Shown: positions 1 to 64,000 of the stretch, piece by piece
Layout: the number at the start of each line of letters is the position of its first letter
Position numbering within the stretch: the stretch's first letter is position 1
Source of the DNA: Alphaproteobacteria bacterium
Lineage (GTDB): Bacteria > Pseudomonadota > Alphaproteobacteria > Ferrovibrionales > Ferrovibrionaceae
Direction of reading: 5' to 3'
Length of the DNA stretch: 64,000 bases
Assembly: GCA_026126215.1 (NCBI GenBank)
Contig: JAHCJQ010000003.1
Location: 1 to 64,000, forward strand
The notes under the pieces: model-generated
What the model was told of the DNA's origin: nothing
Databases searched by the model: none
The model's input: only the letters and a program-made list of their open reading frames with translations
Made by a program: the position numbers and the translations under genes

Positions 1-951
1 ATCGACGAGCGCACCTGGGACATGAAGCTGCGCGGCGGCATGGAGTTCCATGACGGCAAGCCGGTTACCGTCCACGATCTCCAGTTCAGCCTCGACTTCC
101 TGCGCAAGTACGAGCGCGGGATCTTCTGGACTGCCAACCGGTTCCTGGAGAGCAACGAGATCGTCGACGAATCGAAGGGCGTAGTTCGCGTGCGCTTCAA
201 GGAGCCTTACGGCCAGTTCGAGACCTACTTCCTGCAACTCAACGTGATCCTGCCCAAGCACATCTGGCAGAACATCATGGCGGAGCAGAACGTGGGCGAC
301 GATCCGAGGCGTCTGCGCATCGAGCAGCCGATCGGCAGCGGCCCCTTCCGTTTCGGCCGTCACCGCAAGGACACGGAACTGCAGCTCATCGCCAACAAGA
401 AGCATTTCGCCGCGCCGAACATCGACGAGCTCTGGGTCGTGGTGACGCCCACCCTGGACGGTCTGCTCGGCCGCATGGAGTCGCAGGAACTCGACTTCAT
501 CGAGAACAGCTCGATCTTCCTGACGCCCAGCCAGGCGAAGCAGCTCGAGCGGGCGAAGCACGTCAAGATCGAGCGGACGGAGGACATCAACTGGTACCAC
601 GGTGTCGTCCGCATCTCCTGGATGCCCTGGCGCGATTACGAGTTCCGCCGCGCCTGGCATCATGCGACCGATCGCGAGTTCCTGGTGAAGGTTCCCTGGG
701 AGGGCGCGGGGCGCGTGCCGCTGGCGAACACCTTCCTCGTCGAGGGTAGTCCCTGGTACAACCCGGACCTGCCGCCCATTCCCAAGTTCGACCTGAAACT
801 TGCGCGCGAGATCCTGAAGGAGGCGGGTTATTCCTGGGCTTCCGACGGGCGCCTCGTCTATCCCTCGCCGGACAATGGCAAGTTCCGCGAGCGGATCGTC
901 AAGGTCTGCAAGGAAGGTTACACCTGGGGTGGCCTGAAGATGCTGGCTTGA
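1..951 (+). CDS. ABC transporter solute-binding protein, family 5 (peptide/nickel type), C-terminal part
   Basis: Periplasmic binding protein that captures the substrate of the ABC transporter encoded just downstream. The reading frame is open from the first base, so the N-terminus and signal peptide lie outside the window. The visible 316 residues start with the family-5 hallmark RGGMEFHDGKPVT, followed by the usual C-terminal lobe (GSGPFRF, and a helix-rich end with LAREILKEAGY). Full-length family members run to roughly 500-600 residues, so nearly half is missing. Two permeases and an ATPase follow on the same strand. Substrate is unknown; family 5 proteins bind oligopeptides, nickel chelates, opines or sugars, and the catabolic genes further downstream suggest a small organic acid or its conjugate (inference). 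Confidence 0.93.
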   Translation: MDERTWDMKLRGGMEFHDGKPVTVHDLQFSLDFLRKYERGIFWTANRFLESNEIVDESKGVVRVRFKEPYGQFETYFLQLNVILPKHIWQNIMAEQNVGDDPRRLRIEQPIGSGPFRFGRHRKDTELQLIANKKHFAAPNIDELWVVVTPTLDGLLGRMESQELDFIENSSIFLTPSQAKQLERAKHVKIERTEDINWYHGVVRISWMPWRDYEFRRAWHHATDREFLVKVPWEGAGRVPLANTFLVEGSPWYNPDLPPIPKFDLKLAREILKEAGYSWASDGRLVYPSPDNGKFRERIVKVCKEGYTWGGLKMLA

Positions 952-959
952 GGGCAAAT

Positions 960-990
960 GGCGCCGGCCATGCCCGACATGGCCGGCGCC
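960..990 (+). promoter_or_regulatory. Perfect stem-loop after the solute-binding-protein gene
   Basis: A 13-bp perfect inverted repeat (left arm 960-972, right arm 978-990) with a 5-nt loop CCCGA sits 8 nt after the stop of the binding-protein gene and ends 21 nt before the first permease start. There is no T-run, so it is more likely a partial terminator or 3'-end stabiliser than a full terminator. In many ABC operons such hairpins let the binding protein be made in excess over the membrane subunits. Confidence 0.7.
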
Positions 991-1011
991 CGCTGCCCAG
1001 GGGAGCGATGA

Positions 1012-1986
1012 ATGCAGGGTTTCAGGCGATACGTCATCAGGCGGCTCATGCTGCTTGTTTTCGTGATCTGGTGCATCCTCACGATCATGTTCGGACTGTT
1101 CCAGCTCCTGCCGGGCGATCCGACGTCGATCTTCATCGACAGCAACTTCTCGCCCGACATGATCGAGCGGCAGAAGGAGCTGTGGGGTCTCAACGATCCA
1201 ATCTGGCTGCAGTATCTTCGCTACATCCGCAACATGGCATTGTTCGATTTCGGGCAGTCCTTCTTCCAGATCGCGCCGGTAAGCGAGATCATGGCGGACA
1301 AGGTGAAGAACACCGCTCTGATGATCGTCCCCGCGCTGGTCATCAGCATCGTGCTCGGCACCGTCATTGGCGCCATTGCCGGCTGGCGGCGCGGAAGCAA
1401 GTTCGAGCAGAGCACGGTCGCCACCTCGCTCTTCCTGCATTCGGCGCCATCGTTCTTCGTCGGCATCCTCGTGCTCATGGTCTTCTCCTACCAGCTCCGC
1501 TGGCTGCCGCCCGGAGGCATGGTGTCCCTCGGCGGCCCGGACGGCTTCTGGGAGATGATCGTGGCGCGGGACTACTGGGTGCATCTGATCCTGCCCGGCC
1601 TCGTGCTGGTCAGCCGCGAGATCACCGGCCCAATTCTTTTGCTTCGCTCCTCGATGCTCGAGGTCAAGGGCAGCGATTTCCTCGATATCCTGCGCGCCAA
1701 GGGCCTGCCGGAACGCCAGATCGTCACCCATGCCACGCGGAATGCCCTGTTGCCGCTGGTGACCTACATTGCCGTCATGACCGGCCTGCTGTTCCAGGGG
1801 CAGGTCCTGCTCGAGATAATTTTCGCCTGGCCTGGCATCGGCCGGGAACTTGTCCAGGCGCTGAACGACCTCGATTATCCGGTGGCGCAGGCGGCGCTCT
1901 ACGTCATGGCCCTGGTCACGCTGGCCCTCAACTTCATCGCGGATCTGCTTTATGGCGTGATCGATCCGCGGGTCACCTACGAGTGA
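1012..1986 (+). CDS. ABC transporter permease, DppB/OppB family
   Basis: Inner-membrane permease (324 residues) of the peptide/nickel ABC family. It opens with a transmembrane helix at about residues 11-30, then the periplasmic stretch containing LPGDPTSIF that is typical of DppB proteins, then five more hydrophobic segments. The coupling loop that contacts the ATPase is visible near residues 220-240 (RAKGLPERQIVTHATRNA). The ATG at 1012 has GGGAG about 8 nt upstream. It lies between the binding-protein gene and the DppC-type partner, with which it should form the heterodimeric channel. Confidence 0.95.
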   Translation: MQGFRRYVIRRLMLLVFVIWCILTIMFGLFQLLPGDPTSIFIDSNFSPDMIERQKELWGLNDPIWLQYLRYIRNMALFDFGQSFFQIAPVSEIMADKVKNTALMIVPALVISIVLGTVIGAIAGWRRGSKFEQSTVATSLFLHSAPSFFVGILVLMVFSYQLRWLPPGGMVSLGGPDGFWEMIVARDYWVHLILPGLVLVSREITGPILLLRSSMLEVKGSDFLDILRAKGLPERQIVTHATRNALLPLVTYIAVMTGLLFQGQVLLEIIFAWPGIGRELVQALNDLDYPVAQAALYVMALVTLALNFIADLLYGVIDPRVTYE

Positions 1987-1992
1987 GCCGCC

Positions 1993-2931
1993 ATGACTGA
2001 CATCCGGGCCGTAAGAACAGACCTGAGCCGCATCCGCCGTCGCGGGCCGCTTGCCCGGTTTGGCGAGGCCGTCCTGCGCAACCTGGCGAACCTGAAGGTG
2101 CTGCTGCGCTATCCCTCGGCGATAGTCGGGCTGACGCTCATGACCGTGTTCATCCTCGTCGCCATATTCGCACCGCTGATCGCGCCCTATGGTCCTTTCG
2201 AGGTGACCTACACCGCCGAGCGGGCGGTAATCCGCCTCTCCGCGCCCTCCATGAACAATCTGTTCGGCACCACGAACCAGGGCATGGATGTGTTCAGCCA
2301 GCTTGTCTGGGGTTCGCGCGTCGCACTCATGGTGGGCCTGCTCTCGGCGCTCGGCAGCGTGCTTCTGGGCACGCTGATCGGCCTTTTCTCCGGCTATTTC
2401 GGCGGCTGGATCGATGAGGTACTGATGCGCGCCACCGACGTGGCATTTGGCATTCCCTTCCTTCCCTTCGCCATGGTGGTGATTTCCATAGCCCAGCCGA
2501 GCCTTGGTCTGGTTATCCTTCTGGTCATTTTCTTCCTGTGGCGAACGACGGCGCGCGTCATCCGCTCGCAAGTCCTGTCGCTCAAGACGCGCCCGTTCGT
2601 CTGGGCGGCCAAGGCGGCGGGCGCGGGACACATGAAGATCCTGTTCCTGCATATCGCGCCCAACGTGCTGCCGCTCAGCTTCCTCTATGTCGCGATCGGC
2701 GTGCAGACCGGCGTCATGCTGGAAGCGGCGCTGTCGTTCCTCGGCTTCGGCGATCCGCACGTGCAGAGCTGGGGCATCATGCTGAACGCCGCCTTCCAGG
2801 CGGGCGCCATGCGGACCGCCTGGTGGTGGGTGCTGCCGCCTGGTCTCGCACTGTCGGCCTTCGTCCTGTCGGTGTTCATGATCACGCGCGCCTATGAGGA
2901 GCTGCTCAATCCCCGTCTGAGGAGCATTTGA
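1993..2931 (+). CDS. ABC transporter permease, DppC/OppC family
   Basis: Second inner-membrane permease (312 residues). The cytoplasmic N-terminus is followed by a first helix near residues 45-65 (LMTVFILVAIFAPLIAPYGP, with the APYGP typical of OppC), a periplasmic loop with FGTTNQGMDVFSQ, and the remaining helices. The coupling loop is seen as LKTRPFVWAAKAAGAGH. The gene starts 6 nt after the DppB-type gene, and its stop falls just before the ATPase start, so the three are almost certainly cotranslated. Confidence 0.95.
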   Translation: MTDIRAVRTDLSRIRRRGPLARFGEAVLRNLANLKVLLRYPSAIVGLTLMTVFILVAIFAPLIAPYGPFEVTYTAERAVIRLSAPSMNNLFGTTNQGMDVFSQLVWGSRVALMVGLLSALGSVLLGTLIGLFSGYFGGWIDEVLMRATDVAFGIPFLPFAMVVISIAQPSLGLVILLVIFFLWRTTARVIRSQVLSLKTRPFVWAAKAAGAGHMKILFLHIAPNVLPLSFLYVAIGVQTGVMLEAALSFLGFGDPHVQSWGIMLNAAFQAGAMRTAWWWVLPPGLALSAFVLSVFMITRAYEELLNPRLRSI

Positions 2932-2933
2932 GG

Positions 2934-3953
2934 ATGGTGAGCGTGCTCGAAGTCGTCGACCTGCACATCCGCTATGGCACGGGAGCGGGCGAGGCGCGCG
3001 CGGTGGACGGTGTCTCGTTCAGCATCGAGGCAGGCGAGTATCTCGGCCTGGTCGGGGAATCGGGCTGTGGAAAGTCGACCATTGCGAAGGCAGTCCTCGG
3101 CATTCTGCCCCCCAACGGAAGGGTGGCGGCGGGCGAGATCCGCTTCCAGGGGCGCGATATCGTTCGCCTCCCGCCGGCCGAGTTCCGGCAGATGCGCTGG
3201 CGGGACATCGCGCTGGTGCCACAGAGCGCCATGAACGGCTTCGATCCCGTCTATACCGTCGAGCAGCAGATCGAGGAGGCAATCGTCGCGCATGTGAGCT
3301 GGCCGGCGGCGGAGCGTCGCAAGCGGATCGAAGAACTGTTCGCGATGGTCGGGCTGGAACGCCAGCGGCTGTCGGACTATCCGCATCAGTTTTCCGGCGG
3401 CATGCGTCAGCGGGCGATGATCGCCATGGCGATGGTGCTCGACCCGACGCTGGTGGTGGCCGATGAACCCACGACCGGCCTTGACGTGATCGTGCAGGAC
3501 CAGATCCTGCAGCGCATCAAGGCGATCCAGGAACAGCTCCAGAAGACCATGCTTCTCATCACCCACGACATGGCGGTGGTGGCGGAGAATTGCGACAAGA
3601 TCGCCGTCATGTATGCCGGCCGCGTGGTGGAGTATGGTGGCAAGGAGGTTTTCCGCACGCCGCATCATCCCTACACGCTCGGCCTGTGCAACGCTTTCCC
3701 CGATCTCGACGACCGCGAGCGTGAACTCATTTCCATTCCAGGCGCGCCGCCAAGCCTCGTCGATCCGCCCAGAGGATGCCGCTTCGCGCCGCGCTGCCCC
3801 TTCGCCACGCCACATTGCAGCGATGTCGACCCGCCGCTGGTCGAGGTTGCGCCGGGGCATAGCGCCGCCTGCCACTATCTCGACCGCGCCGCCGAATTCC
3901 GCCGCATGTCCGAGGATCCGGAGATCTGGCGACGCGCGGGTGAGGCGGCATGA
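2934..3953 (+). CDS. ABC transporter ATP-binding protein, OppD/DppD family
   Basis: ATPase of the peptide-type ABC importer, 339 residues from the ATG at 2934. A TTG six bases earlier (2928) overlaps the permease stop and is the alternative start; GGAG at 2920-2923 suits the ATG better. Visible motifs are Walker A GESGCGKST, signature SGGMRQR, Walker B LVVADEPTTGLD and the H-loop LLITHDM. The C-terminal oligopeptide-type extension carries CRFAPRCPFATPHC, which binds an iron-sulfur cluster in some relatives. Only one ATPase gene is present; Opp and Dpp systems usually have an OppF partner, so this one may act as a homodimer, or the partner is upstream of the window or elsewhere. Confidence 0.95.
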   Translation: MVSVLEVVDLHIRYGTGAGEARAVDGVSFSIEAGEYLGLVGESGCGKSTIAKAVLGILPPNGRVAAGEIRFQGRDIVRLPPAEFRQMRWRDIALVPQSAMNGFDPVYTVEQQIEEAIVAHVSWPAAERRKRIEELFAMVGLERQRLSDYPHQFSGGMRQRAMIAMAMVLDPTLVVADEPTTGLDVIVQDQILQRIKAIQEQLQKTMLLITHDMAVVAENCDKIAVMYAGRVVEYGGKEVFRTPHHPYTLGLCNAFPDLDDRERELISIPGAPPSLVDPPRGCRFAPRCPFATPHCSDVDPPLVEVAPGHSAACHYLDRAAEFRRMSEDPEIWRRAGEAA

Positions 3954-4013
3954 ATACAGGCCGAATGCCTGGAAACCGACAATAACGACAGCGACAGAAG
4001 GAAGGATCGAGAG

Positions 4014-4898
4014 ATGGCCAGCAACGGCAGTAAGAAGCTGCGCGAGATCATTGAGGCTGGAACCTTCGTGGTGGCTCCGGGGGTTTTCGACATGATCTCC
4101 GCCCGGATCGCGGACCGCATGGGGTTCAACGCGCTCTACATGACGGGATATGGCGTGACCGCCTCTTATCTCGGTTTGCCCGACGCTGGCCTAGCGACCT
4201 TCACCGACATGCTGAACCGGGCGCGTACCATAGCCGAGGGAACCGAGACGCCGCTGATCGCCGATGCGGACACGGGCTACGGCGGATTGCTGAACGTTCG
4301 CCATACCGTTCGCGGTTACGAGGCGGCAGGCGTTCAAGGCATCCAGATCGAAGACCAGGAGATGCCGAAGAAGTGTGGCCATACGCCCGGCCGGCGCGTG
4401 GTCCCGAAGGAAGAGATGGTGCAGAAGATCCAGGTTGCCGTGGATGCGCGGCGCAGCCGCGACACGCTGATCATTGCCCGCACCGATGCGCGCACGGCGC
4501 TTGGCATCGACGAGGCGATCGAGCGGGCGGCCGCCTATGTCGAGGCCGGGGCCGACATCGCTTTCGTCGAGTCGCCGGAGAGCGTCGAGGAGATCCGCAA
4601 GGTTGGAAAGGCCATCGCCGCCCCCAAGCTCGCCAACATGGTGCCTGGCGGCCGCACCCCGGTGGTCGCCGCGAGCGAGCTGAAGGCCATGGGCTTCAAC
4701 ATCGCCATCTATCCCGGCCTCGGCTTCAGCGTCGCGGCTGAGGCGATGCGTCGCGCCTATACCTACCTCAAGGAGACCGGCAGCAGCATCGGCATGGAAG
4801 TGCCCACCTACGGCGGAAACGGCGCGCAGACCATGCACGAACTTATGGGGTTCCCCGAGGTCTGGGAATTCGAGAAGCGCTGGGGCCTGGGCGGCTGA
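4014..4898 (+). CDS. Isocitrate lyase/PEP mutase family C-C lyase
   Basis: Member of the isocitrate lyase/phosphoenolpyruvate mutase superfamily (294 residues), whose enzymes cleave substituted malates or isocitrates into pyruvate, glyoxylate or succinate plus a second acid. The Mg-binding segment IADADTGYGG (about residues 82-91) and catalytic loop KKCGH (119-123, with Cys121) are intact, so a lyase is more likely than a phosphonate mutase. The later NMVPGGRTP segment differs from the NITEFGKTP usual in methylisocitrate lyase, leaving 2,3-dimethylmalate lyase-like or another specificity open. The start has AAGGAAGG upstream. It heads a run of LeuC-, LeuD- and LeuB-like genes, so its substrate is probably a product or intermediate of those enzymes (inference). 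Confidence 0.9.
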   Translation: MASNGSKKLREIIEAGTFVVAPGVFDMISARIADRMGFNALYMTGYGVTASYLGLPDAGLATFTDMLNRARTIAEGTETPLIADADTGYGGLLNVRHTVRGYEAAGVQGIQIEDQEMPKKCGHTPGRRVVPKEEMVQKIQVAVDARRSRDTLIIARTDARTALGIDEAIERAAAYVEAGADIAFVESPESVEEIRKVGKAIAAPKLANMVPGGRTPVVAASELKAMGFNIAIYPGLGFSVAAEAMRRAYTYLKETGSSIGMEVPTYGGNGAQTMHELMGFPEVWEFEKRWGLGG

Positions 4899-4923
4899 GG
4901 CGAGCAGCGAAAAGGGGATCGCC

Positions 4924-6324
4924 ATGGCTGGCAAGACACTGTTCGACAAGGTGTGGGAGCCGCATGTCGTCGCACGGCTGGGCGGCGATACGGTGCTCCT
5001 GCATATCGACCGGCACCTGATGCACGATCTTGGCGGCCCGGTCGGCCTCGCCGAACTCAAGCGGCGCGGCCATCGGGTGCGCAACCCGGAACTCACCTTT
5101 GCGACGCCCGATCATGCCGTGTCGAGCGCGCCCGGGCGGACCGAGGATACCAACCCCACCGGCGGCCGGCTGCTGCGCGGGCTGCGAGCCGGTGCGGCGG
5201 AGGCCGGCATCCGCCTGTTCGATCTCGGCGAACCCGGCCAGGGTATCGTGCATGTCATCGGTCCGGAGCAGGGGATCAGCCTGCCCGGCCTTACCATCGT
5301 GTGCGGTGACAGCCACACCTGCACCCATGGCGGGGTGGGGGCACTGGCGTTCGGCATCGGATCGAGCGAGCTCCTGCATGTCCTGGCGACCCAGACCCTG
5401 GTTCAGCGGCGGCCGAAGCGGATGCGCGTCTGCTTCGAGGGACGCATGCAGGAAGGCGTCCTGCCAAAGGATCTGATCCTCCATCTGATCGCTACCCACT
5501 CGGCCGCTGGCGGCGTTGGCCATGCGGTCGAATATGCCGGATCGGCGATTGAAGCTATGGGCATCGAAGGGCGGATGACCGTCTGCAATCTCTCGATCGA
5601 GTTCGGCGCCAAGATGGGCATGGTGGCGCCGGACGAGGCGACGTTCCAGTTCCTCGCCGACCGGCCCTACGCGCCGAAGGGGCGGAGCTGGGATCTCGCG
5701 GTCGCACACTGGCGTGGGCTGCCAAGCGATGCGGATGCCCGGTTCGACCACGAGATTACTCTGGACGTTTCCGGACTCGCGCCGCAGGTCACCTGGGGTA
5801 CCAGCCCACAGGACACGATAGCCGTCGATGGTCACGTTCCCGATCCGGCGCGCGAGGGTGATCCGGACCGGCGCAAGTCGATCGCACAGGCCCTGGACTA
5901 TATGGGGCTGCAGCCTGGCCAGCCGATTGCCGGCACGCAAGTCGACTGGGTCTTCATCGGTTCCTGTACGAACTCTCGCCTGCCTGACCTGCGCGCGGCG
6001 GCCTCGGTGATCAAGGGCCGCAAGGTGGCGGAGGGCGTGCGCGCCTGGGTCGTGCCCGGTTCCGGGCAGGTCAAGCGCGATGCGGAGGCCGAGGGGCTCG
6101 ACCAGGTGTTCAAGGCCGCGGGTTTCGAGTGGCGTGAACCCGGCTGCTCCATGTGCGTCGCGGCGAACGGAGAGACTGTTCCGCCGGGCAAGCGGTCGGT
6201 TTCCACCTCCAACCGCAACTTCGTTGGCCGGCAGGGCCCGGGCGCGAGAACGCATCTCGCGAGCCCTGCGGTGGCCGCTGCGGCCGCACTCGCCGGACGC
6301 ATCGTCGATCTGCGGAAATTCTGA
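4924..6324 (+). CDS. LeuC-like hydro-lyase, large subunit (3-isopropylmalate dehydratase family)
   Basis: Aconitase-superfamily large subunit, 466 residues, the same length as E. coli LeuC. The 4Fe-4S ligands are all visible: Cys348 in GSCTNSR and Cys408/Cys411 in EPGCSMC. The active-site segment CGDSHTCTHGG lies at about residues 127-137, and the C-terminal STSNRNFVGRQG is also LeuC-like. The family isomerises or hydrates branched malates. The small subunit gene follows within 11 nt. It may be a true leucine-pathway enzyme, but its place between a lyase gene and a diverged LeuB suggests a catabolic paralogue acting on another branched dicarboxylate (inference). Confidence 0.93.
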   Translation: MAGKTLFDKVWEPHVVARLGGDTVLLHIDRHLMHDLGGPVGLAELKRRGHRVRNPELTFATPDHAVSSAPGRTEDTNPTGGRLLRGLRAGAAEAGIRLFDLGEPGQGIVHVIGPEQGISLPGLTIVCGDSHTCTHGGVGALAFGIGSSELLHVLATQTLVQRRPKRMRVCFEGRMQEGVLPKDLILHLIATHSAAGGVGHAVEYAGSAIEAMGIEGRMTVCNLSIEFGAKMGMVAPDEATFQFLADRPYAPKGRSWDLAVAHWRGLPSDADARFDHEITLDVSGLAPQVTWGTSPQDTIAVDGHVPDPAREGDPDRRKSIAQALDYMGLQPGQPIAGTQVDWVFIGSCTNSRLPDLRAAASVIKGRKVAEGVRAWVVPGSGQVKRDAEAEGLDQVFKAAGFEWREPGCSMCVAANGETVPPGKRSVSTSNRNFVGRQGPGARTHLASPAVAAAAALAGRIVDLRKF

Positions 6325-6335
6325 AAGGCCGCGCC

Positions 6336-6953
6336 ATGGAGAAGTTCACGCGACTGACGGCGATCGCCGCGCCGCTGATGCGGCAGAATGTCGATACCGA
6401 CGTGATCATCCGCATCGAGCGGCTGATCGAAGCCGACCGCGCCAGGCTTGGCGAGCATGCCTTCGAGGCATGGCGCTTCCTTCCCGATGGCAAGGAGAAC
6501 CCGGATTTCCTGCTGAACCAGGAACCCTACCGGCGGGCAAAGATCCTGCTCAACGGCGTCAATTTCGGCTGCGGCTCCTCCCGCGAGGGCGCGGTATGGG
6601 CGCTGATGGGGCTGGGTATCCGCTGCGTCATCGCGCCGAGCTTCGGGGAGATCTTCTTCAACAACTGTTTCCAGAACGGCGTGCTTCCTGTCGTACTTCC
6701 CGCGAGTTCGGTCCAGGCGCTTGCTGACGAGGTGGCGGCCGACCCGGCCGGGCGGCTGGTTACGGTGGACCTTGAGGCCCAGCAGGTGATCGCGCCGTCC
6801 GGGAAGGTGTATGGCTTCGAGATCGATCCATTGCGGCGGACGGGCCTTCTTGAAGGTCTCGACGAGATTGGGCTGACGCTCCGTCGCGAGACGGAGATTG
6901 CCGCCTACCAGGCGCGCGATGCCAAGGTGCGACCCTGGGTCTACCGGACCTGA
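6336..6953 (+). CDS. LeuD-like hydro-lyase, small subunit
   Basis: Swivel-domain small subunit (205 residues) that completes the LeuCD-type heterodimer. The early NVDTDVIIR segment and the GCGSSREGAVWAL motif (from about residue 78) are characteristic of LeuD. The ATG at 6336 is 11 nt after the large-subunit stop; the frame is open further upstream, but only inside leuC. In this family the residues around the swivel-domain loop set substrate size, so specificity cannot be read from the pairing alone. Confidence 0.92.
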   Translation: MEKFTRLTAIAAPLMRQNVDTDVIIRIERLIEADRARLGEHAFEAWRFLPDGKENPDFLLNQEPYRRAKILLNGVNFGCGSSREGAVWALMGLGIRCVIAPSFGEIFFNNCFQNGVLPVVLPASSVQALADEVAADPAGRLVTVDLEAQQVIAPSGKVYGFEIDPLRRTGLLEGLDEIGLTLRRETEIAAYQARDAKVRPWVYRT

Positions 6954-6973
6954 GACGAGCGGCGGTGCATTCC

Positions 6974-8080
6974 ATGTCGAAACGTGACCTTCTCGTTCTT
7001 GCGGGCGATGGTATCGGGCCGGAGGTGATGGCTGAATCCTGCCGCGTCGCCGAATGGTTCATCGGCAAGGGCCGCATCGAAGCCACTCTGACATCCGCGC
7101 CATTTGGCGTATCGGCCTGGCGCGACAGTGGCGAACTGATGCCTGCATCGACCCTGCAGCGCGTGCGCGAAGCGGACGCGATCCTATTTGGTGCCAATGG
7201 CGGGCCGGAATATGACGCAATTCCGCATGCCCTGCGGCGTGCGGGCAGCCTGCTGCGCATCCGAAAGGAGCTCGACCTCTACGCCAACATCCGTCCGGTC
7301 CGCCACTGGCCGGAATTGGCGGCGTCCTGTCCCTTGAAGGACGAGGTGGCGGGCGGCACCGACCTTGTCGTGGTGCGCGAGAACACGAGCGGCCTCTACT
7401 TCGGCGAGCCGCGCGGCATCGAGACGCTTGCCGATGGGCGCAAGCGCGGCGTGAACACCCAGTCCTATTCCAGCGACGAGATCGAGCGGATTGCACGGGT
7501 CGCCTTCACCCTGGCGGGTACGCGCCAGGGCCGCGTCTGCTCTGTCGACAAGTCCAATGTCATGGAGTCCGGGGCGCTCTGGCGCGAGGTGGTCCACAGG
7601 GTCCATCGCGAAGAGTTTCCGCGGATCGAACTCTCCGACATGCTGGCGGACAATTGTGCCATGCAGCTCGTGCGTGCGCCGCGTCAGTTCGACGTGATCC
7701 TGACCGACAACATGTTCGGCGACCTCCTTTCGGACTGCGCCGGCTCGATCAGCGGTTCGCTCGGCATGCTGCCTTCGGCCTCCCTCGGCGCGAGACGGGC
7801 GCATGGGCGGCTGCCGGCACTCTACGAACCGGTGCATGGCAGCGCGCCCGACATTGCCGGCCAGGGCGTGGCCAACCCGCTGGGCGCGGTCCTGAGCTTT
7901 GCCATGTGCCTCCATCACACGTTCGAAGCGCCGGGCGAGGCGGACCTGCTGCTGCGCGCGGTGCGCCAGGCGCTGGCGGACGGCGCGCGGACGCCCGACC
8001 TTGCCGCGTCGGGCTCGCGGCTTGTCGGCACCCGCCAGATGGGCGATGCGGTGCTCGCCGCACTCGACAGCCTCGCCTGA
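6974..8080 (+). CDS. LeuB-like beta-decarboxylating dehydrogenase
   Basis: NAD-dependent (hydroxy)acid dehydrogenase of the isopropylmalate/isocitrate family, 368 residues from the ATG at 6974 (a GTG at 6965 is possible). Seen are LAGDGIGPEV at the N-terminus, substrate Arg residues in YANIRPVR, catalytic Lys193 in DKSNVMESG, metal-binding Asp residues in TDNMFGDLLSDCAG and the cofactor segment EPVHGSAPDIAG. The specificity loop reads RENTSGLYFGEPRG (about residues 135-148). Canonical LeuB has RELTGGIYFG, whereas RENTE is typical of isocitrate and homoisocitrate dehydrogenases. The protein therefore looks like a LeuB with an altered substrate pocket. It is the fourth enzyme of the lyase/LeuCD run. 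Confidence 0.9.
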   Translation: MSKRDLLVLAGDGIGPEVMAESCRVAEWFIGKGRIEATLTSAPFGVSAWRDSGELMPASTLQRVREADAILFGANGGPEYDAIPHALRRAGSLLRIRKELDLYANIRPVRHWPELAASCPLKDEVAGGTDLVVVRENTSGLYFGEPRGIETLADGRKRGVNTQSYSSDEIERIARVAFTLAGTRQGRVCSVDKSNVMESGALWREVVHRVHREEFPRIELSDMLADNCAMQLVRAPRQFDVILTDNMFGDLLSDCAGSISGSLGMLPSASLGARRAHGRLPALYEPVHGSAPDIAGQGVANPLGAVLSFAMCLHHTFEAPGEADLLLRAVRQALADGARTPDLAASGSRLVGTRQMGDAVLAALDSLA

Positions 8081-8141
8081 CACTTGCTCCGCCGGTGCCG
8101 CAATGGCACGGTCTGTTCTGAACCGGACAGGGGGTGTCTAC

Positions 8142-9170
8142 ATGGGGAACGGAACCTATCGTCGCGTCGTGCTCGCCAGCCGGCCGGTGGCCGAGCCGGC
8201 CGAGAGCGATTTCCGCATCGAGGAAGCGCCGATCCCCGAGCCCGGACCGCGAGAGGTCCTGGTGCGGGTCATCTATCTCTCGCTCGATCCCTACATGCGT
8301 GGCCGGATGCGCGACGTGAAGTCCTATGCGCCCTCGGTCGGGATAGGCGAGGTGATGACCGGGGGCACGGTCGGCGAGGTGGTGAAGTCGAACCACCCCG
8401 AATTCCAGGTCGGCGATATCGTGGAAGACAGTCTCGGCTGGCAGGAATATGCGATCGGCGGCGGCCCGAAGCTGCGCAAGGTGGACCCGTCGATCGCGCC
8501 CATATCGACCGCGAATGGCGTTCTCGGCATGCCGGGGCTCACCGCCTATTTCGGACTGTTCGAGATCGGCCAGCCCAAGGCGGGCGAGACGGTTCTGATT
8601 TCGGCGGCTTCGGGTGCGGTCGGCCAGATCGCGGGGCAACTCGCGAAGATCGCCGGCTGCCGGGTCGTCGGCGTGGCGGGCGGCGCAAAAAAATGCGCCT
8701 TCGTCCGCGACGAACTGGGCTTCGATGCCTGCATCGACTACAAGGCTGAAGGCAACCTCGACCGGGCGGTCCGCGCGGCCTGTCCGAACGGGGTCGATGT
8801 CTATTTCGACAATGTGGGCGGCACGGTCTCCGACGCCGCCTTCCGCAACATGAACTTCTGGGGCCGGATCGCACTGTGCGGCGCCATTTCCCAGTACAAC
8901 CTCGCATCGCCGGAGATGGGCCCGCGTCTGCTGGGCCTGTTCGTCGGCCGGCGCGTGCGCATGCAAGGCTTCATCGTTTTCGATTTCGCCCTGCGCTACG
9001 AGGCGGCGCTCGCTCAGCTCGGCCGTTGGGTCAGGGACGGCAGGATCAGGTATCGCGAGGATATCGTCCAGGGCCTGGACAAGGCTCCGGCCGCGTTCAT
9101 CGGCCTGCTGCGGGGCGAGAATTTCGGCAAGCTGCAGGTCCAGCTCGGCCCGGATCCGACGCGCCGCTGA
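8142..9170 (+). CDS. NADP-dependent oxidoreductase, MDR superfamily (prostaglandin/2-alkenal reductase type)
   Basis: Medium-chain reductase of the zinc-free type (342 residues), related to leukotriene B4 dehydrogenase and curcumin reductase CurA. The N-terminus carries YLSLDPYMRGRM, diagnostic for this branch. The nucleotide-binding fold has AASGAVGQIAGQLAK, and VYFDNVGG follows. These enzymes reduce activated C=C bonds of enones or alkenals with NADPH. The frame is open upstream of 8142, but the ATG there, with AGGGGG before it, gives the family N-terminus exactly. It closes the plus-strand catabolic run and could reduce an unsaturated intermediate (inference). Confidence 0.88.
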   Translation: MGNGTYRRVVLASRPVAEPAESDFRIEEAPIPEPGPREVLVRVIYLSLDPYMRGRMRDVKSYAPSVGIGEVMTGGTVGEVVKSNHPEFQVGDIVEDSLGWQEYAIGGGPKLRKVDPSIAPISTANGVLGMPGLTAYFGLFEIGQPKAGETVLISAASGAVGQIAGQLAKIAGCRVVGVAGGAKKCAFVRDELGFDACIDYKAEGNLDRAVRAACPNGVDVYFDNVGGTVSDAAFRNMNFWGRIALCGAISQYNLASPEMGPRLLGLFVGRRVRMQGFIVFDFALRYEAALAQLGRWVRDGRIRYREDIVQGLDKAPAAFIGLLRGENFGKLQVQLGPDPTRR

Positions 9171-9180
9171 GCATGGCGTG

Positions 9181-9214
9181 CCCGCCGCTCCTGCTTCAGG
9201 CGAGGAGCGGCGGG
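9181..9214. terminator. Hairpin between convergent genes, probable bidirectional terminator
   Basis: A perfect 12-bp GC-rich stem (arms 9181-9192 and 9203-9214, 10-nt loop) lies just after the MDR reductase stop and includes the last codons and stop (9196-9198) of the minus-strand decarboxylase. No T-run follows on either side, so termination strength is uncertain. Confidence 0.5.
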
Positions 9215-10401
9215 TCGCTTACTTCGACGAACCGGGCCCGGTCGAAACCATTGAAGGCCGTGCGCAGCGTGGCGCCGTAGGCCCCGAGCTGGCCGATCTC
9301 GATCCAGTCGCCTTCGGCCACGTCGCCGGGCAGGCGGAACGGCCCGTTCATCCGGTCGAGGCTGTCGCAGGTCGGACCGAAGAACCCGAAATCCTGCGGC
9401 GCCGCCTCGCTTGCCCGCAGCAGGCGGACGGGAAAACGCCAGTTGAGGGCGCCGGCATCGGAAAGACTGCCGTAGATCCCGTCATTGACATGCAGCATCC
9501 CGCCGCGGCGCGCCTGCACCTGGACGATGACCGAAATCCCGGCCGCGACCAGTACCCGCCCGGGTTCGGCCCAGAGCCGCGCGGGCGCAAGCGTGCCGAG
9601 ACTGGTGCGCAACGCCGCGGCTTCGCCGGAGATGGCGTCCATGAAGCGCGCAAGATCCGGCACCGCGCTGCCCGGATAGGGCACGGGGAAGCCGCCGCCG
9701 ACATCCAGAATGTCGACCTTCGCGCCCGCCCGTGCAATGACCTCGCCCGCAAGGCGAATGGCGCGCGCCCAGGCCGCCGGCTCGGTGCATTGCGAGCCGA
9801 CATGGAAGGCGATGCCAAGCCGATCCGCGCGCGAGCGGGCCAGGCGCAGCAAGTGCGCCGCCAGTGCCGGCTCGGCGCCGAACTTCCCGGACAGGTCGAG
9901 CGCAGCCTCGCCCTTCGGCAGGGCGAGCCGCAGGATCAGGCCGAGATCGCTCCCGCCGGCCGTGGCCGCCAGAATTTTCTCGAGTTCCGCCTCGCTGTCA
10001 AAGGCGAAATCGCGCACGCCATGGCGCGACCAGGCCTCGGCAATGGCACCTCGTGCCTTGACCGGATGCATGTAATGGATGGCGGACTCCGGCAGCAGTT
10101 GGCGAACCAGAGCCACCTCGGCCGGCGAAGCGCAGTCGAAAGCGCGCACACCGCCTTGCCAGAGCAGCGCCAGCACCCGCGGATCGGGATTGCATTTCAC
10201 TGCGTAAAGCGTCTCGCCCGGGAAGGCGTCGACGAACGCGCGCGCGTTGGCGCGCAGCGTCGCGGGCCGCAGGCAGTGCAAGGGCTCTTCCGGACGCAGC
10301 TGGGCCACCACTTGCTCCACGCTGGGCCGGCTGCGTGCGGGCATGCGCTCCGCGCCACGGCGAAGCGGGGCGACGGCGAGACGGAAACGCGGCTGGTTCA
10401 T
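9196..10401 (-). CDS. speF: Ornithine decarboxylase, fold-III PLP enzyme (alanine racemase-like)
   Basis: Decarboxylates ornithine, or possibly lysine, to the diamine in the cytoplasm; 401 residues. PLP lysine is Lys69 in YAVKCNPDP; HVGSQC and the phosphate-binding DVGGGFP follow. The C-terminal GPTCDSLD (Cys345) is the catalytic motif of ornithine-type rather than diaminopimelate decarboxylases, and GAYGATLRTAFNGF closes the barrel. The start at 10401 has a strong AAGGAGG; the frame continues upstream only through the leader. The N-terminus is about 20 residues longer than in typical alphaproteobacterial enzymes. A ~340-nt leader with a tiny ORF precedes it, suggesting control by ornithine or polyamines. 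The symbol follows the usual name of the gene behind the alphaproteobacterial speF RNA and is an inference. Confidence 0.88.
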   Translation of the reverse strand: MNQPRFRLAVAPLRRGAERMPARSRPSVEQVVAQLRPEEPLHCLRPATLRANARAFVDAFPGETLYAVKCNPDPRVLALLWQGGVRAFDCASPAEVALVRQLLPESAIHYMHPVKARGAIAEAWSRHGVRDFAFDSEAELEKILAATAGGSDLGLILRLALPKGEAALDLSGKFGAEPALAAHLLRLARSRADRLGIAFHVGSQCTEPAAWARAIRLAGEVIARAGAKVDILDVGGGFPVPYPGSAVPDLARFMDAISGEAAALRTSLGTLAPARLWAEPGRVLVAAGISVIVQVQARRGGMLHVNDGIYGSLSDAGALNWRFPVRLLRASEAAPQDFGFFGPTCDSLDRMNGPFRLPGDVAEGDWIEIGQLGAYGATLRTAFNGFDRARFVEVSDPPLLA

Positions 10402-10743
10402 CTCCACACCCTCCTTCGGCTGCCGGCCACGATGGGTCCGGAACGCCGACGCAAGACGTTCAGATCTTCGGACGCCGTCCGCGCCGCAGGGGTGGCGCGC
10501 CGTCGCCGGTTCGATGTCAGGAAGAGGCGCTGCTCCCGCCCGCCGCCAGAATCGGCGAGGATTGCGGAAGGTTTCTGGCCGTGGCCCGATGCCTGTCAGG
10601 GGTTCATCGCGCTGTGCCGAGCGACCAACATAGCCACTTCCTTCAAGGCACCGGCCCACTGTCGACCGGCTCTCCGAAAAGGACGCGTCACGTCGTTGCT
10701 GGACCGGGCTCTCTCAGCCGGGGCACGTGCGAATTGCGTCTCG
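10402..10743 (-). promoter_or_regulatory. Long 5' leader of ornithine decarboxylase, candidate speF-type regulatory RNA
   Basis: About 340 nt without a main gene separate the decarboxylase start from a plausible promoter. The leader holds an 11-codon ORF (10596-10631), then a hairpin (GCCAGAA/TTCTGGC arms at 10545-10551 and 10573-10579) and further GC-rich inverted repeats before the AAGGAGG. A cis-regulatory RNA called the speF motif is known upstream of ornithine decarboxylase genes in alphaproteobacteria, and enterobacterial speF is controlled by an ornithine-sensing leader peptide. Matching this leader to that RNA family is inference from gene, position and length; I cannot align the consensus here. 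Confidence 0.6.
10596..10631 (-). CDS. Putative leader peptide of ornithine decarboxylase (11 codons)
   Basis: On the coding strand of the leader an ATG at 10631 opens the frame MLVARHSAMNP followed by TGA. It has a good Shine-Dalgarno, GAAGGAAG (10637-10644), 5 nt upstream, better placed than for many real genes nearby. The stop lies 194 nt before the decarboxylase ATG. A short, well-initiated ORF followed by a hairpin is the arrangement of attenuation by ribosome stalling. Chance occurrence cannot be excluded without comparing relatives. Confidence 0.5.
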   Translation of the reverse strand: MLVARHSAMNP

Positions 10744-10749
10744 AGGGCT

Positions 10750-10777
10750 GATATATAGAGTTGTCCGGCCGGTGCAA
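10750..10777 (-). promoter_or_regulatory. Candidate promoter for the ornithine decarboxylase leader
   Basis: On the minus strand TTGCAC (10777-10772) and TATATC (10755-10750) are separated by 16 nt in an otherwise very GC-rich region. A transcript from here would start near 10743 and carry the whole leader. Confidence 0.4.
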
Positions 10778-10803
10778 GGGGAAATCGGGCCCACCCGGCA
10801 TTT

Positions 10804-11691
10804 TTACGGCGCCAGAAGCGACAGGTATTCCCAGACGAAGGTTGCGGCGGCAAGCGCGGTGATCTCCGCCTGGTCGTAGGCGGGCGCCACCTCGACCATG
10901 TCCATGCCGACGAAGGACAGGCCCCGGAGGCCGCGCAGGATCGCCTGCGCCTGCCAGGTGGCGAGGCCGCCGATCTCCGGCGTCCCGGTGCCCGGCGCGA
11001 AGGCCGGATCGATGGCGTCGATATCGAAGGAGAGATAGCACGGCCCTGCGCCGAGCAGCACCCGCGCCCGTTCAGCGATGGCGGCCGGCCCCAGCTCGTG
11101 CACCTCCTGGGCACTGACGACGGCAACGCCCTGCGCCAGCGTCCAGTCCATGACCTCGTTCTGCACCGGCGAGCGGATGCCGATCTGGATCATCCGCTGC
11201 GGATCGACCAGCCGTTCCCGGATCGCGTGGTAGAAGCAGGAGCCATGGCCATGCGGCTGCCCGAAGCTGTCCGGCCAGGTATCGACATGGGCGTCAAAAT
11301 GAACGAGGCCAACCGGCCCATGCCGGCGGTGGAGGGCGCGCAGAAGCGGCAGGGAGATCGCATGGTCGCCACCCAGCGTCACCAGGTGGGCAAACCGGCC
11401 GGCCTGCTCCTCGATCAGGCGGAAGCTGGCCTCGATGTCGCCGAGCGCCACGGCGAAGTTGCCCAGATCGGCGATCGGCCGGGCAAGCGGGCTCCGACGT
11501 GCCACCGGATGATTGCCATCGATCAGCATCCGGCTCGCATGCCGGATCGCCCGCGGTCCGAACCGCGCGCCCGGCCGGTTGGATGTGGCGATATCGAGCG
11601 GCACACCGGCGATGACGATGTCGGCCGGTCCGTCGGTCATTTTCAGGCCAAGGAAGCCGCCCTCGATGGCAAATGTCGGCGTTTCGCTCAT
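10804..11691 (-). CDS. Agmatinase / ureohydrolase family protein
   Basis: Binuclear-manganese ureohydrolase (295 residues) that would hydrolyse agmatine to putrescine and urea. Metal-ligand motifs are complete: GGDHAI, HFDAHVD and SFDIDAIDPAFAPGTGTPE. Absence of arginase-specific features and the DIDAIDP form fit the agmatinase branch, although guanidinopropionase or guanidinobutyrase activities are common in this branch. The frame is open upstream, but the ATG at 11691 gives the normal family N-terminus; its ribosome site is weak, and an ATG at 11727 is the alternative. It lies upstream of the decarboxylase on the same strand, giving two putrescine-forming enzymes side by side. Confidence 0.88.
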   Translation of the reverse strand: MSETPTFAIEGGFLGLKMTDGPADIVIAGVPLDIATSNRPGARFGPRAIRHASRMLIDGNHPVARRSPLARPIADLGNFAVALGDIEASFRLIEEQAGRFAHLVTLGGDHAISLPLLRALHRRHGPVGLVHFDAHVDTWPDSFGQPHGHGSCFYHAIRERLVDPQRMIQIGIRSPVQNEVMDWTLAQGVAVVSAQEVHELGPAAIAERARVLLGAGPCYLSFDIDAIDPAFAPGTGTPEIGGLATWQAQAILRGLRGLSFVGMDMVEVAPAYDQAEITALAAATFVWEYLSLLAP

Positions 11692-11780
11692 CGCGGAAAG
11701 ATAGCAGGCTTCGCGCGGAGCAGCCATGCGGGGTGGTTTGCCCTTGCCTCGTGCGGCGTCAGCATGCAGCCTGCCCGGCG

Positions 11781-12563
11781 ATGTCGATGAGCGCGGCGAA
11801 ACTGATCCAGTCCCCTGCCAACGCCGCTTTCCGGCGGTGGGAGTCGCTGCTCGAGAGCCGGGGAATTCGCCGGCACGGGCGGTTCCTCCTGGCCGGACGC
11901 AAACTCGTGCCCGAGGCACTGGCCAACTGGCCGCGCCGGTTCGAAGCCATCCTGAGGCCCGAGACGGAGGATGAAAGCGGTTTGCCGGCTGCATCCGGAA
12001 TGGACAGTTACCGGCTCGCCCGTCCGCTATTCGACCGGCTCGATGTTTCCGGTACCGGTTTTCCCCTTCTCGTCGGCCGCCTTCCGGACATGCCGGCTGT
12101 CGACCTGACGCAGCCGCCACAGGGTCTCGAACTGGTGGCGGGACTTGGCGATCCGGTCAATCTCGGCGCCCTGCTGCGCAGCGCGGCCGCCTTCGGCGTC
12201 GCGCGCCTGATCCTGCTGGAGGAAGCCGCCCACCCGTTTCATCCGCGCTGCCTGCGGGCTGCCGCCAATGCGCCGTTCCGGCTCTCGATCAGCCGCGGCG
12301 CCACCTGGGCGGATCTGGCCGGCGCTGCGGGCCCGCTCCATGCGCTTGATCTGACCGGCGAGGATCTCCGGCACTTCCATTGGCCGCGCCACCTGCGACT
12401 TGTCCTCGGCGAGGAGGGCTTGGGCCTGCCCCGGGGATTGCAGGCCACACGGCTTTCCATCCCGACCAGTGGCCGGGTCGAATCCCTCAATGCGACGGTC
12501 GCCGCGAGCCTCGCCCTCTACGGCTGGTTCATCGCCTGGGGTGGGGAGGCGCCTGCCCGTTAG
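11781..12563 (+). CDS. SpoU/TrmH-family RNA 2'-O-methyltransferase
   Basis: SPOUT-class methylase (260 residues) expected to methylate a ribose in tRNA or rRNA using S-adenosylmethionine. Motif 1 is seen as [16 protein letters not shown], motif 2 as [10 protein letters not shown], and motif 3 as [18 protein letters not shown], which form the trefoil knot. The N-terminal ~90 residues are the substrate-binding domain with [14 protein letters not shown]. Target base is unknown. Start chosen at 11781, with a second ATG two codons later; the ribosome site is weak. It diverges from the agmatinase gene and converges on the SDR gene with overlapping stop codons. Confidence 0.9.
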
Positions 12564-13318
12564 CCACGTCCGACGAAGGGCATCTTGGTCGCCATGACGG
12601 TCATGAACTGCACGTTGGCGTCGAGCGGCAGGCTCGCCATGTAGAGCACCGCGCTTGCCACGTGGCGGACATCCATCGTGGGCTCGACTGCGACTTCGCC
12701 ATTGGCCTGCGGCACGCCCTGGCGCATGCGCGCCGTCATGTCGGTCGCGGCATTCCCGATATCGATCTGGCTGCAGGCGATGTCATGCTTGCGACCATCG
12801 AGCGAGGTGGATTTCGTGAGGCCCGTGATCGCGTGCTTGGTCGCAGTGTAAGGGGCGGAATTCGGGCGCGGCGCGTGGGCCGAGATCGAGCCATTGTTGA
12901 TGATGCGCCCGCCCCGTGGCGACTGGTCCTTCATGATGCGGACAGCTTCCTGGGTGCAGAGGAAGGCACCCGTCAGGTTGACATCGACCACCGTTTTCCA
13001 CTGCTCGAAGGTCAGATCCTCGATCGGCACAGGCGGCGCGCCGCTGCCGGCATTGTTGAACAGCACGTCGAGGCGCCCGAAGCGACGGCGATGCGCCTCG
13101 AACAGCGCTTTGACCGAGGCCGGATCGCCGGCATCGGTCGGTACCACGAGGCATCGCTCGGCCGCCGCGCCGGCCAGCCGGGCCGTTTCCTCGAGCGGTT
13201 CGCGCCGCCGCCCGGCCAGTGTGACCCCGTAGCCTGCCTCCAGCAGGGCCAGGGCGCTGGCGCGTCCGATCCCTGTTCCGGCGCCGGTGACGAGGGCGAT
13301 TTTCGTGTTGGCGTTCAT
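12560..13318 (-). CDS. SDR family NAD(P)-dependent oxidoreductase
   Basis: Classical short-chain dehydrogenase, 252 residues. The nucleotide-binding motif TGAGTGIG is near residue 11, NNAG near 90, a catalytic Ser in NNGSISAHA, and YTATK holds the catalytic Tyr and Lys. GGGAGG precedes the start. The substrate is not predictable. The stop TAA is read from the same bases as the TAG of the convergent RNA methylase (TTAG at 12560-12563). Confidence 0.92.
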
Positions 13319-13355
13319 TTTCGTCGGTCCTCCCAGTCAGGTTCGCCGGTCGATC

Positions 13356-14411
13356 TCAGACCGGCTCGAGCGGTGCGTGGAGCCGGGTGTCGGCCAGAAT
13401 GATGCCGCCCCGATCGCCGGGTTTGAGGCTGCCGTAGCGCTCGGCGAAAACCGGGGGCAGGGGACGCGCTTCGGCCGGCGCCAGCCAGAGGCGCAGCAGG
13501 TGGCGCTTGGCACCCGGCTCCTGCCAATCCTCGAAGGCGGTCCGGTCGTGCAGGATCGTATGGTTATGAACGAACTGCATGTCGCCGGGCTCGAGTGCCA
13601 TGGTGAAATTGAGGCGCGGATCGTCGGCCAGCCGGTCGAAGAGGTCGAGCGCCTCCTTCAGTTCCGGGGTAATCCTCGGTACTTCGGGAAACCGCTCGGC
13701 GGAATTGATGTATTGCCGTTGATAGATGGCGGACAGGCGGCCCTCGTGCCAGTTGAATACCGGTATCTCGAAATAAGGCTTCTGGCCTGGCGCCACCTCG
13801 CCCCTGCGGTCGGTCGCGATGGGCCGGAAGAGCAGGCGCAGGAGATCGGGGTGGCTCCGGCGCATTTCATTGAAGATGGTCACGGAACTGACCTGCGCCG
13901 AGAGGCCGCCGGCCTTGGCCGGACGCAGACAGAGCAGCCCGACCACGTCGCAGGAATCGGTGTGGAAGGTCTGGCGCTCCCGTGTCTGGTAGATGCGCAC
14001 CCGCGGATCGTCGGACCTGAGGCCAAGATCGCGCACATGGCCGAGAACGTGCCCCTTGGCATTCTGCGACCGGGCGCTGCCGAGATGGCTGCCGATGCCA
14101 TAGAACGCGATCGCCGCCGCGCGCAGGGACATCGCGCCGACCGGGAAGCCGCGCAGCAGCACGAAGCCGCGCCCCTCCAGCACCTCCTCCAGCAGGCGGG
14201 CCAGTTTCGGTCCGAGCGTCGGCAGGGGGAAGTCCTCCCGGCGGATGCGGGCGATCTCGCAATCCTCCCGCTCGAAGGGGTGAATCGCGGCTTCGATCTC
14301 CCGCACTTCCCCGGCGGAAAGCGGCACGATCCAGCCTGGGTCTCGTGCCATCTCGGGTCCGTACCAGGCGGAGGGGCCGGTTATTGGCGGTGGCAGTGCG
14401 GGATCGGTCAA
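13356..14411 (-). CDS. TauD/TfdA-like Fe(II)/2-oxoglutarate dioxygenase
   Basis: Cytoplasmic non-haem iron oxygenase, 351 residues, of the TauD/TfdA superfamily in its longer form with an N-terminal extension. The facial triad is likely His and Asp in FHTDSCD plus a His in the HNHTILHDR segment, with the 2-oxoglutarate Arg in RHLLRLWL. The start codon is TTG at 14411, supported by AAGGAG about 8 nt upstream; the next in-frame Met would cut off 20 residues. It diverges from an MFS transporter gene that may import its substrate (inference). Confidence 0.85.
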   Translation of the reverse strand: MTDPALPPPITGPSAWYGPEMARDPGWIVPLSAGEVREIEAAIHPFEREDCEIARIRREDFPLPTLGPKLARLLEEVLEGRGFVLLRGFPVGAMSLRAAAIAFYGIGSHLGSARSQNAKGHVLGHVRDLGLRSDDPRVRIYQTRERQTFHTDSCDVVGLLCLRPAKAGGLSAQVSSVTIFNEMRRSHPDLLRLLFRPIATDRRGEVAPGQKPYFEIPVFNWHEGRLSAIYQRQYINSAERFPEVPRITPELKEALDLFDRLADDPRLNFTMALEPGDMQFVHNHTILHDRTAFEDWQEPGAKRHLLRLWLAPAEARPLPPVFAERYGSLKPGDRGGIILADTRLHAPLEPV

Positions 14412-14569
14412 GGCATCCTCTCCTTGTCCTCGTCAAGATAGCCGAAGCGGCGGGGCGACTTGCAAGCGATTCGCGCGCCGCTCCGGCAACCGCCGATCTG
14501 CGTTTCGAGCATGGTCGGATGCAGCCCGCGCAGTTGACCTTGACCGGCTCCCCGTGGCCTGCTGCCGGC

Positions 14570-15823
14570 ATGAGCAAGCCTTATGTCGGACCTTTTCACG
14601 ACCCCTCCCTCAGCCGGGCGCAGAGCCTGTCGATCCTGAGCGGCGCGGCGATCATGCTGTCCCTCGCCATGGGGATGCGCCAGAGCCTTGGCCTGTTCAT
14701 GCTGCCGGTGACGCGGGACATCGGCATCTCGGCGGCGGATTTCGCCTTCGCCCTTGCCATCCAGAATATCCTGTGGGGCCTGACCCAGCCTTTTGCCGGT
14801 GCCCTGGTCGACCGCTATGGGACGCGCTGGATGGCCCTGGCCGGCGGTCTTCTCTACGGGCTCGGCATCCTGGTAACGGCGATGGCGACCAACGCGCTCG
14901 CGGTCATGGTGGGGTCGGGGCTGCTGATCGGCGTTGCGCTCTCCTGCACCACCTCGGGCGTGGCCGCAAAGATGGCGGCGCGGGTGGTCCGGGCGGAGCG
15001 CCGCAGCCTTGCCTTCGGCCTCATATCGGCCGCCGGTTCGGTCGGGACCTTTATCGCCGCGCCGCTGGCACAGACGGTGATTGCCAGCGATGGCTGGCGG
15101 ATCGGCATGCTGGTCTTCCTCGCGCTGGTGGCGGCCATGTTGCCGGCCGCCTTGATGGGCGGCCGGGCGGATCGGGTTCCCGGCACCATGGCTGGTGCCA
15201 GCGATCAGACGCTTCTGGGCGCCCTGGACGAAGCGCGGCGGCACAACGGATATGTGGTCATGGCGGCCGCCTTCTTCGTCTGCGGGCTCCAGCTCGTCTT
15301 TCTCACCACCCATTTGCCGACCTATCTGGCCATCTGCGGCGTCGATCCCATGGTGGGCGCGCAGGCGCTCGCGGTCATCGGCGCGTTCAACGTGCTCGGT
15401 TCCTGGCTCTGTGGCTGGCTCGGCGACCGCTATCCAAAACGACTTCTTCTGGGGTCGATCTACATCCTGCGGTCGGTCATGATCGCCGCCTACTTCATGC
15501 TCCCGGTCAGCCAGTTCTCGACGCTGCTCTTCGCCGCCGCGATGGGCCTGCTCTGGCTGGGCGTGGTGCCGCTCGTGAACGGGCTTGTGGCGCAGATCTT
15601 CGGCATCCGCTTCCTTGCCACCCTGACCGGCGTCGCTTTCATGAGCCATCAGGTCGGATCCTTCCTCGGCGCCTGGGGTGGCGGCCTGATCTACGACCTG
15701 CTCGGATCCTATGACCTCGCCTGGCAGCTGGCCGTGCTGGTGGGGTTCCTGGCTGGCGCGGTGCAGCTCTTCATGAACGACCGGCCGACGGCACGCATCG
15801 CGACGGCGGGCGCCCCCGCCTGA
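14570..15823 (+). CDS. MFS transporter, monocarboxylate/oxalate-formate antiporter-like
   Basis: Twelve-helix major facilitator protein, 417 residues from the ATG at 14570. The first helix contains ILSGAAIMLSLAMGMRQSLGLF, and the loop 2-3 motif appears as GALVDRYGTRWM with a second copy GWLGDRYPKR in the C-terminal half. Both are usual for the MCT-like branch that moves organic acids. An ATG at 14519 is possible; neither start has a clear ribosome site. Divergent from the TauD-like gene, sharing a short control region. Confidence 0.9.
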   Translation: MSKPYVGPFHDPSLSRAQSLSILSGAAIMLSLAMGMRQSLGLFMLPVTRDIGISAADFAFALAIQNILWGLTQPFAGALVDRYGTRWMALAGGLLYGLGILVTAMATNALAVMVGSGLLIGVALSCTTSGVAAKMAARVVRAERRSLAFGLISAAGSVGTFIAAPLAQTVIASDGWRIGMLVFLALVAAMLPAALMGGRADRVPGTMAGASDQTLLGALDEARRHNGYVVMAAAFFVCGLQLVFLTTHLPTYLAICGVDPMVGAQALAVIGAFNVLGSWLCGWLGDRYPKRLLLGSIYILRSVMIAAYFMLPVSQFSTLLFAAAMGLLWLGVVPLVNGLVAQIFGIRFLATLTGVAFMSHQVGSFLGAWGGGLIYDLLGSYDLAWQLAVLVGFLAGAVQLFMNDRPTARIATAGAPA

Positions 15824-15926
15824 CGTCATCGGCTTTTGCGACGGAACCCGCGGGTTGCCCTTGCACAGGTGCAGGCGTCCCTCTACCTAATGGCGCGGCG
15901 ACTCCTGCCGGGAGCTTAGTTTTCAC

Positions 15927-16829
15927 ATGACATCGATGCCAAATGATGCGGCGTCACCGGGCGAGGCCGGCACGCGGGCCCGGTCTGGGCGGCTGCGCAC
16001 GCTGGTCGAGTCGGCCGGATTGCAGCGTTTCGTCACCCTGGTCATTCTGGTCAATGCCGTGACCCTCGGTCTCGAGACCTGGCCCGCCGCCATGGCCGCG
16101 GCCGGCCCGGTGCTGACGGCAATAGACCGGACGATCCTTGGCATTTTCGTGCTGGAGCTTTGCCTCAAGCTCTGGGTCTATCGCCTTGGATTCTTCCGCT
16201 CCGGCTGGAACGTGTTCGATTTCGCCATCGTCGCCATCGCGTTGGTACCGGCGGCTGGTCCGTTCAGTGTGCTGCGCGCCCTGCGTGTGCTGCGCGTGCT
16301 GCGCCTTCTTTCGATCGTGCCGGAAATGCGTGCGGTGGTCAGCGCCCTGCTCGGCGCCCTGCCGGGCATGGGCTCGATCGCCGCAGTGATGGCGCTGATC
16401 TTCTATGTGGGCTCGGTCCTGGCCACCAAGCTGTTCGGCCAGTCTTTCCCCGACTGGTTCGGCTCTCTCGGCGCATCCATGTATTCGCTGTTCCAGATCA
16501 TGACCCTGGAAAGCTGGTCCATGGGCATCGTGCGGCCGGTGATGGTCGAAGCCCCATGGGCCTGGGCCTTCTTCGTTCCGTTCATACTCGTCACCACCTT
16601 CGCCGTGCTGAACCTGGTGGTGGCCGTGATCGTGAACTCGATGCAGAGACTGCATGATGCGGAAATGAAAGAGGCGATTGGCGCCGACAGGAAGGCCGCG
16701 CACGACGACATCGTCAGCCTGGCGGCGGAGGTCGGCGCGCTGCGGCGGGAGATTGTCGAACTCCGGCATTCGCTTGCTGCATCCGCACCGGGCCGCGAGG
16801 CCTCGCCGGCGCCGCACAATCTTGCCTGA
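15927..16829 (+). CDS. Bacterial voltage-gated sodium channel (BacNav/NaChBac family)
   Basis: Single-domain, 300-residue ion channel that should assemble as a tetramer in the inner membrane. Segments S1-S4 lie between residues 33 and 133. S4 has arginines every third residue (R117, R120, R123, R126), the voltage-sensing pattern. The pore helix leads to the selectivity filter TLESWSM at residues 193-199, the same seven residues as in the structurally known NavAb channel, with Glu195 as the filter carboxylate. S6 is at about 211-240, followed by a charged neck and a heptad-like C-terminal helix (about 255-283), as in BacNav coiled coils. Likely roles in this family are motility, chemotaxis or pH/sodium response; nothing in the context decides. 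Confidence 0.94.
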   Translation: MTSMPNDAASPGEAGTRARSGRLRTLVESAGLQRFVTLVILVNAVTLGLETWPAAMAAAGPVLTAIDRTILGIFVLELCLKLWVYRLGFFRSGWNVFDFAIVAIALVPAAGPFSVLRALRVLRVLRLLSIVPEMRAVVSALLGALPGMGSIAAVMALIFYVGSVLATKLFGQSFPDWFGSLGASMYSLFQIMTLESWSMGIVRPVMVEAPWAWAFFVPFILVTTFAVLNLVVAVIVNSMQRLHDAEMKEAIGADRKAAHDDIVSLAAEVGALRREIVELRHSLAASAPGREASPAPHNLA

Positions 16830-16848
16830 ATGCCCTTGCGATTACTGG

Positions 16849-16877
16849 TTGGTGACTTGCCGTCCGGTGTGTAATCT
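16849..16877 (+). promoter_or_regulatory. Candidate promoter of the TRAP operon
   Basis: TTGGTG (16849-16854) and TAATCT (16872-16877) are spaced by exactly 17 nt, 70 nt before the dctP start, in the only gap between the channel gene and the TRAP genes. Confidence 0.4.
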
Positions 16878-16947
16878 GATCCCCATAAGGGGCGGCCGAA
16901 GCGTGACGGCAAGAAGCACGCCGGCCCAGCACAGGGGAGGATTCACG

Positions 16948-17958
16948 ATGCTGCGAACCACTTGCGTCGCCTTGACGCTGGCTGTCGGACTTGCTGGCGT
17001 TGCCGAGGCACAGGAGAAAATCCGCCTCAAGCTCGGCCATTTCCTGCCGACGCAGTCCATGACGCATAACAACCTGTTCGTGCCCATGGCCGAACGGATC
17101 AAGGAAGAGACGCAGGGACGCGTCGAGGTCCAGATTTTTCCCGGCGGCTCGCTTGGCCGCAATCCGGCGCAGCAACTCCAGCTTCTGATGGATGGCGTCA
17201 CCGACATCTCCTTCATCGTGCAGAGTTATACGCCGGGCGAGTTCCCGGACAATTCCCTGCTCGAACTGCCCCTCGTGCTTTCCACCACGCGCGAGGCGTC
17301 CGTCATCCATCAGCGGCTCTACGAACGGGGCCTGCTGCGCGGCTATGACAAGGTCAAGGTGCTTGGGCTCGCCACGACTTCCGCTTACACGACGCACATC
17401 AACTTCCCTTACCGGTCCCTTGATGACCTCAAAGGGCGCAAGATCCGGGTTGCCACCTCGATCCAGTCGGAAATCGTCGAGGCGCTGGGGGCGACGCCGG
17501 TCGGCGGCATCGCGGTGACGCAGGCAGCCGAATCGCTGAGCCGCGGCCTGATCGAAGGGACGCTGCTCGGCTGGGAATCCATGAACACCTTCCGCGTGAC
17601 CCCGGCGACCAGCTATCACATCAACGTGCCCCAGGGCTTCACCCCGCTCATGGTCGGGATGAACAAGCAGAAATATGATTCCCTTCCGGCGGACATCAAG
17701 GCCGCGATCGACAAGGTATCGGGCGTGTGGATCGCCGAGCGGATGGCCGAGAATTACGACACGATGGGTGGAATCGCGCTCAAGGATGCAAAAGGCACCG
17801 GCCGCAATACGGTCGTCGAACTGACGCCGGAAGATCGCGCGCGCTGGGAGAAGGCGCTCCTGCCGATCGTCGACAAGTGGAAGGCAAGTCATCCGAACGG
17901 CGAAAAACTGTTCGCCGCGCTGCAGGAAGAGCTGAAAAAGCTGCGCGGCGGCAGCTGA
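16948..17958 (+). CDS. dctP: TRAP transporter solute-binding protein, DctP family
   Basis: Periplasmic binding protein (336 residues) of a tripartite sodium-driven importer. A signal peptide with AEAQ cleavage site covers about the first 22 residues. The family signature around the bound carboxylate is visible as LKGRKIRVATSIQSEIVEALG, with the conserved Arg contacting organic-acid ligands. AGGGGAGG stands 7 nt before the ATG at 16948; the frame runs further upstream without support. The two membrane subunits follow. The ligand is probably an organic acid but cannot be named. Confidence 0.93.
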   Translation: MLRTTCVALTLAVGLAGVAEAQEKIRLKLGHFLPTQSMTHNNLFVPMAERIKEETQGRVEVQIFPGGSLGRNPAQQLQLLMDGVTDISFIVQSYTPGEFPDNSLLELPLVLSTTREASVIHQRLYERGLLRGYDKVKVLGLATTSAYTTHINFPYRSLDDLKGRKIRVATSIQSEIVEALGATPVGGIAVTQAAESLSRGLIEGTLLGWESMNTFRVTPATSYHINVPQGFTPLMVGMNKQKYDSLPADIKAAIDKVSGVWIAERMAENYDTMGGIALKDAKGTGRNTVVELTPEDRARWEKALLPIVDKWKASHPNGEKLFAALQEELKKLRGGS

Positions 17959-17995
17959 TCCAGGGGAAGGCCGACGCAGGCGCACCCTTTCGCGC

Positions 17996-18526
17996 ATGGT
18001 CGAGGCACTTTTCCGGCTGCACCGGACGGCGGTCGGGGCAAGCCGCAGGCTGTCCTGGGTGGCGGTCTGCGTCCTGCTCCTCGTCTCGCTCGTTGTCACG
18101 GCGGATGTCACCTTGCGCTGGCTACTGGACAGTCCCGTGCACGGTCTGGAAGATCTGACGGCACTCGCGATCCTCGTGGCGGTGATCGCCTGTTTTCCGG
18201 CGGGCTTCGCGCTCAATACCAACATCACCGTGCGTTTCGTCGGTCGCGCTTTGGGCCGCCGCGGCCACAGCATGCTGGAGACTTTCGGCCATCTGGTGAC
18301 GCTGGTCTTCGCGCTCGCCCTCGCCTGGCAGCTTTGGATCTATGCCGGAGACCTTGGCAACAGGACGACATTCATCCTGCAGATTGGAATCCAGCCGGCT
18401 TGGTATGCGACGATGGGCTTTGCTGCACTCGCGGCGGCCATGCAGGGCCTCGTCTTTCTCTGTCACCTTATTGCCTGGGCGACCGGGCACGAGCCGCCCG
18501 GAGATGGCGGCGGTCACGTCCTGTAA
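17996..18526 (+). CDS. dctQ: TRAP transporter small permease, DctQ family
   Basis: Four-helix inner-membrane subunit, 176 residues, that bridges DctP and DctM. Hydrophobic segments lie near residues 22-42, 55-75, 95-115 and 135-160; the first loop contains RWLLDSPVHGLEDLTAL, typical of DctQ. Spacing to the genes on both sides is short (37 and 21 nt), so the three form one operon. Confidence 0.9.
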   Translation: MVEALFRLHRTAVGASRRLSWVAVCVLLLVSLVVTADVTLRWLLDSPVHGLEDLTALAILVAVIACFPAGFALNTNITVRFVGRALGRRGHSMLETFGHLVTLVFALALAWQLWIYAGDLGNRTTFILQIGIQPAWYATMGFAALAAAMQGLVFLCHLIAWATGHEPPGDGGGHVL

Positions 18527-18547
18527 CGGCGGGGGCGAGCGTCATCC

Positions 18548-19867
18548 ATGGATCCAGTGCTGATCGTCGTCTTTGGCCTGCTTGGGATGTTCGTGCTGAT
18601 AGCGCTGCATGTTCCGGTCGGCGTTGCGATGGCTGCAACGGGGCTCATCTGCTACGGACTCATGGAAGGCGACATGATGCGCGCCTTCTCAATTCTGAAG
18701 ACTGAAGCAGCGAGCAATCTGTCGAGCCTCGATCTGGCCGTCATCCCGCTGTTCCTGCTAATGGGTGGCTTCGCCACGGCCGCCGGCATGTCCGGAGATC
18801 TTTACCGGTTGGCCCAGGCCCTGCTCGGGCATCTGCGCGGCGGCCTGGCACTGGCGACGATCGGTGCCTGTGCGGGGTTCGGCGCGGTGAGCGGCTCCTC
18901 CATCGCCACGGCGGCGACGATGACCCGGGTGGCGCTGCCGGAGATGCTGGCCCGCGGCTACAGCCCGAAGCTCGCGGCCGGGTCGATCGCCGGTGGCGGT
19001 TCGCTGGGTATGCTCATCCCGCCTTCGATCCTCATGGTGCTCTATGCGGTCCTGACGGAGCAGTCGGTCCTCACCATGTTCGCCGCCGCAGTCGTTCCTG
19101 GCGTGATTGCGGTGGCCTACTACATGATCGCCATTGCCATCTATGTCCGCATCTATCCGCAATCGGCGCCGATCCTGCCGCGTTCCGGATGGGTCGAGCG
19201 ACGACAGGCGACGCGCAAGGGATGGCGGGTCGTCACCCTGGCTGCCCTGGTGAGCGGGGGCATTTATGGCGGTATCTTCACGGTGACCGAGGCGGCGGCG
19301 GTTGGTGCGGGCGTGGCCTTCCTCTTCTATCTGATCGGCGGTCACGTGGCGCGGGCCTCCCTGACCGAGGTGCTGAGCGATACGGCGGGCACCACGGCAA
19401 TGCTCTTCGTGATCATCATCGGCGCATCCACGATGTCCTATTTCGTGACGATCTCCGGCGCGCCGGGACAGCTCGTCGCCTGGATTCAGGCGCAGGAACT
19501 GCCCGGGCTTCTGGTGATCGCCATACTCGCACTGATGTTCATTGTCATCGGCAGCGTGTTCGATACCACTGCGGGGATGGTGATCACCCTGCCATTCGTC
19601 TATCCGCTGGTCATAGGCCTTGGATACGACCCGGTCTGGTGGGGGCTGATCATGATCGTCCTCATCGAAACCGGGATGATCACGCCGCCCATCGGTCTCA
19701 ACGTGTTCGTGCTGCATGGCATGGCGCGCGAGTTGCCGCTCTCCACGATATTCCGGGGCGTCGTGCCCTTCATCATCGCCGATATCCTGCGGCTCGCGAC
19801 CTTGATTCTGTTTCCGGGCCTCGTGCTCTGGCTGCCGCAGAAGCTTGGTTTCGCCAGCTACTTCTGA
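18548..19867 (+). CDS. dctM: TRAP transporter large permease, DctM family
   Basis: Main transport subunit with about 12 membrane segments, 439 residues, the family's normal length. Conserved features are LLMGGFATAAGMSGDLYR, the glycine/serine-rich GAVSGSSIATAATM, GGGSLGMLIPPSI and, near the C-terminus, ETGMITPPIGLNVFV, which belong to the two re-entrant hairpins of this fold. Its last 10 nt overlap the end of the convergent gamma-glutamyltransferase gene. Confidence 0.95.
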   Translation: MDPVLIVVFGLLGMFVLIALHVPVGVAMAATGLICYGLMEGDMMRAFSILKTEAASNLSSLDLAVIPLFLLMGGFATAAGMSGDLYRLAQALLGHLRGGLALATIGACAGFGAVSGSSIATAATMTRVALPEMLARGYSPKLAAGSIAGGGSLGMLIPPSILMVLYAVLTEQSVLTMFAAAVVPGVIAVAYYMIAIAIYVRIYPQSAPILPRSGWVERRQATRKGWRVVTLAALVSGGIYGGIFTVTEAAAVGAGVAFLFYLIGGHVARASLTEVLSDTAGTTAMLFVIIIGASTMSYFVTISGAPGQLVAWIQAQELPGLLVIAILALMFIVIGSVFDTTAGMVITLPFVYPLVIGLGYDPVWWGLIMIVLIETGMITPPIGLNVFVLHGMARELPLSTIFRGVVPFIIADILRLATLILFPGLVLWLPQKLGFASYF

Positions 19868-21579
19868 CCTGTCGGCCGCGCCGCGTCGGGCGGCGTCTGA
19901 TCAGGCCAGAACCGGACATTACCGCGCGCATGCCCGCCACCGATGCCCATCGGTGTTCCATCGGCCCGCCAGCACGCCGCGCCGGTCATCCAGCCATCCG
20001 CGTCGAACGCAATGGCGTTCATGCCGCCGGCGACATGCGCCATGACCTGCAATTGGTGGCCGCGTCTTTCCAGTTCCGTCCGTGCAGCTCCAGAGAATCC
20101 GGCTTCGATCTCGACCTGCTGGCCCTGGGTCCAGAGGCGCGGCGCCTCGACCGCTTCCTGGAGCGTCATCCCATGATCGATCAGGTTGACGAGCGTCTGT
20201 AGCACCGAGCCGAAGATGCGCAGGCCGCCGGGCAGCCCGAGGGCGCAGACGGGCCGGCCGCCGTCGAGGACAATGATCGGCGACTGCGAGGTGGTGATCC
20301 GCTTGCCCGGTGCGATGGAGAGCGTATTTCCCGGGTGCGGATCGAAGAGATACATGTAGTTGTTTGGGATCAGGCCGGTGCCCGGCACCATGATGCGGGC
20401 ACCGAACAGGCTGTTGATGGTCTGAGTGCTGGTGACGATGTTTCCCGAGCGATCGGCGACGGTGAGATGGGTCGTGTTAGGGGAATCTCCGGGCACGACG
20501 CCGGCGTCCCAGTCCCGGGCGCGCCGTTGCTCGATGCGGGCACGCCGCTCAGCCGCATAGCCCTTGTCGATCAGCCGTTCCACGGGGACTTGGATGAAGG
20601 CCGGATCGGCTGTTGCCGACCTGCGGTCGGCGAAGGCGATCTTGAGCGATTCGGCGATGAGATGCAGGGCGTCCGCCGAGCCGAAGCCCATTGCCTCCAG
20701 GTCGTAGCCTTCCAGGATATTCAGCATCTGGATGACATGGACGCCACCGGAGGAGGGCGGCGGCGGGCCGACTATCTCCAGGCCGCGATAGCTGCCGCGG
20801 ACCGGCAAACGGTCGATGGTCCGATAGGAGACCAGATCGTCCATGCCGAGCAGACCATCGTGCCGCGCCATGTATTGCACCAGTTCACGCCCGAGCGCAC
20901 CGCCATGAAGGGTGTCCGGCCCTCCGGCGGCGATCTGGCGCAGCGTTTCCGCATAGTCGCCCTGAACCAGCCGGCTGCCCGCCTGTAGCGCGCGCCCGTC
21001 CTTCAGGAAGCGCCGGGAGATCTCCGGATCCCGTGCAAGATCGGCCGCGGCCTCCGCGATGCATTCGGAGAGGTATGGCGTAACGGTAAAGCCGCGCGCG
21101 GCGTGTCGCAATGCCGGCTGCAGCACGTCCTCGAGCGAGAGGGTACCGTGCCGCGCCAGCGCCTGGCACCAGCCCAGCAGGTTGCCGGGCGCGGCCATGG
21201 CCTTCGGGCCGACCGCATTCTCCCGGCCGGCCACTTCCATGTAGTCTGGCATCCGGTCGGAGACCGGGCGGAATGTATCCGCCCGGCTGGCGAGCGGCGC
21301 CGTGCTCAGCCCATCGAGTATTGTATGGCGGCCGTCGGCGAGGCGTATATGCGCCATGCCGCCGCCGAGGATGCCGACCATCATCGGTTCGACGACGCTC
21401 AGGGCGAACAGCGCGGCCACCGCCGCGTCGATGGCATTGCCGCCGGCTGCCAGCATCTCCATCCCGGCAGCGGAGGCAAGGGGGTGATTGGTCACGACCA
21501 TGCCATCGCGGCTGCGCACGGGATTCTTGTCGCAATCGAACTGGCTTGCCGCCCGTTCGCGCCAGTTCTTCGTTTCCAT
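19858..21579 (-). CDS. Gamma-glutamyltransferase family protein
   Basis: N-terminal nucleophile hydrolase that cleaves or transfers the gamma-glutamyl group of glutathione-like compounds; 573 residues, normal length. The autoprocessing site is NTTHLTV, where the second Thr becomes the nucleophile of the small subunit, followed by GNIVTSTQTINSLFG. The later LGLPGGLRI loop replaces the more usual GSPGG. From the ATG at 21579 no signal peptide is visible, so the enzyme looks cytoplasmic, unlike the periplasmic E. coli enzyme. Many proteins of this branch act on substrates other than glutathione. It converges with dctM and diverges from the acyl-CoA ligase. Confidence 0.9.
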   Translation of the reverse strand: METKNWRERAASQFDCDKNPVRSRDGMVVTNHPLASAAGMEMLAAGGNAIDAAVAALFALSVVEPMMVGILGGGMAHIRLADGRHTILDGLSTAPLASRADTFRPVSDRMPDYMEVAGRENAVGPKAMAAPGNLLGWCQALARHGTLSLEDVLQPALRHAARGFTVTPYLSECIAEAAADLARDPEISRRFLKDGRALQAGSRLVQGDYAETLRQIAAGGPDTLHGGALGRELVQYMARHDGLLGMDDLVSYRTIDRLPVRGSYRGLEIVGPPPPSSGGVHVIQMLNILEGYDLEAMGFGSADALHLIAESLKIAFADRRSATADPAFIQVPVERLIDKGYAAERRARIEQRRARDWDAGVVPGDSPNTTHLTVADRSGNIVTSTQTINSLFGARIMVPGTGLIPNNYMYLFDPHPGNTLSIAPGKRITTSQSPIIVLDGGRPVCALGLPGGLRIFGSVLQTLVNLIDHGMTLQEAVEAPRLWTQGQQVEIEAGFSGAARTELERRGHQLQVMAHVAGGMNAIAFDADGWMTGAACWRADGTPMGIGGGHARGNVRFWPDQTPPDAARPTGQK

Positions 21580-21677
21580 GTTTGTTCTTTCGTCGTCCTG
21601 CCTGTCCGGGAAAGCAATATTGCAGCGATCGCATCTCTCGTGTCCAATTCCCCGGCGGCCAACGGGAGGCGTGAGGC

Positions 21678-23228
21678 ATGACGCGCGCAATACCCTATTA
21701 CGACTGGATCTCCCATCACGCGGCGCGGCGGCCGGACCATCGGGCAGTGCTGGAACTGGATACGGGGCGGAACTTCACCTATGCCGCGCTGGACCGGCGC
21801 GCAACGCGGCTGGCGGCCTGGCTTCAAGGCATCGGCATCGGGCGCGGCGACCGGGTGGCACTGCTCGCGCAGAACGGCGTCGAGTATTTCGACCTGCAGT
21901 TCGCCTGCGGTCGCATTGGTGCGGTCATGCTGCCGCTCAACTGGCGCCTCGCTCTCCCGGAACTCGAGTTCATCCTGGGCGACGCGACGCCGGGTCTGCT
22001 CATTCATTCCGGCCAGTTTCGCGACACCGCGGAGGCGTTGCATCGCCGCGGCATGGTTGCGCGGCTGCTGGAGATCGCCGACGATGGAATTGCCGGACCC
22101 TACGAACGGGCGCTGGCGGAGTGCCGCAGCGCGCCGTTCGTCGAGCGGCTGACACACGACGATGTCAGCACCATCATGTATACGTCAGGCACCACGGGGC
22201 ATCCGAAGGGCGCGATCATCACCCATGGCATGACCTTCTGGAATGCCGTCAATCTCGGCATACCGGCCATGATCACCCCGGCGACGGTGCAGCTCGTGGT
22301 GCTGCCGCTTTTTCATACCGGCGGACTGAACTGCTACGCCAACCCGGTGCTGCATGCGGGCGGCACGCTCCTGCTGATGCGCGCCTTCGAGCCGGCGCAG
22401 GCGCTGAAGCATCTTTCCGATCCCGCGCTGGCCATCACCCATTTCTTCGCCGTGCCGGCGCCCTATCAGTTCATGATGCAACACCCGGATTTTGCTGCAT
22501 CGGATCTTTCGCGCCTCCGGATGGCCGGCGTCGGCGGCGCGCCTTGTGCCTTGGCCATTCTCGAAACCTGGGCGGCGAAGGGCGTGCCGCTGGTACAGGG
22601 CTATGGCATGACCGAGACCAGCCCGGCCGTGACCATGCTCGATGCGGCCGATGCAATCCGCAAGGTCGGATCGGCCGGCAAGCCGCTCCTGCATACCGAA
22701 GTGCGTATCGTGGGCGAGACCGGGCGCGATGTCCGCGCGGGCGATATCGGCGAACTCTGGACACGCGGCCCCAATATCACGCCGGGTTACTGGAACCGAC
22801 CGGATGCGACGGCGCAATCGTTCCATGATGGTTGGCTGCGGACCGGGGATGCGGCACGCCTCGACGGCGAGGGTTTCATCTACATCGTCGATCGCTGGAA
22901 GGACATGTACATATCCGGCGGCGAGAATGTCTATCCCGCAGAGGTGGAGAATGTCCTTTACCAGCTTCCGCAGGTGGCGGAAGCGGCGGTGATCGGCGTG
23001 CCCGATGCGCGCTGGGGCGAAGTGGGCAAGGCGGTGCTCGTGCTCAAGCCGGGCGCGTCCCTTGAGGCCGGCGAAGTGGTTTCCCACTGCCTGGCGCGGC
23101 TGGCGAAGTTCAAGGTTCCGCAATCGGTTGCATTCATGGTTGCTCTGCCGCGCAATGCGACCGGCAAGGTGTTGAAGCGGGAGCTGCGCGAATTGCATGC
23201 CGGTGCGGGTACGCCCGCGATCTCCTGA
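21678..23228 (+). CDS. Acyl-CoA synthetase / AMP-dependent ligase
   Basis: Adenylate-forming enzyme, 516 residues, activating a carboxylic acid to its CoA thioester. The ATP loop is YTSGTTGHPKG (near residue 170), the adenine motif GYGMTETSP (near 310), and the hinge region has WLRTGDAARLDGEGF with Asp/Arg in DRWKDMYISGGENVYPAEVE. The C-terminal catalytic lysine is in PRNATGKVLKREL. GAGG precedes the ATG. Acid specificity is unknown; the sequence is of the medium- or long-chain/4-coumarate type. Confidence 0.93.
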   Translation: MTRAIPYYDWISHHAARRPDHRAVLELDTGRNFTYAALDRRATRLAAWLQGIGIGRGDRVALLAQNGVEYFDLQFACGRIGAVMLPLNWRLALPELEFILGDATPGLLIHSGQFRDTAEALHRRGMVARLLEIADDGIAGPYERALAECRSAPFVERLTHDDVSTIMYTSGTTGHPKGAIITHGMTFWNAVNLGIPAMITPATVQLVVLPLFHTGGLNCYANPVLHAGGTLLLMRAFEPAQALKHLSDPALAITHFFAVPAPYQFMMQHPDFAASDLSRLRMAGVGGAPCALAILETWAAKGVPLVQGYGMTETSPAVTMLDAADAIRKVGSAGKPLLHTEVRIVGETGRDVRAGDIGELWTRGPNITPGYWNRPDATAQSFHDGWLRTGDAARLDGEGFIYIVDRWKDMYISGGENVYPAEVENVLYQLPQVAEAAVIGVPDARWGEVGKAVLVLKPGASLEAGEVVSHCLARLAKFKVPQSVAFMVALPRNATGKVLKRELRELHAGAGTPAIS

Positions 23229-23251
23229 GGCGGGCCGATCTTGGCTGCCGG

Positions 23252-24121
23252 TCAGGCCGCCGGAAAAGCGACGGGCTGCTGCGTGCCACGGATTTGGGTG
23301 CGGTGCATGACGCGCCGCGCCGCCGGGTCGAACGGGTCCCGCCGGTGCATGGTGGCACGGTTATCCCACATGACGAGATCGCCGACCTGCCAGCGGTGCT
23401 CGTAGGTGAAATCCGGGGCTGTTGCATGCGCCCACAGCCGGTCGAGCAGTGCTTCCGATGCCGCCCGGTCGAGGCCCTCAATGAATGAGTTGCGGCGCCG
23501 GCCGAGAAACAGGACGGCCGCGCCGGTGGCGGGATGCCGGCAGATGGCGGGGTGCCAGGCGCCCGGCGCGCGCCGCGGGTCGTCGTCGGGCGTGACGCCC
23601 TGGCGCAGATAGCCGCCGCTGTTATAGGTCCCGTCATGCTTGATACGCCGCCCCGCAATCGCCGCGCGCAGGTCGGCGGGCAGTGCGGCGCAGGCGGCCT
23701 GCATGCCGCAGAACCAGGTGTTGCCGCCGTGCTGCGGGACTTCCAGCGCGTAGAGAATGGAGGCGTCAGGCGGCGTTTCCAGATAGCTCATGTCCGTATG
23801 CCAGACCGCCTCTCCGGCGCCAAGCGCGCCGATTGGCTCGCCCTTCTCGTCGCGCACGTTCGATACGACATAGATATCCGGGTAGCCGGCTGGGCTCATG
23901 CGGCCGTTCTCCTGCACCGGCGGCGGGTCCAGTTCCCCGAAACGGCGCGAGAAGGCAAGCAGCTCGTCGTTGGTGAGGCGCTGGCCGCGGAAGAGCAGGA
24001 GGCCACTTTCTTCCCAGGCCCGATGGATCGCGTCGAGTTGACCGCCCAGCGCCCGCGCCAGGTCGACACCGGATACTTCCACGCCGAGCGCCGCCGCGAG
24101 CGGCCTTTTCCGAATTGCCAT
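23252..24121 (-). CDS. TauD/TfdA-family Fe(II)/2-oxoglutarate dioxygenase
   Basis: Alpha-ketoglutarate-dependent oxygenase, 289 residues, the typical TauD length. The iron triad is His/Asp in WHTDMSY and His in MHRRDPFD; the 2-oxoglutarate Arg is in RVMHRTQIRG. The N-terminal LGVEVSGVDLARAL and LLLFRGQRL are also TauD-like. GGGAGG lies 8 nt before the ATG. It is third in the minus-strand operon after the binding protein and the MetE-like protein, so the imported compound is its likely substrate (inference). Confidence 0.92.
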   Translation of the reverse strand: MAIRKRPLAAALGVEVSGVDLARALGGQLDAIHRAWEESGLLLFRGQRLTNDELLAFSRRFGELDPPPVQENGRMSPAGYPDIYVVSNVRDEKGEPIGALGAGEAVWHTDMSYLETPPDASILYALEVPQHGGNTWFCGMQAACAALPADLRAAIAGRRIKHDGTYNSGGYLRQGVTPDDDPRRAPGAWHPAICRHPATGAAVLFLGRRRNSFIEGLDRAASEALLDRLWAHATAPDFTYEHRWQVGDLVMWDNRATMHRRDPFDPAARRVMHRTQIRGTQQPVAFPAA

Positions 24122-24162
24122 TCCGGCATCCTCCCGGCGGCATTCTCGCCGATAGTAGGCGG

Positions 24163-25188
24163 CTAAGCCACCTTCGCCTTCGGCCTGCCTTCATAGAGGT
24201 CGCGGCCTCGTGCGAGGGCGGCGATCTTGGCATCTGCGATCGGTCGCTTGAGCATCCAGAAGCCGCAATCGGGATGGATGTAGCGCACCCGGCCCGGCCC
24301 GATCAGCTTGTCGGCGCGCTCGATCTGGCGGGCGATTGTCTCCGCGCTCTCCACCTCGGTCGCCTTGATATCGACGACGCCGAGGCCCATGCCGATCTCC
24401 GGTCGCAGGTCGCGGAAGAAGGCCAGCTCTTCCGGCGGACGATGGGCATTCTCCATGACGATATGATCGACATGGAGACTGTTGAGGTAATCCATCAGTT
24501 TGCCCCAGTCGCCCTTCTGGATGGATTGTCCACCGTAATTGCCGAAACAGAGGTGGACCGCGGTCTTGCATTTCGCCGCATCGAGGACCCGGTTGATAGC
24601 AGCAGCCGCCCATTTCCATTCATCGGGCGAACCCGGCAGGTTGGCCTCGTCGAGTTGCAGTACGTCGGCTTCCACATGGGCCACCTGCATCGCCAGTGCA
24701 TCCGCCACCGCCATGGCAAGGTCGGGCAGCTTCCCGTAATGCCGGTCGAGCAGGGTTTTGCTCAGCATGTGTGGTCCGGTGACCGTGAACTTGAACGGCC
24801 GGGTGGCAAGCCGGCGTGCCCGCGCGCAGGCCAGCGGCAGGTCGAGGGTGCCGCTGCCGATCGGGCCATCGACGACGCCGGGCGGCCGAGTGCGGAAGCG
24901 CATCCCCGGCATGGCACGATACTCGATCAACTCCTCGAACGTGATTTCCGTGCGGATGCCCGAAAGCGGCCGCACGAAATACTCGATCATCCCGTTGGTC
25001 TCGGGGTGATTGACATCGAAGCGGTAAAGCTCGCCGTCGCACACCAGGTCGATCCCCGCAAGCTCTTGCGTCGCTATGACCACGCGCGTCGCATCGGTCA
25101 GCGCCTGTTCGGATGGCAGGGCTGCCAGCCAGTCGGGGATGGGATAGGAGCCGACGACGGTGGTCTGGATTTGCGGCGTGGTGGACAT
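24163..25188 (-). CDS. Core MetE-like protein (cobalamin-independent methionine synthase II family)
   Basis: TIM-barrel protein, 341 residues, matching only the catalytic C-terminal half of MetE. Zinc ligands are plausible: His and Cys in HLCFGN, Glu in VMENAH and Cys in HPDCGF. The N-terminus TTVVGSYPIPDWL is typical of the family. Without the N-terminal MetE domain it is unlikely to use methyl-tetrahydrofolate as MetE does. Short core-MetE proteins take methyl groups from corrinoid proteins or act on other thiols, so this one may transfer a group from a compound brought in by the adjacent transporter (inference). It sits between the binding-protein gene and a TauD dioxygenase. Confidence 0.85.
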   Translation of the reverse strand: MSTTPQIQTTVVGSYPIPDWLAALPSEQALTDATRVVIATQELAGIDLVCDGELYRFDVNHPETNGMIEYFVRPLSGIRTEITFEELIEYRAMPGMRFRTRPPGVVDGPIGSGTLDLPLACARARRLATRPFKFTVTGPHMLSKTLLDRHYGKLPDLAMAVADALAMQVAHVEADVLQLDEANLPGSPDEWKWAAAAINRVLDAAKCKTAVHLCFGNYGGQSIQKGDWGKLMDYLNSLHVDHIVMENAHRPPEELAFFRDLRPEIGMGLGVVDIKATEVESAETIARQIERADKLIGPGRVRYIHPDCGFWMLKRPIADAKIAALARGRDLYEGRPKAKVA

Positions 25189-25212
25189 GGCTGAACCCTT
25201 GCTGAAGAATCA

Positions 25213-25249
25213 GCGGGGCGGAGAAGGCACTCGCGCCTCTCCGCCCCGC
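25213..25249 (-). promoter_or_regulatory. Stem-loop between solute-binding protein and MetE-like genes
   Basis: Arms 25213-25224 and 25238-25249 are a perfect 12-bp GC-rich inverted repeat; a GGC/GCC pair extends the stem inward past a bulge. It lies 16 nt after the binding-protein stop, upstream of the MetE-like gene, without a T-run. It probably limits or processes read-through so the binding protein is made in excess. Confidence 0.6.
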
Positions 25250-25265
25250 CCGGCCTTCCGGAAAA

Positions 25266-26261
25266 CTACTTCGGCATCTTCACCGAGCGGTCGAGGAACT
25301 CGTTCGTGTAGACCGTCTTCACGTCGAACGGTTGGTCGAGACCGATATAGGTCTTGACCAGCTCGTAGTCCGCCGCCATGCGTCCGTCATCATGGATGCC
25401 GAGTGCCACCTCGCGGGAGAACTTGTCGCTCATCAGTTCGGTTACCAGTTCCCAGTTCTGCATCTCGTTGTCGAACTTCAGCGCGCCATTGGCTTCCACC
25501 AGTGCCTCCACGCAGGGCTTGGGGGCCACGGTGCAGGCATGGAACGCCTTCTGGCTGACACGGACGAAATCGGCCACGACCTTCCGGTTCGCCTTAAGAT
25601 AGGCGCCGTTGGCGATCACCGAATTGCCGTAAGGGTTGAGGCCGGCATCCCGCCAGGCGAGGAAGCCCATATCCTCGCCCAGTTCCGCCTTGAAGATATG
25701 GTGGATGTTGTAGAACGAGGTGGTGGCGTCGATCGCCTTCGCCTTGAGGGCCGAGAGCTTTGCGTTCGGCGCCACGTTCACCCAGGTCACCGAGTTCGGA
25801 TCGATGCCGTTCGCCTTGGCAAGGGCGGGCCACATGGTCCGCGCACCGTCGGCGGCCGGATTGCCGATCTTCTTGCCGGCAAGATCCTTGATGCTCTTGA
25901 TGCCGGAGCTCTTAAGCCAGTACATGCCCTGCGGCGAGTTTGCATAGACATTGAAGACGCCGACGGCATCGGCGCCCTTGCCCTTGCCCACCAGCACGTT
26001 CGCCATGTCGGCGAGACCAAGCGGAGCCTGGCCGGCCCCGACCTTCTGGACGGCAAGCGCCGAGCCCTTGCCCTGTTCGATGTCGAGGTCGATCCCGGCC
26101 TGGGCATACCACCCCATCTTTTTCGCATAGTAGTACGGCGCGTGGTCGCCGCCGGCGATCCAGTTGAGAACGAACGTGACTTTGGTCTGCGCCGCGGCAT
26201 CTCCGGCCGAGGCGGCGCCGAGCGCCAAGATCGCGGCGGTTGCGAGCAGGATCGATTTCAT
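25266..26261 (-). CDS. ABC transporter solute-binding protein, NitT/TauT (NMT1/THI5-like) type
   Basis: Periplasmic binding protein, 331 residues. A signal peptide ends near AGDAAAQ at about residue 25. KVTFVLNWIAGGDHAPYYYAKKMGWY is the THI5/NMT1-like entry region, and DLAGKKIGNPAADGAR the ligand-domain hinge. The family carries sulfonates, nitrate, thiamine precursors, pyrimidines or riboflavin. The matching permease and ATPase are on the other strand across the shared control region (27168-28686), with no second binding-protein gene there. Confidence 0.92.
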   Translation of the reverse strand: MKSILLATAAILALGAASAGDAAAQTKVTFVLNWIAGGDHAPYYYAKKMGWYAQAGIDLDIEQGKGSALAVQKVGAGQAPLGLADMANVLVGKGKGADAVGVFNVYANSPQGMYWLKSSGIKSIKDLAGKKIGNPAADGARTMWPALAKANGIDPNSVTWVNVAPNAKLSALKAKAIDATTSFYNIHHIFKAELGEDMGFLAWRDAGLNPYGNSVIANGAYLKANRKVVADFVRVSQKAFHACTVAPKPCVEALVEANGALKFDNEMQNWELVTELMSDKFSREVALGIHDDGRMAADYELVKTYIGLDQPFDVKTVYTNEFLDRSVKMPK

Positions 26262-26312
26262 GCCTCTGACCTCCCCTAGTCGTTCTGGCAGATACGCTGA
26301 AAGGACCGGCAG

Positions 26313-26340
26313 TCTATAACCGGTTGGTTACTTAGGTCGA
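26313..26340 (-). promoter_or_regulatory. Promoter and operator 1 of the divergent regulon (minus-strand side)
   Basis: On the minus strand TCGACC (26340-26335) and TATAGA (26318-26313) are 16 nt apart, forming a plausible promoter for the binding-protein gene. The 22-bp element 26313-26334 spans from the -10 back to the -35; it contains TAACC-N5-GGTTACTTA and matches the second element at 26391-26412 at 14 of 22 positions, including all of the right arm. Confidence 0.5.
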
Positions 26341-26371
26341 GAGGCTTGTAGTTTACAGCAGCCCGCGCCGC

Positions 26372-26412
26372 TTGACAGCGGCCGCGGCCGTAAGTAACCA
26401 TCCAGTTACTTA
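26372..26412 (+). promoter_or_regulatory. Promoter and operator 2 of the divergent regulon (plus-strand side)
   Basis: A perfect -35 TTGACA (26372-26377) is followed by a 22-bp perfect dyad, TAAGTAAC-N6-GTTACTTA, at 26391-26412, covering the expected -10 region just before the PhyH-type gene. A repressor bound here would block transcription. The regulator gene is not recognisable in the window. Confidence 0.5.
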
Positions 26413-26424
26413 GGGGAGGCGCCG

Positions 26425-27168
26425 ATGGAGCTGGAACAATCGCAGATCGATGCCTACAGGGCGGCAGGACATGTCACCGTGACGGGCATATTCCGGCCGC
26501 AGGAGATGGACGCGGCGATTCGCGACATCGAGGCATGGGGCGAGGAAGTGCTTGCCGGCCTGCCGCCGGACCAGCGCGTTTGGTATGTCGATGGTGGGGT
26601 CAAGGCGCGAACGGTGCTGCGCAAGCTGGATAATCCCGCTTTCCATCGGCCGGTCCTGCGGGCACTGGCCTGCGATCCGCGCCTTGCCAGTCTGGTGAGA
26701 CAGTTGATCGGGCCGGACATTGGCGTCTATTTTAGCCAAGTGTTCTTCAAACCACCGGAAGGGGGCGGGCCAAAGCCGGTGCATCAGGACAATTACTATT
26801 TCGGGCCGAACGACGCCGACGGGGTCGTGACCGCGTGGATCGCGCTCGATGAGGCGACCATCGAGAACGGCTGCCTGTATTTCGGTGAGGATACGAGCCG
26901 CGGGCCGATCTACGCCCATGTGGCGCCGGAGGGCGAGCCGTTCAACCTCCAGGTGCCGGAAGAGATTGCGCGTGCCCATCCCATGACGCCGGCGCCGGTG
27001 CCGAAGGGCGGAGTTTCCTTCCACAACGGCAACGTCTTCCATCAGTCCGGCCCCAATCTCTCCACCCGCTGGCGGCGCGCCTGCGCCATGCATTACGTGA
27101 ATGCGCGTACGGTTTTCGCCAACCCGGCGCTGCCCTACGACGATTCGATGTTCGTCAGGGTGGATTGA
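26425..27168 (+). CDS. Phytanoyl-CoA dioxygenase (PhyH) family oxygenase
   Basis: Fe(II)/2-oxoglutarate oxygenase of the PhyH branch, 247 residues. The iron-binding HQD is in VHQDNYYFG, the distal His in FHNGNVFHQSG, and the 2-oxoglutarate Arg shortly after in STRWRR. Bacterial PhyH relatives oxidise phosphonates, ectoine, quaternary amines and other small molecules. GGGGAGG precedes the ATG. Its TGA overlaps the ATG of the permease (TGATG), so it is translated with the transporter and probably acts on the transported compound (inference). Confidence 0.9.
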   Translation: MELEQSQIDAYRAAGHVTVTGIFRPQEMDAAIRDIEAWGEEVLAGLPPDQRVWYVDGGVKARTVLRKLDNPAFHRPVLRALACDPRLASLVRQLIGPDIGVYFSQVFFKPPEGGGPKPVHQDNYYFGPNDADGVVTAWIALDEATIENGCLYFGEDTSRGPIYAHVAPEGEPFNLQVPEEIARAHPMTPAPVPKGGVSFHNGNVFHQSGPNLSTRWRRACAMHYVNARTVFANPALPYDDSMFVRVD

Positions 27169-27929
27169 TGGATAGCGGCTGGGCAAGGCGGTTCGGGCTT
27201 GCGATTCTCGTGCATCTGCTTTTGCTGGCCGCCTGGCATTTGTTCGTCGTGCTGGGCGAGGTGCCGAAGTTCGTGATGCCGACGCCGAAGGCGACGCTCG
27301 AGTCGCTCTTTTCCGGCAACTACCGCTGGATGGAGAATATCTGGGTTACTGGCGTGGAGATCTTCGGCGGGTATTTCCTGGCGGTGGGCGTCGGTGTGAC
27401 CCTGGCGCTCTTCTTCTCCTGGTCGCGGCTGCTCGACCAACTCTTCATGCCGCTGCTGGTCAGCCTGAACATGGTGCCCAAGGTGGCGCTCGGGCCGCTG
27501 ATCATCGTCTGGTTCTCCTACGGCATCTTTCCCAACACGCTGATCGCCTTCTCTATCGCGTTCTTTCCCATCGTGCTGACCACGGCGCGCGGATTGCGCG
27601 AGGTGGAGCCGGACCTGCTCGACCTCGTGCGCTCCATCCGTGGCTCGCGCTGGCAGATCTTCACCAAGATCCAGCTTCCCGGCGCGCTGCCCTACATTTT
27701 CTCCGGCATGAAGGTCGCGGCCGTGCTGGCTGTCGCGGGCGCCATCGTCGGCGAGTTCCTCGGCTCGGAGAAAGGTCTCGGATACCTGATGCTGCAGGTG
27801 CAGGTCACGCTCGATACCGCCGCCATGTTCATGGCGGTGATCCTCATCACCCTGCTCGGCGTGATCCTTTATGGACTGGTGCTCGGCCTCGAGCGCCTTC
27901 TCGTGGTGCGCGATGCCCGCGTCCAGTGA
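27168..27929 (+). CDS. ABC transporter permease, NitT/TauT (SsuC/TauC) type
   Basis: Inner-membrane permease with about six helices, 253 residues. The TauC-like features are VMPTPKATLESL near residue 37, VALGPLIIVWFSYG, and the coupling loop LVRSIRGSRWQIFTKIQLPGA. Starts within the stop codon of the PhyH gene, and overlaps the ATPase start by 17 nt at its end. Confidence 0.93.
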   Translation: MDSGWARRFGLAILVHLLLLAAWHLFVVLGEVPKFVMPTPKATLESLFSGNYRWMENIWVTGVEIFGGYFLAVGVGVTLALFFSWSRLLDQLFMPLLVSLNMVPKVALGPLIIVWFSYGIFPNTLIAFSIAFFPIVLTTARGLREVEPDLLDLVRSIRGSRWQIFTKIQLPGALPYIFSGMKVAAVLAVAGAIVGEFLGSEKGLGYLMLQVQVTLDTAAMFMAVILITLLGVILYGLVLGLERLLVVRDARVQ

Positions 27930-28686
27930 ACCTTTCATCCGGATCGAGGGCCTGCGCAAGACCTACCGCACGAGGGGCGAGGACTTTCTCGCCGTGTCCG
28001 ATGTGACACTCTCGATCGAGGCCGGCGAACTGGTTTCGCTGGTCGGCCCGTCGGGCTGCGGCAAGACCACGCTGCTTAAGATCCTCGCGGGGCTTCATCC
28101 CTACGACCAGGGCACGGTCCTGATCGGCAACCCGGCGCATCCCTTCGACCCGGCGCGCGATATCGGCATGGTCTTCCAGCAGGCGCTGCTGCTGAAATGG
28201 CGACGCATCATCGACAATGTTCTGCTGCCGGCTGAAATTCTTGGCCTGCCGATGAAGGCAGCCCGCGAAAGGGCGCGTGCGCTGCTGGATCTGGTCGGGC
28301 TCACCGGCTTCGAGGACAAGTATCCCTATGAACTCTCCGGCGGCATGCAGCAGCGCGCGGCAATTGCCCGCTCGCTCGTACACGACCCGAAGCTGCTGCT
28401 CATGGACGAACCATTCGGCGCGCTGGACGCGCTGACGCGGGAAAAGATGAACATCGAGCTGCTGCGTATCTGGCGCGAGAGCGGCAAGACCATCGTCTTT
28501 GTCACGCACGGCGTGCAGGAGGCGGTCTTTCTCGGCACACAGGTCGCGGTGCTTACCGCCGGCCCGGCGCGCATGGCCGACCATTTCGAGATCGACCTGC
28601 CGCACCCTCGAACACTCGACGTCAAGACCGAGCCGCGCTTCGGCGAGTATGCGCGGCGTATCTACCGCCTGCTCGGCATGGAATGA
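27913..28686 (+). CDS. ABC transporter ATP-binding protein, NitT/TauT (SsuB/TauB) type
   Basis: ATPase subunit, 257 residues. Walker A GPSGCGKTT, Q-loop VFQQALLLKW, signature LSGGMQQRAAIARSL, Walker B LLLMDEPFGALD and H-loop FVTHGVQEA are all intact. The ATG at 27913 overlaps the permease end; the frame upstream of it lies inside the permease gene. With the permease and the binding protein across the control region it completes one importer. Confidence 0.95.
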   Translation: MPASSEPFIRIEGLRKTYRTRGEDFLAVSDVTLSIEAGELVSLVGPSGCGKTTLLKILAGLHPYDQGTVLIGNPAHPFDPARDIGMVFQQALLLKWRRIIDNVLLPAEILGLPMKAARERARALLDLVGLTGFEDKYPYELSGGMQQRAAIARSLVHDPKLLLMDEPFGALDALTREKMNIELLRIWRESGKTIVFVTHGVQEAVFLGTQVAVLTAGPARMADHFEIDLPHPRTLDVKTEPRFGEYARRIYRLLGME

Positions 28687-28704
28687 GACCCCGCGGGCAG
28701 TCTT

Positions 28705-29652
28705 CTAGCCGAGTACCCTGATCGGGGAGCCCGCCATGAAGGCGGCGACATCCTCCACGATTCCCGCATAGAAGGCCCGGTAGGTCCGCTCGGTCACATA
28801 GCCGAGATGGGGCAGCAGGATGGCATTGTCGAGCGCGAGGAACGGGTTCCCGCGCGGCAGTGGCTCGGTTTCGTAGACATCTAGACCGGCGCCGGCGATG
28901 CGCCGCTCGCGCAACGCCGCGAGTAGGGCAGCCTGGTCGACCAGGCCGGCGCGCGAGGTATTGATCAGGCAGGCCGTGGGCTTCATGCGCCCCAGGTCCT
29001 CAGCGCCGACGATGCCCCTCGTCCTCTCGCTCAGGACGAGATGTACCGAGACGAAGTCAGACCCCGCGAAGAGGTCCTCCTTCGAGACCAGTGTTGCGCC
29101 GTGGCGTTCCGCTGTCTCGCGCGTGAGGTTCTGGCTCCAGGCGAGGATGCGCATGCGGAAGGCACGGGCATATTCGGCAACACGCCCGCCCAGGCGGCCG
29201 AGACCGACCAGCCCCAAGGTCAGGCCTTCGAGATCCTGGCCGATACTCTCCTGCCAGCGGCCTGCCCGGATGGCGCGGTCCTCCATGGGAATGCGGCGGG
29301 CCAAAGCGATCAGCAATCCCCAGGTCAGCTCGGCCGTCGAGGCGGTGCTGCCTTCCGTACCGCAGACCATGACGCCGCGCTTGCGCGCCACAGCCACGTC
29401 GAGCGAGGCATTGCGCATGCCGGTAGTGACGATCAGCCGCAATGCCGGCAGCGCCTCGATGACGCTGGCCGGAAATGGCGTCCTTTCACGCATCAGGCAG
29501 ACGATCTCGAACTCGCGCAGCCGGCGGATCAGGTCCTCCTGACTGTGCAGCGTGTCGCGGAAGACCGTGACCGTCGCATCCGGAGGGAGGACGGACCAGT
29601 CAGCCATCGTCAAGGCGACACCCTGGTAATCGTCGAGAACGGCGATGCGCAT
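28705..29652 (-). CDS. D-2-hydroxyacid dehydrogenase family protein
   Basis: NAD(P)-dependent oxidoreductase, 315 residues, acting on a 2-hydroxy/2-keto acid. The Rossmann motif GLVGLGRLGG lies near residue 145, catalytic Arg in NTSRAGLVDQ, Glu in DVYETEPLP and His in PHLGYVT. GAGGGGA precedes the ATG at 29652; the frame extends upstream without support. It ends 18 nt from the convergent ATPase gene and starts 8 nt after the membrane hydrolase stop, so it is cotranscribed with that gene. Confidence 0.92.
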   Translation of the reverse strand: MRIAVLDDYQGVALTMADWSVLPPDATVTVFRDTLHSQEDLIRRLREFEIVCLMRERTPFPASVIEALPALRLIVTTGMRNASLDVAVARKRGVMVCGTEGSTASTAELTWGLLIALARRIPMEDRAIRAGRWQESIGQDLEGLTLGLVGLGRLGGRVAEYARAFRMRILAWSQNLTRETAERHGATLVSKEDLFAGSDFVSVHLVLSERTRGIVGAEDLGRMKPTACLINTSRAGLVDQAALLAALRERRIAGAGLDVYETEPLPRGNPFLALDNAILLPHLGYVTERTYRAFYAGIVEDVAAFMAGSPIRVLG

Positions 29653-29660
29653 GTTTCCCC

Positions 29661-30674
29661 TCATTCCTTCCGCGGCGCCGTTTCGTCGAAAATGCGCCGC
29701 CACAGCCAGCCAAGCTGCGTCAGATCATAACCGCGCGGCATGCGCACGGGGAACACCGCGGCAGCCATGCCCTGCCTGAATTCGGCAATACGGAAAGTGA
29801 AAACGTAGTTCGGTTCGACACCGAGGCGCAGGTCACTCAGCAAGAGCTCGTCTCCGACTCGCCGGAAAGCATAGAAGCCGCCGCTGAAGTCGGCTATGGC
29901 GGCGATACGGGACTGATCGGGCAGCCCATCGGCAAGGGCCATCCGGCGTTCGTGCGCATGCACGCCACCCGAATCGCCGGTATCGAGCACCGAGCGGTAG
30001 ACGTTGTAGTATCTGTCGCCTTCCACGGCGAGACCACGCCAGAGAAAGCTGTTGAACGGCATCGGGATCATCACCAGCCGTTCGGCCTTGATGCCATGGC
30101 GTTCGAGTGCCGCCAGCACCTTCCGCTCGGCGATCTGCTGGGCGACCACGGTCCAGGCGAGATAGAGAGAACTGAGCAGCAGCGCCAGGCGCGCTCCATA
30201 GGCAATGGTCGGGCGCCAGCGCCCGCCGGCTAAGGCCATGATCATGGCGGCGAGAAGGGGCAGGGTATAGGCCGGATCGATGATGAAGATCGTGGACAAG
30301 CTGACGGGACGCTCGCTGAGCGGCCAGAATATTCGCGTGCCATAGGTCGTGAAGGCGTCGAGCAGGGCATGGGTGACGAGGATCAGCCAGACGGCGAGAT
30401 AGCAGCGCAGGCGGGCATCCCTGAGCGGCCGCGCCGCAAGGCGCAGCGCCTCGCCGGCCACCGGGGCGATCAAGGTATGGACGATGATCGAGTGACTGAA
30501 GCCCCGGTGGTTCACGAAGGCTTCGACCGGGTCCGCCGCCGGCAAGAGAATGTCGAGATCGGGCAGCATCGCCAGAATACCGCCAAACAGCGCGGCGCGG
30601 CGCGGGCCGATGCGGGCGCCGAGAGCCAGTGTGCCGACCGTGGCCCCGAGGGCAAATTGTGTGACCGAATCCAT
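29661..30674 (-). CDS. Metal-dependent hydrolase, YdjM/YbcI-like membrane protein
   Basis: Inner-membrane protein, 337 residues, of the LexA-regulated putative hydrolase family (YdjM). The conserved metal-binding residues are in MLPDLDILLP, HRGFSHSIIVH and HALLDAFTTYGT. Four to five hydrophobic helices span the first ~180 residues; the remaining ~150 form a soluble domain. Function of the family is not established. It diverges from the flavin monooxygenase operon. Confidence 0.88.
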   Translation of the reverse strand: MDSVTQFALGATVGTLALGARIGPRRAALFGGILAMLPDLDILLPAADPVEAFVNHRGFSHSIIVHTLIAPVAGEALRLAARPLRDARLRCYLAVWLILVTHALLDAFTTYGTRIFWPLSERPVSLSTIFIIDPAYTLPLLAAMIMALAGGRWRPTIAYGARLALLLSSLYLAWTVVAQQIAERKVLAALERHGIKAERLVMIPMPFNSFLWRGLAVEGDRYYNVYRSVLDTGDSGGVHAHERRMALADGLPDQSRIAAIADFSGGFYAFRRVGDELLLSDLRLGVEPNYVFTFRIAEFRQGMAAAVFPVRMPRGYDLTQLGWLWRRIFDETAPRKE

Positions 30675-30780
30675 AGAACCGTCCGTGACATTGGCATTTT
30701 ACGGAGGGAGGTATGATGGTGTATTCGATGAACCGGGCAAGAGCGGATTTTGACCGGATGTCGGTTGAACGGGGGAGGCA

Positions 30781-31959
30781 TTGAAGGGAGATGTCACAGG
30801 CCGGCCGCCGGTACTGATCGTCGGCGGCGGCATCGGCGGATTGGCTGCGGCGCTGGCCCTGGCCCAACAGGGTTTCACCAGCCGCGTCATCGAGCAGGCC
30901 GCCGAGTTCCGGGAGATCGGAGCGGGCATCCAGCTCGGCCCCAATGTCTTCCGGCGCTTCGCCCGCCTTGGGCTGACCGATGCGATCTCGCGCGTCGCCG
31001 TCTTCCCGCCAGAACTGGTCATGCGCGATGCCATGACGGGCGAGGTTGTGACTTCGGTCGATCTGAGTGATCCGTTCCGCGCCCGTTTCGGCAAGCCTTA
31101 CGCGGTCATCCACAGGGCCGATCTGCATCAGGTCCTTCTCGAGGCCTGCCGCGCGTCGCCGGCCGTTGAGCTCCTGACTTCGCGGCGGCTGGTGCATGCC
31201 GCGCCGGAAGCCGGCAGGGTGCGGGGACGCTTCGAGGATGGATCAGCGGTGGAGGGCATTGCCCTGATCGGGGCTGACGGGCTGTGGTCCACCATCCGTC
31301 AGCAAGTGGTGGGCGATGGCAAGCCGCGCGTCTCCGGGCATATCGCCTATCGTGCCGTCCTGCCGATGGATCAGGTGCCGGCCGACCTGCGCTCGCCGGC
31401 AGTGACCCTCTGGGCCGGCCCGCGCACGCACCTCGTGCATTATCCGCTGCGCCGGGGCGAGCTCTTCAACCTGGTCGCGGTCTTTCATTCGAACCGCTAC
31501 GAGGAAGGCTGGAACAGCTATGGCGATCCGGCCGAACTCAACGAACGCTTCGCCGGGCAGCGGCCGGAGGTTCTCCGGTTGCTTGAAAAGATCGAAAGCT
31601 GGCGCATGTGGGTGCTCTGCGACCGGGAGCCGGTCAGGACCTGGAGCCGGGGTCCGATCACCCTGCTTGGCGATGCGGCCCATCCCATGCTGCAATACCT
31701 TGCCCAGGGTGCCTGCATGGCGATCGAGGATGCGGTCTGTCTCGCGGATAAGCTGGCGGGCCTGCCCGACGACCCGGCTGCCGCCTTCCGGGCCTATGAG
31801 GAGGAGCGCTATCTTCGCACGGCGCGCGTCCAGGTGATGGCAAGAATATATGGTGAGGTCTATCACGCGGCGGGCGTGGTGCGCGAACTGCGCAACCAGT
31901 TCATGGGCGGTCGCGATCCGCGCGACTATGACGGCGTGGCGTGGCTCTACGAAGGATAA
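30781..31959 (+). CDS. FAD-dependent monooxygenase, 3-hydroxybenzoate 6-hydroxylase/salicylate hydroxylase-like
   Basis: Class A flavoprotein hydroxylase, 392 residues. The FAD motif GGGIGGLAAALALA is near residue 14, the DG motif in GADGLWSTIRQ near 160, and the second FAD motif in LLGDAAHPMLQYLAQGA near 300. These are closest in form to 3-hydroxybenzoate 6-hydroxylase and salicylate hydroxylase, but the aromatic substrate is not fixed by sequence. Start codon is TTG, supported by GGGGGAGG 4 nt upstream. First gene of a four-gene operon with a beta-hydroxyacid dehydrogenase and a two-subunit decarboxylase. Confidence 0.88.
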   Translation: MKGDVTGRPPVLIVGGGIGGLAAALALAQQGFTSRVIEQAAEFREIGAGIQLGPNVFRRFARLGLTDAISRVAVFPPELVMRDAMTGEVVTSVDLSDPFRARFGKPYAVIHRADLHQVLLEACRASPAVELLTSRRLVHAAPEAGRVRGRFEDGSAVEGIALIGADGLWSTIRQQVVGDGKPRVSGHIAYRAVLPMDQVPADLRSPAVTLWAGPRTHLVHYPLRRGELFNLVAVFHSNRYEEGWNSYGDPAELNERFAGQRPEVLRLLEKIESWRMWVLCDREPVRTWSRGPITLLGDAAHPMLQYLAQGACMAIEDAVCLADKLAGLPDDPAAAFRAYEEERYLRTARVQVMARIYGEVYHAAGVVRELRNQFMGGRDPRDYDGVAWLYEG

Positions 31960-32004
31960 GCCGGCCGGCGGAGGTCGGGGAATTTTGGTTCGGAAGGGGG
32001 GAGA

Positions 32005-32928
32005 ATGACTGCGAGAGTGGGCTTCGTCGGCCTCGGCGCCATGGGGCAGCCGATGGCAAGCAACCTGCAGCGCAAGGGAACGGCGCTTCTGGTGCATGAC
32101 CGGGATGCCTCGCGCGCCGATCCGCTGCTTGCCCTTGGCGCGCGGCGGGCGGAGAGCGTCGCCGAACTGGCGCAGAGCTGCGATATCATCATCATCATGC
32201 TTCCCGACTCGCCCGATGTCGACGAGGTGGTTGCCGGGCCGGGCGGGCTCATGGAACTGGGCCGCTCCGGGCAAATTGTGATGGACATGAGCACGATCGA
32301 TCCGCGCACGAGCGACCGGCTGGCGGCTTCGCTTGCCGCCAAAGGCATGGGCTTCGTCGACGCGCCGGTCGGGCGGCTGGTCAGTCACGCGGTCAGCGGC
32401 GAGTCCCTTTTCATGGTCGGCGCCACCCCGGAAAACTTCGACCGTGTCGAACCACTGCTCGCGGCGATGGGGACCACGATCCATCATTGCGGTCCCCCAG
32501 GTAGCGGCATGCGAACGAAGCTGGTCAACAATTATCTCGCTATCGCCACCTGTCAGCTCACGGCCGAGGCGATGGCGCTCTCGGAAGCCTTTGGCCTTGA
32601 TCTGCGGACCACGCTCGACGTGGTCAACGGCACGACGGCGCGCAACGGGCACCTTCTGAATGCGTGGCCGTCCAAGGTGCTGCGCGACGATGTGGCGCCC
32701 GGATTCCGGATCTCGCTGGCGCATAAGGATATCTCGCTTTGTGTCGAGGCCGCGCGTGGGGCAGGGGTGCCGATCTTCATGGGGGTTGCGGCGCGCGAGT
32801 GCCTTGGGCAGGCGGCGCGCAGCCGCCGCGGCGACGGATTGGCTTTCGCCGACGCGGATTTCTCCGCCCTGCTCGATCATGTCTGCGAACAGGCCGGGCG
32901 GCGCGGTCCCCGCCTCGCCTCAAGCTAA
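32005..32928 (+). CDS. Beta-hydroxyacid dehydrogenase (3-hydroxyisobutyrate dehydrogenase family)
   Basis: NAD(P)-dependent oxidoreductase, 307 residues. GLGAMGQPMASNL is the nucleotide site, STIDPRTS contains the substrate-contacting Ser/Thr, DAPVGRLVSHAVSGES the family signature, and the catalytic Lys is in MRTKLVNNYLA. Family members handle 3-hydroxyisobutyrate, tartronate semialdehyde, gamma-hydroxybutyrate or sulfolactaldehyde. AAGGGGGGAG precedes the ATG. The neighbouring ThDP decarboxylase, which would release an aldehyde from a 2-oxo acid, makes a semialdehyde or aldehyde reductase role plausible (inference). Confidence 0.9.
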   Translation: MTARVGFVGLGAMGQPMASNLQRKGTALLVHDRDASRADPLLALGARRAESVAELAQSCDIIIIMLPDSPDVDEVVAGPGGLMELGRSGQIVMDMSTIDPRTSDRLAASLAAKGMGFVDAPVGRLVSHAVSGESLFMVGATPENFDRVEPLLAAMGTTIHHCGPPGSGMRTKLVNNYLAIATCQLTAEAMALSEAFGLDLRTTLDVVNGTTARNGHLLNAWPSKVLRDDVAPGFRISLAHKDISLCVEAARGAGVPIFMGVAARECLGQAARSRRGDGLAFADADFSALLDHVCEQAGRRGPRLASS

Positions 32929-32946
32929 GCGCGGGTCTCGACGGAC

Positions 32947-33480
32947 ATGCAGGATGCGCACCAACCCGACTGGCCATCCGATGTCTTCGAGGTGCTGCTC
33001 GCTCAACGCGTGCGCCAGGTCTGTTACCTGCCGGATGCTGGTCATGCACGCCTCATCGCTCTCTGTCATGCCTCCGCTGAAATGCGCCCCATCGTCCTGA
33101 CGACCGAGGAAGAAGGTATCGCGGTGCTGCTGGGCGGCTGGCTCGGCGGAGATCGCGGTGTCCTGCTGATGCAATCCTCGGGCGTGGGCAACTGCGTCAA
33201 CATGCTCGGTCTCGCCCGGACGATGCGCTATCCGCTCCTGATGCTGGTCACGATGCGGGGCGATTTCGGCGAGAGCAATCCATGGCAACTCCCCATGGGC
33301 CAGGCTACGGGGACAGTGTTGCAGGCCATGGGCAGCATCGTCTTCTCCGCCGATCGGCCGGCCGAAGTGGGGCGGGTGGTGGAAGCGGCGGCCGGTATGG
33401 CTTTTTCCGGTAATCAGGCGGTCGCGGTGCTGTTGCGCCAGAGATTGATCGGCGCCAAGCGCTTCGAGGCGGCAAGATGA
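32947..33480 (+). CDS. ThDP-dependent decarboxylase, alpha (pyrimidine-binding) subunit, ComD-like
   Basis: 177 residues, equal to just the PYR domain of ThDP enzymes. The activating Glu is among residues 54-56 (TTEEEGIAV), followed by SSGVGNCVNMLGLA and PLLMLVTMRGDFGE, the pattern found in the alpha subunit of sulfopyruvate decarboxylase (ComD) and the N-terminal half of phosphonopyruvate decarboxylase. Its TGA overlaps the beta-subunit ATG. It cannot act alone because it lacks the pyrophosphate-binding domain. Confidence 0.87.
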   Translation: MQDAHQPDWPSDVFEVLLAQRVRQVCYLPDAGHARLIALCHASAEMRPIVLTTEEEGIAVLLGGWLGGDRGVLLMQSSGVGNCVNMLGLARTMRYPLLMLVTMRGDFGESNPWQLPMGQATGTVLQAMGSIVFSADRPAEVGRVVEAAAGMAFSGNQAVAVLLRQRLIGAKRFEAAR

Positions 33481-34091
33481 ACGAGGAGAGGTTTCACCGC
33501 CGCGAACTGGTCGCGGAAGTTCTCGCTGGTGCGGACGACCGGCTGCTGGTGGTGGCGGGTCTCGGCCAGAGCGCCTGGGACGTCACCGCTGCCGGCGACC
33601 GGTCTCTCAACCTGCCTCTCTGGGGTGCTATGGGCGGCACGCTCTCCGTCGGGCTCGGACTGGCGCTGGCCCGGCCGGAGCGGCGCGTGCTGGTTATTAC
33701 GGGGGACGGCGACATGCTGATGGGGGTCGGCTCGCTTGCCACCGTCGCCGCGCAGCGTCCGAGCAATCTGGCCATCCTGGTGCTTGACAACGAGCGTTTC
33801 GGCGAGACCGGAAACCAGGCGACCCATACCGCACCCGTGCAGGCGCCAAAGGAGGAGCGGGGTGCCGGCACCGATCTCGCGCTCATGGCGCGCGGCGCGG
33901 GCATCGCCGACAGCGACACCGTCCATGGACCGAAAGGCATGGAGCGCTTGCGCCATGACCTGCTGAAGGGCGAGGGGCCGGTCTTCCGTGTCGCAAAGGT
34001 GTTGGTGGAACCGCTGCCGCTGGTGCTTCCGCCCCGGGATGGGGCACATCTCAAGGAACGCTTCCGGCAGGCACTGCTCGGCGAGGCCTGA
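33477..34091 (+). CDS. ThDP-dependent decarboxylase, beta (pyrophosphate-binding) subunit, ComE-like
   Basis: 204 residues, the PP domain missing from the preceding gene. The Mg-ThDP motif runs from GDGDM (residues 76-80) to LDNERFG (residues 103-109), with the usual spacing. MGGTLSVGLGLALARP precedes it. As with ComDE the pair should form an alpha-beta enzyme that decarboxylates a 3-substituted pyruvate such as sulfo- or phosphonopyruvate. The true substrate is unknown; sulfonate chemistry would fit the TauD-type genes upstream, but these are a separate locus. Confidence 0.87.
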   Translation: MNEERFHRRELVAEVLAGADDRLLVVAGLGQSAWDVTAAGDRSLNLPLWGAMGGTLSVGLGLALARPERRVLVITGDGDMLMGVGSLATVAAQRPSNLAILVLDNERFGETGNQATHTAPVQAPKEERGAGTDLALMARGAGIADSDTVHGPKGMERLRHDLLKGEGPVFRVAKVLVEPLPLVLPPRDGAHLKERFRQALLGEA

Positions 34092-34100
34092 GGAACGCAT

Positions 34101-35132
34101 TCAGGGTTCGCGCGCCGGCGGCGTCTCTTCGCGCCGGGGCGAGCCGGCGAAGAGCTGCATGGCGCGCGCGATCGACCGGCTGATCCGGCCGCGCTCTGCC
34201 TCGAGGGCGGGCACCGGCCGCACTTCCTGGATCACCATCTGCCCGAGGCGGAGCATGCGCAAGCCTGCGATGGCCGCTTCGCCGCCCTTCACCGCGACCA
34301 CGGTGCCGATGGTCTTGCCAAACTGTTCCAGGATCATGGTTCCGGCGATATCGGCGCCCATTACCATGGCGGTTCCGCCAAGCAGCCGCCGGGCGATGCG
34401 GACGCTTGCCAGTCGACCGGGGCGCATGCCGTAGACCTCGGCGACCTCGCGGATCATGGACAGCGCCAGGCCCACCAGGATGACCGCATCAAGAACGGCG
34501 ACCGGTGAGGCGGCGACGGCAATGGCGGCGCGGCGCGCGTGACGGTCGACGGCGGCAACCGCTTCCTCGTCGCAAGGCCCCAGGATGCGTGCATCGAGAA
34601 TTCGCAGAAGTTCGCGATCCGCAAGCTTGCCGCCATGCAGCCGGCGCAACCGGTGCAGCGCGTGTGCGATCCCTGGCCGGTGCGCCTGAACGCGGATCAG
34701 GTCCTCGATCAGCCCGTCGGCCTCGTCGACGCTGGCGCCTGTGGCGATGCGCAATGCCTTCTCGCGCACGGCATCAACGGCCTCGAGCCGGAAAATGCCG
34801 CGCAGTTCCGCTCGCGCCCAGAGCAGGCCGCTTCCCAAGGTCAGCGCCAGCAATGCCGTGACGACACCGCCGGTGATCAGATTCTCCCGGTACAGCGCGG
34901 CGAGAAAGTCGAAAACCTGGAGGCCAAGTATCGCAAGAATGCTTGCCGCAAGGCTCCAGACGAACACCCGGCGTGCACGGTGTGGACGATGGGGAAGGCC
35001 GGCATCGGGCGGCGGATCGATATCGGGCGTGTCCAGCCGGTCCGGCGCGGGCGCCAGTTCGGCGATGCGGAATTCGCGCCCGGCGATCTGCTCGAGCCCG
35101 TCTTGCGTCCTGTCAGCTTCATCTGGGCGCAT
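34101..35132 (-). CDS. ycjF: YcjF/DUF697 family membrane protein
   Basis: Inner-membrane protein, 343 residues, of the YcjF (TIGR01620) family. Two hydrophobic helices at about residues 57-105 follow a proline-rich cytoplasmic N-terminus, and a second hydrophobic region with AVAASPVAVLDAVILVGLAL is the DUF697 core. Function is unknown; in E. coli ycjX and ycjF are adjacent and stress-induced (phage-shock regulon). It starts 3 nt after the YcjX-type gene, the same pairing. Confidence 0.87.
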   Translation of the reverse strand: MRPDEADRTQDGLEQIAGREFRIAELAPAPDRLDTPDIDPPPDAGLPHRPHRARRVFVWSLAASILAILGLQVFDFLAALYRENLITGGVVTALLALTLGSGLLWARAELRGIFRLEAVDAVREKALRIATGASVDEADGLIEDLIRVQAHRPGIAHALHRLRRLHGGKLADRELLRILDARILGPCDEEAVAAVDRHARRAAIAVAASPVAVLDAVILVGLALSMIREVAEVYGMRPGRLASVRIARRLLGGTAMVMGADIAGTMILEQFGKTIGTVVAVKGGEAAIAGLRMLRLGQMVIQEVRPVPALEAERGRISRSIARAMQLFAGSPRREETPPAREP

Positions 35133-35135
35133 GGC

Positions 35136-36629
35136 TCATTTCCTCAAGAGAAAGTCCAGCAGTTCGTCCAGGCCGATCTGCTCCGCCGGCGCGGCGGCCT
35201 CACCTGCTGCGTCTCCGTCACGCCAGGGCAGAAAGTCGACGAAGCGGTGCGGCCGCTGCCAGTAGTCTGGCCCCGGCAGATCGGCGGGAACTTCGCCAGG
35301 GTAGATTTCGATGATGTCCTCCGGCGCTCCTTTCTTGCGCCCCTGCAGCATGGATATCGGGCGATCCCGAAACATCCGCTTCACCTCGCGCGTGCCGCGC
35401 ACGGAAGCCACGGAGAAAAACTCGATCTCGACGCGGCCGGCCCTGGCGCGCCGGACCTGTTCGGAAAGCAGCTTCTCGAGCAGAAGACGATGATTGTTCC
35501 ACTGGTTGCGCGTGACCTGGTCGGCCTTGGTCGCGGCAAAGGCGATCCGCGCTACGCTTGGGCGGAACCAGCGAAGGATCGGATTGGACGGACCATAGTC
35601 GAAACTTTCCATGCACAGGCGCAGCGCCCTCTGCAGGTCGGCGAAACTTTCGGGTCCCTGGTTGAGCGCCTCGAGCACGTCGACCAGGACGACCTGTGCA
35701 TCGATGCCCTGGAAGCTGCGTTCGTAGAATTCGCGGACCCGCCGCCGGTAACGCTGGTAGCGCGCTTCCAGTTCGGCAAGCGCGCTGCCTCTGCCGGCTT
35801 TCCTTTCGTCCGCCGGACTTGCGGGGAAGAAGTGAAAGTCCGTTTCCGCGCGAATGTCGGCGGGGGGGCGGATAAACTGGCCCGGCGCCAGCAGATAGAG
35901 TGGCGGATCGGAGAACCTGCAGCGGCGCAGGAATTCCACATAGCCACGATGCAGGCTGTAGAGGGCATCGTCCGGCAGGTGGGCGGAGAGATCGACGGCC
36001 GCCACTTCGGCACGCCAATCCCGGCTCAGCGCCGCGCGCGTCGGCGACAGGTCGATGAGGCGCAATGTCTCGCGTGACCAGCTCGCAAAGTCGGCTTTCA
36101 GCAACGCGAGGTCGAGCAGCCACTCGCCGGGATAGTCGACGATCTCGATGTCTATACGCCTGCCCGATATGCCCAGCCTGCGCCACAGCCCGTCGGCCGG
36201 GATGTCGAATTCGATGCGTGTCGCCGTCGGCTCGGCGGTGGGCGGCGGCCAGTCAGGTGTCGCAGCCTGCAGCCCTGCGCGCATCTCCTCGATGGGAAAT
36301 GGCTTCCAGCCTGGCACGGGAAGGACCCGTCCGGCAATCGGGCGCCGTTCCCGGGAGAGGAGCGGGAAGCGTTCGTCCCAGTCCCGCCCGCCGGTGATCA
36401 GCTCGATCAGGGCTGTGCAGAAGACGGTCTTGCCCGCGCCCCTGAGGCCGGTGATGCCGAGCCTGAGCCGGCGATCGAGCAGCGCATGGCCGAGGCGGGA
36501 CCCGCCGGCTTCGAGCGCCTTCCACGTGGTCGAGAATATGTCGTCGCGACGGATCATGCGGAGATCGTCCCGAATTGCGGCAGGCAGCCACGAGGCAGGC
36601 CCTGTATCCGTGCGTGTGCGCTGCCGCAT
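35136..36629 (-). CDS. ycjX: YcjX-like P-loop GTPase (DUF463)
   Basis: Cytoplasmic nucleotide-binding protein, 497 residues. The Walker A GLRGAGKTVF lies near residue 60, with the Walker B-like VDYPGEWLLDLALL near 165 and a distal AATKADQVTRNQ as candidate guanine-specificity loop. Family length is about 465-500. A Met at codon 25 is an alternative start. Forms an operon with the YcjF-type gene; the pair's cellular role is not established beyond stress association. Confidence 0.9.
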   Translation of the reverse strand: MRQRTRTDTGPASWLPAAIRDDLRMIRRDDIFSTTWKALEAGGSRLGHALLDRRLRLGITGLRGAGKTVFCTALIELITGGRDWDERFPLLSRERRPIAGRVLPVPGWKPFPIEEMRAGLQAATPDWPPPTAEPTATRIEFDIPADGLWRRLGISGRRIDIEIVDYPGEWLLDLALLKADFASWSRETLRLIDLSPTRAALSRDWRAEVAAVDLSAHLPDDALYSLHRGYVEFLRRCRFSDPPLYLLAPGQFIRPPADIRAETDFHFFPASPADERKAGRGSALAELEARYQRYRRRVREFYERSFQGIDAQVVLVDVLEALNQGPESFADLQRALRLCMESFDYGPSNPILRWFRPSVARIAFAATKADQVTRNQWNNHRLLLEKLLSEQVRRARAGRVEIEFFSVASVRGTREVKRMFRDRPISMLQGRKKGAPEDIIEIYPGEVPADLPGPDYWQRPHRFVDFLPWRDGDAAGEAAAPAEQIGLDELLDFLLRK

Positions 36630-36730
36630 CTCTAGCAGATCGAGGCATCCGTTGACAGCCTCGCGCGAAAGCCGGGATTATCCTGTCCGCAGGTTGGGGC
36701 GGAAATGCGGCAAGCGGGTCGGGGGCGGGC

Positions 36731-37969
36731 ATGAGCTTGAAGTTCGTGGCGGAAGGCGAGGCCCTGACGCTGGCCCGTGAGTTCGACATCACCCGTCCGG
36801 CCGCGGAGTTCTACCGCGATCCCTATCCGACCTATCGGGCGCTGCGGAATCATTCCCCGGTACATCGCTGCGCGGACGGGTCCTTCTTCCTCACGCGCTA
36901 TGCCGACCTCGACCTGATCTACCGGGATACACGGCGCTTTCGTTCCGACAAGCGCCGGGAGTTTGCTCCGAAATACGGACTTGATACGCCTCTCTACCGC
37001 CACCACACGACTAGTCTGGTCTTCAACGATCCGCCGTTGCATACGCGGGTCAGGCGGCTGATTGCCGGCGCGCTGACGCCGCGCGCCATCCGGTCCATGG
37101 AGCCGGACCTGATCCGGCTGGTCGATGACCTGCTGGATCGGATCGAGGACAAGCGCAATTTCGATCTGATCGACGATTTCGCCTCGGCGATCCCGGTCGA
37201 GGTGATCGGTAACCTGTTGCGAGTGCCGCATGCCGACCGCGCTCCCCTGCGCGGCTGGTCGCTTGCCATTCTGGGCGCGCTCGAGGCGACGCTGACACCC
37301 GAGCAACTCGCCCGCGGGCATCGCGCGGTCGAGGAATTCACCGACTACTTGAAGACCCTGGTCGCTGATCGCCGGCGCAGTCTCGGCGATGAGAGCGACG
37401 TGCTCAGCCGGCTTATTCGCGGCGAGCAGGACGGCGAACGGCTGACCGAGGAGGAACTGCTGCAGAACTGCATCTTCCTGCTCAATGCCGGGCATGAGAC
37501 GACGACCAATCTGATCGGAAATGGCTTGCATCTGCTTCTGACGCACGATGCAGAGTTGGCGCGCCTGCGTGCCGATCCCACGCTCATCCGCAGCACGGTG
37601 GAGGAATGCCTTCGCTACGAGAGTTCCAACCAGCTTGGCAACCGGACCGTGGCGGAGCCGGTGGAGATAGGCGGTATTCAAATGCCGGCCGGAACCTATC
37701 TCACGCTTTGTATCGGCGCCGCGAACCGTGACCCGACGGAATTCGCCGATCCGGAGCGCTTCGATGTCGGCCGGCAGCCGAATCGCCACCTTGCCTTCGG
37801 CGGCGGCCCTCATGTCTGCGCCGGTCTGGCGCTGGCACGGCTGGAGGGGCAGATCGCCGTTGGGCGGATGATCCAGCGTTTTCCTCGGCTGCGTCTGGAC
37901 GGCGATCCGGTTCGCGGCGGTCGCGCCAGGTTTCGCGGATTCCTCTCGCTACCGGCGGCGGTTTCGTAA
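36731..37969 (+). CDS. Cytochrome P450
   Basis: Soluble bacterial-class P450, 412 residues. The I-helix oxygen-activating motif is AGHETTT, the K-helix ExxR is in EECLRYES, and the haem loop FGGGPHVCAG supplies the cysteine thiolate. Family resemblance is to CYP107/CYP109-like hydroxylases, though the subfamily and substrate cannot be assigned. No ferredoxin or ferredoxin reductase gene is nearby, so electron donors come from elsewhere. The next gene on the strand, 117 nt on, is an orphan PP-loop protein. Confidence 0.95.
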   Translation: MSLKFVAEGEALTLAREFDITRPAAEFYRDPYPTYRALRNHSPVHRCADGSFFLTRYADLDLIYRDTRRFRSDKRREFAPKYGLDTPLYRHHTTSLVFNDPPLHTRVRRLIAGALTPRAIRSMEPDLIRLVDDLLDRIEDKRNFDLIDDFASAIPVEVIGNLLRVPHADRAPLRGWSLAILGALEATLTPEQLARGHRAVEEFTDYLKTLVADRRRSLGDESDVLSRLIRGEQDGERLTEEELLQNCIFLLNAGHETTTNLIGNGLHLLLTHDAELARLRADPTLIRSTVEECLRYESSNQLGNRTVAEPVEIGGIQMPAGTYLTLCIGAANRDPTEFADPERFDVGRQPNRHLAFGGGPHVCAGLALARLEGQIAVGRMIQRFPRLRLDGDPVRGGRARFRGFLSLPAAVS

Positions 37970-38086
37970 TGCTGTGTGACAAGTGAAGCATTTCAGAACG
38001 GCGGAAAAGACTTATGATAACTGAGGCCCGGGGCGCGGGGGCGCTCGAGCAGGGCTGGTGCGATGCCGAGGGGAAGGCACGCTGGC

Positions 38087-39244
38087 ATGCGGGTGGATGC
38101 GATCTCATGCAGCGATGGAATGTTCGGGCGGCGACTTGCCGCGCGGGTGACGTTCGAGGACGGCCCGACCGGGTCGCATGACCTGGAATTCACTATCGAT
38201 CAGATGCCTGGCTACAGTGCTGCAGCAGGCGATGTGCTGGCCGCAGCCTGCTTTCCGCTTGCGGTGCATCACGGCGAGAAGCGCATGCAGATCGATGCCG
38301 AAGTGTGTCCCAGGCTGCGCGACGGGCTGGCCGAGATCCATGCGCTGTGGCGGAGCTGGTCGCTTGCCGGATCTGCCGTGCCGGCGATCGAGGCGCGGCG
38401 TGGCAGTCCGGCCCAACGGCTTCCGGTGTCCCGGCCGCGCCAGGGATGCTTCCTCTCGGGCGGGGTCGACTCGCTGCACATGCTCTGGCGTAACCTGCAG
38501 GATTTCGCCCAGGGCGATCCCGGCCGCTTCAGCCATGGCTATATCGTGCATGGCTTCGATATCGGCAAGAAGCCCGGTCGGCCCCAGCAGGGGCGGTTCG
38601 GGCGCGCTCGCGCGGCACTTCTCGCCATCGCGGCAGAAACCGATCTGGAGCTGGTGAGCGCTGCGAGCAATATCCGTCGGATTCCCGTCCGGCCTGATTT
38701 CTGGCTCTACCAGCAACATGGCGGGGCACTGGCGGCCATCGCGCATCTCGCATCGACCGGTAACCTGCGGGTCAGCCTGGCGGCAACCCAGGATGCGCGC
38801 AGCCTGCGGCCGAACGGATCCCATCCGCTTCTCGATCCCTGCTATTCCAGCGAGGGAGTACAAATCCGTCACTGGGGCCTGCGCTTCAGCCGGCTCGACA
38901 AGCTGCGCGAGTTGCGGGCCTGGCCGACTGCATTCCGCCATCTTCGGGTCTGTCCTTCTGCGTATTCCGAGGAACTGAATTGCGGAGATTGCGAGAAGTG
39001 CATACGCACCCGGTTGGAACTTCTGGCCATTGGGGTCGAGGGGACAGAGGCGCTCGGCGGGAGCCTCGTGCCGCCAGAGGCGATTGCGGCCGCGGTCCAG
39101 ATCGAGAGCCCGTTCCAGGCTGCCTGCTATCGCGATCTGCTCGAGCCGCTGGCGGCACAGGGCCATCGGCGGATCGTCGCCGCGATCAGGCAGGAGCTTG
39201 GCCGTTTCGAGGGCCGTAACCGCCGCCGCCGCGCCGCCGCCTGA
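38087..39244 (+). CDS. QueC-like PP-loop ATP pyrophosphatase superfamily protein, function unknown
   Basis: I do not recognise a characterised homologue. From the ATG at 38087 (SD AGGGGAAGG 9 nt upstream; ATG 38063 is an alternative) it has 385 residues. Residues 124-129 are SGGVDS, the pyrophosphate-binding loop of ATP pyrophosphatases such as QueC, NAD synthetase and asparagine synthetase. Near the C-terminus C289, C299, C302 and C305 (in NCGDCEKCIRTR) resemble the zinc site of QueC. The first ~110 residues form an extra N-terminal domain. It would adenylate a carboxylate or similar group and replace it with nitrogen or sulfur. No queuosine or Qat/CBASS defence genes are nearby. Confidence 0.75.
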   Translation: MRVDAISCSDGMFGRRLAARVTFEDGPTGSHDLEFTIDQMPGYSAAAGDVLAAACFPLAVHHGEKRMQIDAEVCPRLRDGLAEIHALWRSWSLAGSAVPAIEARRGSPAQRLPVSRPRQGCFLSGGVDSLHMLWRNLQDFAQGDPGRFSHGYIVHGFDIGKKPGRPQQGRFGRARAALLAIAAETDLELVSAASNIRRIPVRPDFWLYQQHGGALAAIAHLASTGNLRVSLAATQDARSLRPNGSHPLLDPCYSSEGVQIRHWGLRFSRLDKLRELRAWPTAFRHLRVCPSAYSEELNCGDCEKCIRTRLELLAIGVEGTEALGGSLVPPEAIAAAVQIESPFQAACYRDLLEPLAAQGHRRIVAAIRQELGRFEGRNRRRRAAA

Positions 39245-39280
39245 TGGCCGATTGACCGCGACCAGGCGGCAGTGTTCAAT

Positions 39281-39293
39281 TTTTTCCGATGAT
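39281..39293 (+). repeat. TTTTTCC-GAT motif, copy 1 (over the LysR gene start)
   Basis: TTTTTCCGATGAT overlaps the LysR gene start codon at 39289. The same 12 of 13 bases recur right after that gene's stop (40207-40219), with a third related copy near 40268. A candidate autoregulatory site. Confidence 0.35.
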
Positions 39294-40200
39294 GACTTTG
39301 CGGCAGGTCCGGTATTTCGTCGCCGTGGCGGAGGCAGGGTCCGTGACCGCGGCGGCGGCGGCGGTCGGGATCTCGCAATCGGCGGTCACCGAGGCATTGA
39401 AACAGCTTGAAGACTTTACTGGCGTGGCGCTGTTCGAGCGGCGGGCGCGGGGGCTTGCGCTCACCCACCATGGACACCAGTTCCTGCACCATGCGCACAA
39501 TATTCTTGCGGCGGTCGCCGATGCGCAGCGCGCCCTGCAGACAGCGGCGCCGAGCCTTTCCGGTACGGTCCATCTCGGTGTGACATCGCTGGTCGCCGGC
39601 TATTTCCTCGCCGATCTCCTGGCGCGTTTCCGGCGGGTCTTTCCCAATGTCGCGGTCGAGGTGCATGAGGATGTCCGGGACTATGTCGAGCATCTGCTGG
39701 TCAATGGCGAACTCGATCTCGGGCTGATCCTCGTCTCCAACATGACCGATCGCGACGCGCTCGACTGCGAGGTGGTGGTGCGTTCGCGCAACCGGCTCTG
39801 GCTTGCGCCCAATCATCCGCTGGCCGCGGCCGAGCGGATCGCGCTTGCCGATATTGTCGCCGAGCCGCTGATCCAGCTTGATATCGACGAGATGGCGGAA
39901 ACGGCACGCGGATGGTGGCAGGCAGCCGGACTGGCGCCGCGAACCATGCTCAAGACCGGGTCGGTCGAGGCGGTCCGCTCGCTGGTCGCCACCGGGGCGG
40001 GCATCGCCGTCATGCCCGACATGGCTTTCCGTCCCTGGTCGCTGGAGGGCGACCGCCTGGATGCGCGAATCCTCGCGGACCAGCTGCCCAGCGTCGATGT
40101 CGGCCTGGTCTGGCGCCGGGGCTCGCCGCTTTCGCTTCCGGCCAGGACCTTCGTCGAACTCTCGCGCGAACACGGCCATGGCAGGGCGCGGCGAGGATAA
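39289..40200 (+). CDS. LysR family transcriptional regulator
   Basis: 303 residues with an N-terminal winged helix-turn-helix (AAAAVGISQSAVTEALKQLE, about residues 23-42) and a C-terminal inducer-binding domain (VHLGVTSLVAGYFLADLL, then GLILVSN and GAGIAVMPD). It reads toward the putrescine-transport operon 127 nt downstream and is its likely regulator; in E. coli the same operon is next to a GntR/MocR-type regulator instead. No ribosome site precedes the ATG at 39289, which has a second ATG next to it. Confidence 0.92.
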   Translation: MMTLRQVRYFVAVAEAGSVTAAAAAVGISQSAVTEALKQLEDFTGVALFERRARGLALTHHGHQFLHHAHNILAAVADAQRALQTAAPSLSGTVHLGVTSLVAGYFLADLLARFRRVFPNVAVEVHEDVRDYVEHLLVNGELDLGLILVSNMTDRDALDCEVVVRSRNRLWLAPNHPLAAAERIALADIVAEPLIQLDIDEMAETARGWWQAAGLAPRTMLKTGSVEAVRSLVATGAGIAVMPDMAFRPWSLEGDRLDARILADQLPSVDVGLVWRRGSPLSLPARTFVELSREHGHGRARRG

Positions 40201-40206
40201 TATAGA

Positions 40207-40280
40207 TTTTTCCGATAATACGACAGCAGATTTCACTATTTGATACGAAAAACTCCCCGCGATAGCGTTTTTTCCAATCA
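40207..40280 (+). promoter_or_regulatory. AT-rich control region of the ydcS operon with two TTTTTCC motifs
   Basis: Between the LysR stop and ydcS lie TTTTTCCGATAAT (40207-40219) and TTTTTTCCAATCA (about 40268-40280) in a stretch far richer in A+T than its surroundings. The repeated motif, also present at the LysR start, suggests binding sites for that regulator. Confidence 0.4.
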
Positions 40281-40326
40281 GAAGCTCAAGAGCCGACGTC
40301 AAACAGGGATAGCGGAGGAGGAGACC

Positions 40327-41529
40327 ATGAAAACCCATTCTGCCAAGCGCCATTCTGCGAGGCGCAAGCCCTTCAAGCGGATGGCGGCGCGTGCGATCGG
40401 TGCCGCGGCGGCAACGGCCCTTGCGGTCGGATCGGTCGGCGCCGCGCCGCTGCAGCGGCTTGGTGCCGGCGAGGGCCGGGTCGATATCGTCGCCTGGCCC
40501 GGCTATATCGAGCGTGGCCAGACCGATGCCAAGTTCGACTGGGTGACGGATTTCGAGAAGAAGACCGGCTGCAAGGTGAACGTGAAGACGGCCGGCACCT
40601 CCGACGAGATGGTCGCGCTGATGAACGAGGGCGGCTTCGATCTCGTGACGGCGTCCGGTGATGCCAGCCTCCGCCTCATCGCCGGCAAGCGCGTGCAGGA
40701 AGTCAATGTCGGCCTGGTGCCTTCCTACGGCAAGATCGATCCGCGCCTGCAGAAGGCGGCCTGGCATCATGTCGATGGCAAGCACTATGGCGTGCCCTAT
40801 CAGTGGGGCTACAACGTGCTGGCCTACAACACGAAGGTCTTCACGACGCCGCCGAACAGCTGGGAAGTCGTGTTCAAGGAGATGAACCTGCCCGATGGCA
40901 AGTCCAACAAGGGGCGGGTCCAGGCTTTCGACGGACCGATCTATATCGCCGATGCGGCGCTCTACCTCAAGGCAACGCAGCCAGCCCTCGGCATCACCGA
41001 CCCATACTCGCTCGACGAAAAGCAGTACAAGGCAGCTCTCGACCTGCTGCGCCAGCAGCGCAAGATCGTCGCCCGCTACTGGCATGACGCCTTCGTGCAG
41101 ATCGACGATTTCACCAACGAGGGACTTGCGGCCTCGTCGTCCTGGGGCTTCCAGGTCAACGTGCTCAAGTCCAAGGGGCAGCCGATCGCCAGCGTCGTGC
41201 CGAAAGAAGGGGCGACCGGATGGGCGGACACGACGATGATGCATGTCGATTCCAAGCACCCGAACTGTGCCTACATGTGGCTCGAGCACTCGATCAATCC
41301 GAAGCTCCAGGGCGACCTCTCCGCCTGGTTCGGCTCGGTTCCCGTGGTGCTCTCGGCCTGCAAGGGCAATGCGCTGCTTGGCGACAAAGGCTGCGAGAAT
41401 AACGGTCTGAACGAATTCGAGCGGATCGCGTTCTGGCGGACGCCGGTCGCCAATTGCGGCGGCGGCAGGACCTGCGTGCCCTACTACAAGTGGGTGAGCG
41501 ACTATATCGCCGTCCTTGGCGGTCGCTGA
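40327..41529 (+). CDS. ydcS: Putrescine-type ABC transporter solute-binding protein, YdcS-like
   Basis: Periplasmic binding protein, 400 residues. A long twin-basic-rich N-terminus ([12 protein letters not shown]) precedes a hydrophobic signal segment ending near VGSVGAAP. The mature part contains [41 protein letters not shown] and [13 protein letters not shown], which match E. coli YdcS nearly residue for residue as I recall it. GGAGGAGGAG precedes the ATG. The complete order SBP-ATPase-permease-permease-PatD equals E. coli ydcSTUV-patD, so the ligand is probably putrescine or another polyamine. Confidence 0.95.
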
Positions 41530-41539
41530 AATCGGGAAT

Positions 41540-41564
41540 GCGCGGGCGGCCTGGCCGCCCGCGC
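41540..41564 (+). promoter_or_regulatory. Stem-loop after the ydcS gene
   Basis: A perfect 10-bp GC-only inverted repeat (41540-41549 and 41555-41564, 5-nt loop) starts 11 nt after the binding-protein stop and ends 15 nt before the ATPase start. It is the third such hairpin directly behind an ABC binding-protein gene in this window. Confidence 0.65.
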
Positions 41565-41578
41565 CTGTTGCCGGCGGG

Positions 41579-42628
41579 ATGATGGATTCCAGTGAGGTTG
41601 CGGTACGCTTCGATGGCGTGAGCCGCCTGTTCGGCGAAGTGCGTGCGGTCGACCGGGTAAGCTTCTCCGTCCGTGACGGAGAATTCTTCGCCATGCTGGG
41701 TCCATCGGGTTCGGGCAAGACCACGTGCCTGCGCCTGGTCGCGGGCTTCGAGCATCCGACCGAGGGCCGGATCTTCCTCAGCGGAAAGGACGTGAGCGAC
41801 GTGCCGCCCTATGAGCGGAACGTCAATACCGTCTTTCAGGACTATGCGCTCTTTCCGCACATGAGCGTGCAGGAGAATGTCGAGTATCCGCTGATGATCC
41901 GCAAGCTGCCGGCGGCCGAGCGTCGCCGGCGGGCCGGTGAGATGCTCGAACTCGTGCGCCTCCCCGGTTTCGGTGCACGCAAGCCTGCCCAGCTTTCCGG
42001 CGGGCAGCGGCAACGGGTCGCTCTCGCCCGGGCGCTGATCGGGCAGCCCAGGGTTCTGCTGCTCGACGAGCCGCTTGGCGCGCTCGACCTCAAGCTGCGC
42101 GAGGAGATGCAGGTCGAGCTCAAGGCGATCCAGCGCCAGCTCGGCATTACGTTCATCTATGTAACGCACGATCAGGGCGAAGCGCTTTCCATGAGCGACC
42201 GTGTCGCGGTCTTCAATCACGGACGGGTGGAGCAGCTCGGCACGCCGGCGGAGATCTACGATCATCCGCGGACCGCCTTCGTCGCGGGCTTCGTCGGTAT
42301 TTCCAACCTGCTCCCGGCCGCGGTGGCAGAACGGATCGGCGCCGGATCGCGCTCATTCTCCATCAGGCCCGAACGCATCCGCCTGGCCACTCCTGCGGAG
42401 CCGGTCGCGGAGGGAGGCTGCAGCGCCGACGGGACGATCCGCTCGGTCCTCTATTACGGCGCCCAGACGCGCTATCTCGTCGGGCTCGATGCCGGCGGCG
42501 AACTGACGGTCGTCACGCAGAATTCGGATGCGGGCGGGCCTCGTGCGGCGTGGAGCGCCGGCGAGCGCGTGCGGCTGGTCTGGTCCCGGGCGAGTGAGCG
42601 CCCGATCGAGGAAGGGGTTGAGACATGA
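41579..42628 (+). CDS. ydcT: Polyamine ABC transporter ATP-binding protein, YdcT/PotA-like
   Basis: ATPase of the polyamine/spermidine class, 349 residues. Walker [10 protein letters not shown], signature [15 protein letters not shown], Walker [12 protein letters not shown] and H-loop YVTHDQGEA are intact; the C-terminal ~110 residues form the TOBE regulatory domain with SIRPERIRL. Start at 41579 or the adjacent ATG 41582, just after the hairpin. Its last codon overlaps the first permease ATG. Confidence 0.93.
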
Positions 42629-43566
42629 GCGCGGCGGCGTGGCAGGCCGGTCGCGGCGACCCGATCGCGCGGTTAGCCCGGTATCTTCATGCGCACCCGC
42701 GCGTGACGCTCGCGTTGCTGCTGACGCCGCCACTGCTCTGGCTGGGCGTGATCTATCTCGGTTCGCTCCTTGCCCTGCTGGCGCAGAGCTTCTTCTATAT
42801 CGACGAATTCTCCGGCCAGGTGGTGCGCCAGCTGTCGCTGCGCACCTATGCGGAGCTGCTGACGGAACCGAACCTCCTGGTGGTGGCGCGCACTGTCGCA
42901 ATGGCGGCCGCCGTGACGTTCGCCTGTGCGCTGATCGCGTTTCCCATCGCCTATTACATGGTGCGCTACGCATCGGTGCGCCTCAAGGCGCTGATGTATC
43001 TCGGCGTCATGGTGCCGCTCTGGTCGAGCTATATCGTGCGCGTCTATTCGTGGAAACTGATCCTCGCCAAAGAGGGGGTCATCACCTGGCTGGCCGAACA
43101 CCTGGGCGCCCTCTGGCTGCTCGAGGCCATCCTGGCGGTCCCGGTACTGGGCGGGCCCTCGCTCAGCTTCTCGATGTTTGGCACGTTCATCGTCTTCGTC
43201 TATATCTGGGTGCCGTTCATGATCCTGCCGATCGTGGCGGCGCTGGAAAGGGTGCCGCGGTCGCTGATGGAAGCCTCGGCGGACCTGGGCGCGGCACCCC
43301 TTGCGACCTTCCGCCGGGTCATCCTGCCGCTGGCTTTCCCGGGCGTCGTGGCCGGATCGATCTTCACCTTCTCGCTCACGCTTGGCGATTACATCATTCC
43401 GAAGGTGATCGGAACTTCCCATCCCTATATCGGCACGGTCGTGTATGCGCAGCAGGGCGTGGCGGGCAACGTGCCGCTGGCAGCGGCGTTCACCGTCGTG
43501 CCGATGATCGTCATGGCGGTCTATCTCACCATCGCGCGGCGGCTGGGGGCGTTCAATGCCCTCTGA
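42625..43566 (+). CDS. ydcU: Polyamine ABC transporter permease, YdcU/PotB-like
   Basis: Six-helix permease, 313 residues. A first helix at about residues 27-50 is followed by a periplasmic loop and the MetI-like domain; the coupling loop reads [24 protein letters not shown]. Starts in an ATGA overlap with the ATPase gene and overlaps the second permease by 11 nt. Confidence 0.93.
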
Positions 43567-44398
43567 GCGGCGCCGGCACCGGGGGAAATCGGAAGGCGGC
43601 ACCAGGCCCGGCTTGGCGCTCAGGCTGGCGGCCCTGGGAGGGATCCTGTTTCTGCATCTGCCGCTGCTCTTCATCGTTCTCTATGCCTTCTCCGCCGAGG
43701 ACAAGAGTTTCGTCTTTCCGCCGCCCGCGCTGACCACGCGCTGGTTCGCGGTCGCGCTCGAACGCGAGGATGTGCGCGCCGCCCTGCTGCTCTCCCTGCA
43801 AGTGGCCTCGGTCGCCACCGTGCTTGCCCTCTTTCTCGGCACCATGGCCGCGGCGGCGGTGTGGCGCAGCAGTTTCTTCGGCCGCGAGGCGATCTCGCTG
43901 CTCGTCATACTGCCCATCGCGCTGCCCGGCATCATCACCGGCATTGCCCTGCGTTCCGCGCTAAATCTCGGTGGCCTGCCGTTCAGTTTCTGGACGATCG
44001 TGATCGGCCACGCGACCTTCTGTATCGTCGTCGTCTACAACAATGCGCTTGCCCGCCTGCGGCGCACCTCGCCGTCGCTGATCGAAGCCTCGATGGATCT
44101 GGGCGCCAATGGCTTCCAGACCTTCAGGCACGTGATTTTCCCGCAGCTCGCCACGGCGCTGCTCGCGGGCGGGATGCTGGCATTCGCTCTGTCCTTCGAC
44201 GAAGTCATCGTGACGACGTTCACGGCCGGCCAGCAGGCGACCTTGCCGATCTGGATGCTGAACGAACTGGTCAGGCCACGGCAGCGGCCGGTCACCAATG
44301 TGGTGGCGGTCTTCGTCATTGCAATAACGCTGGTGCCGATCCTGCTTGCCTTCTACCTCACCCGGCATGGTCAGGACGCGGCAGGCAGTGGCAGGTGA
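43556..44398 (+). CDS. ydcV: Polyamine ABC transporter permease, YdcV/PotC-like
   Basis: Second six-helix permease, 280 residues. The first helix includes [15 protein letters not shown], then the PotC-type [11 protein letters not shown]; the coupling loop is [21 protein letters not shown], and [11 protein letters not shown] precedes the last helices. Overlaps the preceding permease gene; patD follows after 34 nt. Confidence 0.93.
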
Positions 44399-44432
44399 TG
44401 GTGCCAGTGCGCACCGGGAAAGGAGAGAGCAT

Positions 44433-45860
44433 ATGCAGACCAAGCTCCTGATCGACGGCGACCTCGTTGCCGGCGATGGCGCGGCGGAGACGATCCTCAA
44501 TCCGGCGACGGGCCAGACCATCGCCTCGGTGAACGAGGCCTCGACCGGACAGGTTGACCAGGCGGTGCTGGCGGCCGAACGCGCCTTCGGGGGCTGGAGT
44601 CGCACGACGCCGGCCGAACGGGCGCTGTTGCTGCTGCGCCTGGCGGAACGGATCGAGGCGGAAGCAGGCGGGTTCGCGGCACTCGAATCGCTCAATTGCG
44701 GGAAGCCGCTTGCCAGGGCGGCGGCCGACGAGCTGCCGGCAGTGATCGATGTCTTCCGTTTCTTCGCCGGCGCGGCGCGCATCCTGTCCGGCAGTGCCGC
44801 GACGGAATACGTCGCCAACCATACAAGCATGATCCGGCGCGATCCCGTCGGCGTGGTCGCCTCGATCGCGCCATGGAACTACCCGTTGATGATGGCGGCC
44901 TGGAAGCTGGGCCCGGCGCTGGCGGCCGGCAATACGGTTATCCTGAAGCCCTCGGAGCAGACACCGCTCACGACCCTGAAGCTGGCCTCGATCCTTGCCG
45001 AGATCTTTCCCAAGGGCGTTGTCAATATAGTGGCCGGGCGGGGCGAGTCGGTCGGCGTTCCCCTGACGACGCATCAGAAGGTGAGGATGGTCTCGCTGAC
45101 CGGCGACGTCACGACCGGCCAGAAGATCCTGCAGTCCGCCGCCAAGACCCTCAAGCGGACACATCTGGAACTGGGCGGCAAGGCACCCGTCATCGTCTTC
45201 GACGACGCAGATCGCGAGGCGGTGGTTGCCGGCATTCGCATGGGCGGCTTCTACAATGCCGGCCAGGATTGCACGGCCGCCTGCCGTGTCTATGCCTCCG
45301 CCAGGATGTACGACAAGCTGGTGGCCGACCTGGGTTCGGCCATCTCCTCACTCAGGCATGGCAAGCCCGAGGACGAGGCGACCGAGCTTGGACCGCTGAT
45401 CAGCGAACGCCAGCGAAGCCGTGTGGCGAGTTTCGTCGAGCGGGCGGCGCAGCTTCGCCATACCGAGATCGTGACCGGTGGCGGCAAGGTGGCGGGAGGC
45501 GGCTTCTTCTACGAGCCGACCCTGGTCGCAGGGGCACTCCAGTCGGACGAGATCGTGCGGCGCGAGGTTTTCGGTCCCGTCGTGTCGGTGACGCGCTTCG
45601 AGGACGAGGAGCAGGCCATCGCCTGGGCGAACGACAGCGATTACGGCCTTGCCTCCTCGGTCTGGACCGGTAGCGTGAAGACGGCGATGAAGGTCGCAAG
45701 CCGCCTGCAATATGGCTGCGTGTGGGTGAACCAGCATTTCACCCTGACCTCGGAGATGCCCCATGGCGGGCTGAAAATGTCGGGATACGGCAAGGACATG
45801 TCGGTCTACAGCCTCGAGGATTACACCTCCGTCCGCCACGTCATGCTCAACTTCGGATGA
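44433..45860 (+). CDS. patD: Gamma-aminobutyraldehyde dehydrogenase
   Basis: Oxidises gamma-aminobutyraldehyde, the transamination product of putrescine, to GABA; 475 residues (E. coli PatD has 474). Near-identity with PatD is visible in the stretches [29 protein letters not shown] (catalytic Cys) and [18 protein letters not shown] holds the general-base Glu. AAAGGAGAG precedes the ATG at 44433. It ends the ydcSTUV-type operon, tying uptake to catabolism. The putrescine aminotransferase needed between them is not in the window. Confidence 0.95.
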
Positions 45861-45876
45861 GGCGGTGGCGCCAGGC

Positions 45877-46341
45877 TCAGGTCAGCGCGAAGGTCAGCGG
45901 CAGCGCGGTGGTTTCCTTGATCGGCTCCATCACGAAGGCCGCGCTGACGTCGGACAGGTCGATGGCTTTGACCAGCCGCCGGTAGACGCTGTCATAGGCC
46001 TGAATGTCAGGAACGACGATCTTGAGCAGATAGTCGGTCTCCCCCGACATGCGATAGGCGCCGACGATTTCCTCCATGCCGCTGACCGCGCGGGAGAAGT
46101 CCCGCAGCCAGCGTTCGTTATGCTGGCTCGTGCGGATGGAGACGAAAACGGTGACCCCGACATTCAGACTGGCAGCGTCGCAGAGCGTTACCTGCGCGCG
46201 GATGACGCCGGCTTCCCGGAGTTTCTGGATCCGGTTCCAGCAAGGGGTCTGGGACAGGTTGACCTGGCGGGCGATCTCCGCCACCGGGAGGCTCGCGTCG
46301 TCCTGAAGCAGTCGGAGGATCCTGAGATCGATTGCGTCCAT
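45877..46341 (-). CDS. Lrp/AsnC family transcriptional regulator
   Basis: Feast/famine regulator, 154 residues. The N-terminal helix-turn-helix runs through VAEIARQVNLSQTPCWNRI (about residues 20-38), and the C-terminal ligand-binding RAM domain contains YRMSGETDYLLKIV. These proteins form octamers and respond to amino acids. Start at 46341 gives the standard MDAIDLRIL N-terminus; an ATG at 46374 would add 11 residues. It diverges from a cysteine dioxygenase gene, which suggests it senses cysteine (inference). Confidence 0.92.
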   Translation of the reverse strand: MDAIDLRILRLLQDDASLPVAEIARQVNLSQTPCWNRIQKLREAGVIRAQVTLCDAASLNVGVTVFVSIRTSQHNERWLRDFSRAVSGMEEIVGAYRMSGETDYLLKIVVPDIQAYDSVYRRLVKAIDLSDVSAAFVMEPIKETTALPLTFALT

Positions 46342-46354
46342 GCTGCCCTGATCC

Positions 46355-46409
46355 GGGAATATTCTTCCCCGCATGCAGGAGCATGCGAGCGAATTCGGAA
46401 AAATATTCC
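46355..46409. promoter_or_regulatory. Dyad cluster between Lrp-type regulator and cysteine dioxygenase
   Basis: Two GGAA-N5-TTCC dyads with A+T-rich centres lie at 46356-46368 and 46397-46409. Between them is CGCATGC-AGGA-GCATGCG (46370-46387). The spacing of the two GGAA dyads is 41 nt, about four helical turns, so both face the same side of the DNA, which suits a wrapped Lrp octamer. Probably autoregulation and control of the dioxygenase. Confidence 0.45.
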
Positions 46410-46460
46410 ACGTGGGACGTAGTATAGAGGGGATAGCGCCAGATTCTATGGAAAACTAGG

Positions 46461-47024
46461 ATGAACATTTCTTTGGCACTGCCAGGCCGGTCGGGCGCCG
46501 CGACCCGGCAGGCAGCCTGGCTCGGGCGACTTGTCGGGGCGGTGGAGGAGGGGCTCGAGCGGGGCAGGGCGGCACGGCGCGCGTTGATCGCCGAGGCGGT
46601 CGCCGAGGCGAGCCGCGCGCCCGAACTGCGGGACCTGCGTCGCTTCGGCAGCCAGCGCTGTTACGCCCGCCATCTCCTCCATGCCGACCCGCTGGAGCGC
46701 TTCTCGATCCTTGCCCTGGTCTGGCGTCGCGGGCAGTTCAGCCCCGTCCACGGACACCATGCCTGGTGCGCTTTCGCGCTCTCCTGCGGCAGGCTGCTCG
46801 AGACCCGTTATGCGATCTGCGAGGCAGATGGACTGGCGATACCGCAGGATACGTTGCCGCTTGCTCCGTTCTTCGCGGATTTCACCGAGGCCGCCGATGG
46901 CCATGTTCACCGGCTGGGGAATGCCGCACGCCAGGTCGCTGTGTCGCTGCATGTCTATGGTAGGGTTTGGGGCACGGCTGGCGGGGGCGTGAACCGGCCT
47001 GTGGTCGCACGGACCGGCGACTGA
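46461..47024 (+). CDS. Cysteine dioxygenase-type thiol dioxygenase
   Basis: Cupin iron enzyme, 187 residues, oxidising cysteine to cysteine sulfinate. Iron ligands are His97 and His99 (in VHGHH) and a His in DGHVHRLGN (about 148-150). The Ser-x-His-x-Tyr set of cysteine dioxygenases is present as S162-L-H164-V-Y166. Y68-A-R70 corresponds to the substrate Tyr-x-Arg of mammalian cysteine dioxygenase, so this is an Arg-type enzyme, more likely cysteine- than 3-mercaptopropionate-specific. These alignments are by eye. Confidence 0.85.
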   Translation: MNISLALPGRSGAATRQAAWLGRLVGAVEEGLERGRAARRALIAEAVAEASRAPELRDLRRFGSQRCYARHLLHADPLERFSILALVWRRGQFSPVHGHHAWCAFALSCGRLLETRYAICEADGLAIPQDTLPLAPFFADFTEAADGHVHRLGNAARQVAVSLHVYGRVWGTAGGGVNRPVVARTGD

Positions 47025-47096
47025 GAGCGGGTTCACAGACGCCAACTCCGCGATTTGTCAGGATTGCCCGAGCGAAACCGCAAACGGAGCAAGGGG

Positions 47097-47444
47097 ATGA
47101 ACGTCCGATCCAGTATCAAGGCGATGGTGGTCCTTGTGCTCGCCCTCGCCAGCCTCGCGGCCTGCACGACAATGCCGCCGGCCCTGGCGCCGGCCGGACC
47201 GGAGATGCTGCGCCAGGTTCAGTCGCTCGCCCAGCATCCCTGTAACGCGACGACCGCTTCGGTGCTCGAGGCCAATGGCATCGACCCGGGGCGGGTGCAG
47301 AGCCTTGTCTACTCCGGCACTTCGGGCGGCGGCATGGCCGGGCGGATCGATTCCTACATCGCCTGGGTCGGGGTCAGCGGCGAGGCGAAGACGATCCACA
47401 TCAATCTTGATACGTACTGCCGTTACGTCGGCCTCTATCGCTGA
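47097..47444 (+). CDS. Small putative lipoprotein, function unknown
   Basis: 115 residues. A signal peptide with lipobox LAAC (Cys at residue 23) should anchor it in the membrane. The mature part has two further Cys (in HPCNATT and DTYCRYVG) and no recognised domain. AAGGGG lies just before the ATG at 47097, with an in-frame ATG upstream (47055) that would destroy the signal peptide. It ends 31 nt before the Na/Pi cotransporter gene. Confidence 0.7.
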   Translation: MNVRSSIKAMVVLVLALASLAACTTMPPALAPAGPEMLRQVQSLAQHPCNATTASVLEANGIDPGRVQSLVYSGTSGGGMAGRIDSYIAWVGVSGEAKTIHINLDTYCRYVGLYR

Positions 47445-47475
47445 GTTCTCGCCCAACCTGCGCTACCATTCGCCG

Positions 47476-49161
47476 ATGGAAGTCGCACGCCAGATTGGCG
47501 CCTTCGCCGGCGGGCTCGGACTGTTCCTGCTCGGCGTCTGGCTGATGACCGACGGGCTGAAATTTGCGGCGGGTGGCGCGCTGCAGCGCATCTTGCGGCG
47601 CGGCACCGGCTCGCCACTTGCCGGCCTGCTTTCGGGTATCGTGGTTACGGCCATGGTACAGTCTTCAAGCGCGGTGACGGTCGCGACCATTGGTTTCGTC
47701 AATGCTGGACTGCTCAGCCTTGCCCGCGCCGTATGGGTGATCTTCGGCAGCAATATCGGCACAACCATGACCGGCTGGCTGGTGGCGCTGATCGGCATCA
47801 AGTTGCAGATCGAACCGCTGGCCTTGCCGTTCATCGGCGTTGGAATGCTGCTGCGGCTTGGTGCGCCCGGCCGCCGCGCGGGGGCGATCGGTCAGGCAAT
47901 CGCCGGCTTCGGCGCTTTCTTCCTCGGCATCGGCATCCTGCAGGGCGCCTTCGCCGATATCGGCTCGCGCTTCGATGTCACTGCCCTGCCGCAAACGGGG
48001 TTGCCGGCGATCCTTCTATTCGTCGCCGCCGGCGTGGTCCTGACTTTCCTGACGCAGGCGTCCGCCGCAGTGATGGCGATCGCGCTGACGGCGGCGGCCG
48101 GCGGCGCGTTACCGCTGGAGCCGGCGGCCGCCATCGTCATCGGCGCCAATATCGGCACGACGACGACGGCCCTCATGGCGGTGATCGGCGCCACGGCCAA
48201 TGCCAAGCGGGTGGCGATGGCCCACGTGGTCTTCAATCTCGGCAGCGGCATTATCGGCGTGCTGACCTTGCCGATCCTGCTATCGGGAATCGAAATGCTG
48301 CGCCACATTGCCGGGGCTCCCGATGGACCGGCGACGACCCTGGCCGCATTCCACACCATTTTCAATCTTCTGGGCGTGGCCCTTGTCTGGCCGCTGGCGC
48401 CAAGACTGGTGGCGTTCCTGCGGTCGCGTTTCGTATCGGCGGAGGAACGCGCCATGCAGCCTCGACACCTGGACGATAACGTTCTGGCGGTGCCGGTGCT
48501 CGCGGTGGACGGACTGCTGCTGGAGACGCAACGCCTGGGGCGGCTATCGCTCGATCTGGTCGATCCGGCAGCCCGCCCGCCGGACCGTGCCGGGCATAGG
48601 GAACGATTGTCGCGAAGCGAGACCATTCATGCCCTCGCACAGGCCATCAGGGCGTTTGCGATCCGGCTCAACCGGGAGACCCTGCCTCATGAAGTCGCGA
48701 CGGCGATGCCTGGCATCCTGCGGGCGACCCAGCATTACGAGGCGGTGGCCGACCTGATACTCGGCCTCGATCCCGGCGTGCTGGAACGGCCGGGGATGGA
48801 GGATGCGGGCCTCCACTCCGCGCTCGACGAGTTCCGCGGAGCGCTGACCGGTCTGGCGCGCCGCGCCGATACCTCGGAAGATTCCTACGACGACGAGGCT
48901 CGCGAGCAGGCCATGGCAACTCTGGAGAGAGCCTATCAGCGATGCAAGGCTCTGCTGCTCCAGGAAGCCGCGGATCGGCGCCTAGACGTGATGCGTATGG
49001 ACGAGATGATGCGCACCATCGGGCAAATGCGCCGGGCAGCCGATCGCGCAAACCGCGCCGCCGCGCGGCTCCGGCCTTTGCTCGCCGTGCGCGCCGCGCA
49101 GGCCGTGCCGGGGGGAAGGGAAGTGGAGAAGGCAGGCGCGGCTCCTCCGCCGCCGAGCTGA
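47476..49161 (+). CDS. Na/Pi cotransporter family protein (NptA/YjbB type)
   Basis: Sodium-phosphate cotransporter-like protein, 561 residues. Two inverted half-repeats are visible: VQSSSAVTVATIGFVNAG with GSNIGTTMTGWL, and TQASAAVMAIALT with GANIGTTTTALMA. The second half has QAS in place of QSS. About nine helices occupy residues 1-320; the C-terminal ~230 residues are a soluble helical PhoU-like domain. In E. coli YjbB exports phosphate. The true start gives MEVARQIGAFAGGLG; the frame extends back inside the lipoprotein gene. Confidence 0.9.
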   Translation: MEVARQIGAFAGGLGLFLLGVWLMTDGLKFAAGGALQRILRRGTGSPLAGLLSGIVVTAMVQSSSAVTVATIGFVNAGLLSLARAVWVIFGSNIGTTMTGWLVALIGIKLQIEPLALPFIGVGMLLRLGAPGRRAGAIGQAIAGFGAFFLGIGILQGAFADIGSRFDVTALPQTGLPAILLFVAAGVVLTFLTQASAAVMAIALTAAAGGALPLEPAAAIVIGANIGTTTTALMAVIGATANAKRVAMAHVVFNLGSGIIGVLTLPILLSGIEMLRHIAGAPDGPATTLAAFHTIFNLLGVALVWPLAPRLVAFLRSRFVSAEERAMQPRHLDDNVLAVPVLAVDGLLLETQRLGRLSLDLVDPAARPPDRAGHRERLSRSETIHALAQAIRAFAIRLNRETLPHEVATAMPGILRATQHYEAVADLILGLDPGVLERPGMEDAGLHSALDEFRGALTGLARRADTSEDSYDDEAREQAMATLERAYQRCKALLLQEAADRRLDVMRMDEMMRTIGQMRRAADRANRAAARLRPLLAVRAAQAVPGGREVEKAGAAPPPPS

Positions 49162-49248
49162 CCGGCCGGCCAAACTCAGACATTGGCAGGCAGAGGTCCG
49201 CGGCCGCGAGAGGTTCGACAATCCTCCCCTTGGCTCTATATTGCTTCG

Positions 49249-51039
49249 ATGACATGCAGCCGGGGCCTGCTTGCCGCATTTCTGGCGATCACCATCTGTT
49301 CGTGCCTGACACCCTCCACGGCCCGGGCGGAGGGCGTCGTTTACCGCGCCGGTATCTCCGGTGTTGAGGATGTTCAATTGGCGAAACTTCTGGAGGAGGT
49401 GTCGGACCTCGTCCAGTCGGCTGGGCGGCTGCCCGCAACCATGCTGGCGCTACAGCGACGCATCGCCAGCGATCGCGACCGGCTTCTCGAGGTTCTGCGC
49501 TCGGAGGGATATTACGGCGCTTCCATCGAGGTCGACCGGCGCGAAGCGGACGGGACGCAAATCGTAGAGCTTCGAGTGGTCCCCGGGCCGCGTTTCGGCA
49601 TCGCATCCTTTACGCTCGTGCTCGCCCCCGACAGCGTGGACGCTGGGCTGCGGCAAGAGGCCGAAAGGCAGGCACTCGAGCGCATTGGCGAGCCGGCGCG
49701 GGCCGCGCGCATCATCGAGCTGGAGCGTGGCGTCATCGTTCTGCTGGGGCGAAATGGCCATCCGAAGGCACGGCGGACCGAGCGCAAGGTGGTGGTCGAT
49801 CATGCCCGCGCCGTTGCTGATATACGCCTGGAGATAGATGCCGGCGAGCGGGTCACGTTCGGGCCGCCGCTGATCACCGGCACCCAGGAGGTCAGGCCGA
49901 GCTATATCCGCCGGCAACTCGCCTGGCGAGAGGGCGCGCTGTTCGACAACCGCCATGTAGACGATACCCGTCGCGATCTGGTGCGCTCCAATCTCTTCGA
50001 GACCGTGCGCGTCACACCGGCCGAAACGGCGGAGCCGGACGGCTCACTGCCGGTGGAGATAGAGGTTCGGGAACGCGAGCACCGGTCGATCGGTTTCGGC
50101 CTCGGTTACTCGACCGACCTCGGCTTCGGTGGCAAGGTCTTCTGGGAGCATCGCAACCTCTTCGGCGAAGGTGAGAGCCTCAATCTCGAGGCGCGCGCCG
50201 CGCAACGCCTCTATGGGGGTGCGGCGCGCTATCGCGAGCGGGGCTTTCTGTCGCGGCGCAATACGCTGCTCCTTGACCTGGAAACGAGCGAGGAACGTTT
50301 TGAAGCCTATCGTTCCCGCTCCGTGGCCACGGGCGCGGCGCTCGAGCGCGATCTCGGCGATGGATTCGCTGGCAGCCTCGGCGTGACGCTGGAGGCACTG
50401 AGCGTGCGCCAGGCCGGCGAGACGGACCGTTTCGTGCTGGTTTCCCTCCCGGCGCGGCTGCGCCGGGACACGACCGACAATCTCCTTGATCCGACGCGCG
50501 GACATCGCCTGCGGCTGGAATATACGCCGTTCCTTCAGCCGGACGATCCCGACCTTAATTTCCATCGCATAATCCTCGCGGGTTCGGCCTATCAGGGATT
50601 TTTCGAGGAGAATCGCGTAGTCCTTGCGGCGCGCGCCCAGCTTGGCTTCATCTTCGGTCCACCCACCGCGGAAATTCCCGCCAACCGGCGACTCTATGCG
50701 GGTGGCGGCGGTTCGGTGCGTGGCTATGAGTTCCAGTCGCTTGGTCCGCTCGATGCCGATGGCGATCCGGTCGGCGGTCGGTCGATCGTGGAAGCAGGGG
50801 TCGAGGCACGGATCCGGCTGTTCGGCAATTTCGGCATTGTGCCTTTCCTCGATATCGGCAATGCCTATGACGATGCGCGTCCCGATCCGGGCGATGGCGT
50901 CCGCGTCGCCACCGGGATCGGCCTGCGCTATACGACGCCCATCGGGCCGATCCGCGCCGACATCGCCTTTCCGCTTAACCGGCGCCGCGGCATCGACGAT
51001 GCGTTCCAGTTCTATGTCAGCCTCGGTCAGGCGTTCTGA
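49249..51039 (+). CDS. tamA: Translocation and assembly module outer-membrane protein TamA
   Basis: Omp85-family outer-membrane barrel, 596 residues. A signal peptide with TARAEG ends near residue 27. Three POTRA-like segments occupy roughly residues 30-270 (including LRSEGYYGASIEV and YIRRQLAWREGALFD), then the barrel with the conserved GGGGSVRGY lid-loop motif and a terminal beta strand ending in Phe (LGQAF). It assists autotransporter and other outer-membrane protein insertion or lipid transport together with TamB, whose gene starts 3 nt later. Confidence 0.94.
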   Translation: MTCSRGLLAAFLAITICSCLTPSTARAEGVVYRAGISGVEDVQLAKLLEEVSDLVQSAGRLPATMLALQRRIASDRDRLLEVLRSEGYYGASIEVDRREADGTQIVELRVVPGPRFGIASFTLVLAPDSVDAGLRQEAERQALERIGEPARAARIIELERGVIVLLGRNGHPKARRTERKVVVDHARAVADIRLEIDAGERVTFGPPLITGTQEVRPSYIRRQLAWREGALFDNRHVDDTRRDLVRSNLFETVRVTPAETAEPDGSLPVEIEVREREHRSIGFGLGYSTDLGFGGKVFWEHRNLFGEGESLNLEARAAQRLYGGAARYRERGFLSRRNTLLLDLETSEERFEAYRSRSVATGAALERDLGDGFAGSLGVTLEALSVRQAGETDRFVLVSLPARLRRDTTDNLLDPTRGHRLRLEYTPFLQPDDPDLNFHRIILAGSAYQGFFEENRVVLAARAQLGFIFGPPTAEIPANRRLYAGGGGSVRGYEFQSLGPLDADGDPVGGRSIVEAGVEARIRLFGNFGIVPFLDIGNAYDDARPDPGDGVRVATGIGLRYTTPIGPIRADIAFPLNRRRGIDDAFQFYVSLGQAF

Positions 51040-51042
51040 GCC

Positions 51043-54000
51043 ATGAGCGGGCGCTCGCGTATCTTGTTGCGGTCTGGACTGGCGGTGATTCTGCTAGTGC
51101 CGACGGTGCTTGCCATTGTCTTCGCCGTTGCCGCGAGCGACTGGGGCCGCGCCCGTGTGGCGGACGCGGCAAATCGCGTGCTCGCTGACGTTGGTGGTTT
51201 CCGCATCAGCCTGGCCGGCATCGAGGAAATCTCGCTGCATCGCCTGCAGATCGGCATCGTCCAGATCGACGAGGGCGAGCGGCCGCTGGCCCGGCTTTTG
51301 CGGCTGGACGCGCAATGGAACCTGCGTGAGCTGCTCCTCGGTCCGGTGCGACTGGAGCGGATCGGTGTCGGCACCTTGGAGATCCTCGGCCTGCCCGAAG
51401 GAGAGACGGATGGCGGGGGCGCCGGCTCGTTCGTGTTGCCGCGTCCGCCGGTGCTGCCGGTGCGCGCGATTGCCGTCGAACGCCTGGAAGTCCGGCCGCC
51501 GGTCGTCGATAGGGAAATGATCTACCGGCTGGATGCGACGGAGGTTGCCGGGCAGCGCGGCGAATGGACGCTCGCGCTGAACCTGCTGCCCGTTGAGACG
51601 GCTGATGATCGCCTTCGTCTGGAAGTGAAACTTCATCCGGACACGGACCGCCTGGCCCTGATGCTCGACCTCAAGGAGGCGAAAGGGGGCCTGCTCGCCA
51701 GGCTTGCCGGGCTGCCGCAAGCCTACGGCCTTTCGGCAGGGCTCGCGGGCGAGGGAACGGCTTCGGACTGGCGAGGGCGGCTTGCGGGGGAGGCCGGCGG
51801 CCTGTTCCGCTTCGAGACCGATATCGGACTTTCGCTGCTCGCGGCGCCGCGGATCACCCTGAACGGCAGGACGTTCCTGCTTGGCGATATCCCGAAGGAA
51901 CTGGCAGAAATGATGGGGCCGCGGATCGACCATGAGGGCGAATTGGTCTGGCGGGACCGGCGCCTTGAGGTGCCTCGGCTGATCGTCGCCACCCGGTCCA
52001 TCGATCTTGGCATTCAAGGCAGTCTCGCGCCCGACGCGCAGACCATCGACATGAAGGGACAGGCGCGCATTCTCGATCTCGGTGCGTCGCTTGCCGGGTA
52101 CAGGCCCGGCCTTTCCGGCGCGCTGGACATCGACTTCACGCTTGAAGGCGCGCTTTTGCGCCCTGCGGCACGGGCGCGCATTGAGGGCTGGTCCCTCGAC
52201 AGGGAGAGCGGCATCAGTGGCGAAGTCGACATAGACCTGACGCTGTCGGCCACGCGCGCGCTCACGTCAGGCGATGGTCATGAGATTGCCCTGGAGGCTT
52301 CTCTACGCCAGGTTCAGGGCCTGCCGCCGGCTGTTGGCGTGCTCGTTGGCGATCAGCTGCGGCTGCGTGCGCTGTTGCAGACGGACACTGGTTTCGAAGC
52401 CCTGGCTCTTACCCGCCTTGGCATTGAGGTATCGGCATTGTCCGCAGGGGGCGATGGCCTGTTCGATCGGCGGAGCGGACAGTTGGCGATGGGACTAAAG
52501 GCGACGATTCCCGAACTTTCCAGGCTGAACCGGACGACTGGGATGATGACGCGGGGGCGCGCCGATGGACGGGTCAACCTCGCGGGATCCCTGACGCCGC
52601 TGGCCCTGGATCTGGATCTAGAAGTCGATCTTGGCGAGTTTGCCCCTGCCGAGCCGACGCTGGCGGCGCTCACGGGAAAGAGGCCGGTCTTGCGCGCGCG
52701 GGGCCGGTTCGACGAGGCGGCCGGGCTGACCCTCGAGAAGCTCAGCGCCGACCTCGCTGAAGCAACGCTGTCAGGTTCCGGCACTTTCGATCCTGCAGGC
52801 ATTGCCCGGCTCTCCGCGCGGGTTGATCTGCCGCGGCTGAACAGACTTCCGGCTCTCGCGGAGCAGCAGGTTTCCGGCGCCGCCACGATCGATGTCGCGA
52901 TCGCGGGTCCGCTGCAGGCGCCGCGCCTGGAAGCTGCACTTGCCGGGCGCGATATCGTGGTGCGAGGCATGGGGATCGGGCGGCCGCGGCTGCAGGCCAG
53001 GGTTCAGGGACCCTTCGATCGCGTGACGGCCGAGATCGACCTGGATGCATTGGTGGAGGATGTGCCGCTCGCGCTTGCGGCGTCGGCGCGCCGCGATGAT
53101 GGCGGCGATCTGGTGTTCCGGCTCGACCAGGCGAGCTTTGCTGTCTTGCGCATGAGCGGGCAGGGCCGCACGGCACTGGCCGATGGTCTGACCGACGGGA
53201 GGTTCCTGCTAGAGTTGCAGCCGGGACAGTCGTTGCCCTTGCCAGGGGGCCAGACGCTGGCGGGAGAACTTTATCTTGATGTTGAGCTCGCGCGTGAGGG
53301 GGCCGGTCAACGGGGAAATGCCTCGCTGGCCGGCCGGGCCCTCGAGTTGCGCGCTGCCGATGGCGCGGCGACGAGACTGGGGCGGATCGAACTCACCGCG
53401 AGCGCGTCCGATGTGTTGCGCCAGCCGGCGGCGCGGGTCGAAGCCGCGCTGTCGGAAATTCGGATTGGCGATATCGGTATCGACGAAGCGACCGCCCTGG
53501 TAGTGGGCACGCTTCGGGAGATGGATTTCCGCATCGAGACGCTGGGCACCGCCGGCGAGCCCTTCGCGGCGCAACTCGCCGGGGCGGGATCGCTTGCTGA
53601 GAACGCGCTCACGCTGCGACTGTCGAACCTGTCGGGAAGTTTCGGAACGCTGCAGGGGCGCCTCGAGCAGCCGACCACGGTCGAGATCGCGCCGGGTTCG
53701 CAGCGCCTGGCGAGGACCAGTCTGGCGGTGGCGGGCGGTCGTTTGGCGATCGAGGGCGCGATCTCCCCGGATGAGGTTTCGGCCATGGCCGAACTCACAG
53801 ATCTGCCGATGGCCGTACTTGCTGACCTTGTTGGCCTGCCGGAGATGACCGGGGCCGGCCATCTGTCGCTGCGCATCGATGGATCACCGCGGGCGCCGGG
53901 CGCCAATGCCAATCTGCGCCTCGCTGCGCTCCGCGCCCGGAACGACATGCCGCCGCTCGAGATCGTCGTGCGGAGCATGCTGGCCAATGGCCGTCTGGAC

Positions 54001-55398
54001 GCCAATGGCAGGGTCGATGGTCTGGCCGACCGGCCACTGGAACTGGATTTCGAGATACCGCTGCGTCTCTCGCTCCTCCCTTATGATGCCGGGCTGACGC
54101 GGCAGGCGGCGGTGCGGGGACGTCTGCGCGGTCCGCTTGATCTTGCCCTGCTATCACCGCTGCTCGCACCGGGCGAGGATCGGCTGACGGGCAGGGCGGA
54201 AGCCGATCTCGCCTTGCAGGGCAGCCTCGATCGGCCGCGCTTTTCTGGCCATCTGCGCCTGCGCGATGGGACCTATGAGAGTATCGTCACGGCAAGCAGC
54301 CTGTCGAACATCACTCTCGATCTGGCGGGCGATGGCGAGCGCCTGGGCGTGAGCGCATCGGCAGAGGATGGCGGCGGCGGCCGACTCAACCTGGAAGGGT
54401 CGCTTCATCCCCACCGCCCTGGCGTGCCTCTCAGCCTAGTGCTGCGCACCGAAGAGTTCTGGCTGGCGCGGCGCGACGATGCGCTCGTCAAGGCCGCTGC
54501 CGACCTTTCACTCGCCGGTGATCTGGAACGGTTGCGGCTGGCGGGGGAGTTGCGGGTCCTGCAAGCCGATATCTCGGTGCCGGAAAGGCTGCCGCCCTCT
54601 GTCGCGACGGTGGAGGTGATCGAGATCAATCGTCCCGGCCAGATGGGTCAGGCGGATGTTGGCCGGTCAGCCGCGCCCCCGCTCGCCCTGGAACTCGCGG
54701 TTGGCGTGAAGGCCCAGAACCGGGTCTTCGTCCGTGGCCGCGGTCTCGAATCGGAATGGGGCGGGGATCTGGCGTTGACGGGTACCGCCGCGCAGCCGGT
54801 CGTGACCGGCCGGCTCGGCGTCGTGCGCGGCCATGTCGATCTCCTCGGAAAACGGTTTGTGCTTCAGCGCGGCGCGATCCAGTTCCCTGGCGGTTCGACC
54901 ATCGACCCGCTGATCGATGCCCTGGCCGAGGTGGCGGGGCGCGACGTCACGGCCATCCTGAGCATCACAGGGAGTGTGGAGGAACCGCAGATCGCCATCT
55001 CCTCTCGACCGGAACTGCCACAGGACGAGATCCTGGCGCGCGTCATGTTCGGGCGGGGAACCGGCCAGCTCACCCCGCTGCAAGCCCTTCAGGTCGCGGA
55101 TTCGGCGGCGACGCTGACCGGCCGTGGTGGCGGCACGGGCGTGCTTGGGCGCCTGCGGCAGGCGGTCGGTCTTGACATGCTCGACGTGCAGTCGGGCGAG
55201 GAGGGCGTGCAGGATGCGAGGGTCAGCGCCGGAAAATACCTGACTGAGGACGTCCTGCTCAAGGTGGAGCAGGGGTTGACCGCGGCGAGCTCGCGTGTCG
55301 GCGTGGAGGTTGAACTTACGCCCAATATCAGTCTTGAGACCAAGGTGGGGCCGGACGCGACGTCGGAGATCGGCGTCAATTTCAAGATCGATTACTGA
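51043..55398 (+). CDS. tamB: Translocation and assembly module protein TamB
   Basis: Very large AsmA-like protein, 1451 residues, anchored in the inner membrane by one N-terminal helix (about residues 10-32) and spanning the periplasm as a long hydrophobic beta groove. Repeated beta-rich segments fill the length; the conserved TamB C-terminal domain (DUF490) is clear from about residue 1130, with VVRGHVDLLGKRF, LILSITGSVEEPQI-type text and the final EIGVNFKIDY. It forms a complex with TamA or moves phospholipids to the outer membrane. Cotranscribed with tamA. Confidence 0.94.
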   Translation: MSGRSRILLRSGLAVILLVPTVLAIVFAVAASDWGRARVADAANRVLADVGGFRISLAGIEEISLHRLQIGIVQIDEGERPLARLLRLDAQWNLRELLLGPVRLERIGVGTLEILGLPEGETDGGGAGSFVLPRPPVLPVRAIAVERLEVRPPVVDREMIYRLDATEVAGQRGEWTLALNLLPVETADDRLRLEVKLHPDTDRLALMLDLKEAKGGLLARLAGLPQAYGLSAGLAGEGTASDWRGRLAGEAGGLFRFETDIGLSLLAAPRITLNGRTFLLGDIPKELAEMMGPRIDHEGELVWRDRRLEVPRLIVATRSIDLGIQGSLAPDAQTIDMKGQARILDLGASLAGYRPGLSGALDIDFTLEGALLRPAARARIEGWSLDRESGISGEVDIDLTLSATRALTSGDGHEIALEASLRQVQGLPPAVGVLVGDQLRLRALLQTDTGFEALALTRLGIEVSALSAGGDGLFDRRSGQLAMGLKATIPELSRLNRTTGMMTRGRADGRVNLAGSLTPLALDLDLEVDLGEFAPAEPTLAALTGKRPVLRARGRFDEAAGLTLEKLSADLAEATLSGSGTFDPAGIARLSARVDLPRLNRLPALAEQQVSGAATIDVAIAGPLQAPRLEAALAGRDIVVRGMGIGRPRLQARVQGPFDRVTAEIDLDALVEDVPLALAASARRDDGGDLVFRLDQASFAVLRMSGQGRTALADGLTDGRFLLELQPGQSLPLPGGQTLAGELYLDVELAREGAGQRGNASLAGRALELRAADGAATRLGRIELTASASDVLRQPAARVEAALSEIRIGDIGIDEATALVVGTLREMDFRIETLGTAGEPFAAQLAGAGSLAENALTLRLSNLSGSFGTLQGRLEQPTTVEIAPGSQRLARTSLAVAGGRLAIEGAISPDEVSAMAELTDLPMAVLADLVGLPEMTGAGHLSLRIDGSPRAPGANANLRLAALRARNDMPPLEIVVRSMLANGRLDANGRVDGLADRPLELDFEIPLRLSLLPYDAGLTRQAAVRGRLRGPLDLALLSPLLAPGEDRLTGRAEADLALQGSLDRPRFSGHLRLRDGTYESIVTASSLSNITLDLAGDGERLGVSASAEDGGGGRLNLEGSLHPHRPGVPLSLVLRTEEFWLARRDDALVKAAADLSLAGDLERLRLAGELRVLQADISVPERLPPSVATVEVIEINRPGQMGQADVGRSAAPPLALELAVGVKAQNRVFVRGRGLESEWGGDLALTGTAAQPVVTGRLGVVRGHVDLLGKRFVLQRGAIQFPGGSTIDPLIDALAEVAGRDVTAILSITGSVEEPQIAISSRPELPQDEILARVMFGRGTGQLTPLQALQVADSAATLTGRGGGTGVLGRLRQAVGLDMLDVQSGEEGVQDARVSAGKYLTEDVLLKVEQGLTAASSRVGVEVELTPNISLETKVGPDATSEIGVNFKIDY

Positions 55399-55404
55399 AG
55401 GCCC

Positions 55405-56976
55405 TCAATCTCCCGGGGCGAGTCCGGTCCCGATGGCGGTGGAAGGAGCCGGGATGGCAAGCGGCGCGGCAATCGCGCGTCGCGCATGGGGGATCTCCAC
55501 GCGGACCCTCAGGCCGCCGGCTTCGCGGTTTTCCGCCCGCGCATCGCCTCCCATGGCGCGTGCGTTCTGGCGGACCAGCCAGAGGCCAAGGCCGAAATGG
55601 AGTTCATCGGCCGCCTCGGAGGGCCGGTAGCTGTAGTAGCGGTCGAAGATATGGGCGATGCGGTCCTCGGACACACCCGGTCCATCGTCCTCGACCGAGA
55701 TTACAAGCCTGCCGGAACCGCGGTCGTGACTGGCGACAACACGGACCATGCCGTCCTCCGGCGAGAAGCCAAGGGCGTTGTCGATGAGGTTTTCGACGAT
55801 GCTTTCGACCGCTCCGGCACGCCCTTCCGCGGCGAGGCGTTCCTCGATCTGGCTCTCGATGCGGCAGCCATGTTCGCGCGCGACCTCGTGAAAGCGCTCC
55901 ACAACCTCGCAGCAGATCCGCGTGACATCGACCGGATCGCGCGGCGGGTCGAGCATGTCGGCGGTGTTGCGGTCGAGCTGGCGCGCCGCCTGGATCAGTT
56001 CCATCAGGCGGTCGAGCGCGACATGCACGCCGGCGGCGGCCTGCATCGCCCGCGTGTCGGCCGGGTCGATCCTTCGCTCGATCGGCTCGAGCCACTGGCG
56101 CAGGACGCCGATCTGGTTCTTGAAGGCGTGCAGCACGTCCTCCGCATTGGAGCGGATGACCGCGGCGGCGCTGGCGAGTGTCTGCACCATGCTGTCGAGG
56201 TCGTTCGCCACTTGCTCAAGCTCCGGTACCGTCGTGTTGCCGGCAAACTTGACCGAGGTGCGACGCTCCTCGCGAATCTGCCGTGCCAGCGCGGCGAAGC
56301 CACGAAGGTTTCGCGCCATGCTGAGGACGAGCCCGACGATGATCAGCAGCGAGAGAACGTAGATGATGGCCGAGAAGCGGACCGCGCCCGATGTCCAGAA
56401 CGGCTCGCCCAGTCCTTCGATGCCGCGCGGGCCGAGCCGGCTGGACAGCACGAGTGCCCAGCATCCGCGTTGCGTATGCACGGGCGTCACCGCTGTGATC
56501 ATCTCGGATGGACTGTCGGGCATGTCGACGCGCAGGGCCAGCGGCAGGTTGCCATCGCAAGAAAGGCCGAGGCGCTGGAGCACGCCGCTGGAGGCGAGCA
56601 GCGCGCGTTCGGCCGCGACGTCGGAAGAGCTCACGGCCGGCGCCGAAGCGACGTAGAAGAAGCCGCCACCTGCTTCGGGCGCCGCCGGCTTGTAGAGCAG
56701 CTTCAGCGTAAGATAGTCCGATGCGTAGGGAGCGAGTTCCCGTCCGAGCTGGTAGTAAGGTGCCTCGTCGGCGCGTGCGAGCACAGGCTCGAGCGCGCGG
56801 CCGATGGCAAGACCATGTTCCCGCACCAGGCTGAGCAGCATTTCCTGCCGGCGGTCATGTTCGTTGTTCAGGTACTGATAGAGGATGACAGGCACGGAAA
56901 CAAAGACGGCGACCACAAGCAGCAGCCGTGCGCTGAAGGATCTCGCGATCCAGGACAGGCGTGCGGCGGCGTCCAA
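55405..56976 (-). CDS. Sensor histidine kinase
   Basis: Membrane kinase, 523 residues. Helices at about residues 15-35 and 205-225 frame a ~170-residue periplasmic sensor; a HAMP-like linker follows. The phospho-acceptor box is DVLHAFKNQIGVLRQ, not the common HELRTPL form. ATP-binding motifs are ENLIDNALGFS, DDGPGV and FGLGLWL. It starts with TTG immediately after the response-regulator stop (TGATTG); the next Met, at residue 46, would remove the first helix, so the TTG start is secure. GGGAG stands about 9 nt upstream. Confidence 0.9.
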   Translation of the reverse strand: MDAAARLSWIARSFSARLLLVVAVFVSVPVILYQYLNNEHDRRQEMLLSLVREHGLAIGRALEPVLARADEAPYYQLGRELAPYASDYLTLKLLYKPAAPEAGGGFFYVASAPAVSSSDVAAERALLASSGVLQRLGLSCDGNLPLALRVDMPDSPSEMITAVTPVHTQRGCWALVLSSRLGPRGIEGLGEPFWTSGAVRFSAIIYVLSLLIIVGLVLSMARNLRGFAALARQIREERRTSVKFAGNTTVPELEQVANDLDSMVQTLASAAAVIRSNAEDVLHAFKNQIGVLRQWLEPIERRIDPADTRAMQAAAGVHVALDRLMELIQAARQLDRNTADMLDPPRDPVDVTRICCEVVERFHEVAREHGCRIESQIEERLAAEGRAGAVESIVENLIDNALGFSPEDGMVRVVASHDRGSGRLVISVEDDGPGVSEDRIAHIFDRYYSYRPSEAADELHFGLGLWLVRQNARAMGGDARAENREAGGLRVRVEIPHARRAIAAPLAIPAPSTAIGTGLAPGD

Positions 56977-57789
56977 TCAGGGATCTCCCTCGCGCCACCT
57001 GTAGCCATAGCCGGCATAGTTCTCAAGCGCCGAGAACGAAGCGTCGAGCCCGCGGAACTTCTGGCGCAGCCGCATGACGATGGCGCGCACGTTCGTGCGG
57101 TAACCTTCCTCGCCGGCACCGGCGCGGAATCCGGGGCCGCGCAGCAGGCTGTAGATTTCGCGGTACGATACATCCCGGCCGGGACGGCCGGCGAGGTGGC
57201 GCACGATGACGAACTCGGAATGGGTCAGCGGGACTTCGCTGTCACGCCAGTAGGCGCGCGCGCCCTCTATCCGGAGAGGTCCGAGGACAAGCCGGTCGCT
57301 GTCCTTCCGCGCCGGCCCGTCGTTGGCCGGCGCCGCCTCGCCGACGGGCGATGCTCCATCGTCGGCGCTCTGGCGCGCCGCGGCTTCAATCCACTCGCCT
57401 TTTCGCTCCAATGCGATCCGCAGCCGATGCAGGATGATGCTGAAGCTCTTACTCTTGTCGACGAAGTCGAGCGCGCCGAGCGCGAGGCCCGCCTCCTCGT
57501 AAATCGGCTGGTTCATGCCGGTGAGGAACAGGACCCGGTGGCCATGACCGGCGGCACGCAGGCGCCGGAGCACTTCGGGCCCGTCGGGAGGCGGCATCTG
57601 CCAGTCCAGCAGGATGGCCGAGACCTGGTGGCCCTGTGAGAGGTACGCAAGCAGCGAATCGCCATCGGCGAAGCCGCGGGCACTGTAACCGGCATCCTCC
57701 AGGTTGCCGACAAGCGCCCGCAGGAACCATGGATCGTCGTCCACCGCGACGACCGGCATCGGTTGCGCCTTAAGGAGCGGCGCGGACAT
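56977..57789 (-). CDS. Response regulator, OmpR family
   Basis: 270 residues. Receiver domain has the acidic DDD near residue 17, the phospho-acceptor Asp in LLDWQMP, a Thr in FLTGM and the Lys in DKSKS. After a charged linker (about 130-170) the winged-helix DNA-binding domain runs from LGPLRIEGARAYW to GYGYRWREG. It is cotranslated with the kinase downstream and overlaps the lipoprotein gene upstream by 20 nt. Confidence 0.92.
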   Translation of the reverse strand: MSAPLLKAQPMPVVAVDDDPWFLRALVGNLEDAGYSARGFADGDSLLAYLSQGHQVSAILLDWQMPPPDGPEVLRRLRAAGHGHRVLFLTGMNQPIYEEAGLALGALDFVDKSKSFSIILHRLRIALERKGEWIEAAARQSADDGASPVGEAAPANDGPARKDSDRLVLGPLRIEGARAYWRDSEVPLTHSEFVIVRHLAGRPGRDVSYREIYSLLRGPGFRAGAGEEGYRTNVRAIVMRLRQKFRGLDASFSALENYAGYGYRWREGDP

Positions 57790-58285
57790 TGTCCAGACTC
57801 CTCAGGCAACGTTCGCGGCTGTCGCCCTCGCCGCGGGCATCGCGCGCTGCATAGTCGAGAATGAAGAAAGCATTGCGGGAAACATCGAAGAAGAACGAGA
57901 GTTCGAGTTCGCAGTCATGTCCTTTGTAGACCCAAAGTTTTGCGGGCCGGGCATCCTGCCGCGCTTCCGGCTCGCCGAGCAGGCCAAGGGTTTCGCTCTC
58001 GCTGAGACCGACCAGCCGTGGCGCCGGGGCTCCATCGGAAGGTTGTTCATAACCTGGCGATTGCTGTGCGTCGCTATCTGCCGGCGGGCGTGCCGCGATT
58101 TCGGTCCGGCGCGGCTTGCGCAGGGGTTTCGGCGGCGCCTGTAGCGCGGGCGAGACCTCCGGTTCCGGCAAGGCGGCGCGTGGATCCGCGCCTGGCGCGA
58201 TGGCACCGGTGCCATCTCCGGCGCAGCCGGAGAGAAGCGCGATGGTCGCGAACGCGATCCCTATGCCGGCCAGTCCTGCTTTCAT
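57770..58285 (-). CDS. Putative lipoprotein, first gene of a two-component operon
   Basis: 171 residues from the ATG at 58285. Signal peptide with lipobox LSGC (Cys at residue 20), a proline-rich linker (about 30-80), then a compact C-terminal domain with LVGLSESETLGLLGEPEARQD and LWVYKGHDCELELSFFFD, resembling small outer-membrane BamE/SmpA-like folds only in outline (weak). Its end overlaps the response-regulator start, so it is made with the two-component system and may feed signal to the kinase's periplasmic domain (inference). Confidence 0.75.
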   Translation of the reverse strand: MKAGLAGIGIAFATIALLSGCAGDGTGAIAPGADPRAALPEPEVSPALQAPPKPLRKPRRTEIAARPPADSDAQQSPGYEQPSDGAPAPRLVGLSESETLGLLGEPEARQDARPAKLWVYKGHDCELELSFFFDVSRNAFFILDYAARDARGEGDSRERCLRSLDNVRAAP

Positions 58286-58592
58286 GCCCGTCGCATCGTC
58301 GATTGGCCCTTCGGAGACCCTTCCACCGCCATTGCGTGCAGCCGGCCCGGAGCGAAACCTGTTGCGTCGATTAACCAACTTCTCCAAGCAACGCTAACAA
58401 TTCGTTAATGGCGTGACATCGGCGTGTGATCTTGTAGTGACAGCCCATTGGTCTCGGGCCGGCCGGTTCGCCGCGCCGCCACGGCTTGTGCCCAACTTCT
58501 CACAGGCCGATTCCCGAGACGCGGCCATAATGGGCATCGGCGGTTGATCGTTACTCAAGGTCCAATCACCGCACAAGCGAGGCGAAGCGATT
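58286..58592. other. 307-nt gap between divergent genes, with one CtrA-like half match
   Basis: No gene is supported here. The only notable signal is CTAA-N7-TTAA at 58394-58408, one mismatch from the alphaproteobacterial CtrA consensus TTAA-N7-TTAA, also readable as the dyad TAAC-N5-GTTA. I see no convincing sigma-70 promoter in either direction. Confidence 0.35.
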
Positions 58593-59168
58593 ATGCAATT
58601 GGCGGACGCAGCGATGCAATCGGCGATCATGGCCGGCGGAGGGAGGCGGACTTCTTTCCTCGCCGCAGCCCTGGTCTGCGTGGCGGTCATCGTCAGCGCC
58701 TCCCTCGGAGCAGAGGAAATGGGTCCGGCCAAGGGACAACGTTCCATGGATGGGGCCGGCACGACACATCCCGGATCGCCCTCCTTCGCGCTTTTCGGGC
58801 TGCCTGCCTCCATTGAAGAAGGCCGTTGCAGGCCCGTGAAGGCGGGAAACAACGATGCGAAGCTTCTGGCGGCACCAGATCGGCGCGGCGCGGCGCGAAC
58901 CGGACCGGCTGCGAAGCGCACGATGGCCGCGGTGGCCGATGCGGACGGCTACTGCGCCGCGCTGGCGCTCGAGTATGCACGTGATGGCGAGGAGATAAGC
59001 TGGGGCGGGCAGGGACGGGAAGTCCGGCTGACGCCAAACCGTTCGTACCGGGACCGGAGTGGACTGCATTGCCGGGAGTTCTGGCTGGATCATGCGGTCG
59101 AAGGGCAAGTCTCGCGGACGCAGACGCGGGCCTGCCGGATCGCCAGCAGGAGTTGGGTGCTGCAATGA
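58593..59168 (+). CDS. Putative envelope protein with RT0821/17-kDa surface-antigen-like C-terminus
   Basis: 191 residues. A hydrophobic segment at about residues 22-40 (FLAAALVCVAVIVSASLGAE) looks like a signal peptide behind a longer than usual N-region; ATGs at 58614 or 58629 would shorten it. The C-terminal third, with SWGGQGREVRLTPNRSYRD, HCREFW and TRACRIASRSWVL, resembles the C-terminal domain of the RT0821/Lpp0805 surface protein family. The middle is low-complexity. Its TGA overlaps the next small ORF's ATG. Confidence 0.6.
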   Translation: MQLADAAMQSAIMAGGGRRTSFLAAALVCVAVIVSASLGAEEMGPAKGQRSMDGAGTTHPGSPSFALFGLPASIEEGRCRPVKAGNNDAKLLAAPDRRGAARTGPAAKRTMAAVADADGYCAALALEYARDGEEISWGGQGREVRLTPNRSYRDRSGLHCREFWLDHAVEGQVSRTQTRACRIASRSWVLQ

Positions 59169-59404
59169 TGCGAGCGAATGCGGACCATACCAGGATTGCC
59201 GTCACGCTTCTTCACCACGCCCATGACCGGCGTGCAAACGGTGCTACGGCCCTCGTTGCAAAGGATGGCGAGGCCGCACCGTACGGGCGCTGGCAGCGGC
59301 ATTTCGAGGCAGTCTGGGCGCGGAATTCGCGCCTGAAAGAGGCGAGCGGCGGCGAACAGGCCGAGGGCGGGGCTGCCGTGATGATCCTGCGCCGCGCGGG
59401 ATGA
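59165..59404 (+). CDS. Small hypothetical protein, possibly translation-coupled
   Basis: 79 residues starting in an ATGA overlap with the preceding gene. It is charged, soluble and has no recognised domain; a GRWQRHFEAVWARNSRLKEA stretch is likely helical. The coupled start is the main argument that it is real; the frame could also be an artefact of high GC. Confidence 0.4.
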   Translation: MMRANADHTRIAVTLLHHAHDRRANGATALVAKDGEAAPYGRWQRHFEAVWARNSRLKEASGGEQAEGGAAVMILRRAG

Positions 59405-59411
59405 GAGGCGT

Positions 59412-59969
59412 TCAATCGCGCGGGGCGAACAGCTTGTCGATTTCTCCCTGGGCCATGGTCGCGCATTCGGGCGTCGCTTCTGTTCCTGCGACAAACCTGC
59501 CAGAACGCATCTCCACTTCACGGCCATTGACGATGGCTGCGGCCAGGGCGATGAGCGGGCGAACCGCCAGGGCTGTCTGATTTGCCTCCTGCGCAAGCCG
59601 CCCTCCCGCCACGCGGGTCAGCAGGGCAATGTCGCGGCACAGCCTGCGCGAAGCGACCCGGGTCACGAAGTCGAACGGTATCCGGTAGCGCTCCGGTGCG
59701 ATCTCATAGGCGATGCGAGCGATGTCCCCCATTGCCATGCTGCCCGCGCTGAAATGGCCGACATAGTCCTTCGGCCGCCAGGCGCCCAGTTCCTCAATCA
59801 GTTCCGGGGCATCGGGCAGCATCTCGACCAGCATCACCGCCTCGTTGAAGTGGTTGAGATAGTCGGTGGCGAGAAACGTCACCGGATTGATGTTGACCGC
59901 CGCCAATCGCGGCCGCAGGGCGGCGCGGCGCGCTTCCAGGTCCGCTGGGCGGTAGTCCGGGTGCGACAT
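59412..59969 (-). CDS. Conserved-looking hypothetical protein
   Basis: 185 residues from the ATG at 59969 (a GTG at 60005 is possible). No signal peptide or membrane helix. NPVTFLATDYLNHFNEAVMLVEMLPDAP is well structured and acidic-aromatic, followed by WRPKDYVGHF and a helical second half. I do not recognise the family. It stands alone between a plus-strand ORF and the divergent kinase gene. Confidence 0.65.
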   Translation of the reverse strand: MSHPDYRPADLEARRAALRPRLAAVNINPVTFLATDYLNHFNEAVMLVEMLPDAPELIEELGAWRPKDYVGHFSAGSMAMGDIARIAYEIAPERYRIPFDFVTRVASRRLCRDIALLTRVAGGRLAQEANQTALAVRPLIALAAAIVNGREVEMRSGRFVAGTEATPECATMAQGEIDKLFAPRD

Positions 59970-60056
59970 TTCGGTCTTGCATAGGGGTCGTTGCAACGTA
60001 ATCACTGATTGAGGAACGGGACGTCGGTTTGCGTGAGAAACGATAACGTCGAGTCG

Positions 60057-60085
60057 TTAACGGTGCCTTGTCCGGGGACTATACA
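60057..60085 (+). promoter_or_regulatory. Candidate promoter for the membrane histidine kinase
   Basis: TTAACG (60057-60062) and TATACA (60080-60085) are separated by 17 nt, about 107 nt before the kinase ATG. Confidence 0.35.
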
Positions 60086-60191
60086 ATTTCCCGGTTAATG
60101 ACGCTCGGGCGTACGGGCGGCGGAATTGCGGGTTGCAAGGCGCTGGCAGGTGCGCCTAGCTTTCAGGGTCGACGCTAACCTGGGCCAGTTG

Positions 60192-61694
60192 ATGGCATTT
60201 TCCCTGCCGACTGCGATAGGCGGCGCCTGCATAGCCACCCTCGTTCTGGCAGGCACGTTCCTGTATCTGTTCGCGACCCTGCGCCACCGCCAGTTTGCCT
60301 TCTGGGCGATGGCCTATCTCGGGATCGCCCTGGAGCATGCGATCGGCCTCGCCGATCGCGTAGTCGCCGCCGACCTTTCCGATCCGGGTCGGATCTTCGG
60401 CTGGTCGGCCGTTATCCTGTTCTGGTTCGGAACACGTCGCTTCGCCGGCCGTCCGGCCTATTGGCGCCTGCTCGGGGCGGTCGCCGTCCTGGTCGGCGGA
60501 TGGATCGCCGCAGCCGCGTGGCATTCTTTTGATCCCGTCATCCACAGCCTCCCGTCCTACTGGGCCTCGGCTGCCATCTTCTCCGTCATGGCGGCGGATT
60601 TCCTGCAAGGCGAGCGTGCCCGGCTGGGGATGCCCTATCGCTTCCTCGCCGCGCTGCTTCTGCTGCGCGCGGCCTATTTCCTCGCGGGGCCGTTCCTGCA
60701 TCTGGCCGATGGCGCCGTCGTGCCGGGGTTCGTCATTGCGATCATGACCGATCTCGCCCTTGGCTTCGTGCTGCTCGTCATCAGCCAGCGCGAGGCGCAG
60801 ATCCAGGTCGAGTATCTGGCAGACCGGCTGCGGGAGACGAACAGCCAGCTCGCGCGCCAGGCGACCGAGTTCGAGCGCATGGTCGAGGATTACCGGCTGC
60901 AGAAGCAGCAGGCGGAACTCGCCAACCGGGCAAAGACCGAGTTTCTCGCGAACATGAGCCACGAACTGCGCACGCCGCTCAACGCGATTATCGGTTTCTC
61001 GGAGATGCTGCAGGCCAAGTATTTCGGCGACCTGACCCCGAAACAGGAGGAGTATATCCGCGACATCCTGCAGAGCAGCCATCATCTGCTCTATGTGATC
61101 AACGACGTGCTCGACGTGGCGAAGATCGAGTCCGGCCAGAAGAATCTCGAACTGCGCAAGGTCCACCTGCCGACACTGGTGGAAGAGACCCTGCGCCTTG
61201 TATCGGTGCGCGCTGGCGAAAAAGGCGTGAGCCTGCGCCGGGAGCTTCCGACCTTCCTCCCGGTAATCCACGCGGACGCGCCGGCGCTCAAGCAGATCCT
61301 GCTCAATCTTCTCTCGAACGCGCTCAAGTTCACGCCTTCCGGCGGATCGGTAACGGTGGCGGCCCTGTCGGATGAAGCCGTGGTCGAGGTGGCGGTGGCC
61401 GATACCGGCATCGGCATCGACCGCGGCCAGCTTCCCCACATATTCGAGCCTTTCTGGCACGGCGAACGGGCGCATGTGAAACGCTATGAAGGCGCGGGTC
61501 TCGGCCTCGCCATCACGCGCCGGCTCGTCGAATTGCATGGCGGAGAGATTTGGGTCGAGAGCGAGAAGGGCATGGGCACGACCGTGCATTTCACCCTGCC
61601 GATCGGCCGAGGCGCCGAAACGCCCGACGGGCTGCCTGCCCGTGGTTCCGCGCAGGAAGACCTCAGTCGACCGGCGGCGGAGAATGGGCCTTGA
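60192..61694 (+). CDS. Membrane histidine kinase with seven-helix-type N-terminus
   Basis: 500 residues. About seven hydrophobic helices fill residues 5-205 with no sizeable periplasmic loop, suggesting a signal sensed in or near the membrane. A coiled-coil linker (about 208-255) leads to the HisKA box [20 protein letters not shown] and ATPase motifs [21 protein letters not shown] and [14 protein letters not shown]. No response regulator is adjacent, so it is an orphan kinase. The ATG at 60192 is preferred over an upstream TTG at 60126. Its 3' end overlaps the convergent LOG-family gene by 32 nt. Confidence 0.9.
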
Positions 61695-62487
61695 GGCCCC
61701 GCGCCAGCATGGCCTGCCAAGCCTCCTCCGCGGTGTCGACGATGTCGAACAGTTTCAGGTCATGGGCAGCGATCATGTCCTGATCCAGCAAGTGCTGGAA
61801 ATTGACCGCCTTGCGCCAGTATTCCGTGCCCACCAGCACGATCGGAAGTGGTGGCGCCTTTCTCGTCTGCGTCAGCGTCAGCATCTCGAAGAGCTCGTCC
61901 ATGGTGCCGAAGCCGCCGGGGAACACGGCCAAGGCGTTGGCTCGCATGGCGAGATGCATCTTGCGCATGGCGAAGTAGTGGAACCGGAAGGTGAGGGCCG
62001 GAGTCGAATAGCTGTTCGGCCGCTGCTCCATCGGCAGGGTAATGTTGAAGCCGATACTCGGCGCGCCCACCTCGACCGCGCCGCGATTGGCCGCTTCCAT
62101 GATGCCGGGTCCCCCGCCGGTGGCGATGACATTGTCGTGGTGGCCATCGGGCGCATGCATCGCGCCGCCGCGTTCGGAAACAATGCGGGCGAACAGGCGG
62201 GCGGTCTCGTAATAATGGACATGCCGCGCCCGCCTTTGCGCGCTTGCGCGCTCGTCGGGCCCGCCGGCGGCGGCGAGCATCGCCTCGGCCTGTTCGGGCG
62301 AGGGGATGCGGGCGCTGCCGAATACCACGACGGTGGAGCGTATGCCCCATTGCCGAAGCAGGATCTCCGCCTTGGAATACTCGAGCGCGAAGCGGAGCCC
62401 GCGCAGTTCGTCGCTCAGCAGGAACTCGCGGTCCTCGACCGGCAGCAGATAGCTCGGCGAGGCCATCTGGGCCTTGCTGTCGTTCAT
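61663..62487 (-). CDS. LOG family protein (Rossmann-fold nucleotide-binding, lysine decarboxylase-like)
   Basis: 274 residues of the TIGR00730/LOG family. The diagnostic PGGFGTMDE motif and [16 protein letters not shown] are intact. Family members hydrolyse nucleoside monophosphates such as cytokinin ribotides, releasing the base and ribose-5-phosphate; despite an old annotation they are not lysine decarboxylases. This is the longer form with an N-terminal extension of about 50 residues. AGGAG precedes the ATG. Confidence 0.9.
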
Positions 62488-62583
62488 TCAACTCTCCTGA
62501 CTTGACGCAATGTAAATCATGCTCTTCATCGCCGCGCACGGCGAGGGAGTATTATCGGCGAGCAGGCCGGTTGGTGAAGTATT

Positions 62584-64000
62584 CTAGATGTGAGGATCGG
62601 CCACCCTGGGCCAGAGGGCGCGCGTCACGTGCCTGTGCGGCAGCGTCCGCATGTCCATCGCACCGGTGCCCGGCGCCGCGACATAGAGGATTTCCTCCGC
62701 GATGGGCGCGAAGCCGGCAAAGAAATGCTGCGTGGATTTGACGATCAGCGCCCGACAGCGCGCCGGATCGATACCGACCGCAGAAAAGCAGTCCGGGTGG
62801 AAGCTCTGCACCCGATGGTCGTTGACCGCGATATCGATGGCATCCGTGTCGTTCTCTCCGATCCGCAGCCAGGCCATGTTGCCGAGCGGCGCCAGCGCCC
62901 CGCCAAAGGGCTGGAATGCGTTGCGCGTCAGGCCCTTCACGGTGACTTCGGCATCGATCGGCGCGCCGGAAGCCGGGCCGAGCTTGCCGCCGATGCGCAC
63001 TCTGAGTTTCGCCCCCAGGCCTGCATCGAACGCCAGCGCCGTCACGGATGGATCCCAGAGCGGGGAAATGGCGATGCCGCCGATCTTCTGATCGATAACC
63101 TGGCGCAGCAGGAAGGTCGAATCGCCGGCGGCACCAATGCCCGGATTGTCCGCGGTATCTGCCAGCACCAGCGGGCGATAGCCGTTATGGCCGGCGGCCC
63201 GCGCCAGCGCCTCGTCGATTGACTTGAACGGCGGCATCATCTCGTCACGCCGTGCCCACACTTCGCGTCCCAGTTCCTTCGCCAGGGCATCGGCTTTCCC
63301 CCCGTCGCCATGCGCCACCACCAGCACGCGCGTGCCCACCTCCGGCGTGTCGCCCCAGGGAAAGCCATGGGCCAGAGACACAGAGAGGATGTCGTCCTTG
63401 CCTTCGAGAGCCTTCATGCGGGCGACGAAACTTTCGAGGGGCTCGCGCGTAGTCGGGTAAATGCCGAGCATCCGGCAATCATGCATGGCCATCACCGGCC
63501 AGACCCTGCCGGCCAGGGTGCCCTCCATGATCGTGAACAGTTCCTCCGCCCGCTCGACCACGTCGACGTGCGGATACTCCTTGTAGATGACGATGGCCGT
63601 GGCGGAGCGCACCTTGAGTTCGGTGAGATGACAATGCAGGTCCAGTTCGACGCCGATCGGTACCGCTGGCCCGACGATGTCGCGTGCCCGCGCCAGAAGG
63701 TCGCCTTCCGCATCAGGATAGCCCTCCGCGATCATCGCTCCATGCAGGTTCAGCAGTACGGCATCCACCGGCAACGCCTTGCGAAGATCGGACAGGATCT
63801 CGTCCCGCAACGTCTGATAGGCATATCGCGTCGTGTCGCCGGCCGGCATGGCGAAGGCGGCAAGGCTTTCGACCACCTGCCAGCCAAGCGCTTCCGCCCG
63901 CCTTCGCCAGGCGATGAGCGGCAGGGCGAAGAGGTTCGGACGTTCGCCGTGCCGCGCGCCGCGCACAAGCATGGTCTGCTCGAAGAGCGCCATGCCGGTC
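62584..64000 (-). CDS. M81 family metallopeptidase, MlrC-like, start outside the window
   Basis: 472 residues visible, continuing past the window edge (the frame stays open upstream of the ATG at 63993). Seen are NLHGAMIAEGYPDAEGDLL and GVELDLHCHLTE, which carry the candidate zinc ligands, and NPGIGAAGDSTFLLR of the C-terminal MlrC domain. Full-length family members have roughly 490-510 residues and begin with a conserved HETNTF-type segment, which is missing here, so 20-35 residues probably lie beyond the edge. MlrC completes microcystin breakdown in Sphingomonas; most relatives act on unknown peptides or amides. Confidence 0.9.
   Translation of the reverse strand, partial: TGMALFEQTMLVRGARHGERPNLFALPLIAWRRRAEALGWQVVESLAAFAMPAGDTTRYAYQTLRDEILSDLRKALPVDAVLLNLHGAMIAEGYPDAEGDLLARARDIVGPAVPIGVELDLHCHLTELKVRSATAIVIYKEYPHVDVVERAEELFTIMEGTLAGRVWPVMAMHDCRMLGIYPTTREPLESFVARMKALEGKDDILSVSLAHGFPWGDTPEVGTRVLVVAHGDGGKADALAKELGREVWARRDEMMPPFKSIDEALARAAGHNGYRPLVLADTADNPGIGAAGDSTFLLRQVIDQKIGGIAISPLWDPSVTALAFDAGLGAKLRVRIGGKLGPASGAPIDAEVTVKGLTRNAFQPFGGALAPLGNMAWLRIGENDTDAIDIAVNDHRVQSFHPDCFSAVGIDPARCRALIVKSTQHFFAGFAPIAEEILYVAAPGTGAMDMRTLPHRHVTRALWPRVADPHI

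Follow-up and report, generated by a model that had tools for sequence, protein, structure and literature searches.

Upstream of the ornithine decarboxylase gene ODC2 in the window (the whole stretch of 64,000 nucleotides that was analysed) lies a leader that carries an ORF of 11 codons. The locus raises the question of how this leader acts on ODC2, and whether the small ORF does so through its peptide or through its translation. An earlier note on this DNA had proposed a stalling peptide like enterobacterial SpeFL, a link to the speF RNA of Alphaproteobacteria and a hairpin downstream of the ORF.

The ODC2 locus

The locus consists of the following features:
10804..11694, minus strand: agmatinase-family gene, upstream of the leader on the same strand (NF002564 and TIGR01230 above cut-off)
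10777-10772 and 10755-10750, minus strand: promoter-like hexamers, -35-like TTGCAC and -10-like TATATC, with a 16-nt spacer
10629..10740, minus strand: conserved leader RNA element (P1-P4), its 3' end at the ATG of the leader ORF
10596..10631, minus strand: leader ORF MLVARHSAMNP, 11 codons and TGA, with the Shine-Dalgarno sequence (SD) GAAGGA at 10644-10639
10587..10609, minus strand: P5, small hairpin over the ORF end (CGATG/CATCG), stop codon in the loop
10402..10595, minus strand: spacer to the decarboxylase, structure at chance level, containing the SD GAAGGAGG at 10410-10417
9196..10401, minus strand: ODC2, PLP-dependent fold-III ornithine-type decarboxylase (Pfam PF02784/PF00278)

The nearest solved structures of ODC2 in the PDB are a lysine/ornithine decarboxylase and an ornithine decarboxylase. 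No NCBIfam equivalog scored above cut-off for ODC2, so its substrate is assigned by homology only. A second paralog in the window's genome, ODC1, is about 34 % identical to ODC2.

When the sequence was read again, the leader ORF and the promoter-like hexamers were found where the earlier note had put them. The predicted transcription start (about 10743, just ahead of P1) and the decarboxylase ATG at 10401 of the minus strand also give the leader length of about 340 nt that it had stated. Hexamers of this kind recur at a similar distance 5' of the conserved RNA in many relatives, where they do not score above shuffles, and a strict consensus promoter scan gave no match.

The hairpin that had been placed at 10545-10579 does not exceed chance and sits in the spacer, the least conserved part of the leader. 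The additional structure claimed 3' of the ORF fared no better: shuffled sequence folds at least as well as the region 10372-10595 (z = +0.88), a comparison of folding energies that is uninformative in GC-rich DNA such as this. A single conserved structure was sought across lineages in the spacers of ODC2 leaders and was not found.

A conserved RNA element upstream of the leader ORF

The conserved RNA structure at 10629-10740, upstream of the ORF, had been missed by the earlier note. The upstream regions of ODC1 and ODC2 share the arrangement GACGC-n-CGCACGTGCC ... GCAACGACG-n-GCGTCCTTTTTGG ... SD ... ATG. When a covariance model (R1) was built from twelve ODC1 leaders only, with the window's clade left out, it matched the window at 10744-10629 with 52.1 bits (E=3.4e-12). 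R1 matches were found in 18/18 genomes of the order and in 53 of 337 sampled genomes of the class. Hosts detected by the pattern scan include Azospirillum, Magnetospirillum, Roseomonas and other Acetobacteraceae, Parvibaculum, Reyranella, Zavarzinia and Desertibaculum.

In the window's own genome the element precedes both ODC paralogs and R1 matched both copies. The second copy (G000:C67:36-144, locus L074) lies at a contig end and is probably the ODC1 leader; the ODC1 gene begins close to the end of contig C42.

The following parts of the element were distinguished:
10736..10740, minus strand: P1 5' strand GACGC, pairing with 10682-10686; covaries
10722..10731, minus strand: invariant block CGCACGTGCC, including the P2 5' strand CGTGC at 10723-10727
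10705..10721, minus strand: P3, variable hairpin (GGCT/AGCC with the extension GG/CC)
10691..10699, minus strand: invariant block GCAACGACG, including the P2 3' strand
10682..10686, minus strand: P1 3' strand GCGTC, followed by the U-tract
10674..10683, minus strand: P4 5' strand TCCTTTTCGG, anti-Shine-Dalgarno and U-tract, pairing with 10639-10648
10650..10670, minus strand: inner hairpin of P4 (GCCGGTC/GGCCGGT)
10639..10648, minus strand: P4 3' strand CCTTGAAGGA, containing the leader-ORF SD GAAGGA

P2 is formed by CGTGC/GCAACG, and the 3' strand of P4 is the SD of the next AUG. The comparison of relatives thus shows a P1/P2/P3 domain at the predicted transcript start and, behind it, a predicted helix P4 in which the U-rich strand after P1 pairs with the SD.

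Among 98 matches, 94.4 % of the cells pair and two-sided changes occur in 24 of the 27 pairs; cells with two-sided changes number 98 against 14.3 in shuffles (0/500). These margins are large, although the alignment was fitted to the structure and is made of related sequences. Structures slid along the alignment reached at most 11 pairs with two-sided changes. The first 12 sequences were too uniform for a pair count. All eight pairs of P4 covary. In one relative (G003), where CCTGTTCGG stands in place of the usual U-tract, the SD side is altered to match (TTATGGGA); such covariation with the SD side shows that the tract is kept for pairing. P1 and P4 are both present when the window RNA is folded at minimum energy, and the fold energy of the element is not below that of shuffles (z=0.11). 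With just two bases shared between P1 and P4, a simple either/or switch between them is not evident.

When the two genomes of the window's genus were compared, the element differed at 1 of 112 positions, the region upstream of it at 4 of 48 and the spacer at 12 of 194. Selection therefore acts on the RNA element, as the contrast between 1/112 and the spacer value indicates.

Relation to speF and ar45

Rfam models were run at gathering and at permissive thresholds. The speF model RF00518 (threshold 37 bits) had no hit in the window when the limit was relaxed to E<=10, and its best score in the window's genome (9.8 bits) lies elsewhere. No match to the ar45 model RF02347 (threshold 40 bits) was found in the window or its genome. 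RF00518 misses the window because it represents the 3' half alone of the leader as published; the counterpart of the window's element is the 5' half, a separate entry in Rfam under the name of the sRNA ar45. The proposed link to speF thus holds in substance, as homology to the extended leader, and the check by alignment to the Rfam family failed. In the same genome, at G000:C159:30450-30501 (L001), the serC RNA element RF00517 was matched with 55.3 bits.

In Rhizobiales-type leaders, RF02347 and RF00518 lie 8-10 nt apart in all eight genomes that have ar45 above cut-off. R1 matches coincide with RF02347 at Rhizobiales ODC leaders, and on the ar45 half of RF00518-positive loci, which were not among its training sequences, R1 scored 15-23 bits (E 4e-4 to 0.05 in 168 kb). 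P1 reads GCCC/GGGC in the Rhizobiales type as against GACGC/GCGTC and covaries between the two types.

The extended speF element (Corbino et al. 2005, PMC1273637) is found upstream of COG0019 ornithine decarboxylase genes in Alphaproteobacteria, is conserved from the transcript start and consists of a base stem with a variable insertion followed by a long bulged stem-loop. The window agrees in these respects: a P1-P2 domain with both invariant blocks is followed by the U-rich P4 strand, all upstream of an ornithine decarboxylase. It differs in what stands after P4, where the RF00518-type 3' half is absent and a start codon, the small ORF and an unconserved spacer are found instead. With ar45 (RF02347) the element shares the 5' half with CGCACGTGCC, GCAACGACG, P1 and the U-tract; unlike ar45, it is part of the ODC2 leader. 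We conclude from these alignments that the window's element and the ar45 half of the extended speF leader are homologous, with divergence in the 3' part, and that the element should be regarded as an unlisted variant. The published extended element (Corbino et al., PMC1273637) is consistent with this conclusion, and so is the adjacency of ar45 and speF in Bartonella (PMC7717549), where ar45 is expressed apart from speF, which adjoins directly downstream. In Methylosinus, ar45 was mapped as a separate unit (PMC12403871).

Already known are speF (2005), ar45 and an analogous motif with an 11-codon ORF, odc1 of Sphingomonas (PMC8632094). A literature search with few subscription papers in reach found neither a description of ar45 and speF as one SD-masking leader beyond the Rhizobiales nor one of the element's small ORFs and its link to homospermidine.

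Like the window, odc1 (uORF-25-1) is an alphaproteobacterial ODC leader with the ribosome-binding site in a hairpin and an adjoining 11-codon ORF (PMC8632094). Unlike the window, it has a hairpin with a pseudoknot, two UUG starts 5 nt apart, a strongly conserved peptide and no CGCACGTGCC/GCAACGACG; in a comparison with the published description and with locus L012, neither the pseudoknotted hairpin nor the two UUG starts were found in the window, where the leader has a single ORF that starts with AUG. L012 (1330-1470) is a Sphingomonas-like ODC2 ortholog with an odc1-like motif, whose UUG ORF MNWPSTIARWG overlaps the main UUG start. ODC2 can thus carry either of two unrelated RNAs, each with a small ORF: the one seen in L012 or the one in the window.

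ORFs that follow the element

A total of 170 loci were examined. In 39 of them the ODC1-type enzyme itself begins at the AUG behind the element, and a separate ORF that starts there precedes ODC1 in 46 and ODC2 in 56; six further ODC2 loci, outside the search pattern, also have a separate ORF. In two genomes of the window's family (G006 and G009) the AUG after the element is the ODC2 start and the leader ORF is absent, and in Desertibaculum-type genomes the element sits directly on the decarboxylase start codon. Since the element's AUG starts the decarboxylase itself in some loci, the element is able to work where a leader ORF is lacking. At one locus (L093, 1608-2488) this AUG shares its frame with a gene for a class-I glutamine amidotransferase and not with a decarboxylase.

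The ODC1-type leader ORFs (12-69 codons) are coding, as they show third-position bias (254 vs 114/131) and the control after the stop is flat. Their C-terminus reads [PLRSQ]SS[MLIQ] in 26 of 37 cases, as compared with 0.2 in codon-order shuffles; the second Ser is AGT in all 21 cases listed and the neighbouring codons vary. P(L)SS[MLIQ] ends were seen on ORFs that differ in length and sequence (L073, L079, L083, L087, L103-L105, L137, L151, L173, L183 and others), and the Desertibaculum ODC1-type ORF ends in ...LIGRKNPLSSMCSRQ. This end, with its fixed codon, is a candidate arrest peptide.

ODC2-type leader ORFs have mostly 9-17 codons. A stop by codon 17 occurs in the ORF frame of 44 of 50 ODC2 leaders and in 17 and 24 in the other frames, and hairpins stand at the place corresponding to P5 in other ODC2 leaders (mean z -0.94); these counts, like those for the ODC1-type ORFs, were taken over related sequences and not over independent events. 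Substitutions by codon position (421/398/421) show no third-position bias, and a conserved peptide under purifying selection, as in SpeFL-type leaders, was not found among the ODC2-type ORFs. The peptides differ among relatives (MLVARHSAMNP, MLFRHIRSLV and MIAPGHSTGSP), the P(L)SS motif occurs in 1 of 50, and no motif was seen across lineages. Between the two genomes of the window's genus the ORF has one difference in 36 positions, a synonymous one, too few to judge. The SpeFL-like stalling peptide suggested for the window ORF is thus not supported.

Two other peptide features were considered and rejected. The AMRSPRIA likeness among Acetobacteraceae, taken as a peptide motif, is explained by the hairpin GCGATGCG/CGCATCGC, in which L239 carries the double change GCGGTG/CACCGC. 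Arginine is enriched in ODC2-type ORFs (16.5 % vs 12.4 %), but attenuation at Arg codons was set aside as the sequences are related and the window ORF has only one Arg in eleven codons.

The enterobacterial SpeFL/speF leader, like that of the window, has a small ORF 5' of a gene for ornithine decarboxylase; no sequence relation between SpeFL and the window ORF was seen. SpeFL is a conserved peptide of 34 codons, and its decarboxylase has a fold unrelated to that of ODC2. A sequence-specific stalling peptide is unlikely for the window ORF, and it is plausible enough in the ODC1-type leaders to be worth a test.

Homospermidine synthase genes at the element

A homospermidine synthase gene stands directly behind the element at L126, L203, L218 and L224 (best PDB match E 1.9e-177). 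When loci with this gene after the controlled decarboxylase are included, about 40 are found; examples of the latter are L177 (ODC1 of the window's genus) and the Azospirillum loci L149, L152 and L161. In the window itself the gene is not beside ODC2, and the link is drawn from relatives. The leader ORFs before the synthase look alike (MTGHSPAPIPRHDR in L224 and MFGPVLAPPPRIER in L203; compare MNGHAPAPYPRNDR in L200).

Homospermidine is a main polyamine of many Alphaproteobacteria. Six compounds gave a negative ligand result with the Agrobacterium leader, and homospermidine was not among them (PMC1273637). On the strength of this gene neighbourhood, homospermidine is the best untried candidate for the signal of the element.

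Proposed mechanism and alternatives

The element probably adjusts polyamine production. Our preferred reading of the alignments, held with moderate confidence, is that the window has a divergent ar45-half leader in which P4 gates the next AUG in response to a polyamine signal and translation of the leader ORF decides the fate of the ODC2 message. A signal of polyamine status would act on the P1-P2 domain and shift P4 between its closed and open forms, and initiation at the next AUG would be gated in this way. The gated AUG would be the decarboxylase's own start in some relatives; in the window it would start the 11-codon ORF, the peptide sequence of which would matter little. Translation of this ORF may affect ODC2 by unfolding the end hairpin, by re-initiation or by shielding from Rho. 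The ORF ends 194 nt before the ODC2 start, and ODC2 has its own strong SD at that distance, so the route from gating of the small ORF to ODC2 is only inferred.

Alternatively, control could be exerted on transcription, with P1/P2 and the U-tract forming an unusual intrinsic terminator that releases a short ar45-like RNA, a signal that stabilises or melts P1 and a secondary role for the leader ORF. The Rhizobiales ar45 half is indeed known as a discrete short transcript (Bartonella, PMC7717549; Methylosinus, PMC12403871), the Rfam ar45 match ends inside the U-tract, and nearly all relatives have a T-run of 4-5 behind P1. However, the tract is merely CUUUUC in the window and UGUU in G003, a simple terminator scan finds none at the window leader, and the covariation of the tract with the SD side shows that it is kept for pairing. 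Attenuation is rather unlikely on this evidence, and early termination at the U-tract is treated as a serious alternative or addition to P4 gating.

The two remaining explanations differ in the weight they give to the ORF. If a ribosome on MLVARHSAMNP stalled with ornithine or a polyamine, as in SpeFL, and thereby switched ODC2 on or off, the position, SD and length of the ORF would fit, and so would the Arg enrichment and the conserved, third-position-biased P(L)SS[MLIQ] peptides of the sister ODC1-type leaders. The variable window-type peptides, their flat substitution pattern and single P(L)SS case, the hairpin behind the AMRSPRIA likeness and the absence of the ORF from G006 and G009 make such arrest improbable. 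Were the ORF instead a chance one, with the RNA acting alone and the AUG after the SD a decoy, the lack of a conserved peptide would be expected, and the single difference within the genus is too few to judge. Yet Azospirillum, Acetobacteraceae, Magnetospirillum and the window's family, with many related sequences among them, retain an AUG or GUG after the SD and a stop within 9-17 codons, and we consider a chance ORF very improbable.

Gating by P4 may also be one output among several. It is a doubtful but wider possibility that ar45, speF and the unlisted Rhodospirillales-type elements form one class-wide homospermidine sensor with interchangeable outputs, which would be direct gating of the decarboxylase start, gating of a structural short ORF (as in the window), gating of a longer ORF for a novel kind of arrest peptide with the end P(L)SS[MLIQ], and early termination that releases ar45.

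Significance

Since 2005 speF has counted among the orphan leaders, and in current listings ar45 is an sRNA without a known function. Here the two are united in one leader, which is extended to many Alphaproteobacteria that Rfam misses. The comparison also indicates that a ribosome-binding site is masked by the second helix of this leader, and it links the leader with homospermidine synthase. It provides a specific compound that the published negative results do not include, and conserved leader peptides as candidates for ribosome arrest.
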